This document shows, one piece after another, positions 1 to 60,295 of a DNA stretch of 60,295 bases (position 1 is its first letter; every line of letters starts with the position of its first letter). Below the pieces are notes generated by a model that did no database searches, had not been told where the DNA came from, and saw only the letters and a program-made list of their open reading frames with translations. This DNA is from Clostridia bacterium (GTDB taxonomy: Bacteria > Bacillota > Clostridia > Oscillospirales > CAG-272), in contig JAFTLQ010000017.1 in the NCBI GenBank assembly GCA_017455905.1, positions 1 through 60,295 of the forward strand. The letters are read 5' to 3'. The translations under genes and the position numbers were made by a program.

Positions 1-64
1 TAACATCTTTTTGATTTGTGGCAATAGTTCTTTTGTGTGTTGATATTTCCTTGGCATACAATTA

Positions 65-110
65 CCCCCTTGATATGGTATCTTTATTCTACCACATCAA
101 GGGGGCTTTT
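65..110 (+). terminator. Rho-independent terminator of a gene upstream of the window
   Basis: A 16-bp stem with one mismatch (65-80 with 90-105) closes a 9-nt loop and is followed by CTTTT. It points on the plus strand, so it most likely ends a gene that lies left of the window. No gene is recognisable in bases 1-60. Confidence 0.75.
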
Positions 111-186
111 GTCTATTGTCCGTTTTTAACGGACTTGTTCAGTGTAAAGGGAGGCTTTTGCCGACTTCTCGATAAATTGGAATTTA

Positions 187-705
187 TCAATCTAACTCAA
201 TGTTAATCTCGTATTGGTCATCAATGAGAATAAAGTTTGCATTATGCTTTTTCGCAAGGTCGAGGACTTCCGCATTATCTGCCAAAACACTCTCAATGGT
301 ACACCATTCATCATCTAAACGGTTTTCAATGATGTTTGCATATTTCTTTATATCGGCAAAGTGGTTTCTGATATACGCCTCACTCATTACCAGACAGTAA
401 TATTTGATGCTTTCAAGGTAGTTGGAGTCAAAGTCTTTCTTCCAATCGAAGGGAATATAGCAGCCTTCGACAATTAAGTTCTGCTTATTTTCAATAGCAG
501 TTTTGACCATTTCACGGACGATTGGCCATAAGTATGCGGTCAAATCCTTATCATCACTCATAGGAGTAAGTTCTGTATTACCGCTACGAATTAAACCCAT
601 TTTTAGATGGTCTATTGAAAGATATGGGTATTTATATTTTTCAAGCAGTTTTTGGGCAAGTGCAGTTTTGCCTATATGCGATGCTCCGGTAATTAAAATA
701 ATCAT
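187..705 (-). CDS. P-loop nucleoside/nucleotide kinase-like protein
   Basis: A 172-residue protein opening directly with a Walker A loop, GASHIGKT at about residues 7-14, after a hydrophobic first strand (MIILIT). The remainder alternates short strands and helices, as in adenylate-kinase and 2-phosphoglycerate-kinase-like ATPases; the substrate cannot be named. ATG at 705 has AGGTGAG just upstream and a clear promoter behind it. The gene is AT-richer than the core genes of the window and stands alone next to a broken gene, which suggests acquired DNA. It resembles in style the stand-alone kinase at 45.1-45.6 kb. The kinase fold is fairly sure, the role unknown. Confidence 0.7.
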   Translation of the reverse strand: MIILITGASHIGKTALAQKLLEKYKYPYLSIDHLKMGLIRSGNTELTPMSDDKDLTAYLWPIVREMVKTAIENKQNLIVEGCYIPFDWKKDFDSNYLESIKYYCLVMSEAYIRNHFADIKKYANIIENRLDDEWCTIESVLADNAEVLDLAKKHNANFILIDDQYEINIELD

Positions 706-786
706 TATCTCACCTACAAATTCTTATTTATCGTTCGAACTTATCGTAGCAAAATTCCTTTATGCATAGTCTTAATCACACATCCT

Positions 787-815
787 ATTATAGCACAAAA
801 ACCGCAGAAAATCAA
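787..815 (-). promoter_or_regulatory. Sigma-A-type promoter for the P-loop kinase
   Basis: On the minus strand TTGATT (810-815) and TATAAT (787-792) are 17 bp apart, about 80 nt upstream of the kinase start codon. An imperfect AAACCG/CGGTTT inverted repeat overlaps the -35 region. Confidence 0.7.
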
Positions 816-941
816 TCTACGGTTTCTGTATTTTCGGATTTTTGTTAAGAGTAACGTGTCGGTAGGTAAAAACTGTCCTTTAGGGCACACCCCTATAAGG
901 CGCTTTTCTTTTTTAAAGAGAGTTTAAATACGAGAATTGCT

Positions 942-1170
942 TTGTTTAAAGATTATCTGTACGAATACAAAGATGATGGAGACGAGGTGGACGGAGCATT
1001 CCTGATCTATGAGGCATTGGATGGAGCTTGCCGTGTCCTTGAAGCGGATAAAAAAAATTATTTAAGACCGAAAAAAAGAAGAGATTTTCGTAAAATACAT
1101 GGAAGTGCTACTTTGCTTACTTCGCGAAGAGCTGGATTATTACAAAGCGCTTTATGATGCGGAGGATTAA
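942..1170 (+). pseudogene. Frameshifted small acidic helical protein
   Basis: From TTG at 942 one frame reads a charged, helical stretch (FKDYLYEYKDDGDEV and on) to an A7 run near 1068-1074; beyond it the coherent helical continuation (VKYMEVLLCLLREELDYYKA, ending at the TAA of 1168-1170) lies in the +1 frame. One extra base in the A run would explain this, either as a real mutation or as a homopolymer sequencing error. The open frame extends upstream of 942 to a stop at 867-869, with no good start or ribosome binding site, so the 5' end may be missing too. Family not recognised. Confidence 0.45.
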
Positions 1171-1178
1171 ATTATAGA

Positions 1179-1210
1179 AAAGGCGATGCATAATGAAGCA
1201 CCGCCTTTTT
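1179..1210 (+). terminator. Terminator after the broken gene
   Basis: Stem GGCGATGC (1182-1189) pairs with GCACCGCC (1198-1205) with one mismatch and is followed by TTTTT. It sits 10 nt after the stop of the frameshifted gene, which supports that gene having been real. Confidence 0.65.
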
Positions 1211-1450
1211 ACATGCCGGGCAATCAGGTGATACGCGGGGAACCCTTCCCACGACAGTCTCGAATCGCCGCCCGGCGCCACTGGGGCATTTCCCCCTCAT
1301 CTATTTTCTCTCCTATCAATCGTGCCGGTGAAACACCCGGACAGCTCTGTTACGTTTTTGTACGAAGGAAGAACCGTTGCCTCCCTGCTCTTTCAAGAAT
1401 TCTGCCTAAACAAAAGGCATATTGAATGACTATGCATCTTATTAATGAAA
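1211..1450. other. GC-rich non-coding stretch of unknown nature
   Basis: About 240 bases between two terminators hold no convincing gene: the only open frame (79 codons) has no ribosome binding site or recognisable domain. The stretch is rich in short inverted repeats (for example CCGGTGAAACACCCGG near 1323-1338 and GGGGCATTTCCCC near 1283-1295). It may be a structured RNA or a decayed element. Confidence 0.3.
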
Positions 1451-1459
1451 TGAAAAAAG

Positions 1460-1484
1460 AAAGCCTCGCACGTCGCGAGGCTTT
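1460..1484 (-). terminator. Terminator of the ABC importer operon
   Basis: Perfect stem AAAGCCTCGC (1460-1469) with GCGAGGCTTT (1475-1484); read on the minus strand it is followed by CTTTTTT. It lies about 40 nt beyond the stop of the ATPase gene. Confidence 0.8.
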
Positions 1485-1525
1485 CATCCTATCAAGAGGA
1501 TTGCAGGAAGTCTTTATACGACTTT

Positions 1526-2344
1526 TTACTTACTGAGCAAAGCGCGGTCGCTGGCAAACTCTTCCCCACTCGTTTGAGAAAATTTCTCAATCAACGCATC
1601 GACCGTCAGGTTGCGCTTCTCTTCTCCCGAAACGTCAAAAATGACCCGACCGTTATGCATCATGATCAAGCGGTTGCCGTGCGCAATGGCGTCCTTCATA
1701 TTGTGTGTTACCATCAGCGCGGTGAGTTTATTCTGCTCGATGAGCTTATCGGAAATTTCCAGCACCTTGGCCGCCGTTTTAGGGTCAAGAGCTGCCGTAT
1801 GCTCGTCCAAAAGAAGAAGCTTCGGCTGTGTCAGCGTAGCCATCAAAAGCGTCAATGCTTGACGCTGACCGCCCGAAAGGAGTCCGACCTTGGCGGTCAT
1901 ACGATCCTCAAGTCCGAGATCCAACATCGCCAGCATGTCACGGTACTGCTTACGCTCGGCCGCCGTAATGCTCCATTTCAGCGTACGAGTCCGTCCACGT
2001 CGGGCAGCGATAGCCAAATTTTCCTCGATCTGCATATTGGCCGCGGTTCCCGTCATGGGATCCTGAAATACGCGTCCAATATACTTGGCGCGCTTGTGCT
2101 CAGCAAGCTTCGTGACGTTGATGCCGTCGATGAGAATATTCCCCTTGTCGATCGGAAAGGCGCCTGCCGCCGCATTAAGGAGCGTAGATTTTCCGGCACC
2201 GTTACCGCCGATAACGGTAACAAAGTCACCGGGCTGAAGATCAAGACTCAAGTGGTCAAGAGCGATCTTTTCGTTGATCGTTCCCGAATAAAAGGCTTTG
2301 GTGATCTCCTGCAAGGAAAGCATAGGATTGTTCTGTTCAGACAT
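1526..2344 (-). CDS. ABC transporter ATP-binding protein (aromatic amino acid importer type)
   Basis: Cytoplasmic ATPase of a three-part importer. Visible are Walker A (GGNGAGKST), the Q-loop region, the signature LSGGQRQAL and Walker B (LLLLDEHTA) followed by the H-loop (VTHN). I chose ATG at 2344 (MSEQNNPML) rather than the longer open frame: it has GGAGA upstream and overlaps the permease stop codon in ATGTCTGA, typical translational coupling, giving 272 residues. With the permease and the binding protein it forms the TrpXYZ-like family (KEGG ABC.X4 group) that Gram-positive bacteria place under Trp or Tyr T-boxes. The exact substrate is inferred from that leader, not from this subunit. 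Confidence 0.9.
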   Translation of the reverse strand: MSEQNNPMLSLQEITKAFYSGTINEKIALDHLSLDLQPGDFVTVIGGNGAGKSTLLNAAAGAFPIDKGNILIDGINVTKLAEHKRAKYIGRVFQDPMTGTAANMQIEENLAIAARRGRTRTLKWSITAAERKQYRDMLAMLDLGLEDRMTAKVGLLSGGQRQALTLLMATLTQPKLLLLDEHTAALDPKTAAKVLEISDKLIEQNKLTALMVTHNMKDAIAHGNRLIMMHNGRVIFDVSGEEKRNLTVDALIEKFSQTSGEEFASDRALLSK

Positions 2345-3272
2345 TCTCCCGTTTCTCCTTCCTTTTTTGTTCGTCGTCCGACGTTTGTTTTTCTGCCGAA
2401 GATTTTTTGCCGAATTTGTTAGCATATCTTGATATGCACAAGGCTACGATAACAACGGCCGCCGTCATGATCTTAACGTCATCCGTCGACATATCAAAAT
2501 ACAACACAACGGCAACCACAATGCGGTACAAAACCGCACCAACGACAATACCGCCAAGAGTAAGGAAGAAATTCTTTACCTTAGAAAAGATCGCCTCACC
2601 GATGATGATGGATGCAAGACCGATAACGATCGATCCGACACCAAGGTTAATGTTGGCATATCCCTGATACTGACAAAGAAAGGCGCCGGAAAGCGCAATA
2701 AGACCGTTGGACAGGGCAAGACCGATGATCTTCGTCGTGTCCGTATTGATGCCCTGCGCACGGCACATTTTTTCATTGATACCCGTCGCACGGATGCCGG
2801 CCCCCAGCTCCGTTCCAAAAAACCAATACAGTGCTGCCATGACAAGCAAGCAAACGCAGGTGCCGAGGATAAGAGAAAGAGTCGTCTTGTTGATATCCAG
2901 GGCGGAGGTCAGCGTTGTGTAAAGCGTCGGAACACTGTTCAACTGAATATTGGCCGAGCCCATAATATGCAGGTTTATGGAGAAAAGCGCTGTCATCGTC
3001 AGAATACCGGAAAGTATGGGCGGTATTTTGAGCTTCGTATGAAGCAAGCCGGTCACCGTACCTGCCACGCATCCCGCAAGAAAGGCAATAAGGATAGCCA
3101 GCACGGGATTCATGTTTTTTGTTAAAAGAATCGAGGCAACCGAGGCACCGAGGGTGATACTTCCCTCGCAGGAAAGATCAGCAAAATCAAGAATGCGGTA
3201 AGACAGGTAGACGCCGAGAGCAAGCAATGCCCAAATAAGCCCCTGTGCTATACCTTTTAATACAAAATCCAT
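2337..3272 (-). CDS. ABC transporter permease (branched-chain/aromatic type)
   Basis: A 311-residue integral membrane protein with about eight hydrophobic segments, of the BPD_transp_2 class. The start FVLKGIAQGLIWALLALGVY and the motif DFADLSCEGSITLGA are typical of permeases next to ABC_sub_bind lipoproteins. The tail (from about residue 285) is highly charged and cytosolic. The gene starts 99 nt after the binding-protein gene, across an intercistronic hairpin, and overlaps the ATPase start. It would form the membrane channel for the same substrate. The ribosome binding site is weak (AAAGGA about 14 nt upstream), so its level may depend on the hairpin and on coupling. Confidence 0.9.
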   Translation of the reverse strand: MDFVLKGIAQGLIWALLALGVYLSYRILDFADLSCEGSITLGASVASILLTKNMNPVLAILIAFLAGCVAGTVTGLLHTKLKIPPILSGILTMTALFSINLHIMGSANIQLNSVPTLYTTLTSALDINKTTLSLILGTCVCLLVMAALYWFFGTELGAGIRATGINEKMCRAQGINTDTTKIIGLALSNGLIALSGAFLCQYQGYANINLGVGSIVIGLASIIIGEAIFSKVKNFFLTLGGIVVGAVLYRIVVAVVLYFDMSTDDVKIMTAAVVIVALCISRYANKFGKKSSAEKQTSDDEQKRKEKRENV

Positions 3273-3314
3273 AGAATACGAACGGGTCCTTTCTGAAAAA
3301 ACTTTTGATCATAA

Positions 3315-3345
3315 CGCGAGTGGCAGACATAGTCCGCCACTCGCG
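3315..3345 (-). promoter_or_regulatory. Intercistronic hairpin between binding protein and permease
   Basis: GCGAGTGGC (3316-3324) pairs exactly with GCCACTCGC (3336-3344) with no immediate U-tract on the minus strand. Such hairpins commonly protect the 3' end of the abundant binding-protein message so that it exceeds the permease message; that role is inferred. Confidence 0.6.
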
Positions 3346-3371
3346 CCTACGTTTCGTATCTTTACAGACGC

Positions 3372-4412
3372 TTATTCGCCCTTGTTGACGGAATGCACAA
3401 GGGCTGCAGCATTGGCGAGAACATTGTCAGTAGGAATATAGATCGCATCAATATCCTCTTTTGCAAGAGCGGCAAGCGCGCTTTCAATATCGTTCATATC
3501 AACGATACCCTTTTCGACGTACGTATATCCCTTTTCGTCACAATGCGCTTTGGCAAGATTGATCTGCATGACGGAGTTCGTCTCGGCGGAGGTATAGAGG
3601 AAACCGACCTTAATGTTGTCCTTGCCAAGAAGCTCGGCGATAAGATCGATCTGCTTTTCAACAGGGTTCATATCGGACACGCCCGTGACGTTGCCGCCGG
3701 GAGCAGCGAGGGATGCAACGAGGCCTGCATCAACGGGGTCGGTAACGGCGTTAAAAACGACGGGGATCGCCGTATCGGCTGTAGCGGTTGCTGCCGCCTG
3801 CGAGGAGGAGGTAGCGATCGTGTAGATGAGATCTACGTTCTGAGAAACGAAGTTCTCTGCAATCGTAACATTGTTGGATTCGTCGCCATTAGCATTTCGA
3901 TCAAGGATCTGCACCGTTTTGTCAGCGGCATCCATACGGACAGACAGCTGATCCTGAAAGCCCTTATTGGACTGGTCGAGTGCTACGTGCTGCACAAGCT
4001 GCAAAATACCGATGGTAAAATCAGCGCCCTCCGTCACAATGGCCGTTTCCACGCGCGTTACCATGGAGGTCTGTGCCGTTGTTGCTCTGGAGGAAACAGA
4101 CTCAGGAATGGTAAAGCCGATGTCTGCAGCGACAGTCGTATTGACCGAGAGAGAGGGATTTGGATCGGTCTGAACGGGCATGCTTGCAGGCTCAGCGTTG
4201 CCAAGAAGAATATCGGCAGCCATATCACCCGCCTTTACGCCAAGGCTGTAGTAATCGACACCAAAGGTAGCGACACCGCAACCATCGTTCATGCCGGTCT
4301 CACCGCAGACAATGGGAATGTTATAAGCCGACCCGGCGCACGAGGTCATTGCCGCCGAGGCGAACAGCATAACACAGCATACAAGCATACAAACGATTTT
4401 CTTTGTTTTCAT
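3372..4412 (-). CDS. ABC substrate-binding lipoprotein, circularly permuted TrpX-like
   Basis: A 346-residue lipoprotein: signal peptide residues 1-24 and lipobox MTSC with Cys25. Residues about 131-346 match the canonical N-terminal and middle part of the ABC_sub_bind (PF04392/TrpX) family: FTIGILQLVQH start, IPVVFNAVTDPV, GGNVTGVSD, VEKQIDLI, and IYIPTDNVLANAA. The segment that should follow, IPIVCGETGMNDGCGVAT through FGVDYYSLG, KAGDMAADILLG and the terminal GFTIPES, is instead at residues 32-106, right behind the lipobox, joined by a Ser/Thr-rich linker (about 107-130). The protein ends at VNKGE exactly where the family would continue. So all parts are present once, in permuted order. Strong ribosome binding site AGGAGA; T-box leader upstream. 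Aromatic amino acid binding is inferred from the leader. Confidence 0.9.
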   Translation of the reverse strand: MKTKKIVCMLVCCVMLFASAAMTSCAGSAYNIPIVCGETGMNDGCGVATFGVDYYSLGVKAGDMAADILLGNAEPASMPVQTDPNPSLSVNTTVAADIGFTIPESVSSRATTAQTSMVTRVETAIVTEGADFTIGILQLVQHVALDQSNKGFQDQLSVRMDAADKTVQILDRNANGDESNNVTIAENFVSQNVDLIYTIATSSSQAAATATADTAIPVVFNAVTDPVDAGLVASLAAPGGNVTGVSDMNPVEKQIDLIAELLGKDNIKVGFLYTSAETNSVMQINLAKAHCDEKGYTYVEKGIVDMNDIESALAALAKEDIDAIYIPTDNVLANAAALVHSVNKGE

Positions 4413-4486
4413 ATCAAAGTCTCCTAAAAATTTTTTATTTTTTACAAGCTACACACGTAGCGTGTGAAAAACCGTTGTCAGAGAGA

Positions 4487-4745
4487 GAAAAATAAAAAAT
4501 CCGCATTGAGCCTTAACTCAATGCAGAGGCGAATAAGTCGCGGTACCACTCTGCTTTGTATTTTCCTTACGGAAAACACCTTCATGGGCATCCGAGGAGG
4601 ATGTCCGCCGAATACGATCGGAAGTCGTCGCAGGACTCCAAGAATGTAGTTCACGATATGTCGCCTGTTGTCTTTCACCAACCGACAACTCTCTGCAAGG
4701 GAGGGCAAACCGATACTGGTTCTCTTCTTCGTCAAATACGAAAAA
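4487..4745 (-). promoter_or_regulatory. T-box riboswitch leader, probable tyrosine specifier
   Basis: On the minus strand the T-box core AGAGTGGTACCGCG lies at 4539-4552, followed by a terminator stem GCATTGAG/CTCAATGC (4503-4524) and a run of U. Upstream is a stem I with the AGAGA element and a specifier region GTGAACTACATT, where UAC (4646-4648) followed by A fits a Tyr codon. Uncharged tRNA would stabilise the antiterminator and turn on the importer genes. The T-box itself is certain; the Tyr assignment is by eye and could be wrong. Confidence 0.92.
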
Positions 4746-4757
4746 TTTTTATAAGTT

Positions 4758-4786
4758 ATTTTACCATGCAAAACGCGGTTTGTCAA
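4758..4786 (-). promoter_or_regulatory. Promoter of the T-box-controlled importer operon
   Basis: TTGACA (4781-4786) and TAAAAT (4758-4763) on the minus strand with 17-bp spacing, just upstream of the T-box leader. Confidence 0.85.
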
Positions 4787-4919
4787 TACTTTCTTAAGGT
4801 TTTTTATTCATTTTTATTCATTTTTATGTTTTATTTATTGCGTACTTCCGTATAACGCTGAGACATCGAGCGACATATTTGTTTTTATTAAGTATTTACA
4901 CTTTGTTTTCTATTTTTAC

Positions 4920-4948
4920 TTGCTTTTTCCATATCCCTATGCTATAAT
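4920..4948 (+). promoter_or_regulatory. Promoter of the flavodoxin-like small protein gene
   Basis: TTGCTT (4920-4925), 17 bp, TATAAT (4943-4948), with ACGGAGGATC as ribosome binding site before ATG 4983. Confidence 0.75.
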
Positions 4949-4982
4949 AAAGTAAAAAAAAATCTATTACGGAGGATCGTTT

Positions 4983-5405
4983 ATGAGAACTCGTGTTCTT
5001 ACTCAAACTTCCAAGGGAAAGCTTCTCACCATTGCTGACGAGGTGACACGTCTGATCGAAGCCGATAAGCCCACGGACGTGATCATGCCCGCATATCCCT
5101 GCGACGGAGAGCGCCTGATCGTGATCGTTGCATCTGCCAAGCCCTCTATGCCCGACAGCTTCTGCCGCTTCATGCGTTCGCTGAAGAAGACGGTCACGGC
5201 CAACATTGCCTTCATCATCGATGGCACGCCCGAAAACGCCGCCAAGATCGTCGAGATGGCAAAGACCAACAATTCGAACGTTATGGAGGACAACATTCTC
5301 TATATCGACGGTGGCCTTCCCTTCAAGTTTATGAAGAAGGTAACGCCCGAGGAAATGGCAAAGGTCAAGACCTGGGTCGACAGCGTAAAGGCGGCTATGC
5401 TTTGA
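4983..5405 (+). CDS. Conserved small alpha/beta protein, possibly flavodoxin-like
   Basis: A 140-residue soluble protein without a signal peptide. The pattern of alternating strands (RLIVIVASAK, ANIAFIIDG, NILYIDGG) and helices resembles a flavodoxin-like fold, and the C-terminal part PEEMAKVKTWVDSVKAA ends as in small flavodoxin-type domains, but I see no clear phosphate-binding loop (T/S-x-T-G-x-T). Strong promoter and ribosome binding site, own terminator, so it is a monocistronic and probably well expressed gene. The function is not known to me; an FMN-binding role would only be a guess. Confidence 0.7.
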   Translation: MRTRVLTQTSKGKLLTIADEVTRLIEADKPTDVIMPAYPCDGERLIVIVASAKPSMPDSFCRFMRSLKKTVTANIAFIIDGTPENAAKIVEMAKTNNSNVMEDNILYIDGGLPFKFMKKVTPEEMAKVKTWVDSVKAAML

Positions 5406-5444
5406 TGCTTCTCTGCCCTGCCCCGAGCGACTACACGCCAAAGA

Positions 5445-5482
5445 CAAAACGAGTGCGAGTCACATGGCTCGCGCTCGTTTTG
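5445..5482 (+). terminator. Terminator of the 4983-5405 gene
   Basis: CAAAACGAG-T-GCGAG pairs with CTCGC-G-CTCGTTTTG around an 8-nt loop; the stem carries its own TTTTG end. It begins 40 nt after the stop codon. Confidence 0.7.
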
Positions 5483-5487
5483 CTTAT

Positions 5488-5660
5488 AGAATGGAATCGC
5501 TCGCTCTTGCGAGCGTATGGAATCCATCGCAAGACGGTATGGAATCATCCCGAAGGGATGTATGGAATCAAGCCGACGAGGAATACAGCCTTCGGCTGAT
5601 GCCATGCGTGGCAGAGCCGCAATTCCATACAACGCGTGAGCGCGTTGATTACATACCAAG
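5488..5660. repeat. Array of small hairpins separated by TATGGAATC units
   Basis: TATGGAATC or TGGAATC occurs at 5492, 5516, 5538 and 5561, every 22-24 bp, with an inverted ATTCCATA at 5622. Between them lie compact perfect hairpins with different sequences: 5498-5515 (CGCTCGC/GCGAGCG), 5546-5560 (CATCCC/GGGATG), 5586-5598 (CAGCC/GGCTG), 5630-5647 (CAACGCG/CGCGTTG). The spacers are conserved while the stems vary but keep pairing. No protein-coding signal. Role unknown; it could be a mobile intergenic repeat or a structured transcript. Confidence 0.6.
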
Positions 5661-5680
5661 CCTCCTGCGTCGGCTTGGAT

Positions 5681-5721
5681 AACAAAAAGGAACTTTTGGT
5701 AGACAAAAGTTCCTTTTTGTT
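5681..5721. terminator. Strong bidirectional terminator-like hairpin
   Basis: An 18-bp perfect stem (5681-5698 with 5704-5721) with A- and T-rich ends on both sides, so it can act in either direction. On the minus strand it would be the last barrier behind the tRNA-Ser region. Confidence 0.7.
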
Positions 5722-5836
5722 GGCGGCTTACTGCTCCAAGTTGCTTGGCAACTTGAAGTTCGACTCCCATAGTTCCCTCCTTCAAAAGAAAACGAGACCC
5801 CTATTGGGGCCTCGTTCCTTTTGGCGGAGAGAAAGG
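5722..5836. repeat. Copy A of an exact 115-bp direct repeat
   Basis: Identical to 5860-5974. It carries the tRNA-Ser terminator hairpin and the last 14 bases up to and including part of the tRNA 3' end (GGCGGAGAGAAAGG on the plus strand), after which it diverges from the tRNA. It is therefore a duplicated tRNA 3' end plus trailer without a tRNA body. Confidence 0.85.
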
Positions 5837-5859
5837 TGATCCTTGCAGACGCCGCCTTA

Positions 5860-5974
5860 GGCGGCTTACTGCTCCAAGTTGCTTGGCAACTTGAAGTTCG
5901 ACTCCCATAGTTCCCTCCTTCAAAAGAAAACGAGACCCCTATTGGGGCCTCGTTCCTTTTGGCGGAGAGAAAGG
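5860..5974. repeat. Copy B of the 115-bp direct repeat, continuous with tRNA-Ser
   Basis: Identical to copy A, 138 bp away. This copy runs into the intact tRNA-Ser gene and holds its real terminator, a GCCCC/GGGGT hairpin at 5929-5955 followed on the minus strand by TTTTCTTTT. Confidence 0.85.
5929..5955 (-). terminator. Terminator of tRNA-Ser
   Basis: AACGAGGCCCC-AATA-GGGGTCTCGTT on the minus strand followed by TTCTTTT, within 10 nt of the tRNA CCA end. The same hairpin occurs again in repeat copy A. Confidence 0.8.
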
Positions 5975-6051
5975 GATTCGAACCCTTGAAACCGTTTTGG
6001 GGTTTACACGATTTCCAGTCGTGCGCCTTAGACCAACTCGGCCATCTCTCC
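5960..6051 (-). tRNA. tRNA-Ser (anticodon GGA)
   Basis: On the minus strand: acceptor GGAGAGA at 6051-6045 pairing with TCTCTCC at 5970-5964, discriminator G, encoded CCA at 5962-5960. The anticodon arm reads ACGA-CTGGAAA-TCGT, giving GGA for Ser codons UCC/UCU. A long variable arm (AAACCCC..., class II) and the T-loop GGTTCGAATCC are present. A good promoter lies directly upstream. Confidence 0.97.
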
Positions 6052-6064
6052 AAGCGACTGTTAT

Positions 6065-6093
6065 ATTATAACAGAGATTTTTCAGAATGTCAA
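6065..6093 (-). promoter_or_regulatory. Promoter of tRNA-Ser
   Basis: TTGACA (6088-6093) and TATAAT (6065-6070) on the minus strand, 17 bp apart; both match consensus, ending about 14 nt before the tRNA. Confidence 0.9.
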
Positions 6094-6196
6094 TAGGTTT
6101 TTTAAGTTTTCGGCGACTTTTTCTGCGTTTTTATTAAAGAAACAAGACGGAATACCAATAGGTCGGGCGTCGAGGAGTCTCGACACCCACAATGAC

Positions 6197-7123
6197 TTAA
6201 TCAATATCCTCGGTAACATCGGTGCGGATCTTATCCAGCATTTCGGGATGAAGCAAATAGCGCTTGATACGCTTGAAGGCGGAGGCATAATAGTAGCCGT
6301 CGCAGATACGCTCGTCCGTTACGACCTTCAGAGTAATGAAATGGTGCTTTTCTTTTTCGCCACCGGGGGTCATGTATTCGCCCGAGAAGATGCTGCCGAT
6401 CGCGATAAATACCGGTACGTTACCAAAGTCGTACAGATGATGGTAGATCGCAGGAATGCCCAAGGAACCGAGGTGCGTAATAAACATCGATCCATGGAAG
6501 GGGCTGACCTTCAAAAGGAAACGCGGCAACAGATTGAAATAATCGAGAAAACGCAAGAATGATATGGCTCCACGGAAGATAAGTCGCGGCAGATGCGTCA
6601 AAAGCTTGGCCGTCTTATCGAAATCCGTGCTGGCCTCATCCACCGCCTTCAAGGCTACGGACTGAAACTTCTTGTATACGTTTTCAACGTTATCACGAGG
6701 GTCAAATTCTACCTTGATACAGGTTCCTTCTCCCTCAAGGGTCATTTTCTTCTTGATGTCCATACAGCACTCAATGCTTTTTCTTGCAAAGATGCGTTGA
6801 CCGGAAATAAAGCGATTGACACCGGGACGCTCGCATACGACGCGTACATACGCCGCCAAAACGACGTGCAGCAAGGTCATGTCGGTATAGCCTTCCTTGT
6901 GCTTGGCGTCCAAATACCGCTCGATATTGGTAATATCAACGACGTCCTCAAAATGGTTCTGCGCATCCGAACGGCGCTTCATAATGAACGGGATAACGTA
7001 GTTCATGGCGGGCAAGGAACGAATGCGTCTGCCTTCCTTGCGGTCGCCGATGCGACGCTTTCTCTTTTTATACGGTGCTGTATCATACGTAACAATATCT
7101 TCGTATCTGGATAAATCTTTCAT
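6197..7123 (-). CDS. E2-like acyltransferase-fold protein lacking the catalytic histidine
   Basis: A 308-residue protein of the CAT/2-oxo-acid dehydrogenase E2 catalytic-domain superfamily: GSMFITHLGSLGIPAIYHHL, a hydrophobic strand FIAIGSIF and the C-terminal TLKVVTDERICDGYYYASAF. In active E2 enzymes the last motif is D-H-R-x-x-D-G; here it reads DERICDG, with Glu for the catalytic His. No lipoyl domain and no E1/E3 neighbours, so it is not part of a dehydrogenase complex. The N-terminal 40 residues are basic (YKKRKRRIGDRKEGRRIR). Monocistronic with its own promoter. It may be a non-catalytic or altered acyl-binding protein; the fold is fairly certain, the function open. Confidence 0.75.
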   Translation of the reverse strand: MKDLSRYEDIVTYDTAPYKKRKRRIGDRKEGRRIRSLPAMNYVIPFIMKRRSDAQNHFEDVVDITNIERYLDAKHKEGYTDMTLLHVVLAAYVRVVCERPGVNRFISGQRIFARKSIECCMDIKKKMTLEGEGTCIKVEFDPRDNVENVYKKFQSVALKAVDEASTDFDKTAKLLTHLPRLIFRGAISFLRFLDYFNLLPRFLLKVSPFHGSMFITHLGSLGIPAIYHHLYDFGNVPVFIAIGSIFSGEYMTPGGEKEKHHFITLKVVTDERICDGYYYASAFKRIKRYLLHPEMLDKIRTDVTEDID

Positions 7124-7197
7124 AAAAGGCCTTCCTTATGTAGATATACGGAGTTGAAGGAAACATAGAAGCAGGTTGCACATGCATAACCTTACAT

Positions 7198-7226
7198 AGT
7201 ATAGCACAAAACAAGACAAAATGCAA
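7198..7226 (-). promoter_or_regulatory. Promoter of the E2-like gene
   Basis: TTGCAT (7221-7226), 17 bp, TATACT (7198-7203) on the minus strand, leaving a leader of about 70 nt. Confidence 0.75.
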
Positions 7227-7252
7227 GTGCTTTTTCTATTGACCGCACAAGA

Positions 7253-7289
7253 GAAGGCGACACCCTGGGAAAACCAAGGCGTCGCCTTC
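7253..7289 (-). terminator. Hairpin ending the EF-G-like gene
   Basis: A 16-bp near-perfect stem (7253-7268 with 7274-7289), 11 nt after the stop of the EF-G paralogue. The U-tract behind it is poor, so termination may be partial. Confidence 0.55.
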
Positions 7290-7299
7290 GTTTAAACGA

Positions 7300-9381
7300 T
7301 TATGCGTCGGCCTTTTCAGCGGCAATGACCTTTTCCGTAATCGAGGCAGGAACCTCCTCGTAACGGATGAAATCGAAGTCAAAGCGACCGCGTCCCTGCG
7401 TTGCGGCACGCAAGGAGATAACGTAATCGGTCATCTCGGCAAACGGTACCTCGGCAAGAACGACCTGCGTTTCGCTACCGTCCTCGGCTGCCTCGATACC
7501 CATAACACGTCCGCGACGCTTGTTGAGATCTCCCATGACGTCACCAACGTAGGTATCGGGTACATACACCTTCAGGCTGCCGATGGGCTCAAGGAGAACG
7601 GGGCCCGCCTTAGGCAGACCTTCCTTGTAAGCAATGGCAGCTGCCAGCTTGAAGGAGATCTCGTTGGAGTCGACGTCGTGATACGATCCGTCGTACAGAT
7701 CAGCGGCCAGATGAACGACCGGGAAGCCGGCGAGAACACCCTTTTGCATACAGTCACGCAGACCCGCTTCAACGGCCGGGAAGAAGTTCTTGGGAACGGC
7801 GCCACCAAAGACACTCTCGGTAAAGGTCAGACCTTCATCCTCACCGGGTGCAAAGCGGATCTTGACATGGCCGTACTGACCCGAACCACCGGACTGCTTC
7901 TTATGCTTTCCTTCCACCTCAACGCTCTTTTTGATCGTTTCGCGATAAGCGATCTTAGGCTGACCGAGGACGACATTGGCGCCGAATCTCGACTGAAGCT
8001 TGGAAACGACGATATCCAGATGAATATCACCAAGACCGGAGATGGTCAGCTGCTTGGTTTCGGGATTGTTCTTATAGCTGAGCGTCATATCCTCTTCGAG
8101 AAGACGAGCCACGCCGCTGGAGATACGATCCTCGTCGCCCTTTGCCTTGGGCGCGATGGCCATCGTCATATAGGGACGCGGATATTTGATCGGCGCATAC
8201 GAGATGTTCTCCTGCGAGGTCGTCAGCGTCTGGTTGGTATTGGTATTGGTCAGCTTCGCCGTGACACCGATATCACCGCAAGCAAAGACGTCGGTATCGA
8301 TCTGCTTCTTTCCGCGAAGCATAAAGATCTTACCGAACTTCTCGTTTGCACCTGTGGTCGTGTTGCGAAGCACCATATCCTTGCGAAGCTCGCCGTTCAT
8401 GACCTTAAAGAAGGACATTTTACCGACAAAGGGATCGGCGATGGTCTTAAAGATGAAGACAGAGGTATCGGCGCTGTCGGGATCGATCGCGATCTCAGAC
8501 GTTGTACCGTCCTCGGCGACGATATGCTCGACCTTTCGTGCGGTCGGACGCGGGAAGGACTCGGCAATGGTGTCAAGGAAGGTCTTGATACCCCAGTTCT
8601 TAAGCGCTGCGCCGCAGAAGACGGGAACGATGTCACCGGTAATGATGCCGTTGTGAATGGCTTCCAGTGCTTCCTCACGGGTGATCTCTTCTTCATTGAA
8701 GAATTTATCCATCAGCTCATCGCTCGTCTGTGCGATCGCTTCGAGAAGGATGGCGTGATATTCATCAAAGAGATCCTTGAATTTTTCGGGAATAGAGCTG
8801 CGTACGTACTCACCCGTCGTTTTCTCGAACGTGTAAACGCACATCTCCACCAGGTTGGCAAAGCCGATAACGGTATCGCCGTCGATCAGCGGGATCTGAA
8901 CGGGACAAACCGTCAGACCGTATTTTTCACGGATCGCGCCAAATACCTTGTAGAAGCGCGCTTCCCCGTCGTCAAAGCGGTTGATAAAGAACGCCTTGGG
9001 GATGCCGGCCTCCGTAGCCAGCTTCCAAGCGAGCTCCGTACCGACCTCAATGCCCGCTTTACCGTCTACGACGATAACGGCGGCATCGGCGGCACGCACG
9101 CACTGACGAACCTCACCTTCAAAATCAAAGAAGCCGGGCGTATCCAAGAGATTGATCTTGGTTCCGTTCCACAGCATGGGAGCCATAGCGGCAGATACCG
9201 AGTATCCGCGCTTGATCTCCTCCGGATCATAGTCACACACGGTATTTCCGTCCTGAACCGTACCGAGGCGGTCGGTCAGTCTGGATATATAAAGCATCGA
9301 CTCTGCCAGCGACGTCTTACCGCCACCGCTGTGACCGAGAAGTGCTACGTTACGAATGCTTTTTGTAAAAACCTTGTCCAT
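7300..9381 (-). CDS. Elongation factor G-like translational GTPase
   Basis: A 693-residue five-domain EF-G paralogue. G1 is GHSGGGKTS, G3 DTPGFFDFEGEV, G4 reads FINRFDD instead of the usual NKMD, and G5 is near VFCGAALKNWG. Domain II, domain IV (GQYGHVKIRFAP) and domain V (ADLYDGSYHDVDSNEISF) follow. I use ATG 9381 (MDKVFTKSIRN), with AGGAG 9 nt upstream; the longer frame starts inside the promoter region. It is solitary, not in a str operon with rpsL/rpsG/tuf, so it is likely the second EF-G type (FusA2-like) whose role in translation or recycling is not settled. Confidence 0.9.
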   Translation of the reverse strand: MDKVFTKSIRNVALLGHSGGGKTSLAESMLYISRLTDRLGTVQDGNTVCDYDPEEIKRGYSVSAAMAPMLWNGTKINLLDTPGFFDFEGEVRQCVRAADAAVIVVDGKAGIEVGTELAWKLATEAGIPKAFFINRFDDGEARFYKVFGAIREKYGLTVCPVQIPLIDGDTVIGFANLVEMCVYTFEKTTGEYVRSSIPEKFKDLFDEYHAILLEAIAQTSDELMDKFFNEEEITREEALEAIHNGIITGDIVPVFCGAALKNWGIKTFLDTIAESFPRPTARKVEHIVAEDGTTSEIAIDPDSADTSVFIFKTIADPFVGKMSFFKVMNGELRKDMVLRNTTTGANEKFGKIFMLRGKKQIDTDVFACGDIGVTAKLTNTNTNQTLTTSQENISYAPIKYPRPYMTMAIAPKAKGDEDRISSGVARLLEEDMTLSYKNNPETKQLTISGLGDIHLDIVVSKLQSRFGANVVLGQPKIAYRETIKKSVEVEGKHKKQSGGSGQYGHVKIRFAPGEDEGLTFTESVFGGAVPKNFFPAVEAGLRDCMQKGVLAGFPVVHLAADLYDGSYHDVDSNEISFKLAAAIAYKEGLPKAGPVLLEPIGSLKVYVPDTYVGDVMGDLNKRRGRVMGIEAAEDGSETQVVLAEVPFAEMTDYVISLRAATQGRGRFDFDFIRYEEVPASITEKVIAAEKADA

Positions 9382-9457
9382 AAAGAAGATCTCCTGTGTT
9401 TCATAATTCAATGTCGAAGGAGGATACGCTTGTGCGAACTTGCTCAACATCTTCTTT

Positions 9458-9486
9458 ATTATACACCACGCACAAAGCTTTTTCAA
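9458..9486 (-). promoter_or_regulatory. Promoter of the EF-G-like gene
   Basis: TTGAAA (9481-9486), 17 bp, TATAAT (9458-9463) on the minus strand. Confidence 0.8.
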
Positions 9487-9558
9487 GATTTTGTTTTGGA
9501 TGTCTTGAGTTTTACATGTAGAAAATACGAATGAGTTTTTGTGTATTTTTACCAAAAA

Positions 9559-10941
9559 TCACTCGTTCGTCACATCTTTCTTGCTTGTCAGATGCGCCAG
9601 CACCTCAAAAAGCGTCGATACACCGACGAGCTCGACCCCCTTCGGCGTGCGGATATGCGAGGCTATATTCTTCTTCGGCAACAGGATCTTTTTAAAGCCG
9701 AGGCGAGCTGCCTCCTTGACACGAAGATCCGCGTGCGGGATAGCACGGATCTCGCCGGAAAGTCCGATCTCACCAAAGGCGATCAGATCGTCCGGGATGA
9801 CACGGTCGGTTATACCGCTGATCAATGCCATGGCAAGCGTCAGATCAGCACTTGTTTCGGACAGATGGATACCGCCCGCGACATTTACGTACACGTCGTT
9901 TTCATAAAATTTAAGTCCCAGCCGTTTTTCCAGCACCGCGATCAGCAGACTCATACGGTTGTGATCAAAGCCGTCCGCCGTGCGCTTGGCTGAGGGATAG
10001 GCCGTCTTGGTGACCAGCGTCTGTATCTCGGAGATCAGCGGACGCGTTCCCTGCATAACGCATCCCGCGCAGGAGCCGGCCGTATTCTTCGGCCGCTCGG
10101 CCATCAGCATCTCACTGGGATTTGGGATCTCACGAAGCCCGCTATCCCCCATCTCAAACACGCCGATCTCATCCGTTGAGCCAAAGCGGTTTTTGATGGC
10201 GCGGATCAAACGATACGAATGTGTACGCTCGCCTTCGAAATACAAAACGGCATCCACCATATGCTCCAGCATCTTCGGACCGGATATACCGCCCTCTTTG
10301 TTGACGTGGCCTACGAGAAAGACCGCACAGCCCTGCGTTTTTCCATACTGAATGCACGCGGCCGCCCCCTCGCGCACCTGTGTAATACTACCGGGGGCGG
10401 AGGTCGAGCGAGCGCTTGTCAGCGTCTGCACCGAATCGATGATCATCACGTCGGGATGTACGCGCTCGCATTCGGCCAGAATGGCGTCCACGTCAGTCTC
10501 CGTTAAAAGAAAGATATCATCGCCCTTGATATGCAATCGCTCGGCACGCAGCTTGAGCTGCCCGCGCGATTCCTCGCCCGACACGTACAGCACCTTGCGC
10601 GTTTTGCCAAGCTCCTCGCAGATCTGAAGAAGCAGCGTCGATTTTCCGATTCCCGGCTCGCCCGATAAAAGCACCACCGAGCGGTCGACAAGTCCACCGC
10701 CGAGCACGCGATCAAGCTCCCCCATGCCCGTTCCCGTCCGTACGAATGCGGGAAGCGTCATCTCCGACAGGCGCTGCGCGCCCTCTGTCGGGGCAGCCTT
10801 GGCCGTACGGGCCGTGCGCTCATCGGGCACGACCTGCTCCTCGTAGGAGTTCCACGCCTCACAGTCGGGACAGCGACCGAGCCAGCGCAGGCTGGTCGCT
10901 CCGCAGGATTGACATACGTACAGAATTTTTGGTGCTTTCAT
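9559..10941 (-). CDS. radA: DNA repair protein RadA (Sms)
   Basis: A 460-residue RecA-like branch-migration factor. The N-terminal zinc finger CQSCGATSLRWLGRCPDC (residues 10-27) is followed by Walker A GEPGIGKST near residue 96, the RadA motif KNRFGSTDEIG and a C-terminal Lon-protease-like domain (GGIHLSETSADLTLAMAL and following), here as usual a DNA-contact domain. Length and domain order are standard. It lies 23 nt downstream of cwlD with ribosome binding site GAGGACG, so the two are co-transcribed. Confidence 0.97.
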   Translation of the reverse strand: MKAPKILYVCQSCGATSLRWLGRCPDCEAWNSYEEQVVPDERTARTAKAAPTEGAQRLSEMTLPAFVRTGTGMGELDRVLGGGLVDRSVVLLSGEPGIGKSTLLLQICEELGKTRKVLYVSGEESRGQLKLRAERLHIKGDDIFLLTETDVDAILAECERVHPDVMIIDSVQTLTSARSTSAPGSITQVREGAAACIQYGKTQGCAVFLVGHVNKEGGISGPKMLEHMVDAVLYFEGERTHSYRLIRAIKNRFGSTDEIGVFEMGDSGLREIPNPSEMLMAERPKNTAGSCAGCVMQGTRPLISEIQTLVTKTAYPSAKRTADGFDHNRMSLLIAVLEKRLGLKFYENDVYVNVAGGIHLSETSADLTLAMALISGITDRVIPDDLIAFGEIGLSGEIRAIPHADLRVKEAARLGFKKILLPKKNIASHIRTPKGVELVGVSTLFEVLAHLTSKKDVTNE

Positions 10942-10964
10942 GGAAACGTCCTCTTTTTTGATAT

Positions 10965-11711
10965 TTATTTCTCGGCAGTATCGTATGCAACGATGCCCTG
11001 TGCGATTGCCTTGGCCAACGCTTCGCGATACGAAACGTCATCCAGCTTCGCACATTCCTCCACGTTACTGATAAAGCCGCACTCCACCAGAACGACGGGA
11101 TTTTCGATATGCTCTAAAAGATACAGATCGTTGCCGCTCTTGACCGAGCGGCGGTTCTCTGCCTGCACGTCGCGCACGACGGCCTGCTGAATATGTTCGG
11201 CGAAGGCGCGGCTATCCTCACGGTCGGGTGCATAATAGACCTGCAGACCGCTGTACCGCGCATCGCCAAAGGAATTCATATGCACGCTGACAAACAGCGC
11301 ATCGGGATACTCCTCGGCTAACGCACAGCGGTTGCGCAGATCGTAGATCTTGCGAAATCCCTTGATATTTTCTTCCTCATTATATAAAAGGCGATCCTCC
11401 GTACGGGTATAGATCACCGTATATCCGAGCGCACGCAGCTCCTCGCCAAGTGTCATGGTCATGGCAAGGTTGAGATCCTTTTCGTATACGCCATTTGCCC
11501 CGATCGCGCCGCAGTCCTCACCGCCGTGACCGGCGTCAAGGATGATGAGCTTGGATGGAAGCGCAGCCTCTCCCGAGGCGGCCAGCGCATCCTCAAGCGC
11601 CACAGACGCCTGCGGTAGCAGAACGACACCGAACAGAAGCAATACGATAGCAAGAGACAGCGCGATGACGACCGTATATAGTCGCTTGACAGAGATCGTA
11701 TAAAAACGCAT
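10965..11711 (-). CDS. cwlD: N-acetylmuramoyl-L-alanine amidase, CwlD-like
   Basis: A 248-residue Amidase_3 enzyme with an N-terminal membrane anchor (VVIALSLAIVLLLFGVVLL). Zinc-site motifs are all visible: ILDAGHGGEDCGA (His, then Glu in the YEKDLNLA region), SVHMNSF (second His) and LVECGFISN (catalytic Glu). It cleaves the amide between muramic acid and L-Ala; CwlD homologues make muramic delta-lactam in spore cortex, which fits a spore-former with SpoVT, although a vegetative role is possible. ATG 11711 follows GGAGGG, which lies inside a terminator-like hairpin (see separate entry). First gene of cwlD-radA. Confidence 0.9.
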   Translation of the reverse strand: MRFYTISVKRLYTVVIALSLAIVLLLFGVVLLPQASVALEDALAASGEAALPSKLIILDAGHGGEDCGAIGANGVYEKDLNLAMTMTLGEELRALGYTVIYTRTEDRLLYNEEENIKGFRKIYDLRNRCALAEEYPDALFVSVHMNSFGDARYSGLQVYYAPDREDSRAFAEHIQQAVVRDVQAENRRSVKSGNDLYLLEHIENPVVLVECGFISNVEECAKLDDVSYREALAKAIAQGIVAYDTAEK

Positions 11712-11714
11712 AAA

Positions 11715-11753
11715 AAGCCCTCCGATAGTTTTATAAAACTATATGGAGGACTT
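11715..11753 (-). terminator. Terminator hairpin that contains the cwlD ribosome binding site
   Basis: On the minus strand AAGTCCTCC-ATATAGT pairs with ACTAT-CGGAGGGCTT and is followed by TTTTT, then directly ATG of cwlD. It ends the upstream membrane-protein transcript and at the same time buries the cwlD Shine-Dalgarno GGAGGG. No separate cwlD promoter is evident between the genes, so expression may rely on read-through. Confidence 0.6.
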
Positions 11754-11760
11754 TTATAGA

Positions 11761-12363
11761 TTATTCCTTCGTATTTAAGCGGAACAGTTTCATGATACGC
11801 TGCTCCTTCACACCCATAGTGTATCCAAAGTGCGTGACAAGGATCGCTACAACGGGCACGATGAGAAATCCTACGGTCTGCCCAAGCAGATATATGCTCT
11901 CTCCGCTGCTCAAAAGTCCGCCGAAAATGCCCTGCATCAGGCCGTTATACATAGCTGTCGTAACGCGAAGAAGGAAGTTGAAGATGACAAACATAACGTT
12001 CAAGGCATCTGCCGAGAGCCAAAGATTCAGCGAAATGAAGATCAGGCTGAGAAGTGCCAGAACGAAATTCGGAAGGTTGGCTATGCACGCCATCCACGCG
12101 CCCTTTCCCTTGCGCAGCTCCATGCGGCCGCCGTCGATGCGGATCTTGTCCTTGGCGCCCATATCCCACGCAGCCGTATACAGCAGCATGTAGAAGAAAA
12201 GCATCGAAAAGACGGACAGTCCGACCGCCAGCCCCGTTTTGCTTTCCTCAGCTAAGGGGATCGCTTCCACGGCAAAATATAAAAACAAGGAAAAGATCGA
12301 TATTCCGATCTGTTGAATATACAGCTTTACAATGTCATAGGAATTTTCTTTAAAAAACTTCAT
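11761..12363 (-). CDS. Integral membrane protein of unknown function
   Basis: A 200-residue protein with about five hydrophobic segments (around residues 20-38, 45-70, 95-117, 122-140 and 165-185). There is no signal peptide, no catalytic motif and no recognised family; it faintly resembles YIP1/DUF-type four-to-five helix proteins. I start at ATG 12363 (MKFFKENSY), preceded by GGGGAAG 6 nt upstream, not at the longer frame. It has its own promoter (TAAAAT 12393-12398, CTTGTT 12416-12421) and is terminated before cwlD. Confidence 0.75.
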   Translation of the reverse strand: MKFFKENSYDIVKLYIQQIGISIFSLFLYFAVEAIPLAEESKTGLAVGLSVFSMLFFYMLLYTAAWDMGAKDKIRIDGGRMELRKGKGAWMACIANLPNFVLALLSLIFISLNLWLSADALNVMFVIFNFLLRVTTAMYNGLMQGIFGGLLSSGESIYLLGQTVGFLIVPVVAILVTHFGYTMGVKEQRIMKLFRLNTKE

Positions 12364-12392
12364 ACATATCTTCCCCGTACGGTCTTTCTTAT

Positions 12393-12421
12393 ATTTTAGC
12401 ATAACTCTCAAAAAAAACAAG
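12393..12421 (-). promoter_or_regulatory. Promoter of the membrane-protein gene
   Basis: CTTGTT (12416-12421) and TAAAAT (12393-12398) on the minus strand, 17 bp apart. The -35 is weak. Confidence 0.5.
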
Positions 12422-12510
12422 AGAAAAACAAAAATGTTTACAGTTTATCCACTAAAAGAATAGAAAATTTTGTATAATAGAAGTGAAATATCCATTAGGA
12501 GGTACCGATC

Positions 12511-13542
12511 GTGGCCGTATTGACCCTTCAAAGTGCAGAATTTGACGCCTTTCCGCAGGTGCTGCGTGAATACGCCATCCATATGGCTGCCATACGCGGA
12601 AACAGCGAAAAAACGGTGTGCGAATACCTGCTTGATCTTCGCACCTTTTTCCGATTTTACCTTTCTCGGAAAAAGGGCGAAACTCTGTCCGTCGAGGAGC
12701 TTGAAAAGACCGATATCTCCTCTCTTACCATGGACGACGTGCGAGCCGTACGTGAATCCGATATCATCAATTTTCTCATGTACGCCATGTCACATCGAAA
12801 AAACGACGCCAATACGCGCCTTCGTAAGCTAAGTGCTCTGCGCTCTTTTTTCCGCTTCTGGCACGCCAAGCGTCATATGATCGACTCCGATCCCACGGCG
12901 GATGTGGAAGGCCCAAAAACGAAGAAATCCCTTCCGAAATACCTGACGTACGAGGAATGCATTGGCCTGCTTGACACCATACGCAGCGATACGACCTCCA
13001 AGACGGTCGTGCGCGACTACGCCATCATTTCCCTCTTTCTGAATACAGGTATGCGTGTATCCGAGTTGGTCGGTCTCAACCTCAAGAGCTTTGATTCGCA
13101 CCTCAGCTACGTCAAGGTGCTCGGTAAGGGAAACAAGGAGCGTATCGTTTATTTAAACGACGCCGCCAAGGATTCGGTCGCCTCGTATCTGCGTCTGCGC
13201 CTCGATCCCAAGCACGTACGAACCGATGATCCTGCCTTTTTCCTAAGCCGACGGGAGCAACGCATCTCTGTCAAGACCGTTCAGTGGATCGTCTATCGCT
13301 ATCTTGATATGGCAGGCCTCGGCAATCGCGGCCTGTCGGTACACAAGCTGCGCCATACGGCTGCCACGCTGATGTATCAATCGGGCGAGGTGGACGTGCG
13401 CGTGCTCAAGGAGGTGCTCGGACATGAGCAGCTCAACACAACCCAGATCTACACTCACGTCGTTAACCGCAATATGGAGGATGCCATGCGCCAAAATCCA
13501 CTGGCCGACACAAAAATGAAGAAACGAGGGTCGGACACATGA
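12511..13542 (+). CDS. Tyrosine recombinase, XerC/XerD-like
   Basis: A 343-residue site-specific recombinase. An N-terminal SAM-like core-binding domain (about 15-125) precedes the catalytic domain, with Arg in NTGMRVSELVGL, the box HKLRHTAATLMYQ and the tail GHEQLNTTQIYTHV holding the last His and the nucleophilic Tyr. GTG start at 12511 with AGGAGG at 12498. Size and motifs fit a chromosomal Xer, resolving chromosome dimers, better than an element integrase, and no att sites or element genes flank it. The stop overlaps the next start (ATGA), so it is coupled to an XRE regulator, which is unusual for xer genes. Confidence 0.9.
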   Translation: MAVLTLQSAEFDAFPQVLREYAIHMAAIRGNSEKTVCEYLLDLRTFFRFYLSRKKGETLSVEELEKTDISSLTMDDVRAVRESDIINFLMYAMSHRKNDANTRLRKLSALRSFFRFWHAKRHMIDSDPTADVEGPKTKKSLPKYLTYEECIGLLDTIRSDTTSKTVVRDYAIISLFLNTGMRVSELVGLNLKSFDSHLSYVKVLGKGNKERIVYLNDAAKDSVASYLRLRLDPKHVRTDDPAFFLSRREQRISVKTVQWIVYRYLDMAGLGNRGLSVHKLRHTAATLMYQSGEVDVRVLKEVLGHEQLNTTQIYTHVVNRNMEDAMRQNPLADTKMKKRGSDT

Positions 13543-14381
13543 CCATTGGAGAAAAGATCAGATATATTCGAAAAGAAAAGGGCATGACGCAAGCGCGCGT
13601 TGCCTCCGGCTGTGTCTCACGCAACATGCTCTCTCTCGTGGAGCAGGATAAGGTGCAGCCCTCCTTGGATACGCTCCGTCACATAGCCGATGTCCTCGGC
13701 GTTTGCATCGGATATTTTCTCGACGAGGAGGATGACCTCTTTTTCTATGAAAAAAAGAAAAGAATAGGCAAAATAAAGGATTTATTTTCGAGCAGAAAAT
13801 TTAACGTCTGCCTTTCAGAGATCAAAAAGCTGAAACAAACGGATGATGAAACCGCCTATATAGCGGCCTCGTGTGCAACGGAGCTTGGCCTTGCTTGCGT
13901 GAAAAACGGCAATATGACACAGGGCGCGAGCTTGCTGCGAGAGGCACAGAGCTACACCGAAAAGACGGTCTATGACACTGCGTCGCAGCGCATAGCCATC
14001 GCGCTCTATCTGCCGATCGCCGACAACGTACAATCACCCCTTCTCGAATTTGACGATGCACAATACACCGCCCTCAGCGAGGCCGTAACGAACGTTCATC
14101 TGTATAAATATCTTATGCAGGACACCGAGCACACATACCCACCTGGGCGTTACGCGGATCACATGATCGCCAAGGCGCTGATGCGTGAGCGACGCTACGC
14201 CGACGCCGTCCTGCGACTTCATCGCATTGAGGACACACGTTCAAATGAAGCGTACGACGCGTTTCTCTTCTTCGGCGTATACACCGATCTTGAGCTGTGC
14301 TACAAGGAGCTCTACGATTTTGAAAAGGCATATCGGTACGCCAGCAAGCGCATGTCCCTGCTGGAGAGCTTCCGCTCGTGA
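13539..14381 (+). CDS. XRE-family regulator with TPR-like C-terminal domain
   Basis: A 280-residue protein: helix-turn-helix at residues 3-60 (IGEKIRYIRKEKGMTQARVA, NMLSLVEQDKVQPS), then a helical C-terminal region of about 200 residues with TPR-like repeats (AYIAASCATELGLACVKNGN, ADAVLRLHRIEDT, KEYDFEKAYRYA style). This architecture resembles Rgg/PlcR-like or MalT-like sensors where repeats bind a peptide or partner, but no peptide gene is visible nearby. ATG lies inside the xer stop (ATGA at 13539-13542), so it is co-translated with the recombinase and may regulate it. Confidence 0.8.
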   Translation: MTIGEKIRYIRKEKGMTQARVASGCVSRNMLSLVEQDKVQPSLDTLRHIADVLGVCIGYFLDEEDDLFFYEKKKRIGKIKDLFSSRKFNVCLSEIKKLKQTDDETAYIAASCATELGLACVKNGNMTQGASLLREAQSYTEKTVYDTASQRIAIALYLPIADNVQSPLLEFDDAQYTALSEAVTNVHLYKYLMQDTEHTYPPGRYADHMIAKALMRERRYADAVLRLHRIEDTRSNEAYDAFLFFGVYTDLELCYKELYDFEKAYRYASKRMSLLESFRS

Positions 14382-14411
14382 GATTTTGTGTTTTTTATTT
14401 ATACTATTCTA

Positions 14412-14440
14412 TTGACTTTTGCTGCTCATTGTGATATAGT
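14412..14440 (+). promoter_or_regulatory. Promoter of the sodium-pump decarboxylase operon
   Basis: TTGACT (14412-14417), 17 bp, TATAGT (14435-14440), followed by a leader of about 105 nt. Confidence 0.8.
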
Positions 14441-14539
14441 ATATTTGGTGAAAAATGGGGTTTTTGTGACAAACATACAGAAGCTTGTCCGCTAAAAAAC
14501 TCCCTTTTGCCATGCTTGAGTAATTTAATGGAAGGAGAG

Positions 14540-14559
14540 ATTTGCCAAAAATGGCAAAT
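14540..14559 (+). promoter_or_regulatory. Hairpin across the first start codon of the decarboxylase operon
   Basis: ATTTGCCA (14540-14547) pairs with TGGCAAAT (14552-14559), a perfect 8-bp inverted repeat with loop AAAA. The ATG at 14551-14553 straddles loop and stem and the ribosome binding site AAGGAGA ends just before the stem. It could restrain translation; it may be chance. Confidence 0.4.
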
Positions 14560-15990
14560 CGGGAATTCAGGTTGGACAAATATGCAAAGACCGAGCTTCG
14601 AGCGCTCCCTACGGCGCAGGAGCTTCGCGAATCGCTCGACCGTGGAGCGAACGCACAGATCAGACAGCGACTGTATCAGCTGTTTGACGAAAACACGTTT
14701 ATTGAAACGGGCGCATTTACAAAGCGCGGCTTCTCCGACTTCTTTGCTACGGATAAGAGCAACGAGCTGGAGGGTGTTATCTGCGGCTACGGCGCCGTAG
14801 ACGGAAAACTTGTGTATGCCTTCGCAGAGGATGCATCGCGTATGGGTGGTGCCATCGACGACCGTCACGCAAAGAAGATCGCCGATCTCTACGACATGGC
14901 CATCAAAAACGGCGCACCCGTCGTCGGCGTGTTCGATTCCAACGGAACGGACATTTTCGCCGGAACCTCTTCCCTGGCCGCTTATGCACGCATTATGAAG
15001 TGTGTTGCCAAGGCATCGGGCACGATCCCCCAGATCGCCTTTATCAGCGGTACGTGCATCGGCTCGGCTGCGACGATCGCCGCCATGTTCGATTTCTGCG
15101 TACAGGACCGCGAGGCACAGTTCTACGTAACCTCTCCCGAGCTTACGGGTGTCAAGGACGCGCAAAAGAACCTTCTGACCTACGTTGGCGAATGCAGTCA
15201 GTGCCTGCCTTTTATCCGCAGCCTGCTCTCCTTCCTGCCTGAAAATGCCTCGGTCGGCGCCGACGTGACCGAATGCAACGACAATCTCAACCGTATGCTC
15301 GGTGACGTCAACTTCGACGGAGATGCCGCCGCCATGCTGTCCGCGATCGCCGACAACAACGTATATTACGAGCTTTCTCCCAAAAAGGAGTCCTCCGTAT
15401 CGCTGGCCTTTACTACCGTTGGAGGTGTCAAGTGCGGCATCGTTGCAAACAGCTTTAAGCATCACGAGGGGCGCATCTGTTCTGACTGCGCAAAGAAGAT
15501 CGCGCGCTTCGTCAACTTCTGCGACTGCTTCGGTATTCCTCTCGTTACGCTCGTCGACTCCTACGGTCTGGCCTCCTGTGCCGAAAACGAGATCGACTTT
15601 GCCGATAGCCTATCCGACCTTGCCTACGCTTATGCAACGGCAGAAAACGCCAAGGTCACCGTCATCTGCGGCCACGCCATCGGCGCCTCCTTCGCCCTTC
15701 TCGGCTCCAAGGCGCTTGGTGCAGACATCGTCTACGCGACCGACGACTCCGAGATCGGTGCCTTGAACGCGGAAAGCGGCGTTGCCTTTGCCTGGGACAA
15801 GTATATTACCGTTGAAACGACCAGAGACGATCTGATCGCTCAGTGGAAGGCCGAGGTCTCCTCTCCCGTCGCCGCCGCATCCTGCGGTGAGGTGGACGAT
15901 ATCATCAGCTACAGCGAGCTTCGTGCCCGTATCTGCTCGGCACTTCTGATGCTCTCGGGCAAGGGCAAAGCGCGCGGCTTCTCCTATTGA
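14551..15990 (+). CDS. Biotin-dependent carboxyltransferase (acyl-CoA/12S type)
   Basis: About 479 residues of the crotonase-like carboxyltransferase family (methylmalonyl-CoA decarboxylase alpha, PCC-beta, transcarboxylase 12S). N half: GVICGYGAVDGKLVYAFAED and SLAAYARIMKCVAKASGTIPQIAFISGTCIGSAA; C half: HHEGRICSDCAKKIARFVNFCD, VTVICGHAIGASFALLGSKAL, DIVYATDDSEIGALNAE. It transfers CO2 between carboxybiotin and a CoA thioester. It is some 30-40 residues shorter than typical MmdA and lacks the strongest substrate-specific motifs, so the acyl group is not assigned. I prefer ATG 14551 over TTG 14542 because AAGGAGA is too close to the latter. First gene of a five-gene operon. Confidence 0.85.
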   Translation: MANREFRLDKYAKTELRALPTAQELRESLDRGANAQIRQRLYQLFDENTFIETGAFTKRGFSDFFATDKSNELEGVICGYGAVDGKLVYAFAEDASRMGGAIDDRHAKKIADLYDMAIKNGAPVVGVFDSNGTDIFAGTSSLAAYARIMKCVAKASGTIPQIAFISGTCIGSAATIAAMFDFCVQDREAQFYVTSPELTGVKDAQKNLLTYVGECSQCLPFIRSLLSFLPENASVGADVTECNDNLNRMLGDVNFDGDAAAMLSAIADNNVYYELSPKKESSVSLAFTTVGGVKCGIVANSFKHHEGRICSDCAKKIARFVNFCDCFGIPLVTLVDSYGLASCAENEIDFADSLSDLAYAYATAENAKVTVICGHAIGASFALLGSKALGADIVYATDDSEIGALNAESGVAFAWDKYITVETTRDDLIAQWKAEVSSPVAAASCGEVDDIISYSELRARICSALLMLSGKGKARGFSY

Positions 15991-16004
15991 TCGGAGGCTT
16001 TGCG

Positions 16005-16355
16005 ATGTTACACACATATCTGTTATCCATTCAGGATCAAGACCCAACCAAGCCGCTGGAAAGCTTTGGAGAGAAGCTTTCCTACGGCGGCCAGATGCTT
16101 CTGCTTGGTATGGCAACGGTCTTTGCCGTTCTGTGCATTCTGTGGGCGTGCTTGGTCATTTTCAAGATGTTATTCCATGATCTGCCCGCCAAGAAAACCA
16201 AGACAGCAGACACCGTCGAGCAGACCGTCACGGAGCCGGTGGTCGAGCAGACCGACGACGGCGAGATCATTGCCGCCATCGCCGCCGCGATCGCCATGGC
16301 GGAAAGCGAATGCGAGCACGTCAAATTCAGAGTCGTTTCCTTCAGAAGAAAATAA
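16005..16355 (+). CDS. oadG: OadG-family sodium pump decarboxylase gamma subunit
   Basis: A 116-residue protein with one transmembrane helix (GGQMLLLGMATVFAVLCILWACLVIF, about residues 26-50) and a charged cytosolic tail ending in IIAAIAAAIAMAESE, a pattern seen in OadG-like subunits of Clostridia. It anchors and assembles the decarboxylase. ATG 16005 is chosen since CGGAGG lies 8 nt upstream; the longer frame begins inside the preceding gene. The gap to that gene is 14 nt. Confidence 0.8.
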   Translation: MLHTYLLSIQDQDPTKPLESFGEKLSYGGQMLLLGMATVFAVLCILWACLVIFKMLFHDLPAKKTKTADTVEQTVTEPVVEQTDDGEIIAAIAAAIAMAESECEHVKFRVVSFRRK

Positions 16356-16400
16356 ACACATTGGACACCGCTCCAAAAAGCGGCAAGAAAGGATCTTATC

Positions 16401-16790
16401 ATGAAAAAATATAATATCACCGTTAACGGTACCATGTACGAAGTCGTCGTTGAAGAGGCCGACGCAAGCGATATCTCCATCCCCGCCGCCGCCCCCGCAG
16501 CACCTGCTGCTCCGGCTGCACAGCCCACTCCTAAGCCGGCCGCTCCTAAGCCCGCTGCTAAGGCTGCACCTGCCGGTGCCAACAAGGTAAGCGCTCCCAT
16601 GCCCGGAACCATCCTTGACGTCAAGGTCAGCGTTGGTCAGACGGTCAAGAAGGGCGACGTCATCTGCGTGCTGGAAGCCATGAAGATGGAAAACGACATC
16701 CCTGCTCCCTGCGACGGCGTCGTAGCATCCGTCAACGTACAGAAGGGTGCTTCCGTTGCCGCTAATGATCTGCTCGCAACGCTGAACTGA
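16401..16790 (+). CDS. Biotin carboxyl carrier protein of the decarboxylase
   Basis: A 129-residue biotin/lipoyl-attachment protein. Short N-terminal beta part (KYNITVNGTMYEVVVEE), a long Ala/Pro hinge (about 29-60), then the swinging domain with the biotinylation site EAMKMEN (Lys near position 94). It carries CO2 from the carboxyltransferases to the membrane pump. The ribosome binding site AAAGGATC precedes ATG 16401. Confidence 0.95.
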   Translation: MKKYNITVNGTMYEVVVEEADASDISIPAAAPAAPAAPAAQPTPKPAAPKPAAKAAPAGANKVSAPMPGTILDVKVSVGQTVKKGDVICVLEAMKMENDIPAPCDGVVASVNVQKGASVAANDLLATLN

Positions 16791-16820
16791 TCATTCATGG
16801 AAAGACATAGGTGAATAACC

Positions 16821-18233
16821 ATGTTAGATGCGATAAAAAATTTCCTTGGCACGACGGGAGTTGCCCAGCTGTTTGCTGATTCAAATTGGTGGCAATACCT
16901 GGTGATGTATGTGATCGTCGGCGTGCTGTTCTATCTGGCGATCGTCAAGAAGTATGAGCCGCTGCTGCTGATGCCCATCGCCTTCGGTATGCTCCTTGCC
17001 AACCTTCCCGGTGCCGATCTCATTCATTTGGATTTTTTCTTTGATGACTATTACATCAGCGTAGAGGGCGGAAAGATCGTCGGCACGCTTGCTAACGACT
17101 TTACGCAGTTCCTCCAAGCGATTCCCAATGCTCTGTATTCCATTACCGATAGCTCCATCGTGTTTGATTTCTCCGAGGCGACCCTCGCCTCCGCAGGAAC
17201 CACCATGGATGCGGTCAACGCCACGTTCCAGGAATTTCTCGGCAACGCCGCGACGCTCACCGACGGTGCGCTTCATATCAAGATGTCGCACGTGATCAAG
17301 GAGGTCATCAACAACGGCGGTCTGGTCGACATTCTCTACCTCGGCGTCAAGCTCGGCGTATATCCTTCGCTGATCTTCCTCGGTGTCGGTGCCATGACGG
17401 ACTTCACGCCTCTGATCGCCAACCCCAAGTCGCTTCTTATGGGTGCCGGCGCTCAGCTCGGTGTTTTTGCTGCCTTCTTCTTTGCGCTGTTCCTTGGCTT
17501 CTCTCCTATGGAAGCCGGTGCGATCGGTATCATCGGCGGTGCCGACGGTCCCACGGCCATCCTCGTCACAAAGGAGTTGGCTCCGCATCTGCTTGGCGCG
17601 ATCGCCATCGCTGCGTATTCCTACATGGCGCTGATCCCCATTATTCAGCCGCCCTTTATGCGCCTGCTCACGACCGAAAAGGAACGCAAGATCAAGATGA
17701 CCAACCTGCGTACGGTATCCAAGGTCGAAAAGGTGGTCTTCCCCATCATCGTTACTGCCATCGTTTGCCTCGTGATCCCCGCTGCCGCGCCGCTTGTCGG
17801 CTTCCTCATGCTTGGTAACCTCTTCAACGTATCGGGCGTGTCCGACCGACTGTCCAAGACGGCGCAAAACGAGCTGATCAACATTGTCACGATCTTCCTC
17901 GGCGTTTCCGTCGGCGCAACGGCCAATGCGGAAAACTTCCTGAAGCCTCAAACGCTCTACATCATTGCCCTCGGTTTGTGTGCCTTCATCATTTCTACCT
18001 GCGGCGGTCTTATTACCGGTAAGATCATGTGCAAGCTCAGCGGTGGAAAGATCAATCCTTTGATCGGATCTGCCGGTGTTTCGGCCGTTCCCATGGCTGC
18101 CCGCGTGGCACAGGACGAAGGACGCAAGGCGGATCCCTCGAACTTCCTTCTGATGCACGCGATGGGTCCCAACGTAGCAGGCGTTATCGGCTCTGCCGTG
18201 GCCGCCGGCGTATTCCTCAGCTTCTTTGCTTGA
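16821..18233 (+). CDS. oadB: Sodium-translocating decarboxylase beta subunit (OadB/MmdB/GcdB family)
   Basis: A 470-residue polytopic membrane protein that decarboxylates carboxybiotin and exports Na+. Family landmarks: PLLLMPIAFGMLLANLPGA (48-65), GGLVDILYLGVKLGVYPSLI (166-185), FLGVGAMTDFTPLIANPK, and the ion-site motif IGIIGGADGPTAILVT (235-250, Asp242). Between residues about 66 and 164 there is a roughly 95-residue stretch, mostly polar with little hydrophobic content, that is far longer than the loop I know from 375-430-residue relatives; it probably lies outside the membrane. Weak ribosome binding site, 30 nt after the biotin carrier. Confidence 0.93.
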   Translation: MLDAIKNFLGTTGVAQLFADSNWWQYLVMYVIVGVLFYLAIVKKYEPLLLMPIAFGMLLANLPGADLIHLDFFFDDYYISVEGGKIVGTLANDFTQFLQAIPNALYSITDSSIVFDFSEATLASAGTTMDAVNATFQEFLGNAATLTDGALHIKMSHVIKEVINNGGLVDILYLGVKLGVYPSLIFLGVGAMTDFTPLIANPKSLLMGAGAQLGVFAAFFFALFLGFSPMEAGAIGIIGGADGPTAILVTKELAPHLLGAIAIAAYSYMALIPIIQPPFMRLLTTEKERKIKMTNLRTVSKVEKVVFPIIVTAIVCLVIPAAAPLVGFLMLGNLFNVSGVSDRLSKTAQNELINIVTIFLGVSVGATANAENFLKPQTLYIIALGLCAFIISTCGGLITGKIMCKLSGGKINPLIGSAGVSAVPMAARVAQDEGRKADPSNFLLMHAMGPNVAGVIGSAVAAGVFLSFFA

Positions 18234-18264
18234 TTTTGGTAAGATTATAAGAAAGGAACCAATC

Positions 18265-19665
18265 ATGTCTAAGGTCTTAATTACTGAAACCGTTCTCCGC
18301 GACGCCCACCAATCGCTGGCGGCGACGCGCATGACGACCGAAGAGATGCTCCCCATTCTGGAGGAGATGGATAAGGTCGGATATTATTCCCTCGAAGCAT
18401 GGGGCGGCGCCACCTTTGACGCTTGCCTGCGCTTCTTGAACGAAGACCCCTGGGAGCGTCTTCGTACCATCCGCAACCACGTCAAAAACACCAAGCTGCA
18501 GATGCTGTTCCGCGGACAGAACATTCTCGGCTACCGTCACTATGCCGACGACGTCGTAGAGTATTTCGTTCAGAAGTCGATCGCCAACGGTATTGACATC
18601 ATCCGCATCTTCGATGCCCTCAACGACGCGCGCAACCTGGAAACCGCGATCAAGGCAACGATCAAGGAGGGCGGCCACGTACAGGCTGCGATCTCCTATA
18701 CCACCTCCCCCTTCCACACCAACGAGGGCTTTGCACAGTATGCAAAGCAGCTGGAGGATATGGGAGCGCACTCCATTTGTATCAAGGATATGTCCGGTCT
18801 TTTGAAGCCCTACGAGGCTTATCAGCTCGTCAAGACGCTCAAGAGCACCGTCAAGATCCCGATCCAGCTGCACACGCACTACACCGCCGGTCTCGGCTCG
18901 ATGACGCTTCTCAAAGCGATCGAAGCCGGTGTCGATGCCGTTGATACCGCGATCTCTCCCCTGGCTATGGGTACGTCTCATACACCTACCGAGTCGATCG
19001 TTTCTACCCTGCAGGGCACGCCCTACGATACGGGTCTGTCCCTTGAGCAGCTCGACGTCGTTGCCAAGCACTTCACGACGATCCGCGAGCGCTACCTTGC
19101 ATCGGGTCTGATCGACCCCAAGGTACTCAAGGTCGATGTCAACGCTCTTCGTTATCAGGTTCCCGGCGGTATGCTGTCCAACCTTATCTCTCAGCTGAAG
19201 ATGGCAGGAAAGTCCGACAAGCTGGACGAGGTGCTGGAGGAGGTCGCTAACGTTCGTCGCGACGCGGGCTACCCGCCGCTTGTAACCCCCACCTCGCAGA
19301 TCGTCGGTACGCAAGCCGTTAACAACGTTCTCTTCGCCGAGGAAGGTCGTTATTCTCGCGTGACCAAGGAATTCCGCGGTCTTATCCGCGGTGAGTACGG
19401 CAAGTGCCCAGCTCCCGTCGACGACGCCTTCCGTCAGAAGATCATTGGTGACGAGCAGGTCATCGACTACCGTCCTGCCAACAAGATCGCACCCGAGCTT
19501 GAATCTCTGCGCAAGCGCGTAGCACCCTACCGCGAGCAGGAGGAGGACCTTCTGTCCTTGGCACTGTTCGAGCAGGTCGCCATCAAGTTCTTCGAATGGA
19601 GAAAGCAGAAGAAATATCACCTTGACAAAAACGCCGATGCCGCAAACGGCGTGCATGCAATCTGA
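18265..19665 (+). CDS. oadA: Oxaloacetate decarboxylase alpha/5S-type pyruvate carboxyltransferase
   Basis: A 466-residue HMGL-like TIM barrel plus conserved C-terminal domain. Start MSKVLITETVLRDAHQSLAAT contains the metal Asp and the DAHQS motif; HTHYTAGLGSM gives the metal histidines; ISPLAMGTSHTPTES and QVPGGMLSNL are family signatures. There is no fused biotin domain, so it must use the separate carrier encoded in the operon. It would remove CO2 from oxaloacetate (or act as the 5S part of a transcarboxylase). ATG 18265 has AAAGGAACC upstream; the longer frame overlaps oadB. Last gene of the operon. Confidence 0.93.
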   Translation: MSKVLITETVLRDAHQSLAATRMTTEEMLPILEEMDKVGYYSLEAWGGATFDACLRFLNEDPWERLRTIRNHVKNTKLQMLFRGQNILGYRHYADDVVEYFVQKSIANGIDIIRIFDALNDARNLETAIKATIKEGGHVQAAISYTTSPFHTNEGFAQYAKQLEDMGAHSICIKDMSGLLKPYEAYQLVKTLKSTVKIPIQLHTHYTAGLGSMTLLKAIEAGVDAVDTAISPLAMGTSHTPTESIVSTLQGTPYDTGLSLEQLDVVAKHFTTIRERYLASGLIDPKVLKVDVNALRYQVPGGMLSNLISQLKMAGKSDKLDEVLEEVANVRRDAGYPPLVTPTSQIVGTQAVNNVLFAEEGRYSRVTKEFRGLIRGEYGKCPAPVDDAFRQKIIGDEQVIDYRPANKIAPELESLRKRVAPYREQEEDLLSLALFEQVAIKFFEWRKQKKYHLDKNADAANGVHAI

Positions 19666-19670
19666 TAGAT

Positions 19671-19717
19671 AACACAACAAGGGACAGAGAAATCAATTCT
19701 CTGTCCCTTGTTGTGTT
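19671..19717. terminator. Shared convergent terminator, 21-bp perfect stem
   Basis: AACACAACAAGGGACAGAGAA (first 20 of 21 paired bases begin at 19671) pairs perfectly with 19697-19717 around a 5-nt loop. It ends the decarboxylase operon on the plus strand and the small cysteine-protein gene on the minus strand, whose stop codon lies at its edge. Confidence 0.75.
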
Positions 19718-19856
19718 ACAAGTCGTCGGCGTCCTGTATCGGCTCCTGACTCTCATCGACGGGCACGCCCGTCCACGAGCCGTTAGGGTCGGTGCAGATG
19801 CGTTTTTGCTCGTCCGTCAACTCACACGCATCCTTACAAGTGCGTTTTTCTTTCAT
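19716..19856 (-). CDS. Small 46-residue cysteine-containing protein
   Basis: A short reading frame missed by length cut-offs: ATG 19856 to TAA at 19716-19718. It begins MKEKRTCKDACELTDEQKR and carries three cysteines (positions 7, 11, 21), a single Trp (28) and an acidic tail ending DADDL. No signal peptide. The ribosome binding site AAGGAG stands 8 nt before ATG, and the gene follows ftsH by 92 nt on the same strand and ends at a strong terminator. The C-x3-C...C spacing suggests a metal or redox mini-protein, but I do not recognise the family. Confidence 0.6.
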   Translation of the reverse strand: MKEKRTCKDACELTDEQKRICTDPNGSWTGVPVDESQEPIQDADDL

Positions 19857-19857
19857 G

Positions 19858-19887
19858 GGGAACACTCCTTTTTTATTGAGTGTTCCC
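19858..19887 (-). promoter_or_regulatory. Hairpin overlapping the ribosome binding site of the 46-residue protein
   Basis: GGGAACACTC pairs with GAGTGTTCCC around a 10-nt A-rich loop; the AAGGAG Shine-Dalgarno spans the loop-stem edge and ATG follows two bases after the stem. On the plus strand the same hairpin is followed by TTCTTTTTT and could act as a back-up terminator. Confidence 0.5.
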
Positions 19888-19948
19888 ATTCTTTTTTCGT
19901 TTTATGAGGAAGAAGGACTGTTTGGATCGCGGCAAACGCTCGATCCGT

Positions 19949-22198
19949 TTACCATCTCCAGGAATCGTCGTCCTTTTGATCCTTCTGGGACTCCTCGCTG
20001 TTATCCGATTCCGCCTTAGGCTCTTCCTTTTTGGGCTCCTCTGTCTTCGGCTCCTCCTTGCGGGAAGGTTCACGGAAGAAGTTGTTTAAGAAGTCGTCGA
20101 TCATTTCATCGTCCTTGGATCTCGGCTTAGCCTTGACGTCCTCTGCCATCCGACGGGCGATCTCCTCCTCACGTGCCTTGGCCTCGGCCTCCGCCTTAGC
20201 ATTGTTCTCGTGAGCCGTCTTGTTTTCATCCTCGCTGATCTGCTTCTTGCGGAAGGCGATGTCCTCGATCATCTCCATGGTAGGCGCTTCCTCGGTCATA
20301 GCGGCCTTGAACTGCTCGCCATCCATCGATTCATTTTTCAGAAGGAACTGTGCAACAAAGTGCAGCTTATCGATATGCTCGGAAAGTATCTGCTTGCAAC
20401 GCTCGTAGGCAGACGAAATGATGGCGTGTACCTCGTCGTCGATCGCCGCGGCGGTCTTGGAGGAATACTGCGTTCCGTTGGAGAAGTCGCGTCCGAGGAA
20501 CACCTCCGACTCCGAGCGCTCCGAGGCGTACAGGATCGGGCCGAGCACGTCGCTCATACCGTAGCGCTTAACCATATTGCGCGCAATGGAGGTCGCTTGC
20601 TGGATATCGCTGGATGCACCCGTGGAAATATCGTCAAGAACGAGTGCCTCGGCCACGCGGCCACCAAGGGAAAGAACGATCTCATCGATCATCTGCTTCT
20701 TGGACATCGTCATGCGATCCTGGACAGGCGGATTGATGGTAACACCTCCTGCGTTTCCGGCAGGAACGATCGTAATATGCTTGACAGGATCGGCATGCTC
20801 ACAGAAGAAGCCTGCCACCGCGTGACCTGCTTCATGGTAGGCACACAGCTTGTTATCCTCGGGCGTACGGCGATTGACCTTCTTCTGAGGACCAAGGATC
20901 ATCTTCATGTACGAATCCTCGATCTCATCCATACCGATCAGCGCCTTATTTCTCTTTGCGGCAAGAATAGCCGCTTCATTGAGCAGGTTTGCAAGGTCAG
21001 CACCCGTAAAGCCAATGGTCGACTGTGCGATCTTTGCAAAATCCACGGTAGCCTCCATCGGCTTGTTTCTCGAATGCACGCGAAGGATGTCTTCTCTGCC
21101 CTTCATATCGGGATTATTGACGGTAACACGGCGGTCAAAGCGTCCGGGACGAAGAAGTGCGGGGTCAAGGATGTCGGGACGGTTGGTAGCCGCCATGACG
21201 ATAACGCCGGAGTGCGTACCGAAGCCGTCCATTTCAACGAGCAGCTGGTTGAGCGTTTGCTCACGCTCGTCGTGACCGCCGCCAAGACCGGCACCTCTGT
21301 GACGACCAACGGCATCGATCTCGTCGATGAAGATGATGCTCGCCGGCGTACGGCGTGCGTTTTCAAACAGATCACGGACACGGGAGGCACCGACACCGAC
21401 GTACATTTCCACAAAATCGGAGCCGGAGATGGAAAAGAACGGCACACCCGCCTCACCGGCAACCGCCTTGGCAAGCAAGGTCTTACCCGTACCGGGAGGG
21501 CCTACGAGAAGCACGCCACGCGGGATACGCGCACCGAGCTTGGTGAATTTCTGCGGATCCTTGAGGAACTCAACGACCTCCTCAAGCTCGGCCTTTTCCT
21601 CGTCCGCACCTGCCACGTCGGCAAATTTAACGGGGTCCTTATCATTATAGGATACCTTCGCCTTGGATTTGGAGAAGGAATTCATCTTGCCCATGGCGCC
21701 GCCCGTCTGACGAATGACGAAGATCCACAGAACGATAAAGATCACCGTCAGAATAATATACGGCAAATATACCTCATACCATGGCTGATCGGCGGCGGCA
21801 TCGTAGTTGTAGGTCTCAAGGATACTGTCGTCAGCGAAGGATTCCTTGTTTTCCTGCGCCATGCGGTTGATATCCTCCAGCTGGAAGCTGTAGCTGACCT
21901 GATAGACGTATTCCTTGTGCTTGGGTTCTCCCTTGTCATCCAGCTCGATCACAAAGCCGTCGTCATTGGTTTGGAAGTTTCCGTTCTCATCCTCTTTGAC
22001 GGCCAGCGCATCGATCGACATCTTCAAATTTCCGTCGATCTCAAAGGACTTGATGAGATTGTTTTCAAACAGCTGCTTGAGTTGGCTGTAAGAAATATCC
22101 TCCGCCGTTTGACGGCCGCCCGCGAAGACAGACACCGCCACGAGCACGATGGCAATGATCACAAGCAACGTCAGTATACTCTTAAAATTTGCCTTCAT
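19949..22198 (-). CDS. ftsH: ATP-dependent zinc metalloprotease FtsH
   Basis: A 749-residue membrane-bound AAA+ protease. TM1 at about 8-26, an extracytoplasmic domain to about 140, TM2 about 146-162, Walker A GPPGTGKT at 233-240, [13 protein letters not shown] with Walker B, second region of homology [21 protein letters not shown], and the zinc site HEAGH. The C-terminal about 90 residues form a long charged Glu/Lys tail rich in EEPK repeats, longer than usual. It degrades membrane and regulatory proteins. It follows tilS by 22 nt, the normal tilS-ftsH neighbourhood of Gram-positive bacteria (hpt is absent here). Confidence 0.97.
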
Positions 22199-22220
22199 TC
22201 AAAAAAACCTAAGCCTTTCA

Positions 22221-23654
22221 TTATAAACAAAAACAATCCGCAAACGTATCGTGCGCTGCAAAGGTTATATACAGCGGATTCTCACGATCGGTCTTTTTCC
22301 GATCCTGCCGAACGCCGAAGCCGGGGACCCAAACGATCCCCTTATCGTCACACAGGATGGGAAGTGAACGACGATACGCCGCGGAATAGTGACGGTCGGC
22401 AAACAGCTTTTTCACCTTATGCGTCATGCCGCCGTACGTGTAGGCGTCGCCCTCCTTACGAAACCGAAGGAACAACGCTCCATCTATTATAGCAGACGAA
22501 AGGTCTGCTTGTATTGAGATTTTGTAAACATTTAGAGAAATATCTGTATTTTTCGCTTCGGAAAGACAGATAGAAAAGCCATGCTCGTCAAAATGCTGCC
22601 ATCCCATATGAAGCGGAATCTGTCCGCTCGCGACCGGTTCCTCGGCAATATCGCCAAGACGCAGGATGCGTACGGTACGCCTGTCGGAGGACAAAACGAC
22701 GCCACCCGGAAAGGAATAGGAAAACGGCTTATCCTCGTGCAGCAAGCGAAAGACGGCGTCAAGATGCGTCGCCTCGGGCGACACATCCGTCCGCGTGCGA
22801 AGCCACAGCTTAAGAACACGCGCCAGCACGACCTTATCAAGGGCGATCAGATCCTGTGCGCGCATGGAACCGTCTGCCTGACAGACAAAGCTCTCGCTTG
22901 CTATGCGGTCAAGATACCGTGCATCCTCTCGCAGGTGCTTGGTCATGCGCGTGACCTGACGCTCCGGATCGGGCGTCAGATGCTCAAGATGCGGCAAGAT
23001 CTCATGACGGATATAGTTTCTCATGGGAAGCACGGAAAAATTCGTGCTGTCCTCTACGTACGCAATATTTTCTTGTTGTAAAAAAGAGACGATATCGCGT
23101 TTGGCAATATCCAGCATCGGGCGTAAAACGTCAGCGCTTATCGGTGCCATGCCGCACATTCCTTGCGTGCCGCTACCGCGCATCATATGAAACAGCACAG
23201 TCTCCAGCTGATCGGTGGCATGGTGCGCCGTTACGATATACGCATACCGACCGTCGCACAGACAGGAGCGCAGCGCCTCATACCGCACTGCCCTTGCCGC
23301 TTCCTCCAGCCCCATCGCGTGCGCTTTCGCATACGCAGGCGCGTCGCGGTGCAGCACCTCGATATCCACCGCATGACGGCGGCAGACATCCACGGAGAAC
23401 TGCGCGTCGCGATCGGCCTCCTCTCCGCGTATGCCATGGTGAACGTGCACGGCCTTCATGGGAAAATCGCCATTTCTTCTGCGAAATTCGTACATAAATT
23501 CGAGCAGAAATACAGAATCAGCGCCTCCCGAAAACGCAAGCACGACACCCTTTTGAAAGAAGGACGGCATGTCACAGCCATGCACGGTCGCATCAAACGC
23601 ATCGTACAGGCGTCGCCCCAACGGCGTATAAAACATCGTAGGATCAGCCGACAC
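22221..23654 (-). CDS. tilS: tRNA(Ile)-lysidine synthetase TilS
   Basis: N-type ATP pyrophosphatase with the P-loop LAFSGGADSVFLLEF at about 45-60, then GIRGEEADRDAQFSV and TAHHATDQLETVL. The C-terminal TilS domain (to VPGFGVRQDRKK) is complete. It makes lysidine at C34 of tRNA-Ile(CAU). The frame is open to TTG 23669; GTG 23654 has AGGAAG 6 nt upstream and is my choice, giving an 11-nt overlap with dnaB, while ATG 23636 lacks a ribosome binding site. About 477 residues, typical length. Confidence 0.93.
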   Translation of the reverse strand: MSADPTMFYTPLGRRLYDAFDATVHGCDMPSFFQKGVVLAFSGGADSVFLLEFMYEFRRRNGDFPMKAVHVHHGIRGEEADRDAQFSVDVCRRHAVDIEVLHRDAPAYAKAHAMGLEEAARAVRYEALRSCLCDGRYAYIVTAHHATDQLETVLFHMMRGSGTQGMCGMAPISADVLRPMLDIAKRDIVSFLQQENIAYVEDSTNFSVLPMRNYIRHEILPHLEHLTPDPERQVTRMTKHLREDARYLDRIASESFVCQADGSMRAQDLIALDKVVLARVLKLWLRTRTDVSPEATHLDAVFRLLHEDKPFSYSFPGGVVLSSDRRTVRILRLGDIAEEPVASGQIPLHMGWQHFDEHGFSICLSEAKNTDISLNVYKISIQADLSSAIIDGALFLRFRKEGDAYTYGGMTHKVKKLFADRHYSAAYRRSLPILCDDKGIVWVPGFGVRQDRKKTDRENPLYITFAAHDTFADCFCL

Positions 23655-25023
23655 GGTTGTCTTCCTCAAGCGTGCGGAACTTGGTAAACTGACCGACCCA
23701 GCCCATCTTGATATTACCTACCGAGCCGTGACGGTTCTTGGCAATGATGACCTCGGCGATATTCGCCGTATCGGCCGCATCGGAATCGGCACCGTCGGCA
23801 CCCTTGATATCCTTATAGTATTCATCACGGTACAGAAACAGAACGATATCCGCATCCTGCTCGATCGATCCCGAGTCACGCAGATCGGCCAAAGATGGAC
23901 GCTTATCGGCGCCGGAGCGCGATTCGGTACCACGGTTAAGCTGTGCGCAGCAGATGATGGGAATGCCAAAATCCTTGGCCATGATCTTCAGGTTACGGGA
24001 GATCTCGCCTACCTGTACGGCACGGTTATCCGACTTGGTCGTCGTTTGCATAAGACCGATGTAGTCGATGACGACAAGACCAAGATTGGGAATGCGGCGA
24101 AGCTTGGCCTTCATATCCGTCGTGCTAATGGCCGACGTATCGTCAATATAAATATCACAGCCGGACAGCGAGGTCACCACGTCCGCCAGGTTTTCCCAAT
24201 CCTCCGAACGGATCTGTCCCGAGCGAAGGGCATACGAGTCGACCATGGCTTCGCTGGACAGGATACGGTTGACCAGCTGTTCGCCCGACATTTCAAGAGA
24301 AAAGATGCATACGGACTTTCGACTGTTTTTGGCTACGTTGGTCGCAATATTCATGGCGAAGGAGGTCTTACCCATACCGGGACGCGCACCGACAATGATC
24401 ATATCGCCTGCCGACATCTGCACGAGCATACGGTCAAGCTTGGAAAATCCGGTCTTGACACCGGCATCCTCTGCCTTACCTTCAAATTTCAGCTCAAGAT
24501 CCTGATAGACGTTCTGAAGAATGTCACGGATATGACGGAAATCCTTCGTTTCGTTGTTGTGCGAGATATCAAAGATCTTCTGCTCGGCACTGTCGACGAT
24601 GTTGCGGACACTGTCGCCCTCACTATATGCATCGGCGCTGATCTGCTCGCAGACCGAGATCAGTCGGCGCAGAGTCGATTTTTCCTTAACGATACGTGCG
24701 TAATCCTTGATATTGGCAGCCGAGGGGACGGAGCTGCTGATAAGGGACAGGTATTGAATACCGCCCGCCTCATCACGATCGCCCTGCTCGACCAACGCGT
24801 TGACAAGTGTAACGGTGTCAATGACCTGGCTTTGCATAAACATACGGACAAGCGCCTCGTAAATATGCCGATGCTCCTGAAGATAGAAGTCCTCTGCCTT
24901 GATAAGCCCCGCCACCTTATCAAAGGAATCGGGACGGATCAGGATCGAACCGAGCAACGCCTGCTCTGCCTCGATCGAAACAGGCACCTGTCGCATGGAG
25001 GGAAGTTGATTGTTTACATCCAT
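23644..25023 (-). CDS. dnaB: Replicative DNA helicase DnaB
   Basis: A 459-residue hexameric helicase. N-terminal primase-interaction domain (EAEQALLGSILIRPDSFDKV), linker, and RecA-like core with Walker A GARPGMGKTS near 210, Walker B LVVIDYIGLMQ, the ISRNLKIMAKDFGIPI helix and the arginine-finger region near the end. No intein. Gene order rplI-dnaB with gdpP upstream is conserved in Bacillota. GAGGAG precedes ATG 25023. Confidence 0.97.
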   Translation of the reverse strand: MDVNNQLPSMRQVPVSIEAEQALLGSILIRPDSFDKVAGLIKAEDFYLQEHRHIYEALVRMFMQSQVIDTVTLVNALVEQGDRDEAGGIQYLSLISSSVPSAANIKDYARIVKEKSTLRRLISVCEQISADAYSEGDSVRNIVDSAEQKIFDISHNNETKDFRHIRDILQNVYQDLELKFEGKAEDAGVKTGFSKLDRMLVQMSAGDMIIVGARPGMGKTSFAMNIATNVAKNSRKSVCIFSLEMSGEQLVNRILSSEAMVDSYALRSGQIRSEDWENLADVVTSLSGCDIYIDDTSAISTTDMKAKLRRIPNLGLVVIDYIGLMQTTTKSDNRAVQVGEISRNLKIMAKDFGIPIICCAQLNRGTESRSGADKRPSLADLRDSGSIEQDADIVLFLYRDEYYKDIKGADGADSDAADTANIAEVIIAKNRHGSVGNIKMGWVGQFTKFRTLEEDNRVG

Positions 25024-25068
25024 TGGATTGCTCCTCTTGCTGTATTCCCCGCGTCAGCGGGCAAGGTC

Positions 25069-25512
25069 TTATTCGTGCACCAGCACGGTGAAGGTCGCGC
25101 TGACCTCGGGATGAAGCTTATAATCAACCGAATATTTGCCGTACGCACGGACGTTTTCCTTCAGCTGGATCTTACGCTTATCGACGGGCATGCCGATGGC
25201 TGCCTCCAGCTTTTCGGCAATATCCTTCGCCGTAACGGAGCCGTACAGGCGCCCGTCAGCCCCGTGCCCCATCTGAATGGAAAGCTCGCAGCCGGCGATC
25301 TTGGCGGCCAGCTCCTTGGCGGCGCGAAGCTCCTCGCGCGCACGGAACTGCTTGGCATCCTCTTTGTTTTTTAATTCGTTGGTGGCCTTGGCGTCTGCCA
25401 TAACGGCCTTCTTTTGCGGGAACAGGAAGTTGCGTGCGTATCCGTCGGATACCTCCACGATCTGATCCTTTTTTCCCTGCCCCTTGACGTCGCAAAGTAA
25501 AATAACCTTCAT
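25069..25512 (-). CDS. rplI: 50S ribosomal protein L9
   Basis: A 147-residue protein with the canonical start [20 protein letters not shown] and [12 protein letters not shown], the long connecting helix (about 40-75) and the C-terminal domain. It binds 23S rRNA near the L1 stalk. Sits between gdpP and dnaB, as in Bacillus and other Bacillota. Confidence 0.98.
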
Positions 25513-25549
25513 TGCTGTATCTTCCTTTTTTTCAGTAAATTCTCGGTAC

Positions 25550-27568
25550 TCATTGATCCGTTATGGAATCAAGATAGTTGTCGATCGCACTCTTCAGACG
25601 TTCAAGCACCGCCGTTGCCGAGGTGCCGAGCACCTGCGCACCCGCTACGTCAAAGTGTCCGCCGCCGTGCAGCTGCTCCAGAATAAGCTGCACGTTGATA
25701 CGACCGCTGGAGCGTCCCGAAATGTGGATCTGCTCGCCGATGCGTACCAGCGTAAAGGACGCCTCAACGTCCTTGAGCGTCAGCATTTTATCCGCCGCCT
25801 TGGAGGCGATGATGCGATAGCTTTCATCCGTTTCCGCGTCACAGCAGGAAATGGCGATCGAATCGCGATAGATGATGATGTCGGTGTGAAAGCGTGCTTC
25901 CTTGGAGAGATCCTCGGGCGCGATCTTGAAGAAGTCGTAAACGTCCGAGGGATTGGCACCGGCACCGCGCAGGATCTGCGCTGCGCTGAAGGTGCGCGTA
26001 CCCGTGTTACGGGTAAACTGCTTAGTATCGAGCAGAATGCCCGACAAAAGCATATCGGCCTCCGCCTTCGTGATATCGCGAGAAGCGGCGGCGCAGTCCA
26101 GCATCTCCGTTACCAGCTCACACGTGCTGGAGGCCGAGGGGTCGACGTACGACAAAAGGACACGGTCGCTGACCTCCTCGATCTTTCGGTGATGATCGAC
26201 GATCGCGATCTTACGAACCTTAGCGGCGATCTCCGCGAACTGCGCACGAGCCGCCGTATTAACGTCACACAGGACGAGAAGCGTATCGGCGTTGACAAGG
26301 TCAAGTCCCTCGGCGCTGTCAACGAATACGTGAGCAAACTCGGGAATATCCTGCATCGTGCGGATCAGCGGCGTCAGGTTGGGGTCACGCATATCAATGG
26401 CGATGTTGACCTTTACGCCACAGGCCATGGCAAGACGTGCAATACCGACCGACGAGCCGAAGGAGTCAAAATCGCCGAAGCGATGTCCCATGACTAAGAC
26501 GTTATCGGCACGCGCCATGGTCGCATTCAGCTGACTGACGAAGGCACGCGAACGAAGATTGGAGCGCTTATAGATCGATTTGGTACGACCTCCGTAATAC
26601 TCTACCCCACTCTCGCCCTTAACGACCGCCTGGTCACCGCCGCGCGCTAAGGCAAGGTCGATGGCTTCCTTCGCAGCGGCGTCACGCTCGGCGAGCGTAT
26701 CACCGAGAGCGGACACACCGATGGATACCGTTACGGACATACCGTCGCCGATCTGCTTGGAACGGATCTCATCCAGGATGGAAAAGCGATTTTGGATACA
26801 GGTATCAAGAAACGCGCGCTCGAAGAACAGCACGTATTTATCGTTATCGTACAGCTTGATAACGCCGTTCATGTCAAGTGCCCATTTTTTCAGCGCGTCA
26901 TCTACCGACACGACCGCCAGGCGGAAGGAATCCTGCACGGACTGCAAAAAGTCCTCCATACTGTCAATGGTCACGTACGCTACGGCGATCGACTTGTCCT
27001 CAAAGGATCGCAGCGCCTCCGTCAGTGCGGTCTTGTCCGTCAGGACCATAGCAAACAGGCCGGCACCTGCGCGGGACAGGCAAAAGACGTCCGAGGCATA
27101 CACACGGCCGTCGCGGAGGATCTCCTTAACGTCATATCCGTCCGTACCGTTGCGGTTGATATCAAACAGCTCCGACAGATTTTTGGATCTTGGAAAATCC
27201 ACATCGGCAAAGATCGTCTGCTCGGCTACGGGATTATACCAAAGGAGCGTTCCGTAGGAATCGAACACGAGGGCAGCACTTGACAGCTGCTCAAGCACCT
27301 CAAAGCTATCCTCCTCCATCAGTACGGACAGCTCCGCCGCCGTCGCATGTCGACCGCTGCGAGAACGAAGAACGGTATACAGCGTCACCGCGGCAAGATA
27401 CACGCCGCAAAACAACAGGGCAAGAAGCCCTGTACGCATAGACACATGCGGCACGATCAGTGCATACAAAAGAAGCATAAGACAGCCGCCGCCGACCCAT
27501 GCGATCATATCGTATCGGATGGTCGAGGCTGCGAGCGTGCGTGCACGCTCATCGGTGGTTTTTTTCAA
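25550..27568 (-). CDS. gdpP: Cyclic-di-AMP phosphodiesterase GdpP
   Basis: About 672 residues: two N-terminal membrane helices (about 20-65), a PAS-like domain (95-150), a degenerate GGDEF domain (about 190-320), then DHH ([29 protein letters not shown]) and DHHA1 with [12 protein letters not shown]. It cleaves c-di-AMP to pApA. The first DHH motif has Phe-Gly where many homologues have Asn-Pro, but its metal Asp residues remain. Start: TTG 27568 lies 8 nt after GGAAGGTGATC, nearly the full anti-16S complement; the GTG at 27577 lies inside that site, so TTG is preferred. Confidence 0.95.
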
Positions 27569-27621
27569 AACGATCACCTTCCTTTTCTGAATTCAAAAAG
27601 ACGGTCTTACAAAGATACGTA

Positions 27622-28617
27622 TCAAAGCTCGGGGCCTGCGCCGCTACCGCGGTTCTTTTGCATACGGTGGGCTGTGATAACCGCGATCACACCCTCAAGG
27701 GAAAGAAGCTGGATAGCGACCGACGGCATAAGGAAGAACAGCACGATGATCACGATCGTCATGGGATGTCTGCGGCGCGTACGGCGGGACACAAAACGCA
27801 AATATTTAAAGCCCACATAGGCATACATACACATAAAGAACAGCTGCAGGTTACCGACCGCAAGAGCGAAGACCGAATCGCCGACGATGAAGATCGACAG
27901 CAAGAACACGACTCCGTAAAAATAGGCAAACAGCACCGGCGTAGCAAAGCTCCAACGGCGCATCTGCTCTCCGCCGTCCGCACTCAGACGACATACGATG
28001 GCGGATACGAGCTTGAAGCACACGCCCACCATAGCAAAGGCCAACACCGCCACGATCGCCGGTACATACGTAAAGACGGAATCCAACACCGTCGAAAAAA
28101 GCTCGCTATATTCAGCGCTTTGCTCATTCACGACCTCCGAGAGCATCATATTCCATTCGGAAAGAAGCGACTCCTTTATCGCCGTAAATTGCTCGGTATA
28201 GTACGCGATCGCAGCGGCAGGGGACGCATCGGAGATCTCATAAGCGGCACTCATCCAGAAAACAAGACAGAACATGAGACAATACAGTCCAACGGACAGG
28301 ATCGCTACGTCAAACTTCGGCCGTCCGGTGCGGTAAAACCATGCGATACATACGCCAATACCGATCGCTACGACACAAGTGGGAAGCAAAAGCCACTGCA
28401 GGATACCGACAAGCACCAGAGAAAGGATGGATGCGACGATCGAATATAGACGGCGCCCGTCATCAAACATAAACAGCAACGTAAAGGCTACGGTGGCAAG
28501 CATGGTAAACATGCCAAGGTTGACCTGACACAGCAACGAAAAGGCAAGCGCCGCCACCAGCATAACGCTGCGCGCGGCGTGCGTATGCACACCATTTTTC
28601 CATTCAGTCGATCTCAT
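27622..28617 (-). CDS. DUF2232 (YybS-like) integral membrane protein
   Basis: A 331-residue protein with about eight hydrophobic segments in the YybS arrangement, ending in the motif-rich LFFLMPSVAIQLLSLEGVIA. Function unknown; the family is nearly always directly upstream of gdpP (yybS-yybT-rplI-dnaC in Bacillus subtilis), as here. First gene of the operon, starting at ATG 28617 after GGAGG. Confidence 0.85.
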   Translation of the reverse strand: MRSTEWKNGVHTHAARSVMLVAALAFSLLCQVNLGMFTMLATVAFTLLFMFDDGRRLYSIVASILSLVLVGILQWLLLPTCVVAIGIGVCIAWFYRTGRPKFDVAILSVGLYCLMFCLVFWMSAAYEISDASPAAAIAYYTEQFTAIKESLLSEWNMMLSEVVNEQSAEYSELFSTVLDSVFTYVPAIVAVLAFAMVGVCFKLVSAIVCRLSADGGEQMRRWSFATPVLFAYFYGVVFLLSIFIVGDSVFALAVGNLQLFFMCMYAYVGFKYLRFVSRRTRRRHPMTIVIIVLFFLMPSVAIQLLSLEGVIAVITAHRMQKNRGSGAGPEL

Positions 28618-28657
28618 AAGGTCCTCCTTTCCGGTAAAACATCAAGGTTATTATGTG

Positions 28658-28686
28658 ATTATACCACAATTCGGTGCATTTGTAAA
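28658..28686 (-). promoter_or_regulatory. Promoter of the yybS-gdpP-rplI-dnaB-tilS-ftsH operon
   Basis: TTTACA (28681-28686), 17 bp, TATAAT (28658-28663) on the minus strand, 41 nt before the first start codon. Back-to-back with the recG promoter. Confidence 0.85.
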
Positions 28687-28755
28687 GATAAAACAATAAT
28701 TTAATTTTAAATATATGTAAATTTTGAAAAAACACGCGATTTTTTTCAAACCATC

Positions 28756-28784
28756 TTGCAATACGGCGATTTGTGGTGTAAAAT
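28756..28784 (+). promoter_or_regulatory. Promoter of recG
   Basis: TTGCAA (28756-28761), 17 bp, TAAAAT (28779-28784). Confidence 0.7.
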
Positions 28785-28815
28785 ATTAGAAAACAACGAA
28801 GAAAGGAGCAAGCGT

Positions 28816-30957
28816 ATGTTCACCGTCCATACACCCGTATCGGAGCTCAAGGGCGTCGGTGTCGAGCGAGCAAAAAAGCTCAGCAAGCTCGGTATACACA
28901 CGCTGTATGATCTCCTTTTATATTTTCCCCGCGCATATGAAAAGCGCGGAGACGTTCGCCGACTGGCGGATGCACCGACCGATGACGAGCCCGTTTCCCT
29001 GCTCCTTACCGTTGCGACTGAGGTCAGCTCGGCTCGTATCCGTACAGGAATGACCGTTTCAAAATTCCGCGCCTTTGACGAAAGCGGCTCGGTCGAGATC
29101 ACGTTCTTCAACGCACCGTTCGTCAAGCAGGTCTTTCACACCGGTGCGCATTTTCGCTTTTTCGGCAAGCTGACCAAGCATCGCGGACGCCTGTCCATGA
29201 TCGCACCGAAGTACGAGCCGTGGCTTCAGGATACCCCTCTTGACGATTTCGTACCCGTTTATCCTCTGACGGACGGCCTCTCCTCCAAGATCATCGGCGG
29301 TCTTGTCAAGATCGCCGTGGACGCGCTGGCACAGGACTTGACCGATCCGCTGCCCGAGACGCTTCGCCGCGAGCTGTCGTTACCGACGCTGTCGTACGCC
29401 ATTCGGAACATCCATACCCCCATAGACGAGGGATCGCTGTCGCAGGCGATGCGAAGGCTGGCCTTTGACGAGCTCTTTTTCTTTGCCCTCGGCATCGCGC
29501 AGGTAACGAAGCAAAAGCGCACCGAATGTGCCGTAACGGTGAAAAAGACGTCGGTGGCGCCGTTTTTGGCTCTGTTGCCGTACGAGCTGACCGACGATCA
29601 GAAAAAGGCCGTCAACGACATATATTTAGATATGACGAAAACCGATGCCGGCGGCAACACGCCGCCGATGACCCGTATTTTGGCCGGCGACGTCGGCTCG
29701 GGAAAAACGGTATGCGCCGCTCTCGCCATGTATATCGTCGCCCGTTCCTCTCTGCAGTCGGCGCTCATGGTACCGACCGAGATCCTTGCGCGACAGCACT
29801 ATGAGGATCTTGCACCGATGTTTTCATCCCTAGGCTACCGCGTGGCACTCCTGCTTGGCGATACCAAGGAGAAGGAGCGGCGCCTTATTCTTGAGCAGAC
29901 CCAAGCCGGCGAGATCGATATTCTTATCGGTACGCACGCGCTTCTGTCCGATCGCCTGCAATTCAAGGCACTCGGTCTCATCATCACCGACGAGCAGCAT
30001 CGCTTTGGCGTGCGTCAGCGAGCCGTATTGAAGGAAAAAGCGTCCTCGGCTCATATGCTCGTCATGAGTGCCACCCCCATTCCCCGTTCGCTGGCTCTCG
30101 CCATGTACGGTGACCTCGACGTCTCGCGCATTCAGCAGATGCCAAAAGGGCGCATGCGCGTTGAGACCTATACCGTGGGAGAATCCTACCGCACCCGCGT
30201 GCTTGCTTTCATTGAAAAGCAGGTGGCCGAGGGTGGGCAGTGCTACATCGTCTGCCCGTCGATCGAACAGGGAGAAAGCGAGCAGCCGCTGTATGTACCG
30301 GATGGATTTTCCGGCAACGAGATCACGTATACGAACGGACAAGATCTAAAATCTGCCGTAGAATATACTGCAGATCTACAAAAAAAGCTTCCAAATCTTC
30401 GTATTGCCTGTATGCATGGCCGCATGAAGAGCGCCGAGCGCGACAGGATCATGCAGGACTTTGCACACGGGGATATCGACGTCCTTGTATCGACCACCGT
30501 CATTGAGGTTGGCGTCAACGTCCCGAACGCCACGCTGATGCTGGTGGAAAACGCCGACCGCTTCGGTCTGTCCCAGCTGCATCAGCTGAGAGGACGCGTC
30601 GGTCGCGGAAGCAAGCGTTCCTACTGTATCCTCATATCCGACGCAACGTCGGACAAGGCAAAGGAACGACTGTCCATTATGCGTACGACCTACGACGGCT
30701 ACGCCATTGCCGAGCGTGATCTTCGCATGCGCGGTCCGGGCGATTTTTTCTCCTTTGCCGATGAGGATGCGATCCGCCAAAGCGGCGGCTTTACCTTCCG
30801 CTTTGCCGCACTCTCCAAGGACAATGCCTTGCTTGAGCAAGCCTTTGGTGCCGCGCGGCGAATTGTAGACGCCGATCCGACGCTGAGCGAGCCGCATAAC
30901 CGCCTTTTAAAGGAGCATACGCTCTCCCTACTCCACAAGACATCAACGATCAGCTGA
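28816..30957 (+). CDS. recG: ATP-dependent DNA helicase RecG
   Basis: A 713-residue fork-reversal helicase. N-terminal wedge/OB domain (to about 240), then helicase motifs: Q/I region RILAGDVGSGKTVCAAL, MVPTEILARQHYE, Walker B variant ITDEQHRFGVRQR, MSATPIPRSLALAM, STTVIEVGVNVPNA and QLHQLRGRVGRG. Regresses stalled forks and unwinds Holliday junctions. Start at ATG 28816 with AAAGGAG upstream. 28 nt before rarA, so two fork-repair genes are joined. Confidence 0.97.
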   Translation: MFTVHTPVSELKGVGVERAKKLSKLGIHTLYDLLLYFPRAYEKRGDVRRLADAPTDDEPVSLLLTVATEVSSARIRTGMTVSKFRAFDESGSVEITFFNAPFVKQVFHTGAHFRFFGKLTKHRGRLSMIAPKYEPWLQDTPLDDFVPVYPLTDGLSSKIIGGLVKIAVDALAQDLTDPLPETLRRELSLPTLSYAIRNIHTPIDEGSLSQAMRRLAFDELFFFALGIAQVTKQKRTECAVTVKKTSVAPFLALLPYELTDDQKKAVNDIYLDMTKTDAGGNTPPMTRILAGDVGSGKTVCAALAMYIVARSSLQSALMVPTEILARQHYEDLAPMFSSLGYRVALLLGDTKEKERRLILEQTQAGEIDILIGTHALLSDRLQFKALGLIITDEQHRFGVRQRAVLKEKASSAHMLVMSATPIPRSLALAMYGDLDVSRIQQMPKGRMRVETYTVGESYRTRVLAFIEKQVAEGGQCYIVCPSIEQGESEQPLYVPDGFSGNEITYTNGQDLKSAVEYTADLQKKLPNLRIACMHGRMKSAERDRIMQDFAHGDIDVLVSTTVIEVGVNVPNATLMLVENADRFGLSQLHQLRGRVGRGSKRSYCILISDATSDKAKERLSIMRTTYDGYAIAERDLRMRGPGDFFSFADEDAIRQSGGFTFRFAALSKDNALLEQAFGAARRIVDADPTLSEPHNRLLKEHTLSLLHKTSTIS

Positions 30958-30985
30958 TCTTTCGATCGGACAGAAAGGACACACC

Positions 30986-32224
30986 ATGTCTATGCAACCA
31001 CTTGCCGACCGCATTCGCCCCAAAACACTTGACGAGGTCATGGGACAAACGCATTTAGTCGGCACCAACGGTATCCTGCGCAAGCTTACGCAGGCCGGAC
31101 GCATTCCCAACATGATCTTTTTCGGCCCGCCCGGCACGGGTAAGACCACCGTAGCCAACATTTTGGCGGCATCCTCCGGCAAGCAGCTGTTCAAGCTGAA
31201 TGCCACCACGGCTTCTCTGTCGGACGTCAAGGACGTCATTGCCTCCTCCGAAAGCCTGCTTTCCGACAATGGCACGCTCCTGTACCTCGATGAGATACAG
31301 TACTTTAACCGTAAGCAGCAGCAATCGCTGCTGGAATTTATGGAGAACGGCAAGATCACCCTCATCGCCTCTACCACGGAAAATCCGTATTATTACGTAT
31401 ACAACGCCCTGCTTTCCCGTTCCTCCGTGTTTGAATTCAAGCCCATTACTCCGTCGGACTGCGTACCGATGCTTCGACGGGCGCTGTCGGTGCTCAACGA
31501 CGATTTTCTGACGCAAAAGACGATCGCTGATGACGTTCTCCTATCCATGGCGCGTGCGGCAGGCGGCGATATCCGCATGAGCGTCGGTATTCTTGAAAAC
31601 GCCTATTATATCGCAGGAGATGCCATTACAAGCGAGGATATTGAGGCTCTTCTTCCGCAGGTCGTCGGGAGCTTTGACCGAGAGGGAGACGTGCATTACG
31701 ATCTTCTCTCCTGTCTGCAAAAATCCATTCGCGGCTCCGATCCCGATGCGGCCATCTTTTATCTCGCACGTCTTTTGGCGGGAGGCGATCTGATCTCTGC
31801 CTGCCGCCGTCTGCAGGTCATCGCATCCGAGGACGTCGGCTGTGCCTATCCCATGGCCGCTGCCATCACGCGCGCCTGTGTGGAAAGTGCCAAGGAGCTT
31901 GGCCTTCCCGAGGCGGCGATCCCCTTGGCCAACGCCACGATCATTCTCGCGACCGCACCAAAATCCAACTCCGCCCACGACGCCTATTTCGCCGCCAAAG
32001 CGGATTTTGAAAAAGGGCTCGGTCAGTCGATCCCCACCCACCTGCAAAGCCCGCAATTTAAGGGCTATTTGTATCCGCACGCATATAAAAACAACTACGT
32101 CACCCAGCAGTATCTGCCGGATGACATCAAGGACCGCCGCTACTACACCTTCGGGACGAACAAAACGGAGCAGGCGGCCAAGGCCTATTACGATATGATC
32201 CGTGCCGCTGCTCGGACGCAATAA
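30986..32224 (+). CDS. rarA: Replication-associated recombination protein RarA (MgsA)
   Basis: A 412-residue AAA+ clamp-loader-like ATPase: ADRIRPKTLDEVMGQTHLVG, Walker [10 protein letters not shown], Walker B LYLDEIQYFNRKQQQ, sensor STTENPYYYV, and the C-terminal tetramerisation domain (SIRGSDPDAAIFYLARLLAG). Acts at stalled forks, consistent with following recG. Confidence 0.96.
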   Translation: MSMQPLADRIRPKTLDEVMGQTHLVGTNGILRKLTQAGRIPNMIFFGPPGTGKTTVANILAASSGKQLFKLNATTASLSDVKDVIASSESLLSDNGTLLYLDEIQYFNRKQQQSLLEFMENGKITLIASTTENPYYYVYNALLSRSSVFEFKPITPSDCVPMLRRALSVLNDDFLTQKTIADDVLLSMARAAGGDIRMSVGILENAYYIAGDAITSEDIEALLPQVVGSFDREGDVHYDLLSCLQKSIRGSDPDAAIFYLARLLAGGDLISACRRLQVIASEDVGCAYPMAAAITRACVESAKELGLPEAAIPLANATIILATAPKSNSAHDAYFAAKADFEKGLGQSIPTHLQSPQFKGYLYPHAYKNNYVTQQYLPDDIKDRRYYTFGTNKTEQAAKAYYDMIRAAARTQ

Positions 32225-32246
32225 TATTCGATTTTTCACACAACTA

Positions 32247-32275
32247 TTGACAAATGTCGAATTTTCTGCTATAAT
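32247..32275 (+). promoter_or_regulatory. Consensus promoter upstream of the lipid kinase gene
   Basis: TTGACA (32247-32252), 17 bp, TATAAT (32270-32275): both hexamers perfect. Confidence 0.9.
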
Positions 32276-32329
32276 AGGTATACTGTATAGACAGAATATA
32301 CAATTTTGTCTTCTGTTTGGGAGAACGAT

Positions 32330-33271
32330 ATGATCTATCATTTTATTCTGAACCCAAAATCCGGCAAAAAGCGTGCGGGATTTCAATACGAAGATGCTAT
32401 CAAGACCGCATGTCAAAGCCGTCGCTTAGATTATCATATATACTACACCACCTGTCCCGGCGATGCGACGACCTACGTTCGCTCCATGATCAACATTTCC
32501 TCCGAACGCCAGCGTTTTATCTGCGTCGGTGGCGACGGAACGCTCAACGAGATCGTCAACAGCGCCCCGTCCAATCCGAACGTTGAATTCGGCATTATCC
32601 CCAATGGATCGGGCAACGACTTTGTCAAGAATTTCACCGAGCCCTCGCTATTCTACAATCTGGATGCACAGATCGACGGCGAAGCGATCCCGCTCGACCT
32701 CATTCAGTGTAATGACGTGTATTGCGCCAACATGATGAATATCGGCTTTGACTGCTCCGTCGTCAAGGAAGCGGCAAAGCTGAAAAAATGGAAGCTCGTT
32801 TCTCCCTCCATGTCGTATATCTTCGGCGTGGTCGTGGCTCTTTGCAAGCCATTCGGCACAAATATGAAGATCATCTTTGACGACGGTGAGGTCATTCAGC
32901 AGGAGATGCTTCTGACCGCGATCGGAAACGGACGCTTTTGCGGCGGTGGCTTCGATGCCGCCCCCTGTGCCTTTTTGAACGACGGACTCATGGATGTCTG
33001 TGCGATCAAAAAGATCTCCCGACTGAAATTTCTCACGCTCGTTAAGGAATACAAGAACGGCACCTACCTGTCCGATCCCAAGGCCATGGAGATCATTCGT
33101 TACCGTCAAGTATCCCATTTCCGTATGGAATTTGAACAACCGATCCCGATCTGCAACGACGGAGAGATCGCCGGCGCCAAGAACATCGATTTCACCGTTA
33201 TTCCCCACGGCTTTCATTTCGTTATCCCCAAGGGCAGTGCCCTGCGCTTTATAAAAAGAACCGATGTCTGA
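32330..33271 (+). CDS. Diacylglycerol kinase family lipid kinase
   Basis: A 313-residue DagK/YegS-type kinase: NPKSGKKRA start, nucleotide motif CVGGDGTLNEIVN (about 63-75), PNGSGNDFVKNF and the C-terminal beta-domain with CNDGEIAGAKNIDF. Probably returns diacylglycerol from lipoteichoic acid synthesis to phosphatidate. ATG 32330 is chosen (GGGAGA upstream) over the longer frame. Followed after 27 nt by comEC. Confidence 0.93.
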   Translation: MIYHFILNPKSGKKRAGFQYEDAIKTACQSRRLDYHIYYTTCPGDATTYVRSMINISSERQRFICVGGDGTLNEIVNSAPSNPNVEFGIIPNGSGNDFVKNFTEPSLFYNLDAQIDGEAIPLDLIQCNDVYCANMMNIGFDCSVVKEAAKLKKWKLVSPSMSYIFGVVVALCKPFGTNMKIIFDDGEVIQQEMLLTAIGNGRFCGGGFDAAPCAFLNDGLMDVCAIKKISRLKFLTLVKEYKNGTYLSDPKAMEIIRYRQVSHFRMEFEQPIPICNDGEIAGAKNIDFTVIPHGFHFVIPKGSALRFIKRTDV

Positions 33272-33298
33272 CGGCTCGTCCGTCCGCAGGAGGCCGCC

Positions 33299-35554
33299 AT
33301 GAAGATCTTAAAGAAAAGACCGCTCGCAACGATCCTTATCGTTTGGCTGGGCGGCTTTTCTCTTTTTGGCGTCCTTGACGTGCTCCCGCGTGTGCTTCTC
33401 TGTCTTTCGCTGGCGATCGTCTGGTGCCTGCTCAGCTTGCTCCGCAAACCCGCGATCAAACGGCGGATGCTTCACACGCTGTGCATCACCTGCGCCTTGT
33501 CGTTTCTCTTTTCCGGACTGTATTTCGATCATATCTTTTCCATCGACAAGCGGTTTGAAGAGGAAACAAGCGTAACGCTTTGCGGTTACGTGAGCGATGT
33601 TCTATATACGGACGGCTATTACACCGTCGCCTATATGAAGGTCGATAACGTAAACGAGCAGCCCCTTTCCTCCTGCACCGTCTGCTTGACGGATGAAGAA
33701 GGGAGCCTCACATCGATCGCTGTCGGCGACCGTCTGACCGTACAAGCAACACTCTCCTCTGCCACAGGTGAGGAGGGAGACAGCGAAATCAGACGGATAG
33801 GGCAAGGCATCAGCGCCGATGCGACGGTCCTCGACCGCTTGGATGACGGTAAGGAGGCGCCTCACGCGCTCACCGTATGGAGAGATGCGCAAATGACCGC
33901 GTTCATCGAACGCGCCTCCGAGGTATCAAATGACGAAAGCGCTGCTCTTCTGGCGGCGCTGATCCTCGGTGAACGCGCCTATCTTTCTCCGATGCTCAAG
34001 CAAGACTTTACCAGGATCGGAATTACCCATCTGCTCGCCCTGAGCGGCTTGCACCTGTCGATCCTTTCACTTCTCGTCCTATCATTGCTTTCACTGTTCG
34101 GCTTGCGCAAAACGACGCGCAAGGTCATCCTGTGTCTGCTGATCGCGGGATATATCGTTCTGACGGGTGCGCCGTCCTCGCTTTTGCGCGCGGGCATCAT
34201 GCTCATCCTGTCCTCGCTCCTGTTCCTTATTCGTCGACCGCACGATTCGATCACGACACTGTGCGTGACCGTTTTTCTGATATGTCTGGTCACGCCGTAT
34301 GCGGTCTATGATCTCGATCTTTGGCTGTCGGCGCTTGCAACGCTTGGCATCCTTCTGCTCTTGCGCTTGGAGGACAACCAAGAAGCCGACAAGCCTCTCG
34401 TATGGTGGAAGCGTCCGATCCGTTTGGTCACGCAATCCGTTCTGCTGAGCGTCGGTGCGCAGGCCGCTTCCCTGCTCCTGTGCGTGCTTTCCTTTGATAC
34501 CATCTCTCTCGTGTCCCCGATCTCCACCTTCGTCTTTGGCAGCATCATACAGATCCTGATGTACGTAGGTCTTGCCGCTATGCTCGTCGGAGGTGCGATC
34601 CCCATTGTAGGCGATGCTCTCGAAGCGCTGACCGAGCTGATCACGCGCATGGCGCGGACGTGGTCGGGCGGTCGTTACGTATACGTTGACGCATCCTTTA
34701 CGGCCGTTCGTATCCTGGCCGTGGCCTTTACTGTTTTGCTGGTGCTGTTCGTTCTGTGCTCCGTGCAACACAAGCGCATCGCCCTCACCGTCCTTGCCTG
34801 CACCTTTGCATCGATCTACCTTTGCGCCTTTGCACTCACCTATGACGTGCGCGCAAGCGATACACAGCTGTATTACAGCGATACTACGCAAGAGGGGTTC
34901 GTCCTCACCACCGACGGCTACGCGGCCGCGATCGATATCGGAACGGGCGGTGCGCCGTTCGGTGAGGTAACGACACAAACGCTCGCGTCCCACCACATTC
35001 GTTATCTCGACGCGTATATTCTGACCCGTTATTCCGTATATCTGTCCTCCACCGTGCGATGCGTGCTGGAGAGCGTGCATTGCGAGCACGTCTATCTGCC
35101 CGCACCGTCGAACGAGTGGGAAAGCAATATGTGTGCCTTGGTCCTACAGCGCCTGGATATGTACGGTGTTCCGTATACGATCTACGAGCCGACAAGCGGT
35201 GTGCGCATCGCCGACACATCCGTGACTATGCCCTACCGCACTGTTAAGGAATCAAGCACAATGTTCTGGATGACGATCGAGGCCGACCGTGGCTCCCTTG
35301 TGTACTTCACACGCGGCTCGGTCGACGAAAAAACACAAACCGCAGCAAGCCAACTCACCGCTCGTTGCGATACGGTTTTGTTCGGTTGCTGCGGTTATGC
35401 CACAGAGTATGTTTTGGATCTGTACGTACAGGACAGCGTCCGCGTTTGCGTGATCGCCGATCCGAAGATCCGTATCCGCGAGGATCGGTATCAACAGTAC
35501 AAGGCGACCATGGAGGTCGTACTGTTCCCAAAGGAATACAAGATCAAACGTTAA
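33299..35554 (+). CDS. comEC: ComEC/Rec2-family protein with degenerate C-terminal domain
   Basis: A 751-residue membrane protein. N-terminal helices and a DUF4131-like soluble domain (to about 200), then the competence core with ILGERAYLSPMLKQDF and GITHLLALSGLHLSILSLL, followed by about seven helices (to about 510). The C-terminal 230 residues occupy the place of the metallo-beta-lactamase nuclease domain, but the zinc motif HxHxDH is missing; the equivalent strand reads YILTRYSVYLSSTV. It may still be the DNA-uptake channel without nuclease activity. Ribosome binding site AGGAGG. The 3' end overlaps ychF by 11 nt, tail to tail. Confidence 0.88.
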   Translation: MKILKKRPLATILIVWLGGFSLFGVLDVLPRVLLCLSLAIVWCLLSLLRKPAIKRRMLHTLCITCALSFLFSGLYFDHIFSIDKRFEEETSVTLCGYVSDVLYTDGYYTVAYMKVDNVNEQPLSSCTVCLTDEEGSLTSIAVGDRLTVQATLSSATGEEGDSEIRRIGQGISADATVLDRLDDGKEAPHALTVWRDAQMTAFIERASEVSNDESAALLAALILGERAYLSPMLKQDFTRIGITHLLALSGLHLSILSLLVLSLLSLFGLRKTTRKVILCLLIAGYIVLTGAPSSLLRAGIMLILSSLLFLIRRPHDSITTLCVTVFLICLVTPYAVYDLDLWLSALATLGILLLLRLEDNQEADKPLVWWKRPIRLVTQSVLLSVGAQAASLLLCVLSFDTISLVSPISTFVFGSIIQILMYVGLAAMLVGGAIPIVGDALEALTELITRMARTWSGGRYVYVDASFTAVRILAVAFTVLLVLFVLCSVQHKRIALTVLACTFASIYLCAFALTYDVRASDTQLYYSDTTQEGFVLTTDGYAAAIDIGTGGAPFGEVTTQTLASHHIRYLDAYILTRYSVYLSSTVRCVLESVHCEHVYLPAPSNEWESNMCALVLQRLDMYGVPYTIYEPTSGVRIADTSVTMPYRTVKESSTMFWMTIEADRGSLVYFTRGSVDEKTQTAASQLTARCDTVLFGCCGYATEYVLDLYVQDSVRVCVIADPKIRIREDRYQQYKATMEVVLFPKEYKIKR

Positions 35555-36638
35555 AGAGGAATTCGACGACGTCGCCGTCCTTCATGACGTACTCCTTGCC
35601 CTCGCTGCGAAGCAGTCCCTTTTCCTTGACCTTGTTGCGATCACCCTCGCGTACAAGATCGTCAAAGGCGACGACCTCGGCGCGAATGAAGCCGCGCTCA
35701 AAATCCGAATGGATCTTGCCGGCTGCCTGAGGCGCACGCGTCCCCTTACGGATCGTCCAAGCGCGGACCTCCTTCGGTCCTGCCGTCAGGAAGCTGATAA
35801 GTCCAAGAAGCGAATAGCCCGCCTTGATGAGCTTGTCAAGGCCGCTTTCGGTAATACCGAGGTCAGACAGGAATGCCTGCTTTTCCTCAGGACCAAGCTC
35901 CGCCAGCTCTGCCTCGATCTGCGCACTGACAGCGATGATCTCGCTGCCCTCCTCATTGGCGTGCGCACGCAGCTTGCTATACCCCTCGTTCTGCTCATAT
36001 GCGCCGCCGACTTCATCCTCGGCAATGTTCGCCACGTAGATGATCGGCTTACGGGTAAGAAGACGGGATTCCTCGATCCATGCCTCCTCATCCTCCGTCA
36101 GCTCAAGAACACCGGCACGCTTGCCGCTTTCCAGGCACGCCTTGACCTTTTCGAGAACGGCCAGCTTTTCCAGCAGCTTTTTATCGCTCTTTGCCGCCTT
36201 GACCGTACGGTCGATCGCACGCTCAACGATCTCAAGATCGGACAGGATAAGTTCAAGATGAATGGTCTCGACGTCGCGCAGCGGATCGATGCTGCCGTCA
36301 ACGTGAATGATATCGCTATTCTCGAAGCAACGAACGACGTGTACGATGGCGTCTACCTCGCGAATATTGGCAAGGAACTTGTTTCCCAAGCCCTCACCCT
36401 GCGAGGCTCCCTTGACAAGACCCGCGATATCAACAAATTCGATCACGGCCGGCGTATATTTTTCCGGATGATACATGCTCGCAAGCACATCCAGACGCTC
36501 GTCCGGTACGCCGACAACTCCGACGTTCGGATCAATGGTGCAAAAGGGGTAGTTCGCCGACTCCGCCCCCGCGTTGGTCAGGGCGTTGAACAGCGTGCTT
36601 TTTCCTACGTTCGGAAGTCCGACAATTCCAAGTTTCAT
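35544..36638 (-). CDS. ychF: Redox-regulated ATPase/GTPase YchF
   Basis: A 364-residue Obg-like protein: [18 protein letters not shown] at residues 5-22, [35 protein letters not shown], a coiled-coil arm (about 130-200), and C-terminal TGS domain starting [17 protein letters not shown]. Binds ribosomes and hydrolyses ATP preferentially. Own promoter upstream. Confidence 0.97.
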
Positions 36639-36673
36639 ATATATTTCTCCGTATGTTCAAAATAAACATATAG

Positions 36674-36702
36674 AGTATAGCACACATTTTTGGTTTTCGC
36701 AA
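36674..36702 (-). promoter_or_regulatory. Promoter of ychF
   Basis: TTGCGA (36697-36702), 17 bp, TATACT (36674-36679) on the minus strand. Confidence 0.7.
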
Positions 36703-36788
36703 GGGCTTTTCGTGAATTTTCGGCCCTTTTGTCTGTTTCACACATGTTTCTTTTGTTCGTATCTTTACCTAAAATTCATAAATTGTTC

Positions 36789-36817
36789 TTGACAAGGTTT
36801 TATTTACGCGGTATAAT
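36789..36817 (+). promoter_or_regulatory. Consensus promoter of the response regulator
   Basis: TTGACA (36789-36794), 17 bp, TATAAT (36812-36817), followed by GGAGG before ATG 36857. Confidence 0.9.
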
Positions 36818-36856
36818 TACTAAGGAAAAAGTGAAAAAAGGAACGGAGGATACAGA

Positions 36857-37546
36857 ATGGATACAAAGCTGTTGGTTGTCGACGACGATCCCAATATCTG
36901 TGATATGCTGCGCCTGTATTTTGAAAACGAGGGTTATACGGTCAAAACAGCAAGCGACGGTACCGAGGGTATCAACTATTTTAAGATCTATGAACCGGAT
37001 CTCGTTCTGCTCGATATAATGATGCCGAAAAAGGACGGCTGGCAGGTCTGCCGCGAAATTCGCGAGATCTCGCAGAAGCCCGTCATCATGATCACCGCCA
37101 AGGGCGAGGTGTTTGATAAGGTGCTTGGTCTTGAGCTAGGTGCCGACGACTTTATCGTCAAGCCGTTTGACATGAAGGAGCTCTCCGCCCGTATCAAAGC
37201 CGTTCTGCGCCGCTACAACGCGCATAGCAAGGCCGCCGACGAGGAGGTCGTTCGCTTTGAAAATATGGAGGTCAGCCTCCAGAAATATGAGCTGAAGCTC
37301 AAGGGCCGTGCCATCGATATCCCACCGAAGGAGCTGGAGCTTCTCTACTTCCTCGCCTCCAACTGCAACCGCGTATTCACGCGCGACCAGCTGCTAGACA
37401 AGGTGTGGGGCTTCGATTACCTCGGCGATTCGCGTACGGTCGACGTGCACGTCAAGCGTCTGCGCGAAAAGCTGGAGGGCGCATCCGACAAGTGGTGCCT
37501 CAAAACCGTATGGGGCGTCGGATACAAATTTGAAACGCTCGCATAA
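36857..37546 (+). CDS. OmpR/PhoB-family response regulator, orphan
   Basis: A 229-residue regulator: receiver domain with acidic pocket VVDDDP, phospho-acceptor Asp53 in LLDIMMPKKDG, Thr in MITAKG and Lys in FIVKPFD; winged helix from about 130 (LELLYFLASNCNRVFTRDQ, DSRTVDVHVKRLREKL, VWGVGYKF). No histidine kinase follows: the gene ends in its own terminator, so its partner must be elsewhere. Strong promoter. Confidence 0.95.
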   Translation: MDTKLLVVDDDPNICDMLRLYFENEGYTVKTASDGTEGINYFKIYEPDLVLLDIMMPKKDGWQVCREIREISQKPVIMITAKGEVFDKVLGLELGADDFIVKPFDMKELSARIKAVLRRYNAHSKAADEEVVRFENMEVSLQKYELKLKGRAIDIPPKELELLYFLASNCNRVFTRDQLLDKVWGFDYLGDSRTVDVHVKRLREKLEGASDKWCLKTVWGVGYKFETLA

Positions 37547-37566
37547 ACAACATACAGCCTATACAA

Positions 37567-37607
37567 GCAGAAAGAGCAAACGCGTGTTTGCTCTTTCTGC
37601 TTTTTTG
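37567..37607 (+). terminator. Terminator of the response regulator gene
   Basis: Perfect 15-bp stem (37567-37581 with 37586-37600), loop GCGT, then TTTTTT. Confidence 0.92.
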
Positions 37608-37657
37608 TTTATAGTTTTATTCTGCCTTGATTTTTGCTTATGATTTGCAAAAGCGCA

Positions 37658-38158
37658 TCAGCGTCGGACGTTCATGATCACACCACAGGCGATCTTGTGC
37701 CCGGCGTTGCCGGAGGGTTGTGTCATGAAGTCGTCGGGGGACGCATGAATGATAACGGTTTTTCCTATGATCTGTGAGACGGTAAACCGATCGGTCAAAA
37801 AGATAAGGATCGCTTCCCCGTTCGCCGAAAACAGCGGAGGCATATCGCCCGCGTGGTACGGATGCGGGCAGTCCGTTGGATTAAAATGGGTGCCGGCATC
37901 GGCAAAGGGATCCTCGCTGTTACCCGTGCAGGTGGCGCCGCCGTGGATATGGAAGGCAAAAAGGTCGTTGCCGCACGGCGCATCGGAGACAGGTAAGCCA
38001 TGGATATGCGCATATACGAAGACGCCCTTGTCGTTTGGATAAAACCTGATCTCACCGTATATCGAACGGTACTCCTCGGAGCCTCGGACGGTCGCTACGG
38101 CCGACGGCACACCTTGCAGACACGACATCCACTCGAACGAATGATTTCTGTAATACAT
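37658..38158 (-). CDS. Cu/Zn-type superoxide dismutase, cytosolic
   Basis: About 166 residues with all metal ligands of SodC: FHIHGG (Cu His), AGTHFNP (bridging His), CPHPYHAGDMP (two Zn His plus Asp) and VIIHASPDDF (Cu His). The disulfide Cys pair (GATCTG, IACGVI) is present. The active-site Arg in GNAGxR is replaced by Lys (GNAGHKIACGVI). There is no signal peptide, unlike most bacterial SodC. I start at ATG 38158 after GAGGG; the longer frame is not supported. It dismutates superoxide, or, as in some Gram-positive relatives, may be weakly active. Confidence 0.88.
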   Translation of the reverse strand: MYYRNHSFEWMSCLQGVPSAVATVRGSEEYRSIYGEIRFYPNDKGVFVYAHIHGLPVSDAPCGNDLFAFHIHGGATCTGNSEDPFADAGTHFNPTDCPHPYHAGDMPPLFSANGEAILIFLTDRFTVSQIIGKTVIIHASPDDFMTQPSGNAGHKIACGVIMNVRR

Positions 38159-38230
38159 ACAAACCCTCGCTATCAAAGTATTTACTACATGATATGCGAA
38201 GATTTTGCCCATCGTGAGAGGCCAAGATCC

Positions 38231-38713
38231 TCAGCGATCGTCCTTTCGTACGTCGCGTGCCAGCACCTGCATGAGCGCGGCGCAACCGTCATATATGTCC
38301 CGAAACGCAATATCAAAGCGGTCGGAATACCATGGATCGGCTACGTCACCGCCGCGAGGGGTATAGTCCATAAGCTTTTTGATCTTGCCGAGCGGATCGC
38401 CACCAAGGATCTCATGCATACGGCGGATGTTGGCTCGATCCATGCCAAGGAACAAGTCGTAGCGGTCATAATCCGAGGCCTGCAATTGAACGGCACGCTT
38501 CCCTTCGCATATGATGCCGTGTTTTAAAAGCTCAGCTCTGGCCGGCGGATACACGGGATTCCCTACCCCGCCGCAGATCTCCTCGCGGCTGGTAGCCGAG
38601 GAAGCAACGAAGACGTCCTTGCCCCACGGCACCTCACGAAGCATGTGTCGAAGTATATATTCTGCCATCGGGCTTCGGCAAATGTTGCCGTGACAAACGA
38701 ACATAATTCGCAT
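38231..38713 (-). CDS. Low-molecular-weight protein tyrosine phosphatase
   Basis: About 160 residues. The P-loop FVCHGNICRSPMAEY (CX5R-S) begins within five residues of the start and the general acid is in VADPWYSDRFD. Cytosolic; in Gram-positive bacteria such enzymes act on tyrosine or arginine phosphates. Start at 38713 (MRIMFVCHG) fits GGAAAGG 8 nt upstream; an ATG three codons earlier overlaps that site. Precedes the superoxide dismutase gene on the same strand by 72 nt. Confidence 0.92.
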   Translation of the reverse strand: MRIMFVCHGNICRSPMAEYILRHMLREVPWGKDVFVASSATSREEICGGVGNPVYPPARAELLKHGIICEGKRAVQLQASDYDRYDLFLGMDRANIRRMHEILGGDPLGKIKKLMDYTPRGGDVADPWYSDRFDIAFRDIYDGCAALMQVLARDVRKDDR

Positions 38714-38848
38714 CCTACGCATCCTTTCCCATACATACGGTTGAATTTATAAGGAACGTTTCCATCAACACTCACCTTTGTGGCAGGCATTCTGCATCAG
38801 ACATTTGATCAAACGATTGAATCTCTGTTGTTCCAAGCATACGCTTTT

Positions 38849-39355
38849 CTAAAGGTAGCTGACAAAATCCTTTTCAACCAAGTCATAATCGACCGATGAT
38901 TGAAGCTGACCGAGCTGATCTTTCCAAGCATCAATGTTGGTTCTCACCTTGCGAAAACCAAGTGATTCGTAAACGTGCTGCGCTCTTGTATTCGTCAAGT
39001 TGGTATCGAGGACGATTTTGGAATAGCCGTTTTTGAACAGCCAACCGATCAGCATACTCAAAACCTTTCTGCCGACACTACGGTTCTGACAATCGGTTTC
39101 ACAGATCTTAATACCGATTTCCGCAATGCCGTCTGCTACGTTACGGTAATTGCACTCACCGATCAGACGGTCGCTTTCCTCAATGACCATACGACCGTTT
39201 CCAAGTCCTTCAACAACTTCTTCCTCGGTCGTTCCCAATCCGTTAGGAAAGCCTGCGTGAGCCATCACAGCACCGTCATTCCACCAAGCGGTAAGTTGCT
39301 TTGCATCGGCAACCGCGGCTTGCCGGATAGTTAAGTTTTCATATTGTATTTTCAT
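38849..39355 (-). CDS. GNAT-family N-acetyltransferase
   Basis: A 168-residue GNAT (acetyl_transf_3 type): LTIRQAAVADAKQLTAWWND start, core motif CQNRSVGRKVLSMLIGWLF for acetyl-CoA, then DTNLTNTRAQHVYESLGFRKV. Resembles acetyltransferases acting on aminoglycoside-like or amino substrates, but the acceptor is not identifiable. The start overlaps the end of a truncated second acetyltransferase fragment in another frame; GAGGT serves as ribosome binding site. Confidence 0.88.
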   Translation of the reverse strand: MKIQYENLTIRQAAVADAKQLTAWWNDGAVMAHAGFPNGLGTTEEEVVEGLGNGRMVIEESDRLIGECNYRNVADGIAEIGIKICETDCQNRSVGRKVLSMLIGWLFKNGYSKIVLDTNLTNTRAQHVYESLGFRKVRTNIDAWKDQLGQLQSSVDYDLVEKDFVSYL

Positions 39356-39463
39356 TCGGATACCTCAAATAGTAATAATCGTTTCCTTCCATAACAGCGG
39401 TTTTTCGGAAACCGTGATTAAGATAAAAGCGCTCTGCACCAATATTATCTTTATGTAGTGTGT
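39340..39463 (-). pseudogene. C-terminal fragment of a second GNAT acetyltransferase
   Basis: On the minus strand a frame reads HKDNIGAERFYLNHGFRK and then AVMEGNDYYYLRYP before the TGA at 39340-39342. This is the typical GNAT ending (N-x-x-A-x-x-F-Y-x-x-x-G-F). The acetyl-CoA-binding part is absent; upstream the frame runs into a cysteine-rich DUF3795 fragment. Its stop overlaps the start of the intact GNAT gene. Confidence 0.7.
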
Positions 39464-39556
39464 TCTTCCTCGCAACCACGGCAACCACCTTTTATGTATG
39501 TAGGGCAAGCACCGCAGTAGAAGCCGCATTTACCAAGTAGCTTTTCGTCCTTTGTC
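39451..39556 (-). pseudogene. N-terminal fragment of a DUF3795-like cysteine-rich protein
   Basis: Directly after the cupin stop a frame reads LLGKCGFYCGACPTYIKGGC then RGCEEEHTT and stops at 39451-39453. This matches the start of DUF3795 zinc-binding proteins, which run for another 60 or more residues. No start codon is present in frame and the rest of the gene is replaced by the GNAT fragment, so this is a fusion joint of two broken genes. Confidence 0.7.
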
Positions 39557-40024
39557 TTATTCTCCGTCGTAATAGTCCACATCACTTGTCTGCGGATAGA
39601 GCTTGTTAATGCCCATACCCCACACACCAATCTTTTCAGAGTCGGGATAGATGGTAATATCTACATCGTGTACAGCGTCAAAATCGATATAAACAAGGTT
39701 TTCTGTTTCAGATGAATTTGTCAGCTTGTGTGCGCCGTCCGGTCCGGTAGGAAAAAACAGCAGGTCCCCGGCACGTACCTTGCGCTCGCCCTGCGGCGTT
39801 CTCAAAATTCCTTCGCCGCTGATAATATAGAATGTTTCCTCGTTGTTATGATGGTAATGGTAGGGGTATGCCGCTTTTTTCGGAGGTAACTCATAGATAC
39901 TAACCAAAGAGTTTTTAGCAGTACCAAAAGGAACAAACTTGCGACGATAATATTCGTAGCCCTCGTGTTCGTTTTTATGGCTTTTAGGTATGTTGTCAAT
40001 TGACTCGTGTTTGATCTCGTTCAT
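39557..40024 (-). CDS. Cupin-domain protein
   Basis: A 155-residue single-domain cupin: metal motif YHYHHNNEETFYIISGEG (His, His, Glu), then GDLLFFPTGPDGAHKLTN with the distal His. Binds a metal and probably a small ligand; substrate unknown. ATG 40024 after AAGGAG. Part of the accessory run. Confidence 0.85.
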   Translation of the reverse strand: MNEIKHESIDNIPKSHKNEHEGYEYYRRKFVPFGTAKNSLVSIYELPPKKAAYPYHYHHNNEETFYIISGEGILRTPQGERKVRAGDLLFFPTGPDGAHKLTNSSETENLVYIDFDAVHDVDITIYPDSEKIGVWGMGINKLYPQTSDVDYYDGE

Positions 40025-40066
40025 AGATGGACTCCTTATGTGCTCTGAATAAAGTTAAACTCATAC

Positions 40067-40531
40067 TTAACAATACATCGTCTTACATTCATCCGTGCAT
40101 CGTTCGTAATAGATCTCGCTGATCGTATCCTTCGTAAACACAGGCAACATTTCGCCAAAGCCGTCGATCAGCTTGTCCGACGCAGAAAGCTCGGAGAGAG
40201 GATACCAAAATATCTCGCCCTCGTTTGATGCTTTCAGCTCGCCGGAAAATGTGTCAGCGATATAGAGGAACACGATATAACGCTTTCCGTCCTTTGATTT
40301 ATGAAATTCCTTGATACCGCAAAGGCGCGGAGCTTCAATGGTCAATCCGGTTTCTTCTTTTATTTCACGGATAACGGATGGCGTAACGTATTCACCCTTT
40401 TCAACGTGACCGCCTGGAAAATTCCATCCATGCCAAGTGGGATGATTTACCTTGTTCTGCACAAGCACGTTTCCTTTGCCGTCGCAGATCATACACATAT
40501 TCGTCAGTTCAACGTCTTCGGTTCTTGACAT
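40067..40531 (-). CDS. NUDIX hydrolase
   Basis: A 154-residue pyrophosphohydrolase. NUDIX box G-x5-E-x7-REUXEE-x-GU is present: GGHVEKGEYVTPSVIREIKE followed by ETGL. The WNFPGGHVEKGE lead-in is like MutT/8-oxo-dGTPase and related proteins; the true substrate may be any nucleoside diphosphate derivative. AAGGAG before ATG 40531. Confidence 0.9.
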   Translation of the reverse strand: MSRTEDVELTNMCMICDGKGNVLVQNKVNHPTWHGWNFPGGHVEKGEYVTPSVIREIKEETGLTIEAPRLCGIKEFHKSKDGKRYIVFLYIADTFSGELKASNEGEIFWYPLSELSASDKLIDGFGEMLPVFTKDTISEIYYERCTDECKTMYC

Positions 40532-40585
40532 TTTGATTTCTCCTTACAACGATCCTCTCTTGTCTTTTCCATCGTGCTTATTTTT

Positions 40586-41110
40586 TTATTCAATCCAAAA
40601 CCGTTTCAAATCTCTGTTGCTGTTCGGCTCGTGTACGGTCGATTCGTAAACTCCGCCGTTCGCAAGAATGGTCTTCTCACTTCCGATATTGCCGTCAATG
40701 CAGCAGACCAAAACCTTATCAAGCCCTATCGTCTTGCAGAAAGGTAAAGTCATCCCAAGCATTTTCTTTGCGTAACCCTTACGCCGTTCGCTCGGTCTTA
40801 CGGAGTAGCCGATGTGCCCGGCATACTTTTCAAGATATTCATTGAAACAATGTCGGACTTGGATCATTCCAACAAGCCTGTTATCCATCTTGCGAATGAA
40901 AAAGAATTGCGTTGCGGGAACCAAATGAGAAGGAACCGTTTGCGGATCTTCGTACTCTGCACAAGCTTTTATGTATTCCTCCGGATCATCAAGTCGGCGC
41001 AGAGGCCCACAGCCATCCATTGAATCGCCTGCATCGAGAAATTCTTGTCTGTATTCTACGATCTGACTTGCATACTCGCTCGTCGGTCGTGTCAAAATAA
41101 ATTCTTCCAT
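40586..41110 (-). CDS. GNAT-family N-acetyltransferase
   Basis: About 174 residues, YjcK/acetyl_transf_3-like: FILTRPTSEYASQIVEYRQE start, RLVGMIQVRHCFNEYLEKYA, GHIGYSVRPSERRKGYAKKM as the acetyl-CoA loop, and SEKTILANGGVYESTV. ATG 41110 with AAGGAGA upstream; the longer frame enters the next gene. Acceptor unknown. Confidence 0.88.
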   Translation of the reverse strand: MEEFILTRPTSEYASQIVEYRQEFLDAGDSMDGCGPLRRLDDPEEYIKACAEYEDPQTVPSHLVPATQFFFIRKMDNRLVGMIQVRHCFNEYLEKYAGHIGYSVRPSERRKGYAKKMLGMTLPFCKTIGLDKVLVCCIDGNIGSEKTILANGGVYESTVHEPNSNRDLKRFWIE

Positions 41111-41123
41111 GATACATTTCTCC

Positions 41124-41891
41124 TTATAGTTTAAGCACCGCATCAAGGCAAAGTGTCAGCGCATATTCGTGTGCGTTGCCGCCCCAATTACGCTCGTCGT
41201 ATTTATCCACGTCGGCAAGACTGTCTGCGGTGTAGAGTATCATACCCCATGTTGCACCGCGAAAAGCGGAAACGGCGGCGAGCGCCGAGCATTCCATTTC
41301 AACGACGGAGCAGCCTTCGCTTTTTCGGTAGGCAACCTTTTCTTTGGTTTCTCGATAGAATCCGTCGGTTGACCAAGTGATGACCTCCCTATATTTCATT
41401 CCGTGTTCAAGCACCGTTTCTTCGATTGCTTTTCTCGCTCTTTCGCTGATCTCCATAAAGCGTGAAGGGGGAGCGTAGTGATAGGATGTACCTTCGTCAC
41501 GCAGAGCCTTGCTCGGTACAAGGAACGTGCTTTCGGGGAACTTTTCAAGTGCACCACAAGAACCGGCGGAGATAATTTCACGCACACCGTAGCCGATCAG
41601 CCAATCAAGTATCTGTGCTGCAGGTGCAGCTCCTACGGGAGCTTGGCAAAGCACGATTTCTTCACCCTTGTATTTCGTTATGTAGATAGGATAAAGCTTT
41701 GTTGCACTGACGAACTCGGAAACCTTCCGTGTTTCCGTCTTGCTTGCATATTCGTCTATATACTCACCGAGAAAAGCGAAAACGCACTTCTTCAGGAGCT
41801 TCAAATCTATATTTTCGTGTGTGGGGTTGATGACCGCCGCTTGCTCGGTATCAAACTCCAATATCGGTATTTCGTTTTTAATAATGCTCAT
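41124..41891 (-). CDS. Nucleoside phosphorylase
   Basis: About 255 residues of the PNP/UDP phosphorylase superfamily: CQAPVGAAPAAQILDWLIGY, EIISAGSCGALEK, SKALRDEGTSYHYA, and VVEMECSALAAVSAFRG with the ribose-binding Met-Glu. It splits a purine or pyrimidine nucleoside with phosphate. The ATG at 41891 overlaps the stop of the NTF2-like gene (ATGA) and has almost no ribosome binding site, so translation is coupled. Confidence 0.92.
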   Translation of the reverse strand: MSIIKNEIPILEFDTEQAAVINPTHENIDLKLLKKCVFAFLGEYIDEYASKTETRKVSEFVSATKLYPIYITKYKGEEIVLCQAPVGAAPAAQILDWLIGYGVREIISAGSCGALEKFPESTFLVPSKALRDEGTSYHYAPPSRFMEISERARKAIEETVLEHGMKYREVITWSTDGFYRETKEKVAYRKSEGCSVVEMECSALAAVSAFRGATWGMILYTADSLADVDKYDERNWGGNAHEYALTLCLDAVLKL

Positions 41892-42262
41892 TTTATTCTT
41901 CTTCCAATCTTCATATCCTGCCGCCACTTTGGAGCTTCGCCATCGTCTGCCCAATACTCGTCCATAGCGATGATCTTATCGTCTTTCAGCTTGATGAAGG
42001 ACGTAACGTGGAAAGAAGCGGAGCGATCTTTGGGATACACCCGTGTAGCGGTGATAATCATATCGTCCGTCGTGACGATCTTTTCAACCTCGCCATCCCA
42101 ATCACCGGGATATTCACAGTTGGCTCTTATAAATTCCTCGACCGTGAAATGCTCGCCCGAGCAATGCCAATTCACATAAGCATCGGCGTGGAAATATTCT
42201 CTTATCTTGTCTACTCTCTGTGCGAGAATGTCAGACCAAAACTGTTGTATGTTCATTTTCAT
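41888..42262 (-). CDS. NTF2/SnoaL-like small protein
   Basis: A 124-residue cone-shaped-fold protein: INIQQFWSDIL-like helix start, REYFHADAYVNWHC, FTVEEFIRANCEYPGDW, then strands ending IKLKDDKIIAMDEYWADDG. Pattern is typical of SnoaL-like proteins with a small hydrophobic pocket; activity unknown. It overlaps both neighbours by 4 nt (ATGA), tying it to the deaminase and the phosphorylase. Confidence 0.8.
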   Translation of the reverse strand: MKMNIQQFWSDILAQRVDKIREYFHADAYVNWHCSGEHFTVEEFIRANCEYPGDWDGEVEKIVTTDDMIITATRVYPKDRSASFHVTSFIKLKDDKIIAMDEYWADDGEAPKWRQDMKIGRRIK

Positions 42263-42696
42263 TCTTCTGTATAGTGCTCAAGTTCTTCAGCGGGGTATGC
42301 TTTCGACCAATGATACGGCTGAAGTTCTTTCAGCGTCACAAATTTAAGCTTTTCTTCCTCCGTGGTAACGGCTACCTGCACATCTTCTCCCCAATATCGT
42401 AACCTCTCTTGGCAAATACCGCACGGAGACAGCACCCGATAGGGAGAGTTTTCATCATCACGAACAAGACACATACAATGAGTAACTTTTTCATTGAATT
42501 TCGTAGCTTCCAACATAGCACCTGTTTCAATGCACAACTCGGCAGATGCATTGGAGGTTTCAAGACAAACACTTGTAAAATAGTTTCCCTTGGATGTATG
42601 AACAACACCGGCTCCACCCCAACCAACAGGGTATCTCGTTTCAATTAGTTCGACGGCTCTACGATACATTTCATTTTCTATTTCATAATTTCTCAT
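42259..42696 (-). CDS. Cytidine/blasticidin deaminase-like protein
   Basis: A 145-residue zinc deaminase. The zinc motif reads CIETGAML (Cys-x-Glu) and SPCGICQERLRYW (PCxxC) with about 33 residues between, within the range of the family. Resembles the blasticidin-S deaminase branch more than housekeeping Cdd, and the C-terminal WSKAYPAEELE tail is unusual. It may deaminate cytidine, deoxycytidine or a cytosine antibiotic. First of three overlapping genes with the NTF2-like protein and nucleoside phosphorylase. Confidence 0.85.
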   Translation of the reverse strand: MRNYEIENEMYRRAVELIETRYPVGWGGAGVVHTSKGNYFTSVCLETSNASAELCIETGAMLEATKFNEKVTHCMCLVRDDENSPYRVLSPCGICQERLRYWGEDVQVAVTTEEEKLKFVTLKELQPYHWSKAYPAEELEHYTEE

Positions 42697-42769
42697 AATT
42701 TACCTTGTTGCTTTTTCAATCTGAAGGTTAGTCCTAATGCTCATTTTTCAGTCCCTTAACAAGTTGTTT

Positions 42770-43684
42770 TTATCTTCCCGGTTGGTTTCGACTGAAATCC
42801 AAAATTTCTTGCTCTGTTAATTTCATTCCAAGACGAATAGCTGCCAAACGCCATACCTCTTCATCATAGATACCATTGGCTTCTTGAACGCACTTCAAAA
42901 GTTTTAGCACACATTCTTCACCTGTGATTATATCGTAAAGAATACCAATCGCCCAATATTTTGCGCAATCAACAAGTCCCTCTGTGAACTGTGAATGGAT
43001 AGCATCGTCCATGTCGTAAGGCACCTCACGGAACACACAAGAAACATCACCGTTGCTTGTGTCCAATAATGCGTAGTTTGGATTTTTCGTTCCACCATGG
43101 GGGATGCCCACCGAACCGGGATTGATAATCGTCTTGCCAAAACTTCGCTGTATATATTGTTTATGACTGTGTCCGGTAAGCAGATAATTGCATTTCATTT
43201 GCGGAAAGATGTCGGCAGTATGACCGTCGTTACTGTCAAAATAGTATCTGTCGTTATCCATGGCAGCATGAGCAATTTCAATTCTGACTCCATTTATCTC
43301 TACGATATCAGATATTTTCAATCCTCTAAAGAAATTCAAATCCTTTTTTCGCAAATGTTCGTATGTAAACAAAAGAGAACCGGATTTTGAACCGGGGGCA
43401 AAGTTGCTGATACCACTTTCACAATCCAACATATATCCTTCTCGATTTCCACGCAGACAAACCGTAGGATAGTTGGATTGAATTTCATAAACAAGATCCA
43501 TTGTCTTTTGAGGTTCAGCAAGATCAGAAACATAATCTCCAAGGAAAATAAAGTTATCTGCACCACATTTCACAGCATCCTCGTAGCACGTCTTGAAAGC
43601 ATGATAGTTAGAGTGTATATCTGCCATTAACGCGACTTTGTTGCCTGCCATCTTTAAGCATGGCGTACATTCATTACTATTCAT
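42770..43684 (-). CDS. Metallophosphoesterase
   Basis: A 304-residue calcineurin-like phosphoesterase: DIHSNYHAF (D-x-H), FLGDYVSD (GD), CLRGNRE (GNxE in place of GNH), AHAAMD and LLTGHSHKQYIQ (GHxH), GSVGIPHGG. A YfcE/diadenylate-hydrolase-like protein with an extra C-terminal 90 residues of helix. Very AT-rich. GGAGG 8 nt before ATG 43684. Confidence 0.88.
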   Translation of the reverse strand: MNSNECTPCLKMAGNKVALMADIHSNYHAFKTCYEDAVKCGADNFIFLGDYVSDLAEPQKTMDLVYEIQSNYPTVCLRGNREGYMLDCESGISNFAPGSKSGSLLFTYEHLRKKDLNFFRGLKISDIVEINGVRIEIAHAAMDNDRYYFDSNDGHTADIFPQMKCNYLLTGHSHKQYIQRSFGKTIINPGSVGIPHGGTKNPNYALLDTSNGDVSCVFREVPYDMDDAIHSQFTEGLVDCAKYWAIGILYDIITGEECVLKLLKCVQEANGIYDEEVWRLAAIRLGMKLTEQEILDFSRNQPGR

Positions 43685-43718
43685 GTTTCAGACCTCCATC
43701 GGCAGAATTTCAATATTA

Positions 43719-44216
43719 TTATTTCTCTAAGGCATACGCTTCTATGAGAGTGCGGACAGCTTCAAATTTTTCTTTGTCGAACTCGTACGCTTTTCTTGGT
43801 TTAACAAAGTTTCCGCTTCCGCGCTTTTCATAGGAGTAGCGAGGTATAAGCTGGATGTGGTAATGGTTGTTCGGGCCATCGCACATCGTACACATATAGA
43901 CACGTTCGCAACCATACACCTCACGAAGTATCTGCATAAACCGTTTGGCAAAGCGGACGATCTTCTCGTTGATACGGTCGGGAGCTTCGCTCATATCGTG
44001 ATAGTGTTCTATGGTTGAAATACACATATGACCGTCAGCCCGCGGATTCCCTACAAAAAAGCACTCAATATCTTCATCCTCGTACAACAGCTTATCCGTG
44101 TTGTCGCCGTAGAGTGCGCCGCCGTTTTCACGATCAAAGCAAGTAGGACAGATGCCCATATCCACAAGCTCGCCGGGCGAGAGCTTTAATGCTTCCTCTT
44201 TACGTATTCCATTCAT
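43719..44216 (-). CDS. HIT/GalT-superfamily protein
   Basis: A 165-residue protein with an N-terminal CPTCFDRENGGALYGD segment (two Cys), FFVGNPRADGHMCIS and the catalytic triad region NNHYHIQLIPRYSYE. The H-x-H-x-Q pattern is the galactose-1-phosphate uridylyltransferase/HIT type; the second His is the expected nucleophile. Acts on a nucleoside phosphoramidate, dinucleotide or nucleotide sugar; substrate unknown. Confidence 0.82.
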   Translation of the reverse strand: MNGIRKEEALKLSPGELVDMGICPTCFDRENGGALYGDNTDKLLYEDEDIECFFVGNPRADGHMCISTIEHYHDMSEAPDRINEKIVRFAKRFMQILREVYGCERVYMCTMCDGPNNHYHIQLIPRYSYEKRGSGNFVKPRKAYEFDKEKFEAVRTLIEAYALEK

Positions 44217-44286
44217 TTTATCTTCCCTCCCAATCCTTTGTTCCTCTTTTTACCTCATGCGAACCCCCAATCACCGTTTCGTCGCT

Positions 44287-44970
44287 TTATGCTTTTTTAA
44301 CCACCGCATACATTAGGCTGTTGAAATTCGGGAGAGCGCTCGTGATGCCTTTTTCAACGATCGTTAGATCGTTTCGCTTCAACTCTTTTTCAAACGTTCG
44401 GAAGGATACCATGCGGCACGACGTTCCGGCAACCAGCATGATCCCCGATTCATGATGTCTTTCTTGCAGAGTAAAAGCCTCGGAAATATCGCTTTGTCTT
44501 TCAAATTCGCCATCACCCATCGTGCAGATCAGCGCGAGCCCGTCGGCGGTCAAATGATGATGAATAAATTGATAAAAGCCGTTGCGATCCTCATCAAGCA
44601 CAAGCATATGAACAACCGCAATGGCAAAAATAAAATCAAATTTCGTGCTCAGTGTATCGGATAAACAATCCAAAACACTGAAATGACTTTCATATTGAGG
44701 CATTTCCTTTTTGCAGTATGCAATGGCTTCGTTGGAAATATCGGTCGCCATTAACGAAAAACCGTTTTCTAACACAGTCCTCGCATCTCTGCCTTCCCCG
44801 CATCCGATCTCCAACAGTTGCCGGTCTTGTTGGATATGATATTTCTCCATCACTTCCATCACGATGGGCGTGCTTACGTCGCTTGACCAACGGACGCCGT
44901 GTGCGTGAGCCGTTTTGTAGCGCTCCTCATACGCTTCATAATACTTTCTGCCGTCATTTCCGCGCTTCAT
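44287..44970 (-). CDS. Class I SAM-dependent methyltransferase
   Basis: A 227-residue Rossmann methyltransferase: motif I LLEIGCGEGRDART, acidic end of strand 2 LMATDIS, motif II SVLDCLS, and FDFIFAIAVVHMLV. The 60-residue C-terminal part ends FNSLMYAVVKK. Probably a small-molecule methyltransferase (tellurite/thiopurine-like). Its ATG overlaps the stop of a short upstream fragment (ATGA). Confidence 0.88.
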   Translation of the reverse strand: MKRGNDGRKYYEAYEERYKTAHAHGVRWSSDVSTPIVMEVMEKYHIQQDRQLLEIGCGEGRDARTVLENGFSLMATDISNEAIAYCKKEMPQYESHFSVLDCLSDTLSTKFDFIFAIAVVHMLVLDEDRNGFYQFIHHHLTADGLALICTMGDGEFERQSDISEAFTLQERHHESGIMLVAGTSCRMVSFRTFEKELKRNDLTIVEKGITSALPNFNSLMYAVVKKA

Positions 44971-45050
44971 GATACATCTGCTATCCTTTTTAAAAAAAAC
45001 GAATGTTCCATAGGTTGTTCGCCAAATACCTTGACCGCCATTCGATACAT
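44967..45050 (-). pseudogene. Short C-terminal gene remnant coupled to the methyltransferase
   Basis: Twenty-seven codons reading MYRMAVKVFGEQPMEHSFFL to a TGA that overlaps the methyltransferase ATG. The amphipathic, protein-like end followed by a 4-nt overlap looks like the tail of a lost upstream gene; the family is not recognised. Confidence 0.4.
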
Positions 45051-45086
45051 CGCTTACCGAAATGGGATCGTGCCGGATACAGCTTA

Positions 45087-45629
45087 CTATGTAGGCAAGC
45101 CGTCTGTTTTTTCTTGTTTCTGTACCGATCGAAGAAAATCAGAAACCTGTTTTCTGTTTTTTAAAACAATGAGCTGCACGTCGGGATGCTCGGCGATCGT
45201 CTGATAAAAATACGCTCGGTGCTTCTTGTTAAAGGACAACGTACTCTTGATAAATGTCCACGAGCGTTTATCAAATCGTTCTATACAGGTCCCACCCATA
45301 TCCGGGCGGGATGTGCCGTGATTCAGTAAAAGCCGCTTAAGCGCTCCGAAAAAGCATCGGATACCCGAAAAATCCAGGTAGATCACCGTATCACAATAGG
45401 GTAATCTCTGCGGCAAGGTGCTGCGCATGTTGCCGTCCAGTATCCATTCGCTCTTCTCAAGCTCGGCTTGCAGTAATTCTAAAAACGCGCTTCGCTCTCT
45501 CGGCTGCCAGTCATCCGTCCAATAGAGCGTATCGAGGTGGCAAAGCGGCAGTCCCGTACGCTCGGCAAGTTGGCGAGCCATCGTCGTTTTTCCGCTGCCA
45601 TTGCCGCCTATGATCAGTACACGCTGCAT
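45087..45629 (-). CDS. FlaR-like P-loop kinase (topology-modulation type)
   Basis: A 180-residue adenylate-kinase-like protein: IIGGNGSGKTTMARQLAERTG (Walker A), LPLCHLDTLYWTDDW, WILDGNMRSTLPQRL, TVIYLDFS and RSWTFIKS. This set is typical of proteins annotated as DNA topology modulation protein FlaR, in fact probably kinases of small substrates. GGAGGAAGG before ATG 45629. Rightmost gene of the accessory block. Confidence 0.85.
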   Translation of the reverse strand: MQRVLIIGGNGSGKTTMARQLAERTGLPLCHLDTLYWTDDWQPRERSAFLELLQAELEKSEWILDGNMRSTLPQRLPYCDTVIYLDFSGIRCFFGALKRLLLNHGTSRPDMGGTCIERFDKRSWTFIKSTLSFNKKHRAYFYQTIAEHPDVQLIVLKNRKQVSDFLRSVQKQEKTDGLPT

Positions 45630-45683
45630 ACGTTTCCCTTCCTCCTTACAAATTTATTAACATGTTAACATGCAGACAGCAAA

Positions 45684-45712
45684 TGCCGCCAATGAGATAT
45701 CTCACGGCGGCA
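45684..45712 (-). terminator. Hairpin after parC
   Basis: TGCCGCC (45684-45690) pairs with GGCGGCA (45706-45712), with an inner GAGATATCTC palindrome; 27 nt after the parC stop on the minus strand. Only a short T run follows. Confidence 0.55.
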
Positions 45713-45739
45713 CCTGTCGTATACAGGCCAAGCACGCAC

Positions 45740-47986
45740 TTAGCCGAGGCCTTTGATATTCAGCTTACCAAGAGGTACGCCGGTCGACGGAACGACCAGC
45801 TTGCGGCATTTCTGCACGTCGGGGCCAAGAGGCTCAAGGAAGGAGGTCGCCACGTCGACCGTATCCTTGCCGCGCAGCTGGAAGATCTGCGTGCCACCGG
45901 CCGTTCTCGTGCTCTTCTCCGCGATGAGCGTGCTCTTGATCAGCATGCCCTTGCCGGAGGCGGAGCAAAGGAAGATATGGATCGGCTCCTTGGCCTTTTC
46001 ATACATAGCCGCCACAGGGCGCGAGGCGGTGCTGAACGCACCGGAAAGCTTGCGGCGCTTGCTCTTGGTCTCATACGCCGACATGCTGACGCGTACGGCC
46101 TTGCCGTTTTCAAAGACGTAGACCATGCGATCATCTGGAACAAGCTCGTGAATGACCTTGCAGCCGATGACGTGCTCATCGTCCTCCATCTCCAGCTTGG
46201 TGGGAATATAATCGCCCATCTGCCCCTTCTTACAAAGATCAAAGGTGCTGACCTTGGTGCGATAGATCTGGCCGCGATCGGTAAAGAACAGGACCTCTCC
46301 GCGGTTGTCGGTGTCCTCCTCGTAGATGACGTAATCGCCTTCCTTGAGCTTATGCTCATCGGTGCCGCGCATCGCCTGTGCAGACAGCTTCTTGAAGTAT
46401 CCGCCGCGCGTCAGAACCAGGCGGCAGGCATAATCCTGGAAGAACAGCTCCTCGGTATCGACGCTCTTGGTGCTGACGGCGTCGTATACGATCTCGGTCT
46501 TACGAGGCTTGCCGTATTTGGCTTTGATGGCCTTCAGCTGCTCGATGATGAGCGCCTTGAGCTTCAGCTCATCGCGCAGGATCTCCTCCAGCTCCTTGAT
46601 CTCCGCCGTCAGACTTTCGATCTCCTTGACGCGGTTGAGGATATACTGGCGGTTGAGGTTACGCAGCTTGATCTCTGCGATATACTCTGCCTGCGTCGTC
46701 GTAATGGAAAATCCCTTGGACAGGTTAGGAACGACGTCCTCCTCGTTCTCGGTGTTACGAATGATCCGAATGGCCTTATCAATATCCAGAAGGATGGCAG
46801 CAAGACCGGTCAGAAGATGCAGCTTGTCCTGCTTTTTGCCGAGATCGAAGGACAACTCGCGCGAAAGGCAGTCCGAGCGGAAGCGAATCCATTCGAGAAG
46901 GATGCTCTTGACACCCATCTGACGAGGCGTTCCGTCGACGAGAATATTGAAGTTACAATCCTCGTTGCGTTCCAGCTCCGATACGGAAAACAGCTTTTTC
47001 ATGACAAGCTCGGCGTTAGCATCACGCTTGAGGTCGATCGTCAGCTTAAAGCCGCCAAGGTCGATCGCATCACGTACGTCAACAATCTCCTTCATCTTGC
47101 CGCTCTTGACAAGATCGGTGATCTTCTTCATGATCGCTTCGATGGAGGAGCTGTACGGGATCTCAATGATGTCAATGCTGTGGTTTTCTTTTACGTATGT
47201 ATATTTAGCACGCACACGAATACTTCCAACACCCGTTTCGTATACCTTTTTCATCGCGTCGCGGTCGTAGAGGATCTGCGCACCGCCCGGGAAATCCGGC
47301 CCCTTGATCAACTCAAGAAGGCGGTCAACCGTGGTATGGGGATTCTTGAGAAGCGCGATCGTTCCGTCACAGATCTCTGCAAGATTGAAGGATGTGATGG
47401 AGCACATCATACCGACGGCAATACCTAAGTTGGGGGAAACGAGAATATTGGGGAACGTGGTGGGAAGCAACGTGGGCTCGGTGGTCGTGTTATCATAGTT
47501 TGGCACGAAATCCACCGCATTCTTGTCAATTCCACTAAATAATTCATGGCAGAATGGATCAAGCTTGGCTTCCGTATAACGGGCAGCTGCGTACGCCATA
47601 TCACGGGAATACTGCTTTCCGAAGGATCCCTTGGAATCGATAAAGGGATGAAGGAGCGCTTCGTTTCCGCGCGTCAGACGCACCATGGTCTCATAGATCG
47701 ACGCATCGCCATGGGGGTTGAGACGCATCGTCTGGCCGACAATGTTGGCACTCTTGGTTTTCTGCCCTGTCATCAGTCCCATCTTATACATGGTGTAAAG
47801 GAGCTTGCGGTGCGACGGCTTGAAGCCGTCGATCTCCGGCAACGCACGGGACACGATAACGCTCATGGCATAGGGCATATAGTTCTTTTCAAGCGTTTCG
47901 GTGATCGGTTGCATGGTTGCTTCGGATTCATTGGCCTTGAAATCCTCGAAGATCATCTTTAACTGCTGACTTTTCTTCTTTGCCAT
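45740..47986 (-). CDS. parC: Type II topoisomerase subunit A, ParC-like
   Basis: A 748-residue breakage-reunion subunit. Start MPYAMSVIVSRALPEIDGFK; QRDR region HGDASIYETMVRL; catalytic Tyr137 in AYAAARYTEAKL; the coiled-coil tower (QYILNRVKEIESLTAEIKEL) at about 430-470; C-terminal beta-pinwheel with degenerate repeats. No GyrA-box (QRRGGKG) is seen, which favours topoisomerase IV over gyrase. The parE partner is not in this window, so the usual parE-parC pair is split. GAGGAATT before ATG 47986; last gene of the coaE operon. Confidence 0.88.
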   Translation of the reverse strand: MAKKKSQQLKMIFEDFKANESEATMQPITETLEKNYMPYAMSVIVSRALPEIDGFKPSHRKLLYTMYKMGLMTGQKTKSANIVGQTMRLNPHGDASIYETMVRLTRGNEALLHPFIDSKGSFGKQYSRDMAYAAARYTEAKLDPFCHELFSGIDKNAVDFVPNYDNTTTEPTLLPTTFPNILVSPNLGIAVGMMCSITSFNLAEICDGTIALLKNPHTTVDRLLELIKGPDFPGGAQILYDRDAMKKVYETGVGSIRVRAKYTYVKENHSIDIIEIPYSSSIEAIMKKITDLVKSGKMKEIVDVRDAIDLGGFKLTIDLKRDANAELVMKKLFSVSELERNEDCNFNILVDGTPRQMGVKSILLEWIRFRSDCLSRELSFDLGKKQDKLHLLTGLAAILLDIDKAIRIIRNTENEEDVVPNLSKGFSITTTQAEYIAEIKLRNLNRQYILNRVKEIESLTAEIKELEEILRDELKLKALIIEQLKAIKAKYGKPRKTEIVYDAVSTKSVDTEELFFQDYACRLVLTRGGYFKKLSAQAMRGTDEHKLKEGDYVIYEEDTDNRGEVLFFTDRGQIYRTKVSTFDLCKKGQMGDYIPTKLEMEDDEHVIGCKVIHELVPDDRMVYVFENGKAVRVSMSAYETKSKRRKLSGAFSTASRPVAAMYEKAKEPIHIFLCSASGKGMLIKSTLIAEKSTRTAGGTQIFQLRGKDTVDVATSFLEPLGPDVQKCRKLVVPSTGVPLGKLNIKGLG

Positions 47987-48012
47987 TCTAATTCCTCACG
48001 CCGCTTGGCTGT

Positions 48013-49077
48013 TTATTTTTTTAGAGTACAGATCGTATACGAGGCCGCTCGGATCAATCGGTTATACAAGGCAAGCCCTATGCCCTCCTTCGATGGTAAG
48101 GGTGCATAAAGCTTGTCAAACCCACGCTTGTCCGCCTCGCGTAAAAGATAAAAAAGTGTGTGTGCCTGTGCCTTCGTGTCCTCACAAGGTCCAAGCAGAT
48201 ACAGGACAGCCTGCGGCAAGGCCGCGGCAAAACGGGCGCGATCCTCGTCGTAGCACAGAATGCCGATATTCGTCATTCCCTCCGTTTGTATGTATCGGAT
48301 AACGTCCTCCGTCGCACCGTCCATCAGGAGAACGGGCGCCTTCGGTGCGTAATGACGGTATTTCATTCCGGGCGACAGCACACGCTCCCCGGGGCGCAAG
48401 GCCCCCGTTACCGCATGGGAGACACGCACCTCGCCGACCACGGCCTTCAGATCCTCTACCGTGATCCCTCCGGGACGAAGAAGCACGACGGAGCCGTCCT
48501 CCTCGATCTGCACGATGGTGGATTCAAGACCGATCTGCGATTCCCCACCGTCGATGATCATATCGACCAGACCGTCCATATCGTCCCGCACGTGGGACGC
48601 ATTGGTCGGAGACGGCGATCCCGAGCGATTGGCTGACGGAGCGGCGATCGGTACGCCGCAGTATTCGATCAGGCGATGAGCAACGGGATGGGACGGACAA
48701 CGGATCGCCACGGTAGCAAGCCCTCCGCGCACTTCCTTTGGAACGGTATCCCTAGCCGGTAGTATAACGGTCAAGGGTCCCGGCATAAACGCCGCCGCAA
48801 GGGCGTCGTACACCTCGTTTGTAAATGCCACGCGTGCAGCATCCGCGACGGATGCCACGTGCAGGATCAGGGGGTTGTCCGACGGACGCCCCTTGGCTTC
48901 ATATATACGCTTGGCCGCCTCCGCGCAGGTTCCATCCGCGCCAAGGCCGTAAACGGTTTCCGTTGGAAACACCACCAAGCCGCCGCGGCGAAGGATGTCA
49001 GCCGCACGGCGGAGCGTCTGCTCTGCCTCGGCCGTATCGATCGTCTCGGGACGTACGGTAACGATGTCTGTTATCAT
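48013..49077 (-). CDS. tsaC: Threonylcarbamoyl-AMP synthase, Sua5 type
   Basis: A 354-residue Sua5: the YrdC domain (GGLVVFPTETVYGLGADG, KGRPSDNPLILHV, PGPLTVILPA, RCPSHPVAHRLIE, SANRSGSPSPT) plus a C-terminal Sua5 domain (after SPGMKYRHYAPKAPVLL). Makes threonylcarbamoyl-AMP for t6A37 of tRNA. Overlaps prfA by 4 nt (ATGA), a common Bacillota pairing with prfA. Confidence 0.95.
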   Translation of the reverse strand: MITDIVTVRPETIDTAEAEQTLRRAADILRRGGLVVFPTETVYGLGADGTCAEAAKRIYEAKGRPSDNPLILHVASVADAARVAFTNEVYDALAAAFMPGPLTVILPARDTVPKEVRGGLATVAIRCPSHPVAHRLIEYCGVPIAAPSANRSGSPSPTNASHVRDDMDGLVDMIIDGGESQIGLESTIVQIEEDGSVVLLRPGGITVEDLKAVVGEVRVSHAVTGALRPGERVLSPGMKYRHYAPKAPVLLMDGATEDVIRYIQTEGMTNIGILCYDEDRARFAAALPQAVLYLLGPCEDTKAQAHTLFYLLREADKRGFDKLYAPLPSKEGIGLALYNRLIRAASYTICTLKK

Positions 49078-50147
49078 GTGTGCTCGCCTTTAAGTTTTTC
49101 CGCGGTCTGTACCGCGAGAAGTTCAGTTAAAAGTTCATCCATATCACCGTTCATAAAGCGGTCAATGGAATATAAGGTCTTTCCGATGCGGTGATCGGTC
49201 ACGCGCGATTGCGGAAAATTATACGTGCGGATCTTTTCACTGCGGTCACCGCCGCCTACCTGCTGGCGTCTGGAGGAGGCGATCGCATCCTCCTGCTCGC
49301 GCCGCTTTATATCGTACAGCTTGGTGCGAAGCAGGCGCATCGCCGTTTCCTTGTTTTGCAGCTGGCTGCGCTCGCTGTCGCATTCGATGACCAGTCCCGA
49401 CGGCTTGTGCGTCAGGCGCACGGCCGACTCGGTCTTATTGATGTGCTGACCGCCCGCGCCGCTGGATTTGCAGGATTCGAATTTGATATCGGCAGGAGAA
49501 ATATCGACCTCGACCTCCTCCGCCTCGGGAAGGACCGCCACCGTCACAGCAGACGTCTGAATACGCCCGTTGGATTCCGTAACGGGAATACGCTGGACAC
49601 GGTGCACGCCGCTTTCAAATTGGAACCGCGAAAACGCGCCATCGCCCGCGATGGTAAAGGTGATCTCCTTATATCCGCCAAGCTCGGTCTCGTTTTGGCT
49701 GATGACCGTAAGAGCATATCCCTTGCGATCGGCGTACATACTGTACATACGGAACAGGTCGGCGGCAAACAGCGCCGCCTCCTCTCCGCCGGTTCCCTGA
49801 CGGATCTCGACGACGACGTTTTTATCGTCGCGCGGATCGCGCGGCAACAGAAGGACGCGCAGCGCCGCCTCCGATTCGGCGAGGGCTTGCATTCCCTCGC
49901 GGTATTCCTCTTCGGCAAATGCGCGCAAATCCTCAGCGACCGTGCTGTCCTCGATCATATCCTTTGCCTGCGCCGTTGCACTCTTCAACGTCTCGTACGA
50001 GCGATAGGCGTCCATGATGGGCGTCAGCTGCTTATACTCTTTCATCAGCGACGTATAGCGCGCTTGGTCACGCACGACCTCGGGCAAGGTAAGGGTCTGC
50101 TCGATCTCACGGAAGCGATCCTCGACTTGCTTCAATCGGTCAAGCAT
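49074..50147 (-). CDS. prfA: Peptide chain release factor 1
   Basis: A 357-residue RF1 reading UAA/UAG: PVT tripeptide in HRVQRIPVTESNGRI, GGQ motif in SSGAGGQHINKTESAVRL, and the N-terminal helical domain. One nucleotide separates it from the M18 peptidase stop, with no clear ribosome binding site, so translation is coupled. prmC, often next to prfA, is absent. Confidence 0.97.
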   Translation of the reverse strand: MLDRLKQVEDRFREIEQTLTLPEVVRDQARYTSLMKEYKQLTPIMDAYRSYETLKSATAQAKDMIEDSTVAEDLRAFAEEEYREGMQALAESEAALRVLLLPRDPRDDKNVVVEIRQGTGGEEAALFAADLFRMYSMYADRKGYALTVISQNETELGGYKEITFTIAGDGAFSRFQFESGVHRVQRIPVTESNGRIQTSAVTVAVLPEAEEVEVDISPADIKFESCKSSGAGGQHINKTESAVRLTHKPSGLVIECDSERSQLQNKETAMRLLRTKLYDIKRREQEDAIASSRRQQVGGGDRSEKIRTYNFPQSRVTDHRIGKTLYSIDRFMNGDMDELLTELLAVQTAEKLKGEHT

Positions 50148-50148
50148 A

Positions 50149-51549
50149 TTATTTTATAAAGGCAACGAACGCCTGATGCGTCGAATACACGTCGGCCTTG
50201 GATACGACCTCGTACGGCGCGTGCATGGACAGAACGGGCACGCCGATATCGACGGTCTCGATATTATGCTGAGAGATATATTTTGCAACGGTTCCGCCGC
50301 CGCCCGCATCGACGCGGCCAAGCTCAGCGGTCTGCCAGCACACGCCCGCTTCATTGAACAGGCGGCGCACGAAGCCGACGTACTCAGCCGAGGCGTCGTT
50401 GGTACCCGATTTTCCTCTGGCACCGGTGAACTTGCTCATTGCGGTGCCGCAGGACACCATAGCGCTGTTGCGCTTTTCGTACACGTCCGCAAAATTCGGA
50501 TCGTATGCGGCGGTCACGTCGGCACTCAGGCACTTGGACGCCACGCGCACGGCGCGAGGATTTTTGCCAAGCGAGAGGGAGATCTCCTCTAACAGGTCGA
50601 CAAAGATGTCGGCCTGCATACCGCTGAGGCCATCGGAGCCCGTTTCTTCCTTGTCGGCAAGGATGACCATAACGGTCTTGCTCGTTGCCTCTGCCTCGAA
50701 CAGAGCGGTCAAGGCAGGATAGGAGCACACGCGGTCGTCGTGGCCGTACGCGCCGATGAAGGCACGGTCAAAGCCGATATCACGCGCGTGAAAGGCGGGA
50801 ACGAGCGACAGCTCGGCGCTGAGGAAGTCCTCCTCGGTGACGCCATACGCTTCGTGAAGAATGGAAAGAACGTTTAATTTGATCTTATCGGACACATCCT
50901 TATCATTGTAGGGAATGCCACCGATCAGAATGTTGAGCGTCTCGCCGCTGATGGCAGAACCAAGAGGCTCAGCGCTCTGCTTGGCCGCCAGATGGGGCAG
51001 AAGATCGTTGATATAGAAGATGGGGTCGCCCTCCTGCTCACCAATGCACACATTAACCTTGCTGCCATCCGCGCGCACGATCACACCGTGCAGGGCGAGG
51101 GGCGTTGCCGTCCACTGATATTTCTTGATACCGCCGTAATAATGCGTTTTGAAAAAGCTCATGCCCGCATCCTCGTACAGAGGTACCTGCTTGAGATCCA
51201 AACGGGGGTTATCGATATGGGCGGCAAGGATGCGAACGCCCTCCGTTTCGATATCGTCCGAGCCGATATGCATAAGGATCAGGCTCTTGCCGTGAATATT
51301 ATAGTATTTCTTATCACCGGCCTGAAGAGGTGCGCCAAGCGTATAGGCCGTATAGCCCTGCTCCTCTGCCATGCGTACAGCGACCTCCACCGCCTCGCGC
51401 TCGGTCTTGGCCTCGTCAAGAAACGCCTTGTAGCCGACGGCGTAGGCATCCATCGCCTGAATAAGCTCGGGCGACGCGGTATCGTAGATGCTTTTTTTCT
51501 TGTAGGTGAGCACGTCCTCCATGCTCTGTCCCATGCTCTTTTCGCTCAT
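50149..51549 (-). CDS. M18-family aminopeptidase
   Basis: About 466 residues. Zinc-site motifs: AAHIDNPRLDLKQVPLYEDAG, AFIGAYGHDDRVCSYPAL, LADKEETGSDGLSG and the late SMHAPYEVVSKAD. Cytosolic dodecameric metalloaminopeptidase removing N-terminal, often acidic, residues. ATG 51549 (MSEKSMGQ) has GAGAGGA upstream; the longer frame is not used. Confidence 0.93.
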   Translation of the reverse strand: MSEKSMGQSMEDVLTYKKKSIYDTASPELIQAMDAYAVGYKAFLDEAKTEREAVEVAVRMAEEQGYTAYTLGAPLQAGDKKYYNIHGKSLILMHIGSDDIETEGVRILAAHIDNPRLDLKQVPLYEDAGMSFFKTHYYGGIKKYQWTATPLALHGVIVRADGSKVNVCIGEQEGDPIFYINDLLPHLAAKQSAEPLGSAISGETLNILIGGIPYNDKDVSDKIKLNVLSILHEAYGVTEEDFLSAELSLVPAFHARDIGFDRAFIGAYGHDDRVCSYPALTALFEAEATSKTVMVILADKEETGSDGLSGMQADIFVDLLEEISLSLGKNPRAVRVASKCLSADVTAAYDPNFADVYEKRNSAMVSCGTAMSKFTGARGKSGTNDASAEYVGFVRRLFNEAGVCWQTAELGRVDAGGGGTVAKYISQHNIETVDIGVPVLSMHAPYEVVSKADVYSTHQAFVAFIK

Positions 51550-51581
51550 GTGTGTGATCCTCTCTAATATATATATTTTAA

Positions 51582-52184
51582 TTAATCCCACAAAAGAATG
51601 GTCTTTGCTATCTCGCGCACCTGCCGCTCGGTGTCACGAAGGTCACGGCTGTTGTCAATGGAAAATTGACAACGGCGAAGAAGCTCCTCATCGCTCATTT
51701 GTGACGCTATCCGTCGCCGCGCCTGCTCCTCGGTCATGGCGTCACGCGCGACCAAGCGGCGTATACGCACGGCCATATCGGCTACCACGCAAACAGAGGC
51801 TCGGCACTCCTTATCAAAGCCCGATTCAAACAGCAAGGGGGCGTCAAACATCACGGCTCTTACGCCCTCGCGCTCCATGTCACGAAGCACGCGGCGCGTA
51901 TGTGTAAGAACGTAGCGGTGCGTGATGGCGTTCAGCTGCTCGCGCTTTTGACGGGCGCCGTCGGCAAAGACAATAGCCGAAAGAGCACGTCGATCAAGCG
52001 CTCCGTCCCGAACGATCCCGTCTCCAAAGGCCTCGCGAAGCTCGCGCAGGCAATCGCCCTCGGTCGAGGTAATAATATGATAAACGGCATCGGCATCAAT
52101 GGACGGAATGCCGCAGGACAAAAACATAGAGGCAACGGTGCTTTTTCCGCTTCCGCTTCCTCCGCACAAACCGATAACGTTCAA
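51582..52184 (-). CDS. coaE: Dephospho-CoA kinase
   Basis: A 200-residue kinase: Walker A GLCGGSGSGKST at 5-16, PSIDADAVYH, and VFDAPLLFESGFDKECRASVC-like lid region (MFDAPLLFESGFDKE). Last step of CoA synthesis. First gene of an operon with a strong promoter. Confidence 0.96.
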   Translation of the reverse strand: MNVIGLCGGSGSGKSTVASMFLSCGIPSIDADAVYHIITSTEGDCLRELREAFGDGIVRDGALDRRALSAIVFADGARQKREQLNAITHRYVLTHTRRVLRDMEREGVRAVMFDAPLLFESGFDKECRASVCVVADMAVRIRRLVARDAMTEEQARRRIASQMSDEELLRRCQFSIDNSRDLRDTERQVREIAKTILLWD

Positions 52185-52225
52185 ATTTTGTCACCTCTCC
52201 CATTATTTTAAATTTATACATGTAT

Positions 52226-52254
52226 ATTATACATGCTTTTATGCACGATGTCAA
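52226..52254 (-). promoter_or_regulatory. Consensus promoter of coaE-M18-prfA-tsaC-parC
   Basis: TTGACA (52249-52254), 17 bp, TATAAT (52226-52231) on the minus strand. A GGGAGAGGTGAC ribosome binding region precedes coaE. Confidence 0.9.
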
Positions 52255-52272
52255 GGGTTGACGTGGGAACTT

Positions 52273-52301
52273 TTGACGCGTTTGCGCAATTTGAATACAA
52301 T
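52273..52301 (+). promoter_or_regulatory. Promoter of the P-loop ATPase gene
   Basis: TTGACG (52273-52278), 17 bp, TACAAT (52296-52301), 20 bp away from the divergent coaE promoter. Confidence 0.75.
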
Positions 52302-52335
52302 ATAGTGAATGTGTATCGAACGAAAGGACGACGAT

Positions 52336-53427
52336 ATGAATTTCAACGACTCTTCGTATTTTTCGGATAAGCGCTGTTTCTTTGCTGCCGCTAACGGATA
52401 TAGCGGCTTCCGCAGTTACTTTCATGAATTTTTCCGACCGGATGACTACACGCGCATCTTTGTTCTCAAGGGCGGTCCCGGCACAGGTAAAAGCCGCCTG
52501 CTTCGCAGCGTCGGCACCGTGTTTGAAGACAGCGGATGTCACGTCGATTGGATCTTCTGCTCCTCGGATCCCGCCTCTCTCGACGGCGTCATCCTCATGG
52601 AGGGCGGACGCCGCGTGGCTCTGCTTGACGGAACGGCGCCGCACGAACGGGACGCCGTCGTTCCCGGTGCGGTGGATACGCTCATCAACCTAGGGGACGG
52701 ATGGGACGAGGAGGCACTGATCCTCAGGCGTCCCGACATTCTGACCTTGACGAAGGTCAAGCAGGCAGAATATAAAAAGGCATACGAATATTTGCACTTA
52801 TGCTCTGATTACGATGAAAAAATCAAGGCAGAAGCTGTGCGCTCGATAGGCGAGGCGCAACTGCATGCTTGCATTGAAACGCTGCTGTCCGGCAAAAAAG
52901 CCAACGAAAATGCGACGCCTATACGGCGTCCGATCGGCGCCTTCTGTCGCTTCGGCTATATCACCCTTCCCACCTATGAGCACATAGCGCAAACGGTTCT
53001 CTATCCCGTCGGCCACGCGGCCCTTCGTTCTGTATTTGTGCACGAGCTGTCACGGGAGGCCGCCAAGCGAGGGATCGCACATTTGCGCTCCCCATCGCCC
53101 TTTACCGACGATGCGACCGACGCCGTTTTCTTTACGGACGATCACGTGGCCGTCGTCGCGTATCCGCCCGTCGACGAAGCAGGCGCGATCCCCGTGGAGC
53201 TTCCGTCTTCGCGTACGCCCTTCCCCGACTCGGCCGTGACCGTTTGTGAGGAGGTACAGCGCGAGCTGCTGCTCAAAGCGGAGCGTTCACTTTCCTGCGC
53301 GTCGGAGGCGCACGCCTCGCTGGAGCGCATCTATACGGCAGCCATGAACTTTGAAAACAACGACCGCTTGATCGATACCCTTATTCATCGCATCAAGGGG
53401 ATTCTGTATGAAGGTTACCGTAAGTAA
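52336..53427 (+). CDS. P-loop ATPase of the PRK06851 type
   Basis: About 363 residues with Walker A VLKGGPGTGKSRLLRSVG near 45-62, then CSSDPASLDGVILMEGGRR (typical of this family: specific loading of a sporulation/ATP-binding set) and VALLDGTAPHERDAV. The C-terminal half contains a long helix and no second P-loop I can see. The family is widespread in spore-forming Clostridia with no assigned role. ATG 52336 is preceded by AAAGGACG. The family name is from memory. Confidence 0.7.
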   Translation: MNFNDSSYFSDKRCFFAAANGYSGFRSYFHEFFRPDDYTRIFVLKGGPGTGKSRLLRSVGTVFEDSGCHVDWIFCSSDPASLDGVILMEGGRRVALLDGTAPHERDAVVPGAVDTLINLGDGWDEEALILRRPDILTLTKVKQAEYKKAYEYLHLCSDYDEKIKAEAVRSIGEAQLHACIETLLSGKKANENATPIRRPIGAFCRFGYITLPTYEHIAQTVLYPVGHAALRSVFVHELSREAAKRGIAHLRSPSPFTDDATDAVFFTDDHVAVVAYPPVDEAGAIPVELPSSRTPFPDSAVTVCEEVQRELLLKAERSLSCASEAHASLERIYTAAMNFENNDRLIDTLIHRIKGILYEGYRK

Positions 53428-53448
53428 TACGTAACAAGTAAAAAAACA

Positions 53449-53483
53449 ACGGGCGGCACGATCGGTATACTCGTGTCGCCCGT
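53449..53483. terminator. Bidirectional terminator between the ATPase and ackA
   Basis: GGGCGGCACGA (53451-53461) pairs with TCGTGTCGCCC (53471-53481), with AAC and GTTT flanks; it serves both convergent genes. Confidence 0.75.
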
Positions 53484-53552
53484 TTCGTCGCGCACTTTTC
53501 TTTCGTCAAGTGTTGACAATCGTCGCGTTTTATGGTATGATACCTTGTATGG

Positions 53553-54752
53553 TCAAAGCGACGCCACGATGGCGGCTGTATCGCGAGCGATCACCAGCTC
53601 CTCGTTGGTGGGGATCATGTAGACAGCTACGCGTGACGTGTCCGTCGACAGCTTAACCGCCTCGTTGCTGTGACCGAAGGTATTACGTGCATCATCCAGC
53701 TCAATGCCCAGGAAGGACAGGTCCTTCAGCGCCTGCTTGCGGATATAGGGCGTATGCTCTCCGATGCCGGCGGTGAAGACGACCGCATCCAGCCCACCCA
53801 TGGCGGCCGCGTAGGAGCCGATATATTTGCGTATCTGATAGCACAGCATATCAAAGGCCAGCTTCGCACGCTCGTTGCCCTCGTTCATCGCACGCTCCAC
53901 GTCGCGGGAATCCGATCCGACGCCGCTGATGCCGAGGAAGCCGCAGGACTTATTCAGATACGTATCGACCTCTTGCGGCGTGTAGCCGCGCTTTTCCATC
54001 AGGAATGGCACGATCGCCGGGTCGATCGTACCGCAGCGTGTGCCCATAAGCACACCCTCCAAGGGTGTGAAGCCCATGGACGTATCGACGCAGACACCGC
54101 CCTTGACCGCGCTGACGGAGGATCCGTTGCCGATATGACAGGTCACGATGCGGGCATCCGTGCGTCCGAGCAGACGCGCACATTCGGCGCTTACGTAGCG
54201 ATGGGACGTGCCGTGCGCACCGTAGCGACGAACGCCGTACTCCTCGTACACGTCGTAGGACAGACCGTACATATACGCTTCCTTTTCCATCGTCTGATGG
54301 AAGGCTGTATCAAATACCAATACCTCCGGCACGTCGGGCATAACGGTGCGGCATCCCTCGATGCCCATCAGATGCGCCTTGGTGTGCAGCGGCGCATACG
54401 CCGTGCATTCCTTAAGCGTTTCGACGACCTCATTTGTCACAAGCACCGAGCCCGTAAAATACGGACCGCCATGAACGACGCGGTGACCGATCGCCTCGAC
54501 CTCCGACACTGAGTGCAAGCAGCCGACCTCGGCGTCAAGCAGAACGTCGACCACGAGGCGGATCGCATCGGCATGGTTGGACAATGGCGTTTCTTTTGTG
54601 TACGACACGCCGCTCTGCGTTTTGTGCAGGATGCGTGAGCCGTGATCTCCGATGCGCTCACAGTTGCCCTTGGCAAGGACATGCTCGGTTGCCGTGTCGA
54701 TGAGCTGATATTTCAGCGAGCTGGAGCCCGCATTTACGACTAATACGTTCAT
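53553..54752 (-). CDS. ackA: Acetate kinase
   Basis: A 399-residue enzyme: MNVLVVNAGSSSLKYQLID start, GHRVVHGGPYF, YGAHGTSHRYVS, GNGSSVSAVKGG, GTRCGTIDPAI and FTAGIGEHTPYIRK. Interconverts acetyl phosphate and acetate with ATP gain. ATG 54752 with GAGGG upstream. pta is not adjacent; instead tmcAL diverges from it. Confidence 0.97.
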   Translation of the reverse strand: MNVLVVNAGSSSLKYQLIDTATEHVLAKGNCERIGDHGSRILHKTQSGVSYTKETPLSNHADAIRLVVDVLLDAEVGCLHSVSEVEAIGHRVVHGGPYFTGSVLVTNEVVETLKECTAYAPLHTKAHLMGIEGCRTVMPDVPEVLVFDTAFHQTMEKEAYMYGLSYDVYEEYGVRRYGAHGTSHRYVSAECARLLGRTDARIVTCHIGNGSSVSAVKGGVCVDTSMGFTPLEGVLMGTRCGTIDPAIVPFLMEKRGYTPQEVDTYLNKSCGFLGISGVGSDSRDVERAMNEGNERAKLAFDMLCYQIRKYIGSYAAAMGGLDAVVFTAGIGEHTPYIRKQALKDLSFLGIELDDARNTFGHSNEAVKLSTDTSRVAVYMIPTNEELVIARDTAAIVASL

Positions 54753-54779
54753 AGATATACCCTCTTTGTTTTTTCTTCT

Positions 54780-54808
54780 ATTATAATGCAAAGTGCGACG
54801 TTTTTCAA
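54780..54808 (-). promoter_or_regulatory. Promoter of ackA
   Basis: TTGAAA (54803-54808), 17 bp, TATAAT (54780-54785) on the minus strand. Confidence 0.8.
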
Positions 54809-54859
54809 CCGTGTTTTGAAAAATGTCTGCTATAAAAACGAAAAATGAAGGAGCCGACG

Positions 54860-56074
54860 ATGAAGACCGTTGCTGTGATCGCCGAATACAATCCGTTGCA
54901 TAACGGGCATCAGTATCACCTGCAATCGATCCGTCGGGATTTTGGCGAGGACACAGCCATCGTCGTCCTTATGAGCGGCAACTACACGCAGCGCGGCGAC
55001 GTAGCGATCGTCGACAAGCTGACGCGCGCGACCTGCGCCGTCCTCGGCGGTGCCGATCTCGTTCTGGAGCTTCCCTTCCCGTTTTCTATGGCCTCGGCCG
55101 AGCTGTTTTGCCGAGCGGGTGTGTCCATCGCACATGCCATCGGCATCGTCGACGTGCTGTCCTTTGGCAGCGAATGCGGCGATCTTGACGCCTTGACGGC
55201 GGTAGCGTCGCGCATCGACTCTTCCGCGTTTCGACACGCCTTTTCCGAGATAAAAAAGAAACATCCTGCCATCGGTCACGCAAAAGCCATGGAGGAAGCG
55301 TATATCGCCGCCTTTGGGACACCCCCTGCGTCGTCGCTGTCCTCGCCGAATGATCTTTTGGCTATCGAATACCTGCGCGCACTTGCCGCACACGGCGGGT
55401 GCATCGCGCCTCATACCGTACGCCGCAATGGCGCCTCGTATCACGAAGCGACCGTTGGCGACACGCCATATCCCAGCGCCACCGCCTTACGCTCCGTTAT
55501 GCAGCAGGGTGGCGACCTTTCGGGCTTCGTTCCGTCGGACGTCGCGACGCTTTTGTCCGACGCCATCCTGCGCGGCGACGCCCCCTGTGACGGAGAAAAG
55601 CTTTTCCCCGCCATCCTCTCTTCCTTTATGTTAAACGAGCCGACGGCATCGAAGGCACCTGCTATTCATGATGCCGGCGGCGGTTTATACGATCGTCTTC
55701 GTCGCGCAGGCGGCGAGGCGACCTCGCTTTCCTCTTGGATCGCACAGTCCGAGACAAAAAAATACACACGAGCCAGACTGCGGCGCGCCCTGTGGTATGC
55801 TTACTTCGGCGTTACCTCCTCCGACGTAAAGACGACCCCCGGCTACACGCAGCTCCTCGGTGCAGATGCCCTCGGACGAGCCCTCTTAAAACGAATGCGA
55901 AAAACGGCAAGCATTCCCATCCTTACCAAGCCCTCCGACACCGCCGCCCTGATGGGCGACGCGCTTCGCCAAAAGCGGTTGTCGGATCAAGCGGATCGTA
56001 TGTTCGCTTTGACAAGGCCGGTACCGATGCCCCCTGCCTCCGCTCTGCGCTTCACGCCGTATCTCAAAAAATAG
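54860..56074 (+). CDS. tmcAL: tRNA(Met) cytidine acetate ligase TmcAL
   Basis: About 404 residues of the YlbM family: nucleotidyltransferase start VIAEYNPLHNGHQYHL (HNGH), MSGNYTQRGD, SPNDLLAIEYLRAL and the middle HEATVGDTPYPSATALR. It acetylates C34 of elongator tRNA-Met directly from acetate and ATP via acetyl-AMP. ATG 54860 after AAGGAG. Divergent from ackA; the pair shares acetate as metabolite. The 3' part (about 300-404) is a less conserved helical region. Confidence 0.92.
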   Translation: MKTVAVIAEYNPLHNGHQYHLQSIRRDFGEDTAIVVLMSGNYTQRGDVAIVDKLTRATCAVLGGADLVLELPFPFSMASAELFCRAGVSIAHAIGIVDVLSFGSECGDLDALTAVASRIDSSAFRHAFSEIKKKHPAIGHAKAMEEAYIAAFGTPPASSLSSPNDLLAIEYLRALAAHGGCIAPHTVRRNGASYHEATVGDTPYPSATALRSVMQQGGDLSGFVPSDVATLLSDAILRGDAPCDGEKLFPAILSSFMLNEPTASKAPAIHDAGGGLYDRLRRAGGEATSLSSWIAQSETKKYTRARLRRALWYAYFGVTSSDVKTTPGYTQLLGADALGRALLKRMRKTASIPILTKPSDTAALMGDALRQKRLSDQADRMFALTRPVPMPPASALRFTPYLKK

Positions 56075-56208
56075 CACTTTTTGCGTTAAATTCACTTCGT
56101 CATCTTTTGTCGAATGTCTTTACAGGCAAAGAAAAGTTTGCTATGATACCAACAGGAGCACGCGCAGAGGCACCGTCGCTTTTCAAATTCAAACAGAAAG
56201 GAGTTACT

Positions 56209-56499
56209 ATGATCAACGCACAAGGCATTAACGGCAGCTTCCTTGAATACAAAAGAAGACCGCTGGTTCGCCAGGATAACGACATTTATTACGGAGATCT
56301 TTCGGACAAGTATCATGTATACATGATGATCATGAATGAAAAGAAGGACGCAGTCAACGCAACCGACAGCGTTCCCGATAAGATCATGGTCCAGCTTCTG
56401 GCCAAGGATACGAAGACACCCGAAAAACAGACCATTGTCACAGGACTCGCCGAAGCCTTTGAAATGGCCGACGCTTGGCTCGAGCGCTATAACCGATAA
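56209..56499 (+). CDS. Conserved small protein of unknown function
   Basis: A 96-residue protein: YKRRPLVRQDNDIYYGDLSD, YHVYMMIMNEK, ADSVPDKIMVQLLAKD-like strand and a closing helix FEMADAWLERY. I recognise it as a family common in Clostridia without assigned function; no metal or catalytic motif. AAAGGAG precedes ATG 56209. In line with DUF3048 gene (61 nt gap). Confidence 0.75.
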   Translation: MINAQGINGSFLEYKRRPLVRQDNDIYYGDLSDKYHVYMMIMNEKKDAVNATDSVPDKIMVQLLAKDTKTPEKQTIVTGLAEAFEMADAWLERYNR

Positions 56500-56560
56500 G
56501 ATCGCCCGGTTGGGCAAAAACGTGCGCAAGCAACCCACGTCTTGCGCAAGGAGGTAAAAC

Positions 56561-57670
56561 ATGAATAAAACAAAATCGACCGGCCTATATAGGCTGATCC
56601 TTGCGATCGTGCTGATCACGCTGATCGTCGCGATCGTTGGCATTGCGGTCGATGGCTGGCAGCAGTCTATACCATCTCCCGAGCCATCCACGCCGGACGG
56701 GCAGACGCCATCGACACCGTCCGCCGACACCACCGACGACGAGCCCGAGCAAACGCCTCCCGCCGTCTATATACCCGCATACACGAACTATTTGACAGGA
56801 CTCGAAACGACAGCAGAGCTTACCGCAAAGCATCCGTTGGCCCTTGCTTTACATACAGGCACCGACGGATACGGCCTTTCCTATGCATCCGTTGTTATCG
56901 AATTTCCACTTGAAAACGGTGAAACGCGCCTTCTTGCTTTTATGGAAGACACGACCCCACTCGGACAGATCGGTTCCGTAGCACCCTCGCGCACCTACAT
57001 CGCGGACATGCTCCGCTCCTTCGGCGGACTTTTGGTATCGTACGGCTCCGATGACCGTCTGATCTATGACGGCTACGATACATCGGGCAAGCATCTTGAT
57101 CTGATGCAAAAAAACGGCGCCTCCTATGCGGAAAACATAACCGACGTCTATACGAACGGATATCTGCTTTCCACCGCACTTTCCGGCAGTCTGTTGGCTA
57201 CCGAACGCTACGAAACGCCCTCGATCCCCTTCCGTTTTGTCGATTTCGGCTCCTCTGCCGTTCTCGGCGCCACGGAAACTGCTTCCATTTATCTTCCGTA
57301 TTCTTTGAATAACACAACAAAATTCGTCTACAACGAATCCAAGCACACCTACACGCTCTACAAAAACGATCAGGCCTATACCGATCGTTTGAAGCAAGGT
57401 GACGTCGGCTATACGAACGTTTTTGTCTTGTTTGCCGACACGACGACCTACGAGCGCGCAGACATGACGCAGACCGTTATGGACACGATCGCCGGCGGTA
57501 CGGGGTATTATCTGACCGAGGGCACGTCGATGCGCATTACGTGGAAGACCGATGCCGATGGCGTCATGCATATGTATGATGCAGCCGGTCGCGAGCTCAC
57601 CGTCAATCGCGGTACCTCGTATATTTCCTTCTTTAAGTCTTCCCTTTCGTCTTCCATTCATTTTGGATAA
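56561..57670 (+). CDS. DUF3048 (YerB-like) secreted/anchored protein
   Basis: A 369-residue protein with an N-terminal membrane anchor (LILAIVLITLIVAIVGIAV, 13-31), a Pro/Ser/Asp/Thr-rich linker (37-70), then the DUF3048 body: YLTGLETTAELT, ASVVIEFPLENGETRLLAFM and IGSVAPSRTYIADMLRSFGG, and the C-terminal DUF3048_C (GDVGYTNVFVLFADT, GTGYYLTEG). Faces outside; function unknown. No lipobox, unlike YerB. Ends in a strong terminator. Confidence 0.88.
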   Translation: MNKTKSTGLYRLILAIVLITLIVAIVGIAVDGWQQSIPSPEPSTPDGQTPSTPSADTTDDEPEQTPPAVYIPAYTNYLTGLETTAELTAKHPLALALHTGTDGYGLSYASVVIEFPLENGETRLLAFMEDTTPLGQIGSVAPSRTYIADMLRSFGGLLVSYGSDDRLIYDGYDTSGKHLDLMQKNGASYAENITDVYTNGYLLSTALSGSLLATERYETPSIPFRFVDFGSSAVLGATETASIYLPYSLNNTTKFVYNESKHTYTLYKNDQAYTDRLKQGDVGYTNVFVLFADTTTYERADMTQTVMDTIAGGTGYYLTEGTSMRITWKTDADGVMHMYDAAGRELTVNRGTSYISFFKSSLSSSIHFG

Positions 57671-57675
57671 AAAAG

Positions 57676-57713
57676 GCTGTCTCGCATACACGTTATGCGA
57701 GACAGCTTTTTTT
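57676..57713 (+). terminator. Terminator of the tmcAL-DUF3048 segment
   Basis: GCTGTCTCGCATA (57676-57688) pairs with TATGCGAGACAGC (57694-57706), followed by TTTTTTT. Confidence 0.9.
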
Positions 57714-57735
57714 CTTTATATTTTTTCATTTTCTA

Positions 57736-57774
57736 TTGACAACTATGCTTTCATATGATATCATTTTGATATCA
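57736..57774 (+). promoter_or_regulatory. Promoter with a double TGATATCA operator for the SPFH-RHH pair
   Basis: TTGACA (57736-57741) and TATCAT (57759-57764) are 17 bp apart. Two copies of the 8-bp palindrome TGATATCA (57756-57763 and 57767-57774) are 11 bp apart, one helical turn, and cover the -10 and start point. This is a textbook arrangement for a repressor made of paired dimers. Confidence 0.7.
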
Positions 57775-57792
57775 ACAGTATGGAGGTATATC

Positions 57793-58818
57793 ATGAAAGA
57801 AACTATCTTAACCAACAAAAAGAACGGTATGGCCGTTATGATCGGCTCTATTCTGCTGCTTGTCGCCGCACTGATCGGATGCATTTCGGGAAGCGTACTT
57901 GCCGATAATGGGAAAGAATCCATCGGTATCGTGCTCCTCATCGTCAGCGTGGTCGTCATCTGCATCGGTTGGATCCCCTTCCTCGGCTTGCGCGTGCTGC
58001 GCCCGAACGAAGCACTTGTTCTGACGCTGTTCGGCAAATACGTCGGCACGCTTAAGGGCAACGGATTTTACTTTATCAATCCCTTCTGCACCTCCGTCAA
58101 TCCCGCTGCCAGCACCAAGCTGAATCAAAGCGGCGACGTATCCGCCAAAGGAACGGTAACCAAAGCCTCCGGCGATGGCGAAGGGATCCATATCGAGCTG
58201 GTCAACAAAAAGATCTCCCTCAAGATCATGACACTCAACAACAACCGTCAGAAGATCAACGATTGCCTCGGCAATCCGATCGAGATCGGCATTGCTGTTA
58301 TGTGGCGCGTGGTAGACACGGCCAAGGCGGTCTTTAACGTAGATAACTATAAAGAATATCTGTCCTTGCAGTGCGATGCGGCGCTTAGAAATATCGTTCG
58401 CATCTACCCCTACGACGTGGCGCCTAATGTGGACACGACCGGGGATGGCATCGCGGACGAAGGCAGCCTGCGCGGCTCCAGCGAGGTCGTCGCACAGCGC
58501 ATTAAGGACGAGATCCAAAATCGCGTAAATGAGGCGGGTCTTGAGATCGTGGAAGCGCGTATCACGTATCTCGCCTATGCACCCGAGATCGCCGCTGTCA
58601 TGCTGCAGCGCCAGCAGGCTTCCGCGATCATTGATGCAAGAAAGATGATCGTCGACGGTGCGGTCGGCATGGTAGAAATGGCACTTGATCGTCTGAAGGC
58701 AAACGACGTCGTCAGCCTCGACGAGGAGCGTAAGGCGGCCATGGTATCCAACCTGCTCGTCGTTCTTTGCGGCAACCAAAACGCACAGCCTGTCGTCAAC
58801 TCGGGAAGCCTGTACTGA
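57793..58818 (+). CDS. SPFH/Band 7 domain membrane protein
   Basis: A 341-residue protein with two N-terminal transmembrane helices (about 13-35 and 42-60), then an SPFH domain: [49 protein letters not shown] and [21 protein letters not shown], ending in a helix ([15 protein letters not shown]). Members oligomerise and organise membranes. TGGAGG before ATG 57793. Its stop overlaps the start of a ribbon-helix-helix gene. Confidence 0.88.
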
Positions 58819-58988
58819 TGGCAGACGAACAGAAAAAGCAGATTCCTCTTCGTTTATCTCCCAAGCTCTATTCCGCCATAGCCGCCTGGGCAGAGGATGA
58901 ATTCCGATCGGTCAACGGGCAGATCGAATTTCTGCTTACGGAATGCGTTAAACGAAGAAAAAGAAACAACACAGACGACGAAGCCTAA
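58818..58988 (+). CDS. Arc-type ribbon-helix-helix mini-protein
   Basis: A 56-residue protein: beta strand [10 protein letters not shown], helix [16 protein letters not shown], then [19 protein letters not shown], exactly the Arc fold (residues 6-48). Such proteins bind palindromic DNA as paired dimers. ATG at 58818 overlaps the SPFH stop (TGATG). Likely co-regulated with the SPFH gene and a candidate repressor for the upstream operator. Confidence 0.85.
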
Positions 58989-58991
58989 AGC

Positions 58992-59073
58992 AAGCCTTGT
59001 CACAATGGCGTGCAAATGCACGGATACGGTCGGTGGATCTTCACCGCTCGCCATGAGTGACAAGGCTTTTTTT
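58992..59073 (+). terminator. Large structured terminator after the RHH gene
   Basis: Outer stem AAGCCTTGTCAC/GTGACAAGGCTT (58992-59103 region to 59057-59068) plus inner ATGGCG/CGCCAT and a small CGGTG/CACCG hairpin, followed by TTTTTTT. Longer than needed for termination, so it could also be a small RNA. Confidence 0.7.
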
Positions 59074-59166
59074 CGTGGCACAATATCCCAAAAAAATCAT
59101 AGGATAAAATTCTTCTCTTATCAAATACTACCATTGTACCATTTGATTTAAAGGAGAACCTTATAT

Positions 59167-59352
59167 ATGAAAGCCACCGGTATTGTACGACGCATCGACG
59201 ATCTCGGACGCGTCGTAATTCCGAAAGAGATCCGTCGCACCATGCGTATACGCGAGGGCGACCCGACACTGACATCATTGACACCCGTTACCCGATTCTT
59301 GTACGCAATCATGGATATTTCCAAAAGATTTGGAGTGGATCACGAGGCTTGA
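59167..59352 (+). pseudogene. Truncated spoVT (N-terminal DNA-binding part only)
   Basis: A strong ribosome binding site (AAAGGAGAACC) precedes ATG 59167. Residues 1-33, including RRIDDLGRVVIPKEIRRTMR, are nearly identical to the AbrB-like N-terminus of SpoVT; after IREGDP the sequence departs into an unrelated 28-residue tail and stops, without the GAF-like C-terminal domain (about 140 residues missing). It is either a decayed copy or an expressed mini-AbrB protein. A terminator follows. Confidence 0.75.
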
Positions 59353-59391
59353 TACATCACGCCGAAGGGCGTAAACCACCCCCAAAAAGCC

Positions 59392-59422
59392 AAATCGCCG
59401 TCTCAATCGAGGCGGCGATTTT
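59392..59422 (+). terminator. Terminator after the truncated spoVT
   Basis: AAATCGCCG-T-CTC pairs with GAG-G-CGGCGATTT around AATC; the stem end supplies ATTTT. Confidence 0.7.
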
Positions 59423-59562
59423 ACATACATCGAGAGGCAAACTTTGCACCGCAGTAAGCTAAAGAAAAGGCGCTGAGAAAAAGTTGAAATTGTTTCGAAA
59501 AAGGTCTGGACTTTCTCCCCCTTCTGTGGTATTGTTGTGTGCTAACAGGAGGTACAAACATT

Positions 59563-59844
59563 ATGGATATCATCAACGAACTATGGTATGGGAACGTATC
59601 GCCCTTCGAGCAATGCACTCGTGGCGACAAACGGCTGAAGGAGCTCTTAAAGCTGGTCGCCCGAAATCGAGAAGAGCTCGGTGAAACGCTAACGGACAAA
59701 CAGAAGGAAACACTTGAAAAATTTGAGGACTGCATGAATGAGATGCACAGCATCACAGAGCGCGATGCCTTCTCCTATGGTTTCCGACTCGGAGTGCAGC
59801 TGATGGCAGAATCCTTCCTTCTGCCCTTGGGCGAGGACGAGTAA
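59563..59844 (+). CDS. DUF6809-like small protein
   Basis: A 93-residue helical protein: MDIINELWYGNVSPFEQ, then KELLKLVARNREELGETLTDKQKE (helical, acidic/basic) and FSYGFRLGVQLMAESF. This pattern (LYYGN...P, ...YGFRLG..L) is one I know from small Clostridia proteins listed as DUF6809; role unknown. AGGAGG 9 nt before ATG 59563; possible promoter TGGACT-17-TATTGT just upstream. Confidence 0.8.
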   Translation: MDIINELWYGNVSPFEQCTRGDKRLKELLKLVARNREELGETLTDKQKETLEKFEDCMNEMHSITERDAFSYGFRLGVQLMAESFLLPLGEDE

Positions 59845-59861
59845 TAATTAATCACAAATCA

Positions 59862-59893
59862 GGCATCGGAGAAATTCGATGCCAATATTTTCT
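59862..59893 (+). terminator. Terminator of the DUF6809-like gene
   Basis: GGCATCG (59862-59868) pairs with CGATGCC (59877-59883), followed by AATATTTTCTT. Confidence 0.65.
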
Positions 59894-59920
59894 TAAAAAC
59901 ATATAAAACCTAAAAAGTGC

Positions 59921-59949
59921 TTGAAAAATTCATAAAATTATGGTATAAT
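59921..59949 (+). promoter_or_regulatory. Promoter of the XRE regulator
   Basis: TTGAAA (59921-59926), 17 bp, TATAAT (59944-59949), giving an untranslated leader of about 170 nt. Confidence 0.8.
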
Positions 59950-59967
59950 CATAATGTAATATTTATA

Positions 59968-60099
59968 GCCCTCGTTCTGTTCGGAGCGAGGGCGAAACCA
60001 CATAAAAAGCAACTGTCGGTTGACACATTGAAATCCCTCGGTTGGTGGTATGTAACCGTGCTTTTTGATACAATAAAGACACGATGAAGCACGGTGCTT
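59968..60099 (+). promoter_or_regulatory. Structured leader with mutually exclusive hairpins
   Basis: A first hairpin is GCCCTCG/CGAGGGC (59968-59993). Further down, ACCGTGCTT (60055-60063) pairs perfectly with AAGCACGGT (60087-60095), while AAGCA/TGCTT at 60087-60099 forms an alternative small hairpin that uses the same bases. Such switching pairs are a hallmark of regulated leaders; no ligand is suggested by sequence. Confidence 0.45.
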
Positions 60100-60126
60100 T
60101 ACGAAATTTTCAAACGAGGTGTTTAT

Positions 60127-60295
60127 ATGATTTTAGCTGACAAGATTATCAGACTACGAAAAAAGAACGGTTGGTCGCAAGAAGAACTTGCCGACAAGAT
60201 GAACGTATCCCGTCAAGCCGTTTCAAAATGGGAGAGCGCGCAGACAATTCCCGATTTAGAAAAGATATTACAGCTTGGCACGCTGTTCGGCGTTA
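60127..60295 (+). CDS. XRE-family helix-turn-helix regulator (partial, runs off the window)
   Basis: Starts ATG 60127 after GAGGTG and continues open to the end. The first 56 residues are a classic HTH: DKIIRLRKKNGWSQEELADK, NVSRQAVSKWESAQTIPDL, LGTLFGV. This exact style is common in Clostridia regulators that carry C-terminal membrane helices, but that part is outside the window. Confidence 0.9.
   Translation, partial: MILADKIIRLRKKNGWSQEELADKMNVSRQAVSKWESAQTIPDLEKILQLGTLFGV

Follow-up and report, generated by a model that had tools for sequence, protein, structure and literature searches.

In the 60,295-nt stretch of gut-bacterial DNA analysed here (hereafter, the window), an ABC_sub_bind (PF04392) lipoprotein carries its C-terminal third directly behind the putative signal peptide and its N-terminal two thirds at the end of the chain. 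Judged from its sequence, the protein is a circularly permuted relative of the PF04392 family, and its segment order is a real, inherited and still selected natural rearrangement. Very probably, it is the working binding lipoprotein of an ABC importer that takes up tyrosine (or tyrosine and phenylalanine) under T-box control, and was permuted once in evolution. The features of the locus are given in Table 1.

Table 1 Features of the permuted binding-protein locus in the window
Feature	Position	Strand	Basis or remark
T-box leader (RF00230)	4522..4738	(-)	84.8 bits vs. an Rfam gathering score of 93, E = 6.7e-19; specifier by eye UAC (Tyr)
Circularly permuted ABC_sub_bind (PF04392) lipoprotein, 346 aa	3372..4412	(-)	Open reading frame, PF04392 and PDB-sequence matches
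Putative signal peptide and lipobox, residues 1–25	4338..4412	(-)	Read from sequence
Moved segment, residues 29–112, canonical C-terminal third (PF04392 210–290), including E38 and Y54	4077..4328	(-)	
Linker, residues ~108–130 (~23 residues)	4023..4091	(-)	5-residue overlap with the moved segment as searched with Pfam
Residues 131–346, canonical N-terminal two thirds (PF04392 2–205)	3375..4022	(-)	New C-terminus ...VHSVNKGE
Intergenic hairpin, binding-protein/permease spacer	3315..3345	(-)	99-nt spacer, z -4.89
Permease (PF02653 BPD_transp_2)	2337..3272	(-)	Profile match
ABC ATPase (PF00005)	1526..2425	(-)	Profile match; true start may lie inside the listed open reading frame (by eye)

Swapped segment order in the lipoprotein

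As encoded, the window protein exceeds the PF04392 cut-off (202.1 vs. 25.9 bits) in two stretches that are swapped relative to the profile, the better one placing residues 134–341 on profile positions 2–205. When the segments were searched alone, the C-terminal one (residues 131–346) scored 154.7 bits and the moved one (residues 29–112) 52.6 bits, covering complementary, non-overlapping parts of the profile (Table 1). A colinear match fails for the encoded order and was obtained only after reordering: with the segments rejoined in the canonical order, a single stretch covered positions 2–290 of 293 (215.7 bits). All three PDB sequences found at E ≤ 0.001 (3LKV, 3LFT and 6HNI) gave swapped alignments, with the query from residue 133 to 336–344 aligned to the N-terminal part of their chains and from residue 26–31 to 105–113 aligned to the C-terminal part. 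A profile built from 18 permuted proteins was likewise swapped against 6HNI in the single alignment inspected. Because the profile and PDB matches are both swapped and complementary, the swap is real. The initial annotation had claimed a circularly permuted binding lipoprotein at this locus and proposed alignment to PF04392 and to solved structures as checks; both alignments confirm it, and in place of the weak or canonical-order profile similarity that it named as a possible refutation, the matches are strong, complementary and swapped.

The cut falls between PF04392 positions 205 and 210, ahead of the last ~80 residues; from the topology of class I binding proteins, this is presumably a loop of the second lobe before the last strand. 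Upstream, a ribosome binding site (AGGAG) was recognised by eye before the gene, and Cys25, which we take to be the lipobox cysteine from its motif, is invariant in all 18 aligned permuted proteins. The linker had been described as a Ser/Thr stretch. There is indeed a linker between the two segments, but it is not plain filler, given that positions V118, A124 and G129 are invariant among the 18 proteins.

Recurrence of the permuted gene among relatives

The search for the same order in related genomes, also proposed in the initial annotation, recovered it in 19 distinct genomes. Within a sample of the genus, 5 of 69 genomes (the window's own genome, G047, G020, G023 and G036) matched the permuted protein over all or nearly all of its length, and a family sample yielded it in 16 of 395 genomes and 10 of 71 genera, including one match with a run of unread residues (G209) and one partial match with an in-frame stop (G316). 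The own genome and G023 are common to the two samples. A weak match in the genus sample (G001) covered query residues 53–164 at E = 3.7e-4. From a scan of named genomes, 80 of 106 loci were retained, and 18 of these (L052–L069) have the permuted order; identical contig numbers and positions indicate that they represent largely the same genomes as the family-sample matches. The permuted relatives are ~62–78% identical to the window protein. Deer, sheep or water buffalo gut is named as the source for 13 of the 18 public loci and, as far as record titles tell, all permuted sequences come from metagenome-assembled genomes. No permuted gene was found outside the family in 394 genomes of the order, 391 of the class and 398 of the phylum (overlapping samples, E ≤ 1e-50, with at most five candidates per genome scored).

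Several candidates that spanned both segments were set aside as not permuted. G207 (locus L039) of the family sample is a tandem array with one stop between the copies, while in the phylum sample G1380 was reported with two in-frame stops and was read as a tandem array (no frame of at least 550 aa in its region, L147), and G1427 encodes a fused double protein (L146). Apparent open frames of ~660–708 aa in the genus and family samples were also rejected: in the four loci checked (L006, L039, L043 and L045), no frame of at least 450 aa is open. A frame-broken permuted copy was seen (L069 and L038). The L069 record is named Candidatus Colimorpha enterica, placed in Bacteroidales by NCBI, and its short contig is perhaps misbinned or its label wrong.

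With the frame-broken L069 excluded from alignments and trees, the window protein and L052–L068 (n = 18) align along their length, the identity per column averaging 75%. Substitution rates were estimated for nine chosen pairs out of 153 possible. The N segment showed dN of 0.04–0.15 with dS of at least 0.70 in all nine pairs, and the moved segment showed dN of 0.06–0.20 with dS of at least 0.71 in the seven pairs for which dS was estimable; many dS values exceed 1 and are close to saturation. Purifying selection acts on both segments, and the linker evolves faster (dN 0.13–0.51).

The claim that each segment occurs once, with no leftover copy, also held. Searches for a second copy were negative in the own genome (55.8% complete) and within loci L052–L068 (tblastn, E ≤ 1), and the 3' spacers of these 17 loci contained no trace of the moved segment. 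Because ~44% of the own genome is missing, a canonical paralogue may lie elsewhere in it. Such canonical-order paralogues, with 33–41% identity, were present in 6 of the 17 permuted genomes searched (by locus, E ≤ 1e-5).

Phylogeny and route of the permutation

The main tree comprised the window protein, L052–L068 and 80 canonical proteins with the segments set in a common order, excluding loci with the match on the minus strand or without a neighbouring second segment. In this tree, the product of a quick search with a midpoint root for drawing only, the 18 permuted proteins lie on one side of a branch (SH-aLRT 98), the canonical-order protein L070 (CAMAGA010000037.1, an uncultured Clostridia metagenome-assembled genome) is their sister (99), and the permuted group plus L070 sits among other canonical sequences. 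A more careful tree of 24 rows, with a long-branch warning among the outgroups, supported the permuted clade at 98/95 and its grouping with L070 at 91/86. On these phylogenies, the permuted form is an inherited clade and not a one-off, and a single permutation from a canonical ancestor is the simplest reading. Permuted copies from genus g1 (window, L053, L054, L060 and L062) do not group as a clade (p-AU 0.0016, in a test picked after inspection of the tree), and the gene is patchy within the family. Either spread by horizontal transfer or repeated loss would account for the two patterns.

An assembly artefact, in which tandem-gene reads were collapsed and the end of one copy was joined to the start of the next, might be suspected from the metagenomic origin of the sequences and from the tandem arrays of relatives. 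However, the same cut, linker and operon occur in other assemblies at the divergence given above, the permuted frame is open and under selection, dN being far lower than dS in both segments, and no second copy was found nearby. Misassembly, which the initial annotation had listed as a possible refutation, is rejected on the recurrence in relatives, and its probability is negligible. A different origin, by fusion of halves derived from two genes, was left open by the authors of TpMglB-2, a permuted binding protein of Treponema pallidum whose permuted part and its counterpart are identical at only 13% of positions (PMC4990184). Against such a source for the window protein, a comparison of best hits among 101 loci gave L070 as the top canonical match for each segment in all 18 permuted proteins, and it is 63% identical to the window protein in each segment. 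The shared closest relative and the equal identities argue against fusion of unrelated halves, which we consider highly improbable. Fission of the gene at the cut, with refusion in the opposite order, would be a true circular permutation and would account for the clean cut, given that the 3' spacers of the 17 loci hold no remnant of the moved segment. No split pair of N-only and C-only genes was recognised in the loci examined, whereas tandem arrays and one fused double protein do occur, and we regard this route as unlikely, if less so than a fusion of halves.

Instead, the permutation probably arose by tandem duplication and loss of both ends. In this scheme, a tandem duplicate would have been fused as N1-C1-N2-C2, and loss of N1 after the signal peptide and of C2 from the far end would then have left signal-C1-linker-N2. 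As a second copy has left no remnant around the permuted genes, duplication is a step that we infer. Among the 62 non-permuted loci (L070–L131), the N segment is followed by the C segment in 49 and the N match stands alone in 13, where the C part may fall below the threshold. At least two N-segment matches were counted manually in 20 of the 62 loci, and in 3 of the 19 loci that make up the clade closest to the permuted proteins. A single 674-aa frame from a different family of the phylum (L146:1688–3712) encodes two complete ABC_sub_bind-like proteins in a row, and this double protein is the kind of intermediate that duplication with loss of both ends requires.

Transporter context, ligand and known relatives

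As initially claimed, the binding protein is accompanied by a partner permease and ATPase (PF02653 and PF00005; Table 1). Both genes lie downstream in 17 of the 18 public permuted loci, and the contig ends in the 18th. The spacer hairpin may keep the mRNA of the binding protein at a higher level than that of the remaining operon. Similar hairpins were recognised by eye in 8 of 17 spacers (L052, L055, L056, L058, L059, L063, L065 and L068). The spacer 3' of the permuted gene in L064 (L064:7042–7411) is 370 nt long and contains short tandem repeats.

T-box control, the other regulatory element of the initial annotation, was supported by the RF00230 match in the window and by matches at E ≤ 0.01 in 13 of the 17 permuted loci searched (~1.5 kb upstream; L037 and L038 left out). 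Seven of the 17 exceed the gathering score, and no match was present within ~1.5 kb upstream in the other four. The specifier codons, read by eye at what we take to be their position in the leader, are UAC (Tyr) in 6 of the 13, including the window, and UUC (Phe) in 7. No T-box was found in the five canonical loci searched, of which L071 has hardly any upstream sequence; the locus of L070 gave no T-box match. Sub-threshold matches to Rfam V_AS7 (threshold 90) were seen near permuted loci, at L036:3148–3316 (70.6 bits) and L033:3892–4029 on the minus strand (49.7 bits). Elsewhere in the window, two identical 115-nt direct repeats (5722–5836 and 5860–5974) are spaced 138 nt from start to start, the second overlapping the end of a tRNA gene (5963–6051).

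The closest guide to the ligand is CD0873 of Clostridioides difficile (6HNI/6HNJ/6HNK), described as a tyrosine-binding class I lipoprotein of an ABC importer (PMC6816091). It is a sequence relative of the window protein over both segments, but in canonical order. In CD0873, Glu-263 bonds to the tyrosine hydroxyl, Val-235 and Pro-236 hold a water at this hydroxyl, and Tyr-279, which replaces a smaller Gln of the tryptophan binder SP1069, is shared with the phenylalanine binder VC_1101 (PMC6816091). Counted along the 6HNI alignment, with spacings that match the published numbering, Glu-263 and Tyr-279 correspond to E38 and Y54, and Val-235 and Pro-236 to I326 and P327. E38 and Y54, whose counterparts set the side-chain preference of CD0873, do not vary among the 18 permuted proteins and are also present in L070; the permuted proteins combine, like CD0873, a Glu on the hydroxyl side with a Tyr that leaves no room for tryptophan. 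Since Tyr-279 also occurs in VC_1101, it is the Glu that indicates tyrosine. Tryptophan was set aside as the ligand on the Tyr/Phe specifier codons and on the TrpX equivalog NF041285, whose cut-off of 390 is missed by the window protein (246.9 bits) and by canonical L070 (260.1 bits). The ligand is likely tyrosine or phenylalanine, and a tyrosine (or tyrosine/phenylalanine) importer is the best reading of the specifiers, the conserved E38/Y54 and the missed TrpX cut-off. The specifiers do not settle the ligand, since they are split between Tyr and Phe despite the invariant E38, and T-box regulation and ligand may not be matched one to one.

The permuted chain would fold like a canonical two-lobed class I binding protein, with the linker bridging the ancestral C- and N-termini. 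Tyrosine would bind between the lobes, in a pocket formed by the front of the chain (E38 and Y54) and its very end (I326–P327). Pro-236 and Glu-263 are 27 residues apart in the canonical chain; their counterparts sit near opposite ends of the permuted one. Just 7 residues separate Cys25 from Pro33, compared with the 18 disordered N-terminal residues reported for CD0873 (PMC6816091); if the fold is canonical, this short-tethered lipid anchor would hold the second lobe instead of the first. One could go further and propose that the permutation was adaptive rather than neutral, the move of the tether from the first to the second lobe altering how the protein sits on a single-gene (presumably homodimeric) permease and creating a re-tethered importer class that was kept by selection and passed between genera, a proposal that we consider doubtful. 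The lipoprotein might also have become a surface or sensor protein that no longer feeds the transporter and is merely retained in the operon, as its canonical relative CD0873 is described as an adhesin in addition to binding tyrosine (PMC6816091). Such a loss of transport function is hard to credit, given the invariant E38 and Y54 and the permease and ATPase genes kept in the window and in all 17 public loci with contigs long enough to include them. A working binding lipoprotein of the importer remains our preferred reading.

The arrangement has parallels in described systems. In the trpXYZ system of Streptococcus suis, a binding protein, a permease and an ATPase are under T-box control (PMC9382623), as in the window. 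TrpX (NF041285; SP1069, 3LFT) is a sequence relative of the window protein but belongs to a tryptophan system and, in 3LFT, has the canonical order; the window protein scores below the TrpX cut-off, and the specifier of its T-box reads Tyr. L070 has the same gene order (binding protein, permease, ATPase) but is not permuted and lacks the T-box match noted above.

Natural permutation of a binding protein was initially noted as rare, and this stands, but it is not without precedent: TpMglB-2 (Tp0684), which has been crystallised, is a type I binding protein with a natural circular permutation, and the class name type Ic or cluster Bc was proposed for it (PMC4990184). It was the sole natural case recognised in the open-licence literature, and no permuted PF04392/TrpX protein was recognised there, within an incomplete coverage of that literature. 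Like the window protein, TpMglB-2 is lipid-anchored, naturally permuted and encoded in a cluster with permease and ATPase genes (PMC4990184). At the sequence level only, the window protein is of type Ic, being a circularly permuted type I binding protein, but it does not share the type Ic cut: in TpMglB-2 the first three N-lobe strands were moved to the C-terminus (PMC4990184), whereas in the window protein the C-terminal ~80 residues were moved to the front. TpMglB-2 is, furthermore, a glucose binder of the MglB kind (PMC4990184), whereas the window protein belongs to PF04392 and its ligand is likely tyrosine or phenylalanine. The permuted part of TpMglB-2 is, at the identity reported (PMC4990184), almost unrecognisable by sequence, unlike that of the window protein. 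The window protein thus differs from TpMglB-2 in family, likely ligand, cut and a moved part that is still recognisable by sequence.

A domain search names the family of such a protein but masks the swap, which is a warning for annotation. In PF04392, a permuted clade, an unpermuted sister at 63% identity, tandem arrays and a more distant fused double protein are all visible in one protein family. With all of these in view, the route of the permutation, its effects on stability and binding, and anchoring by the other lobe become directly testable.
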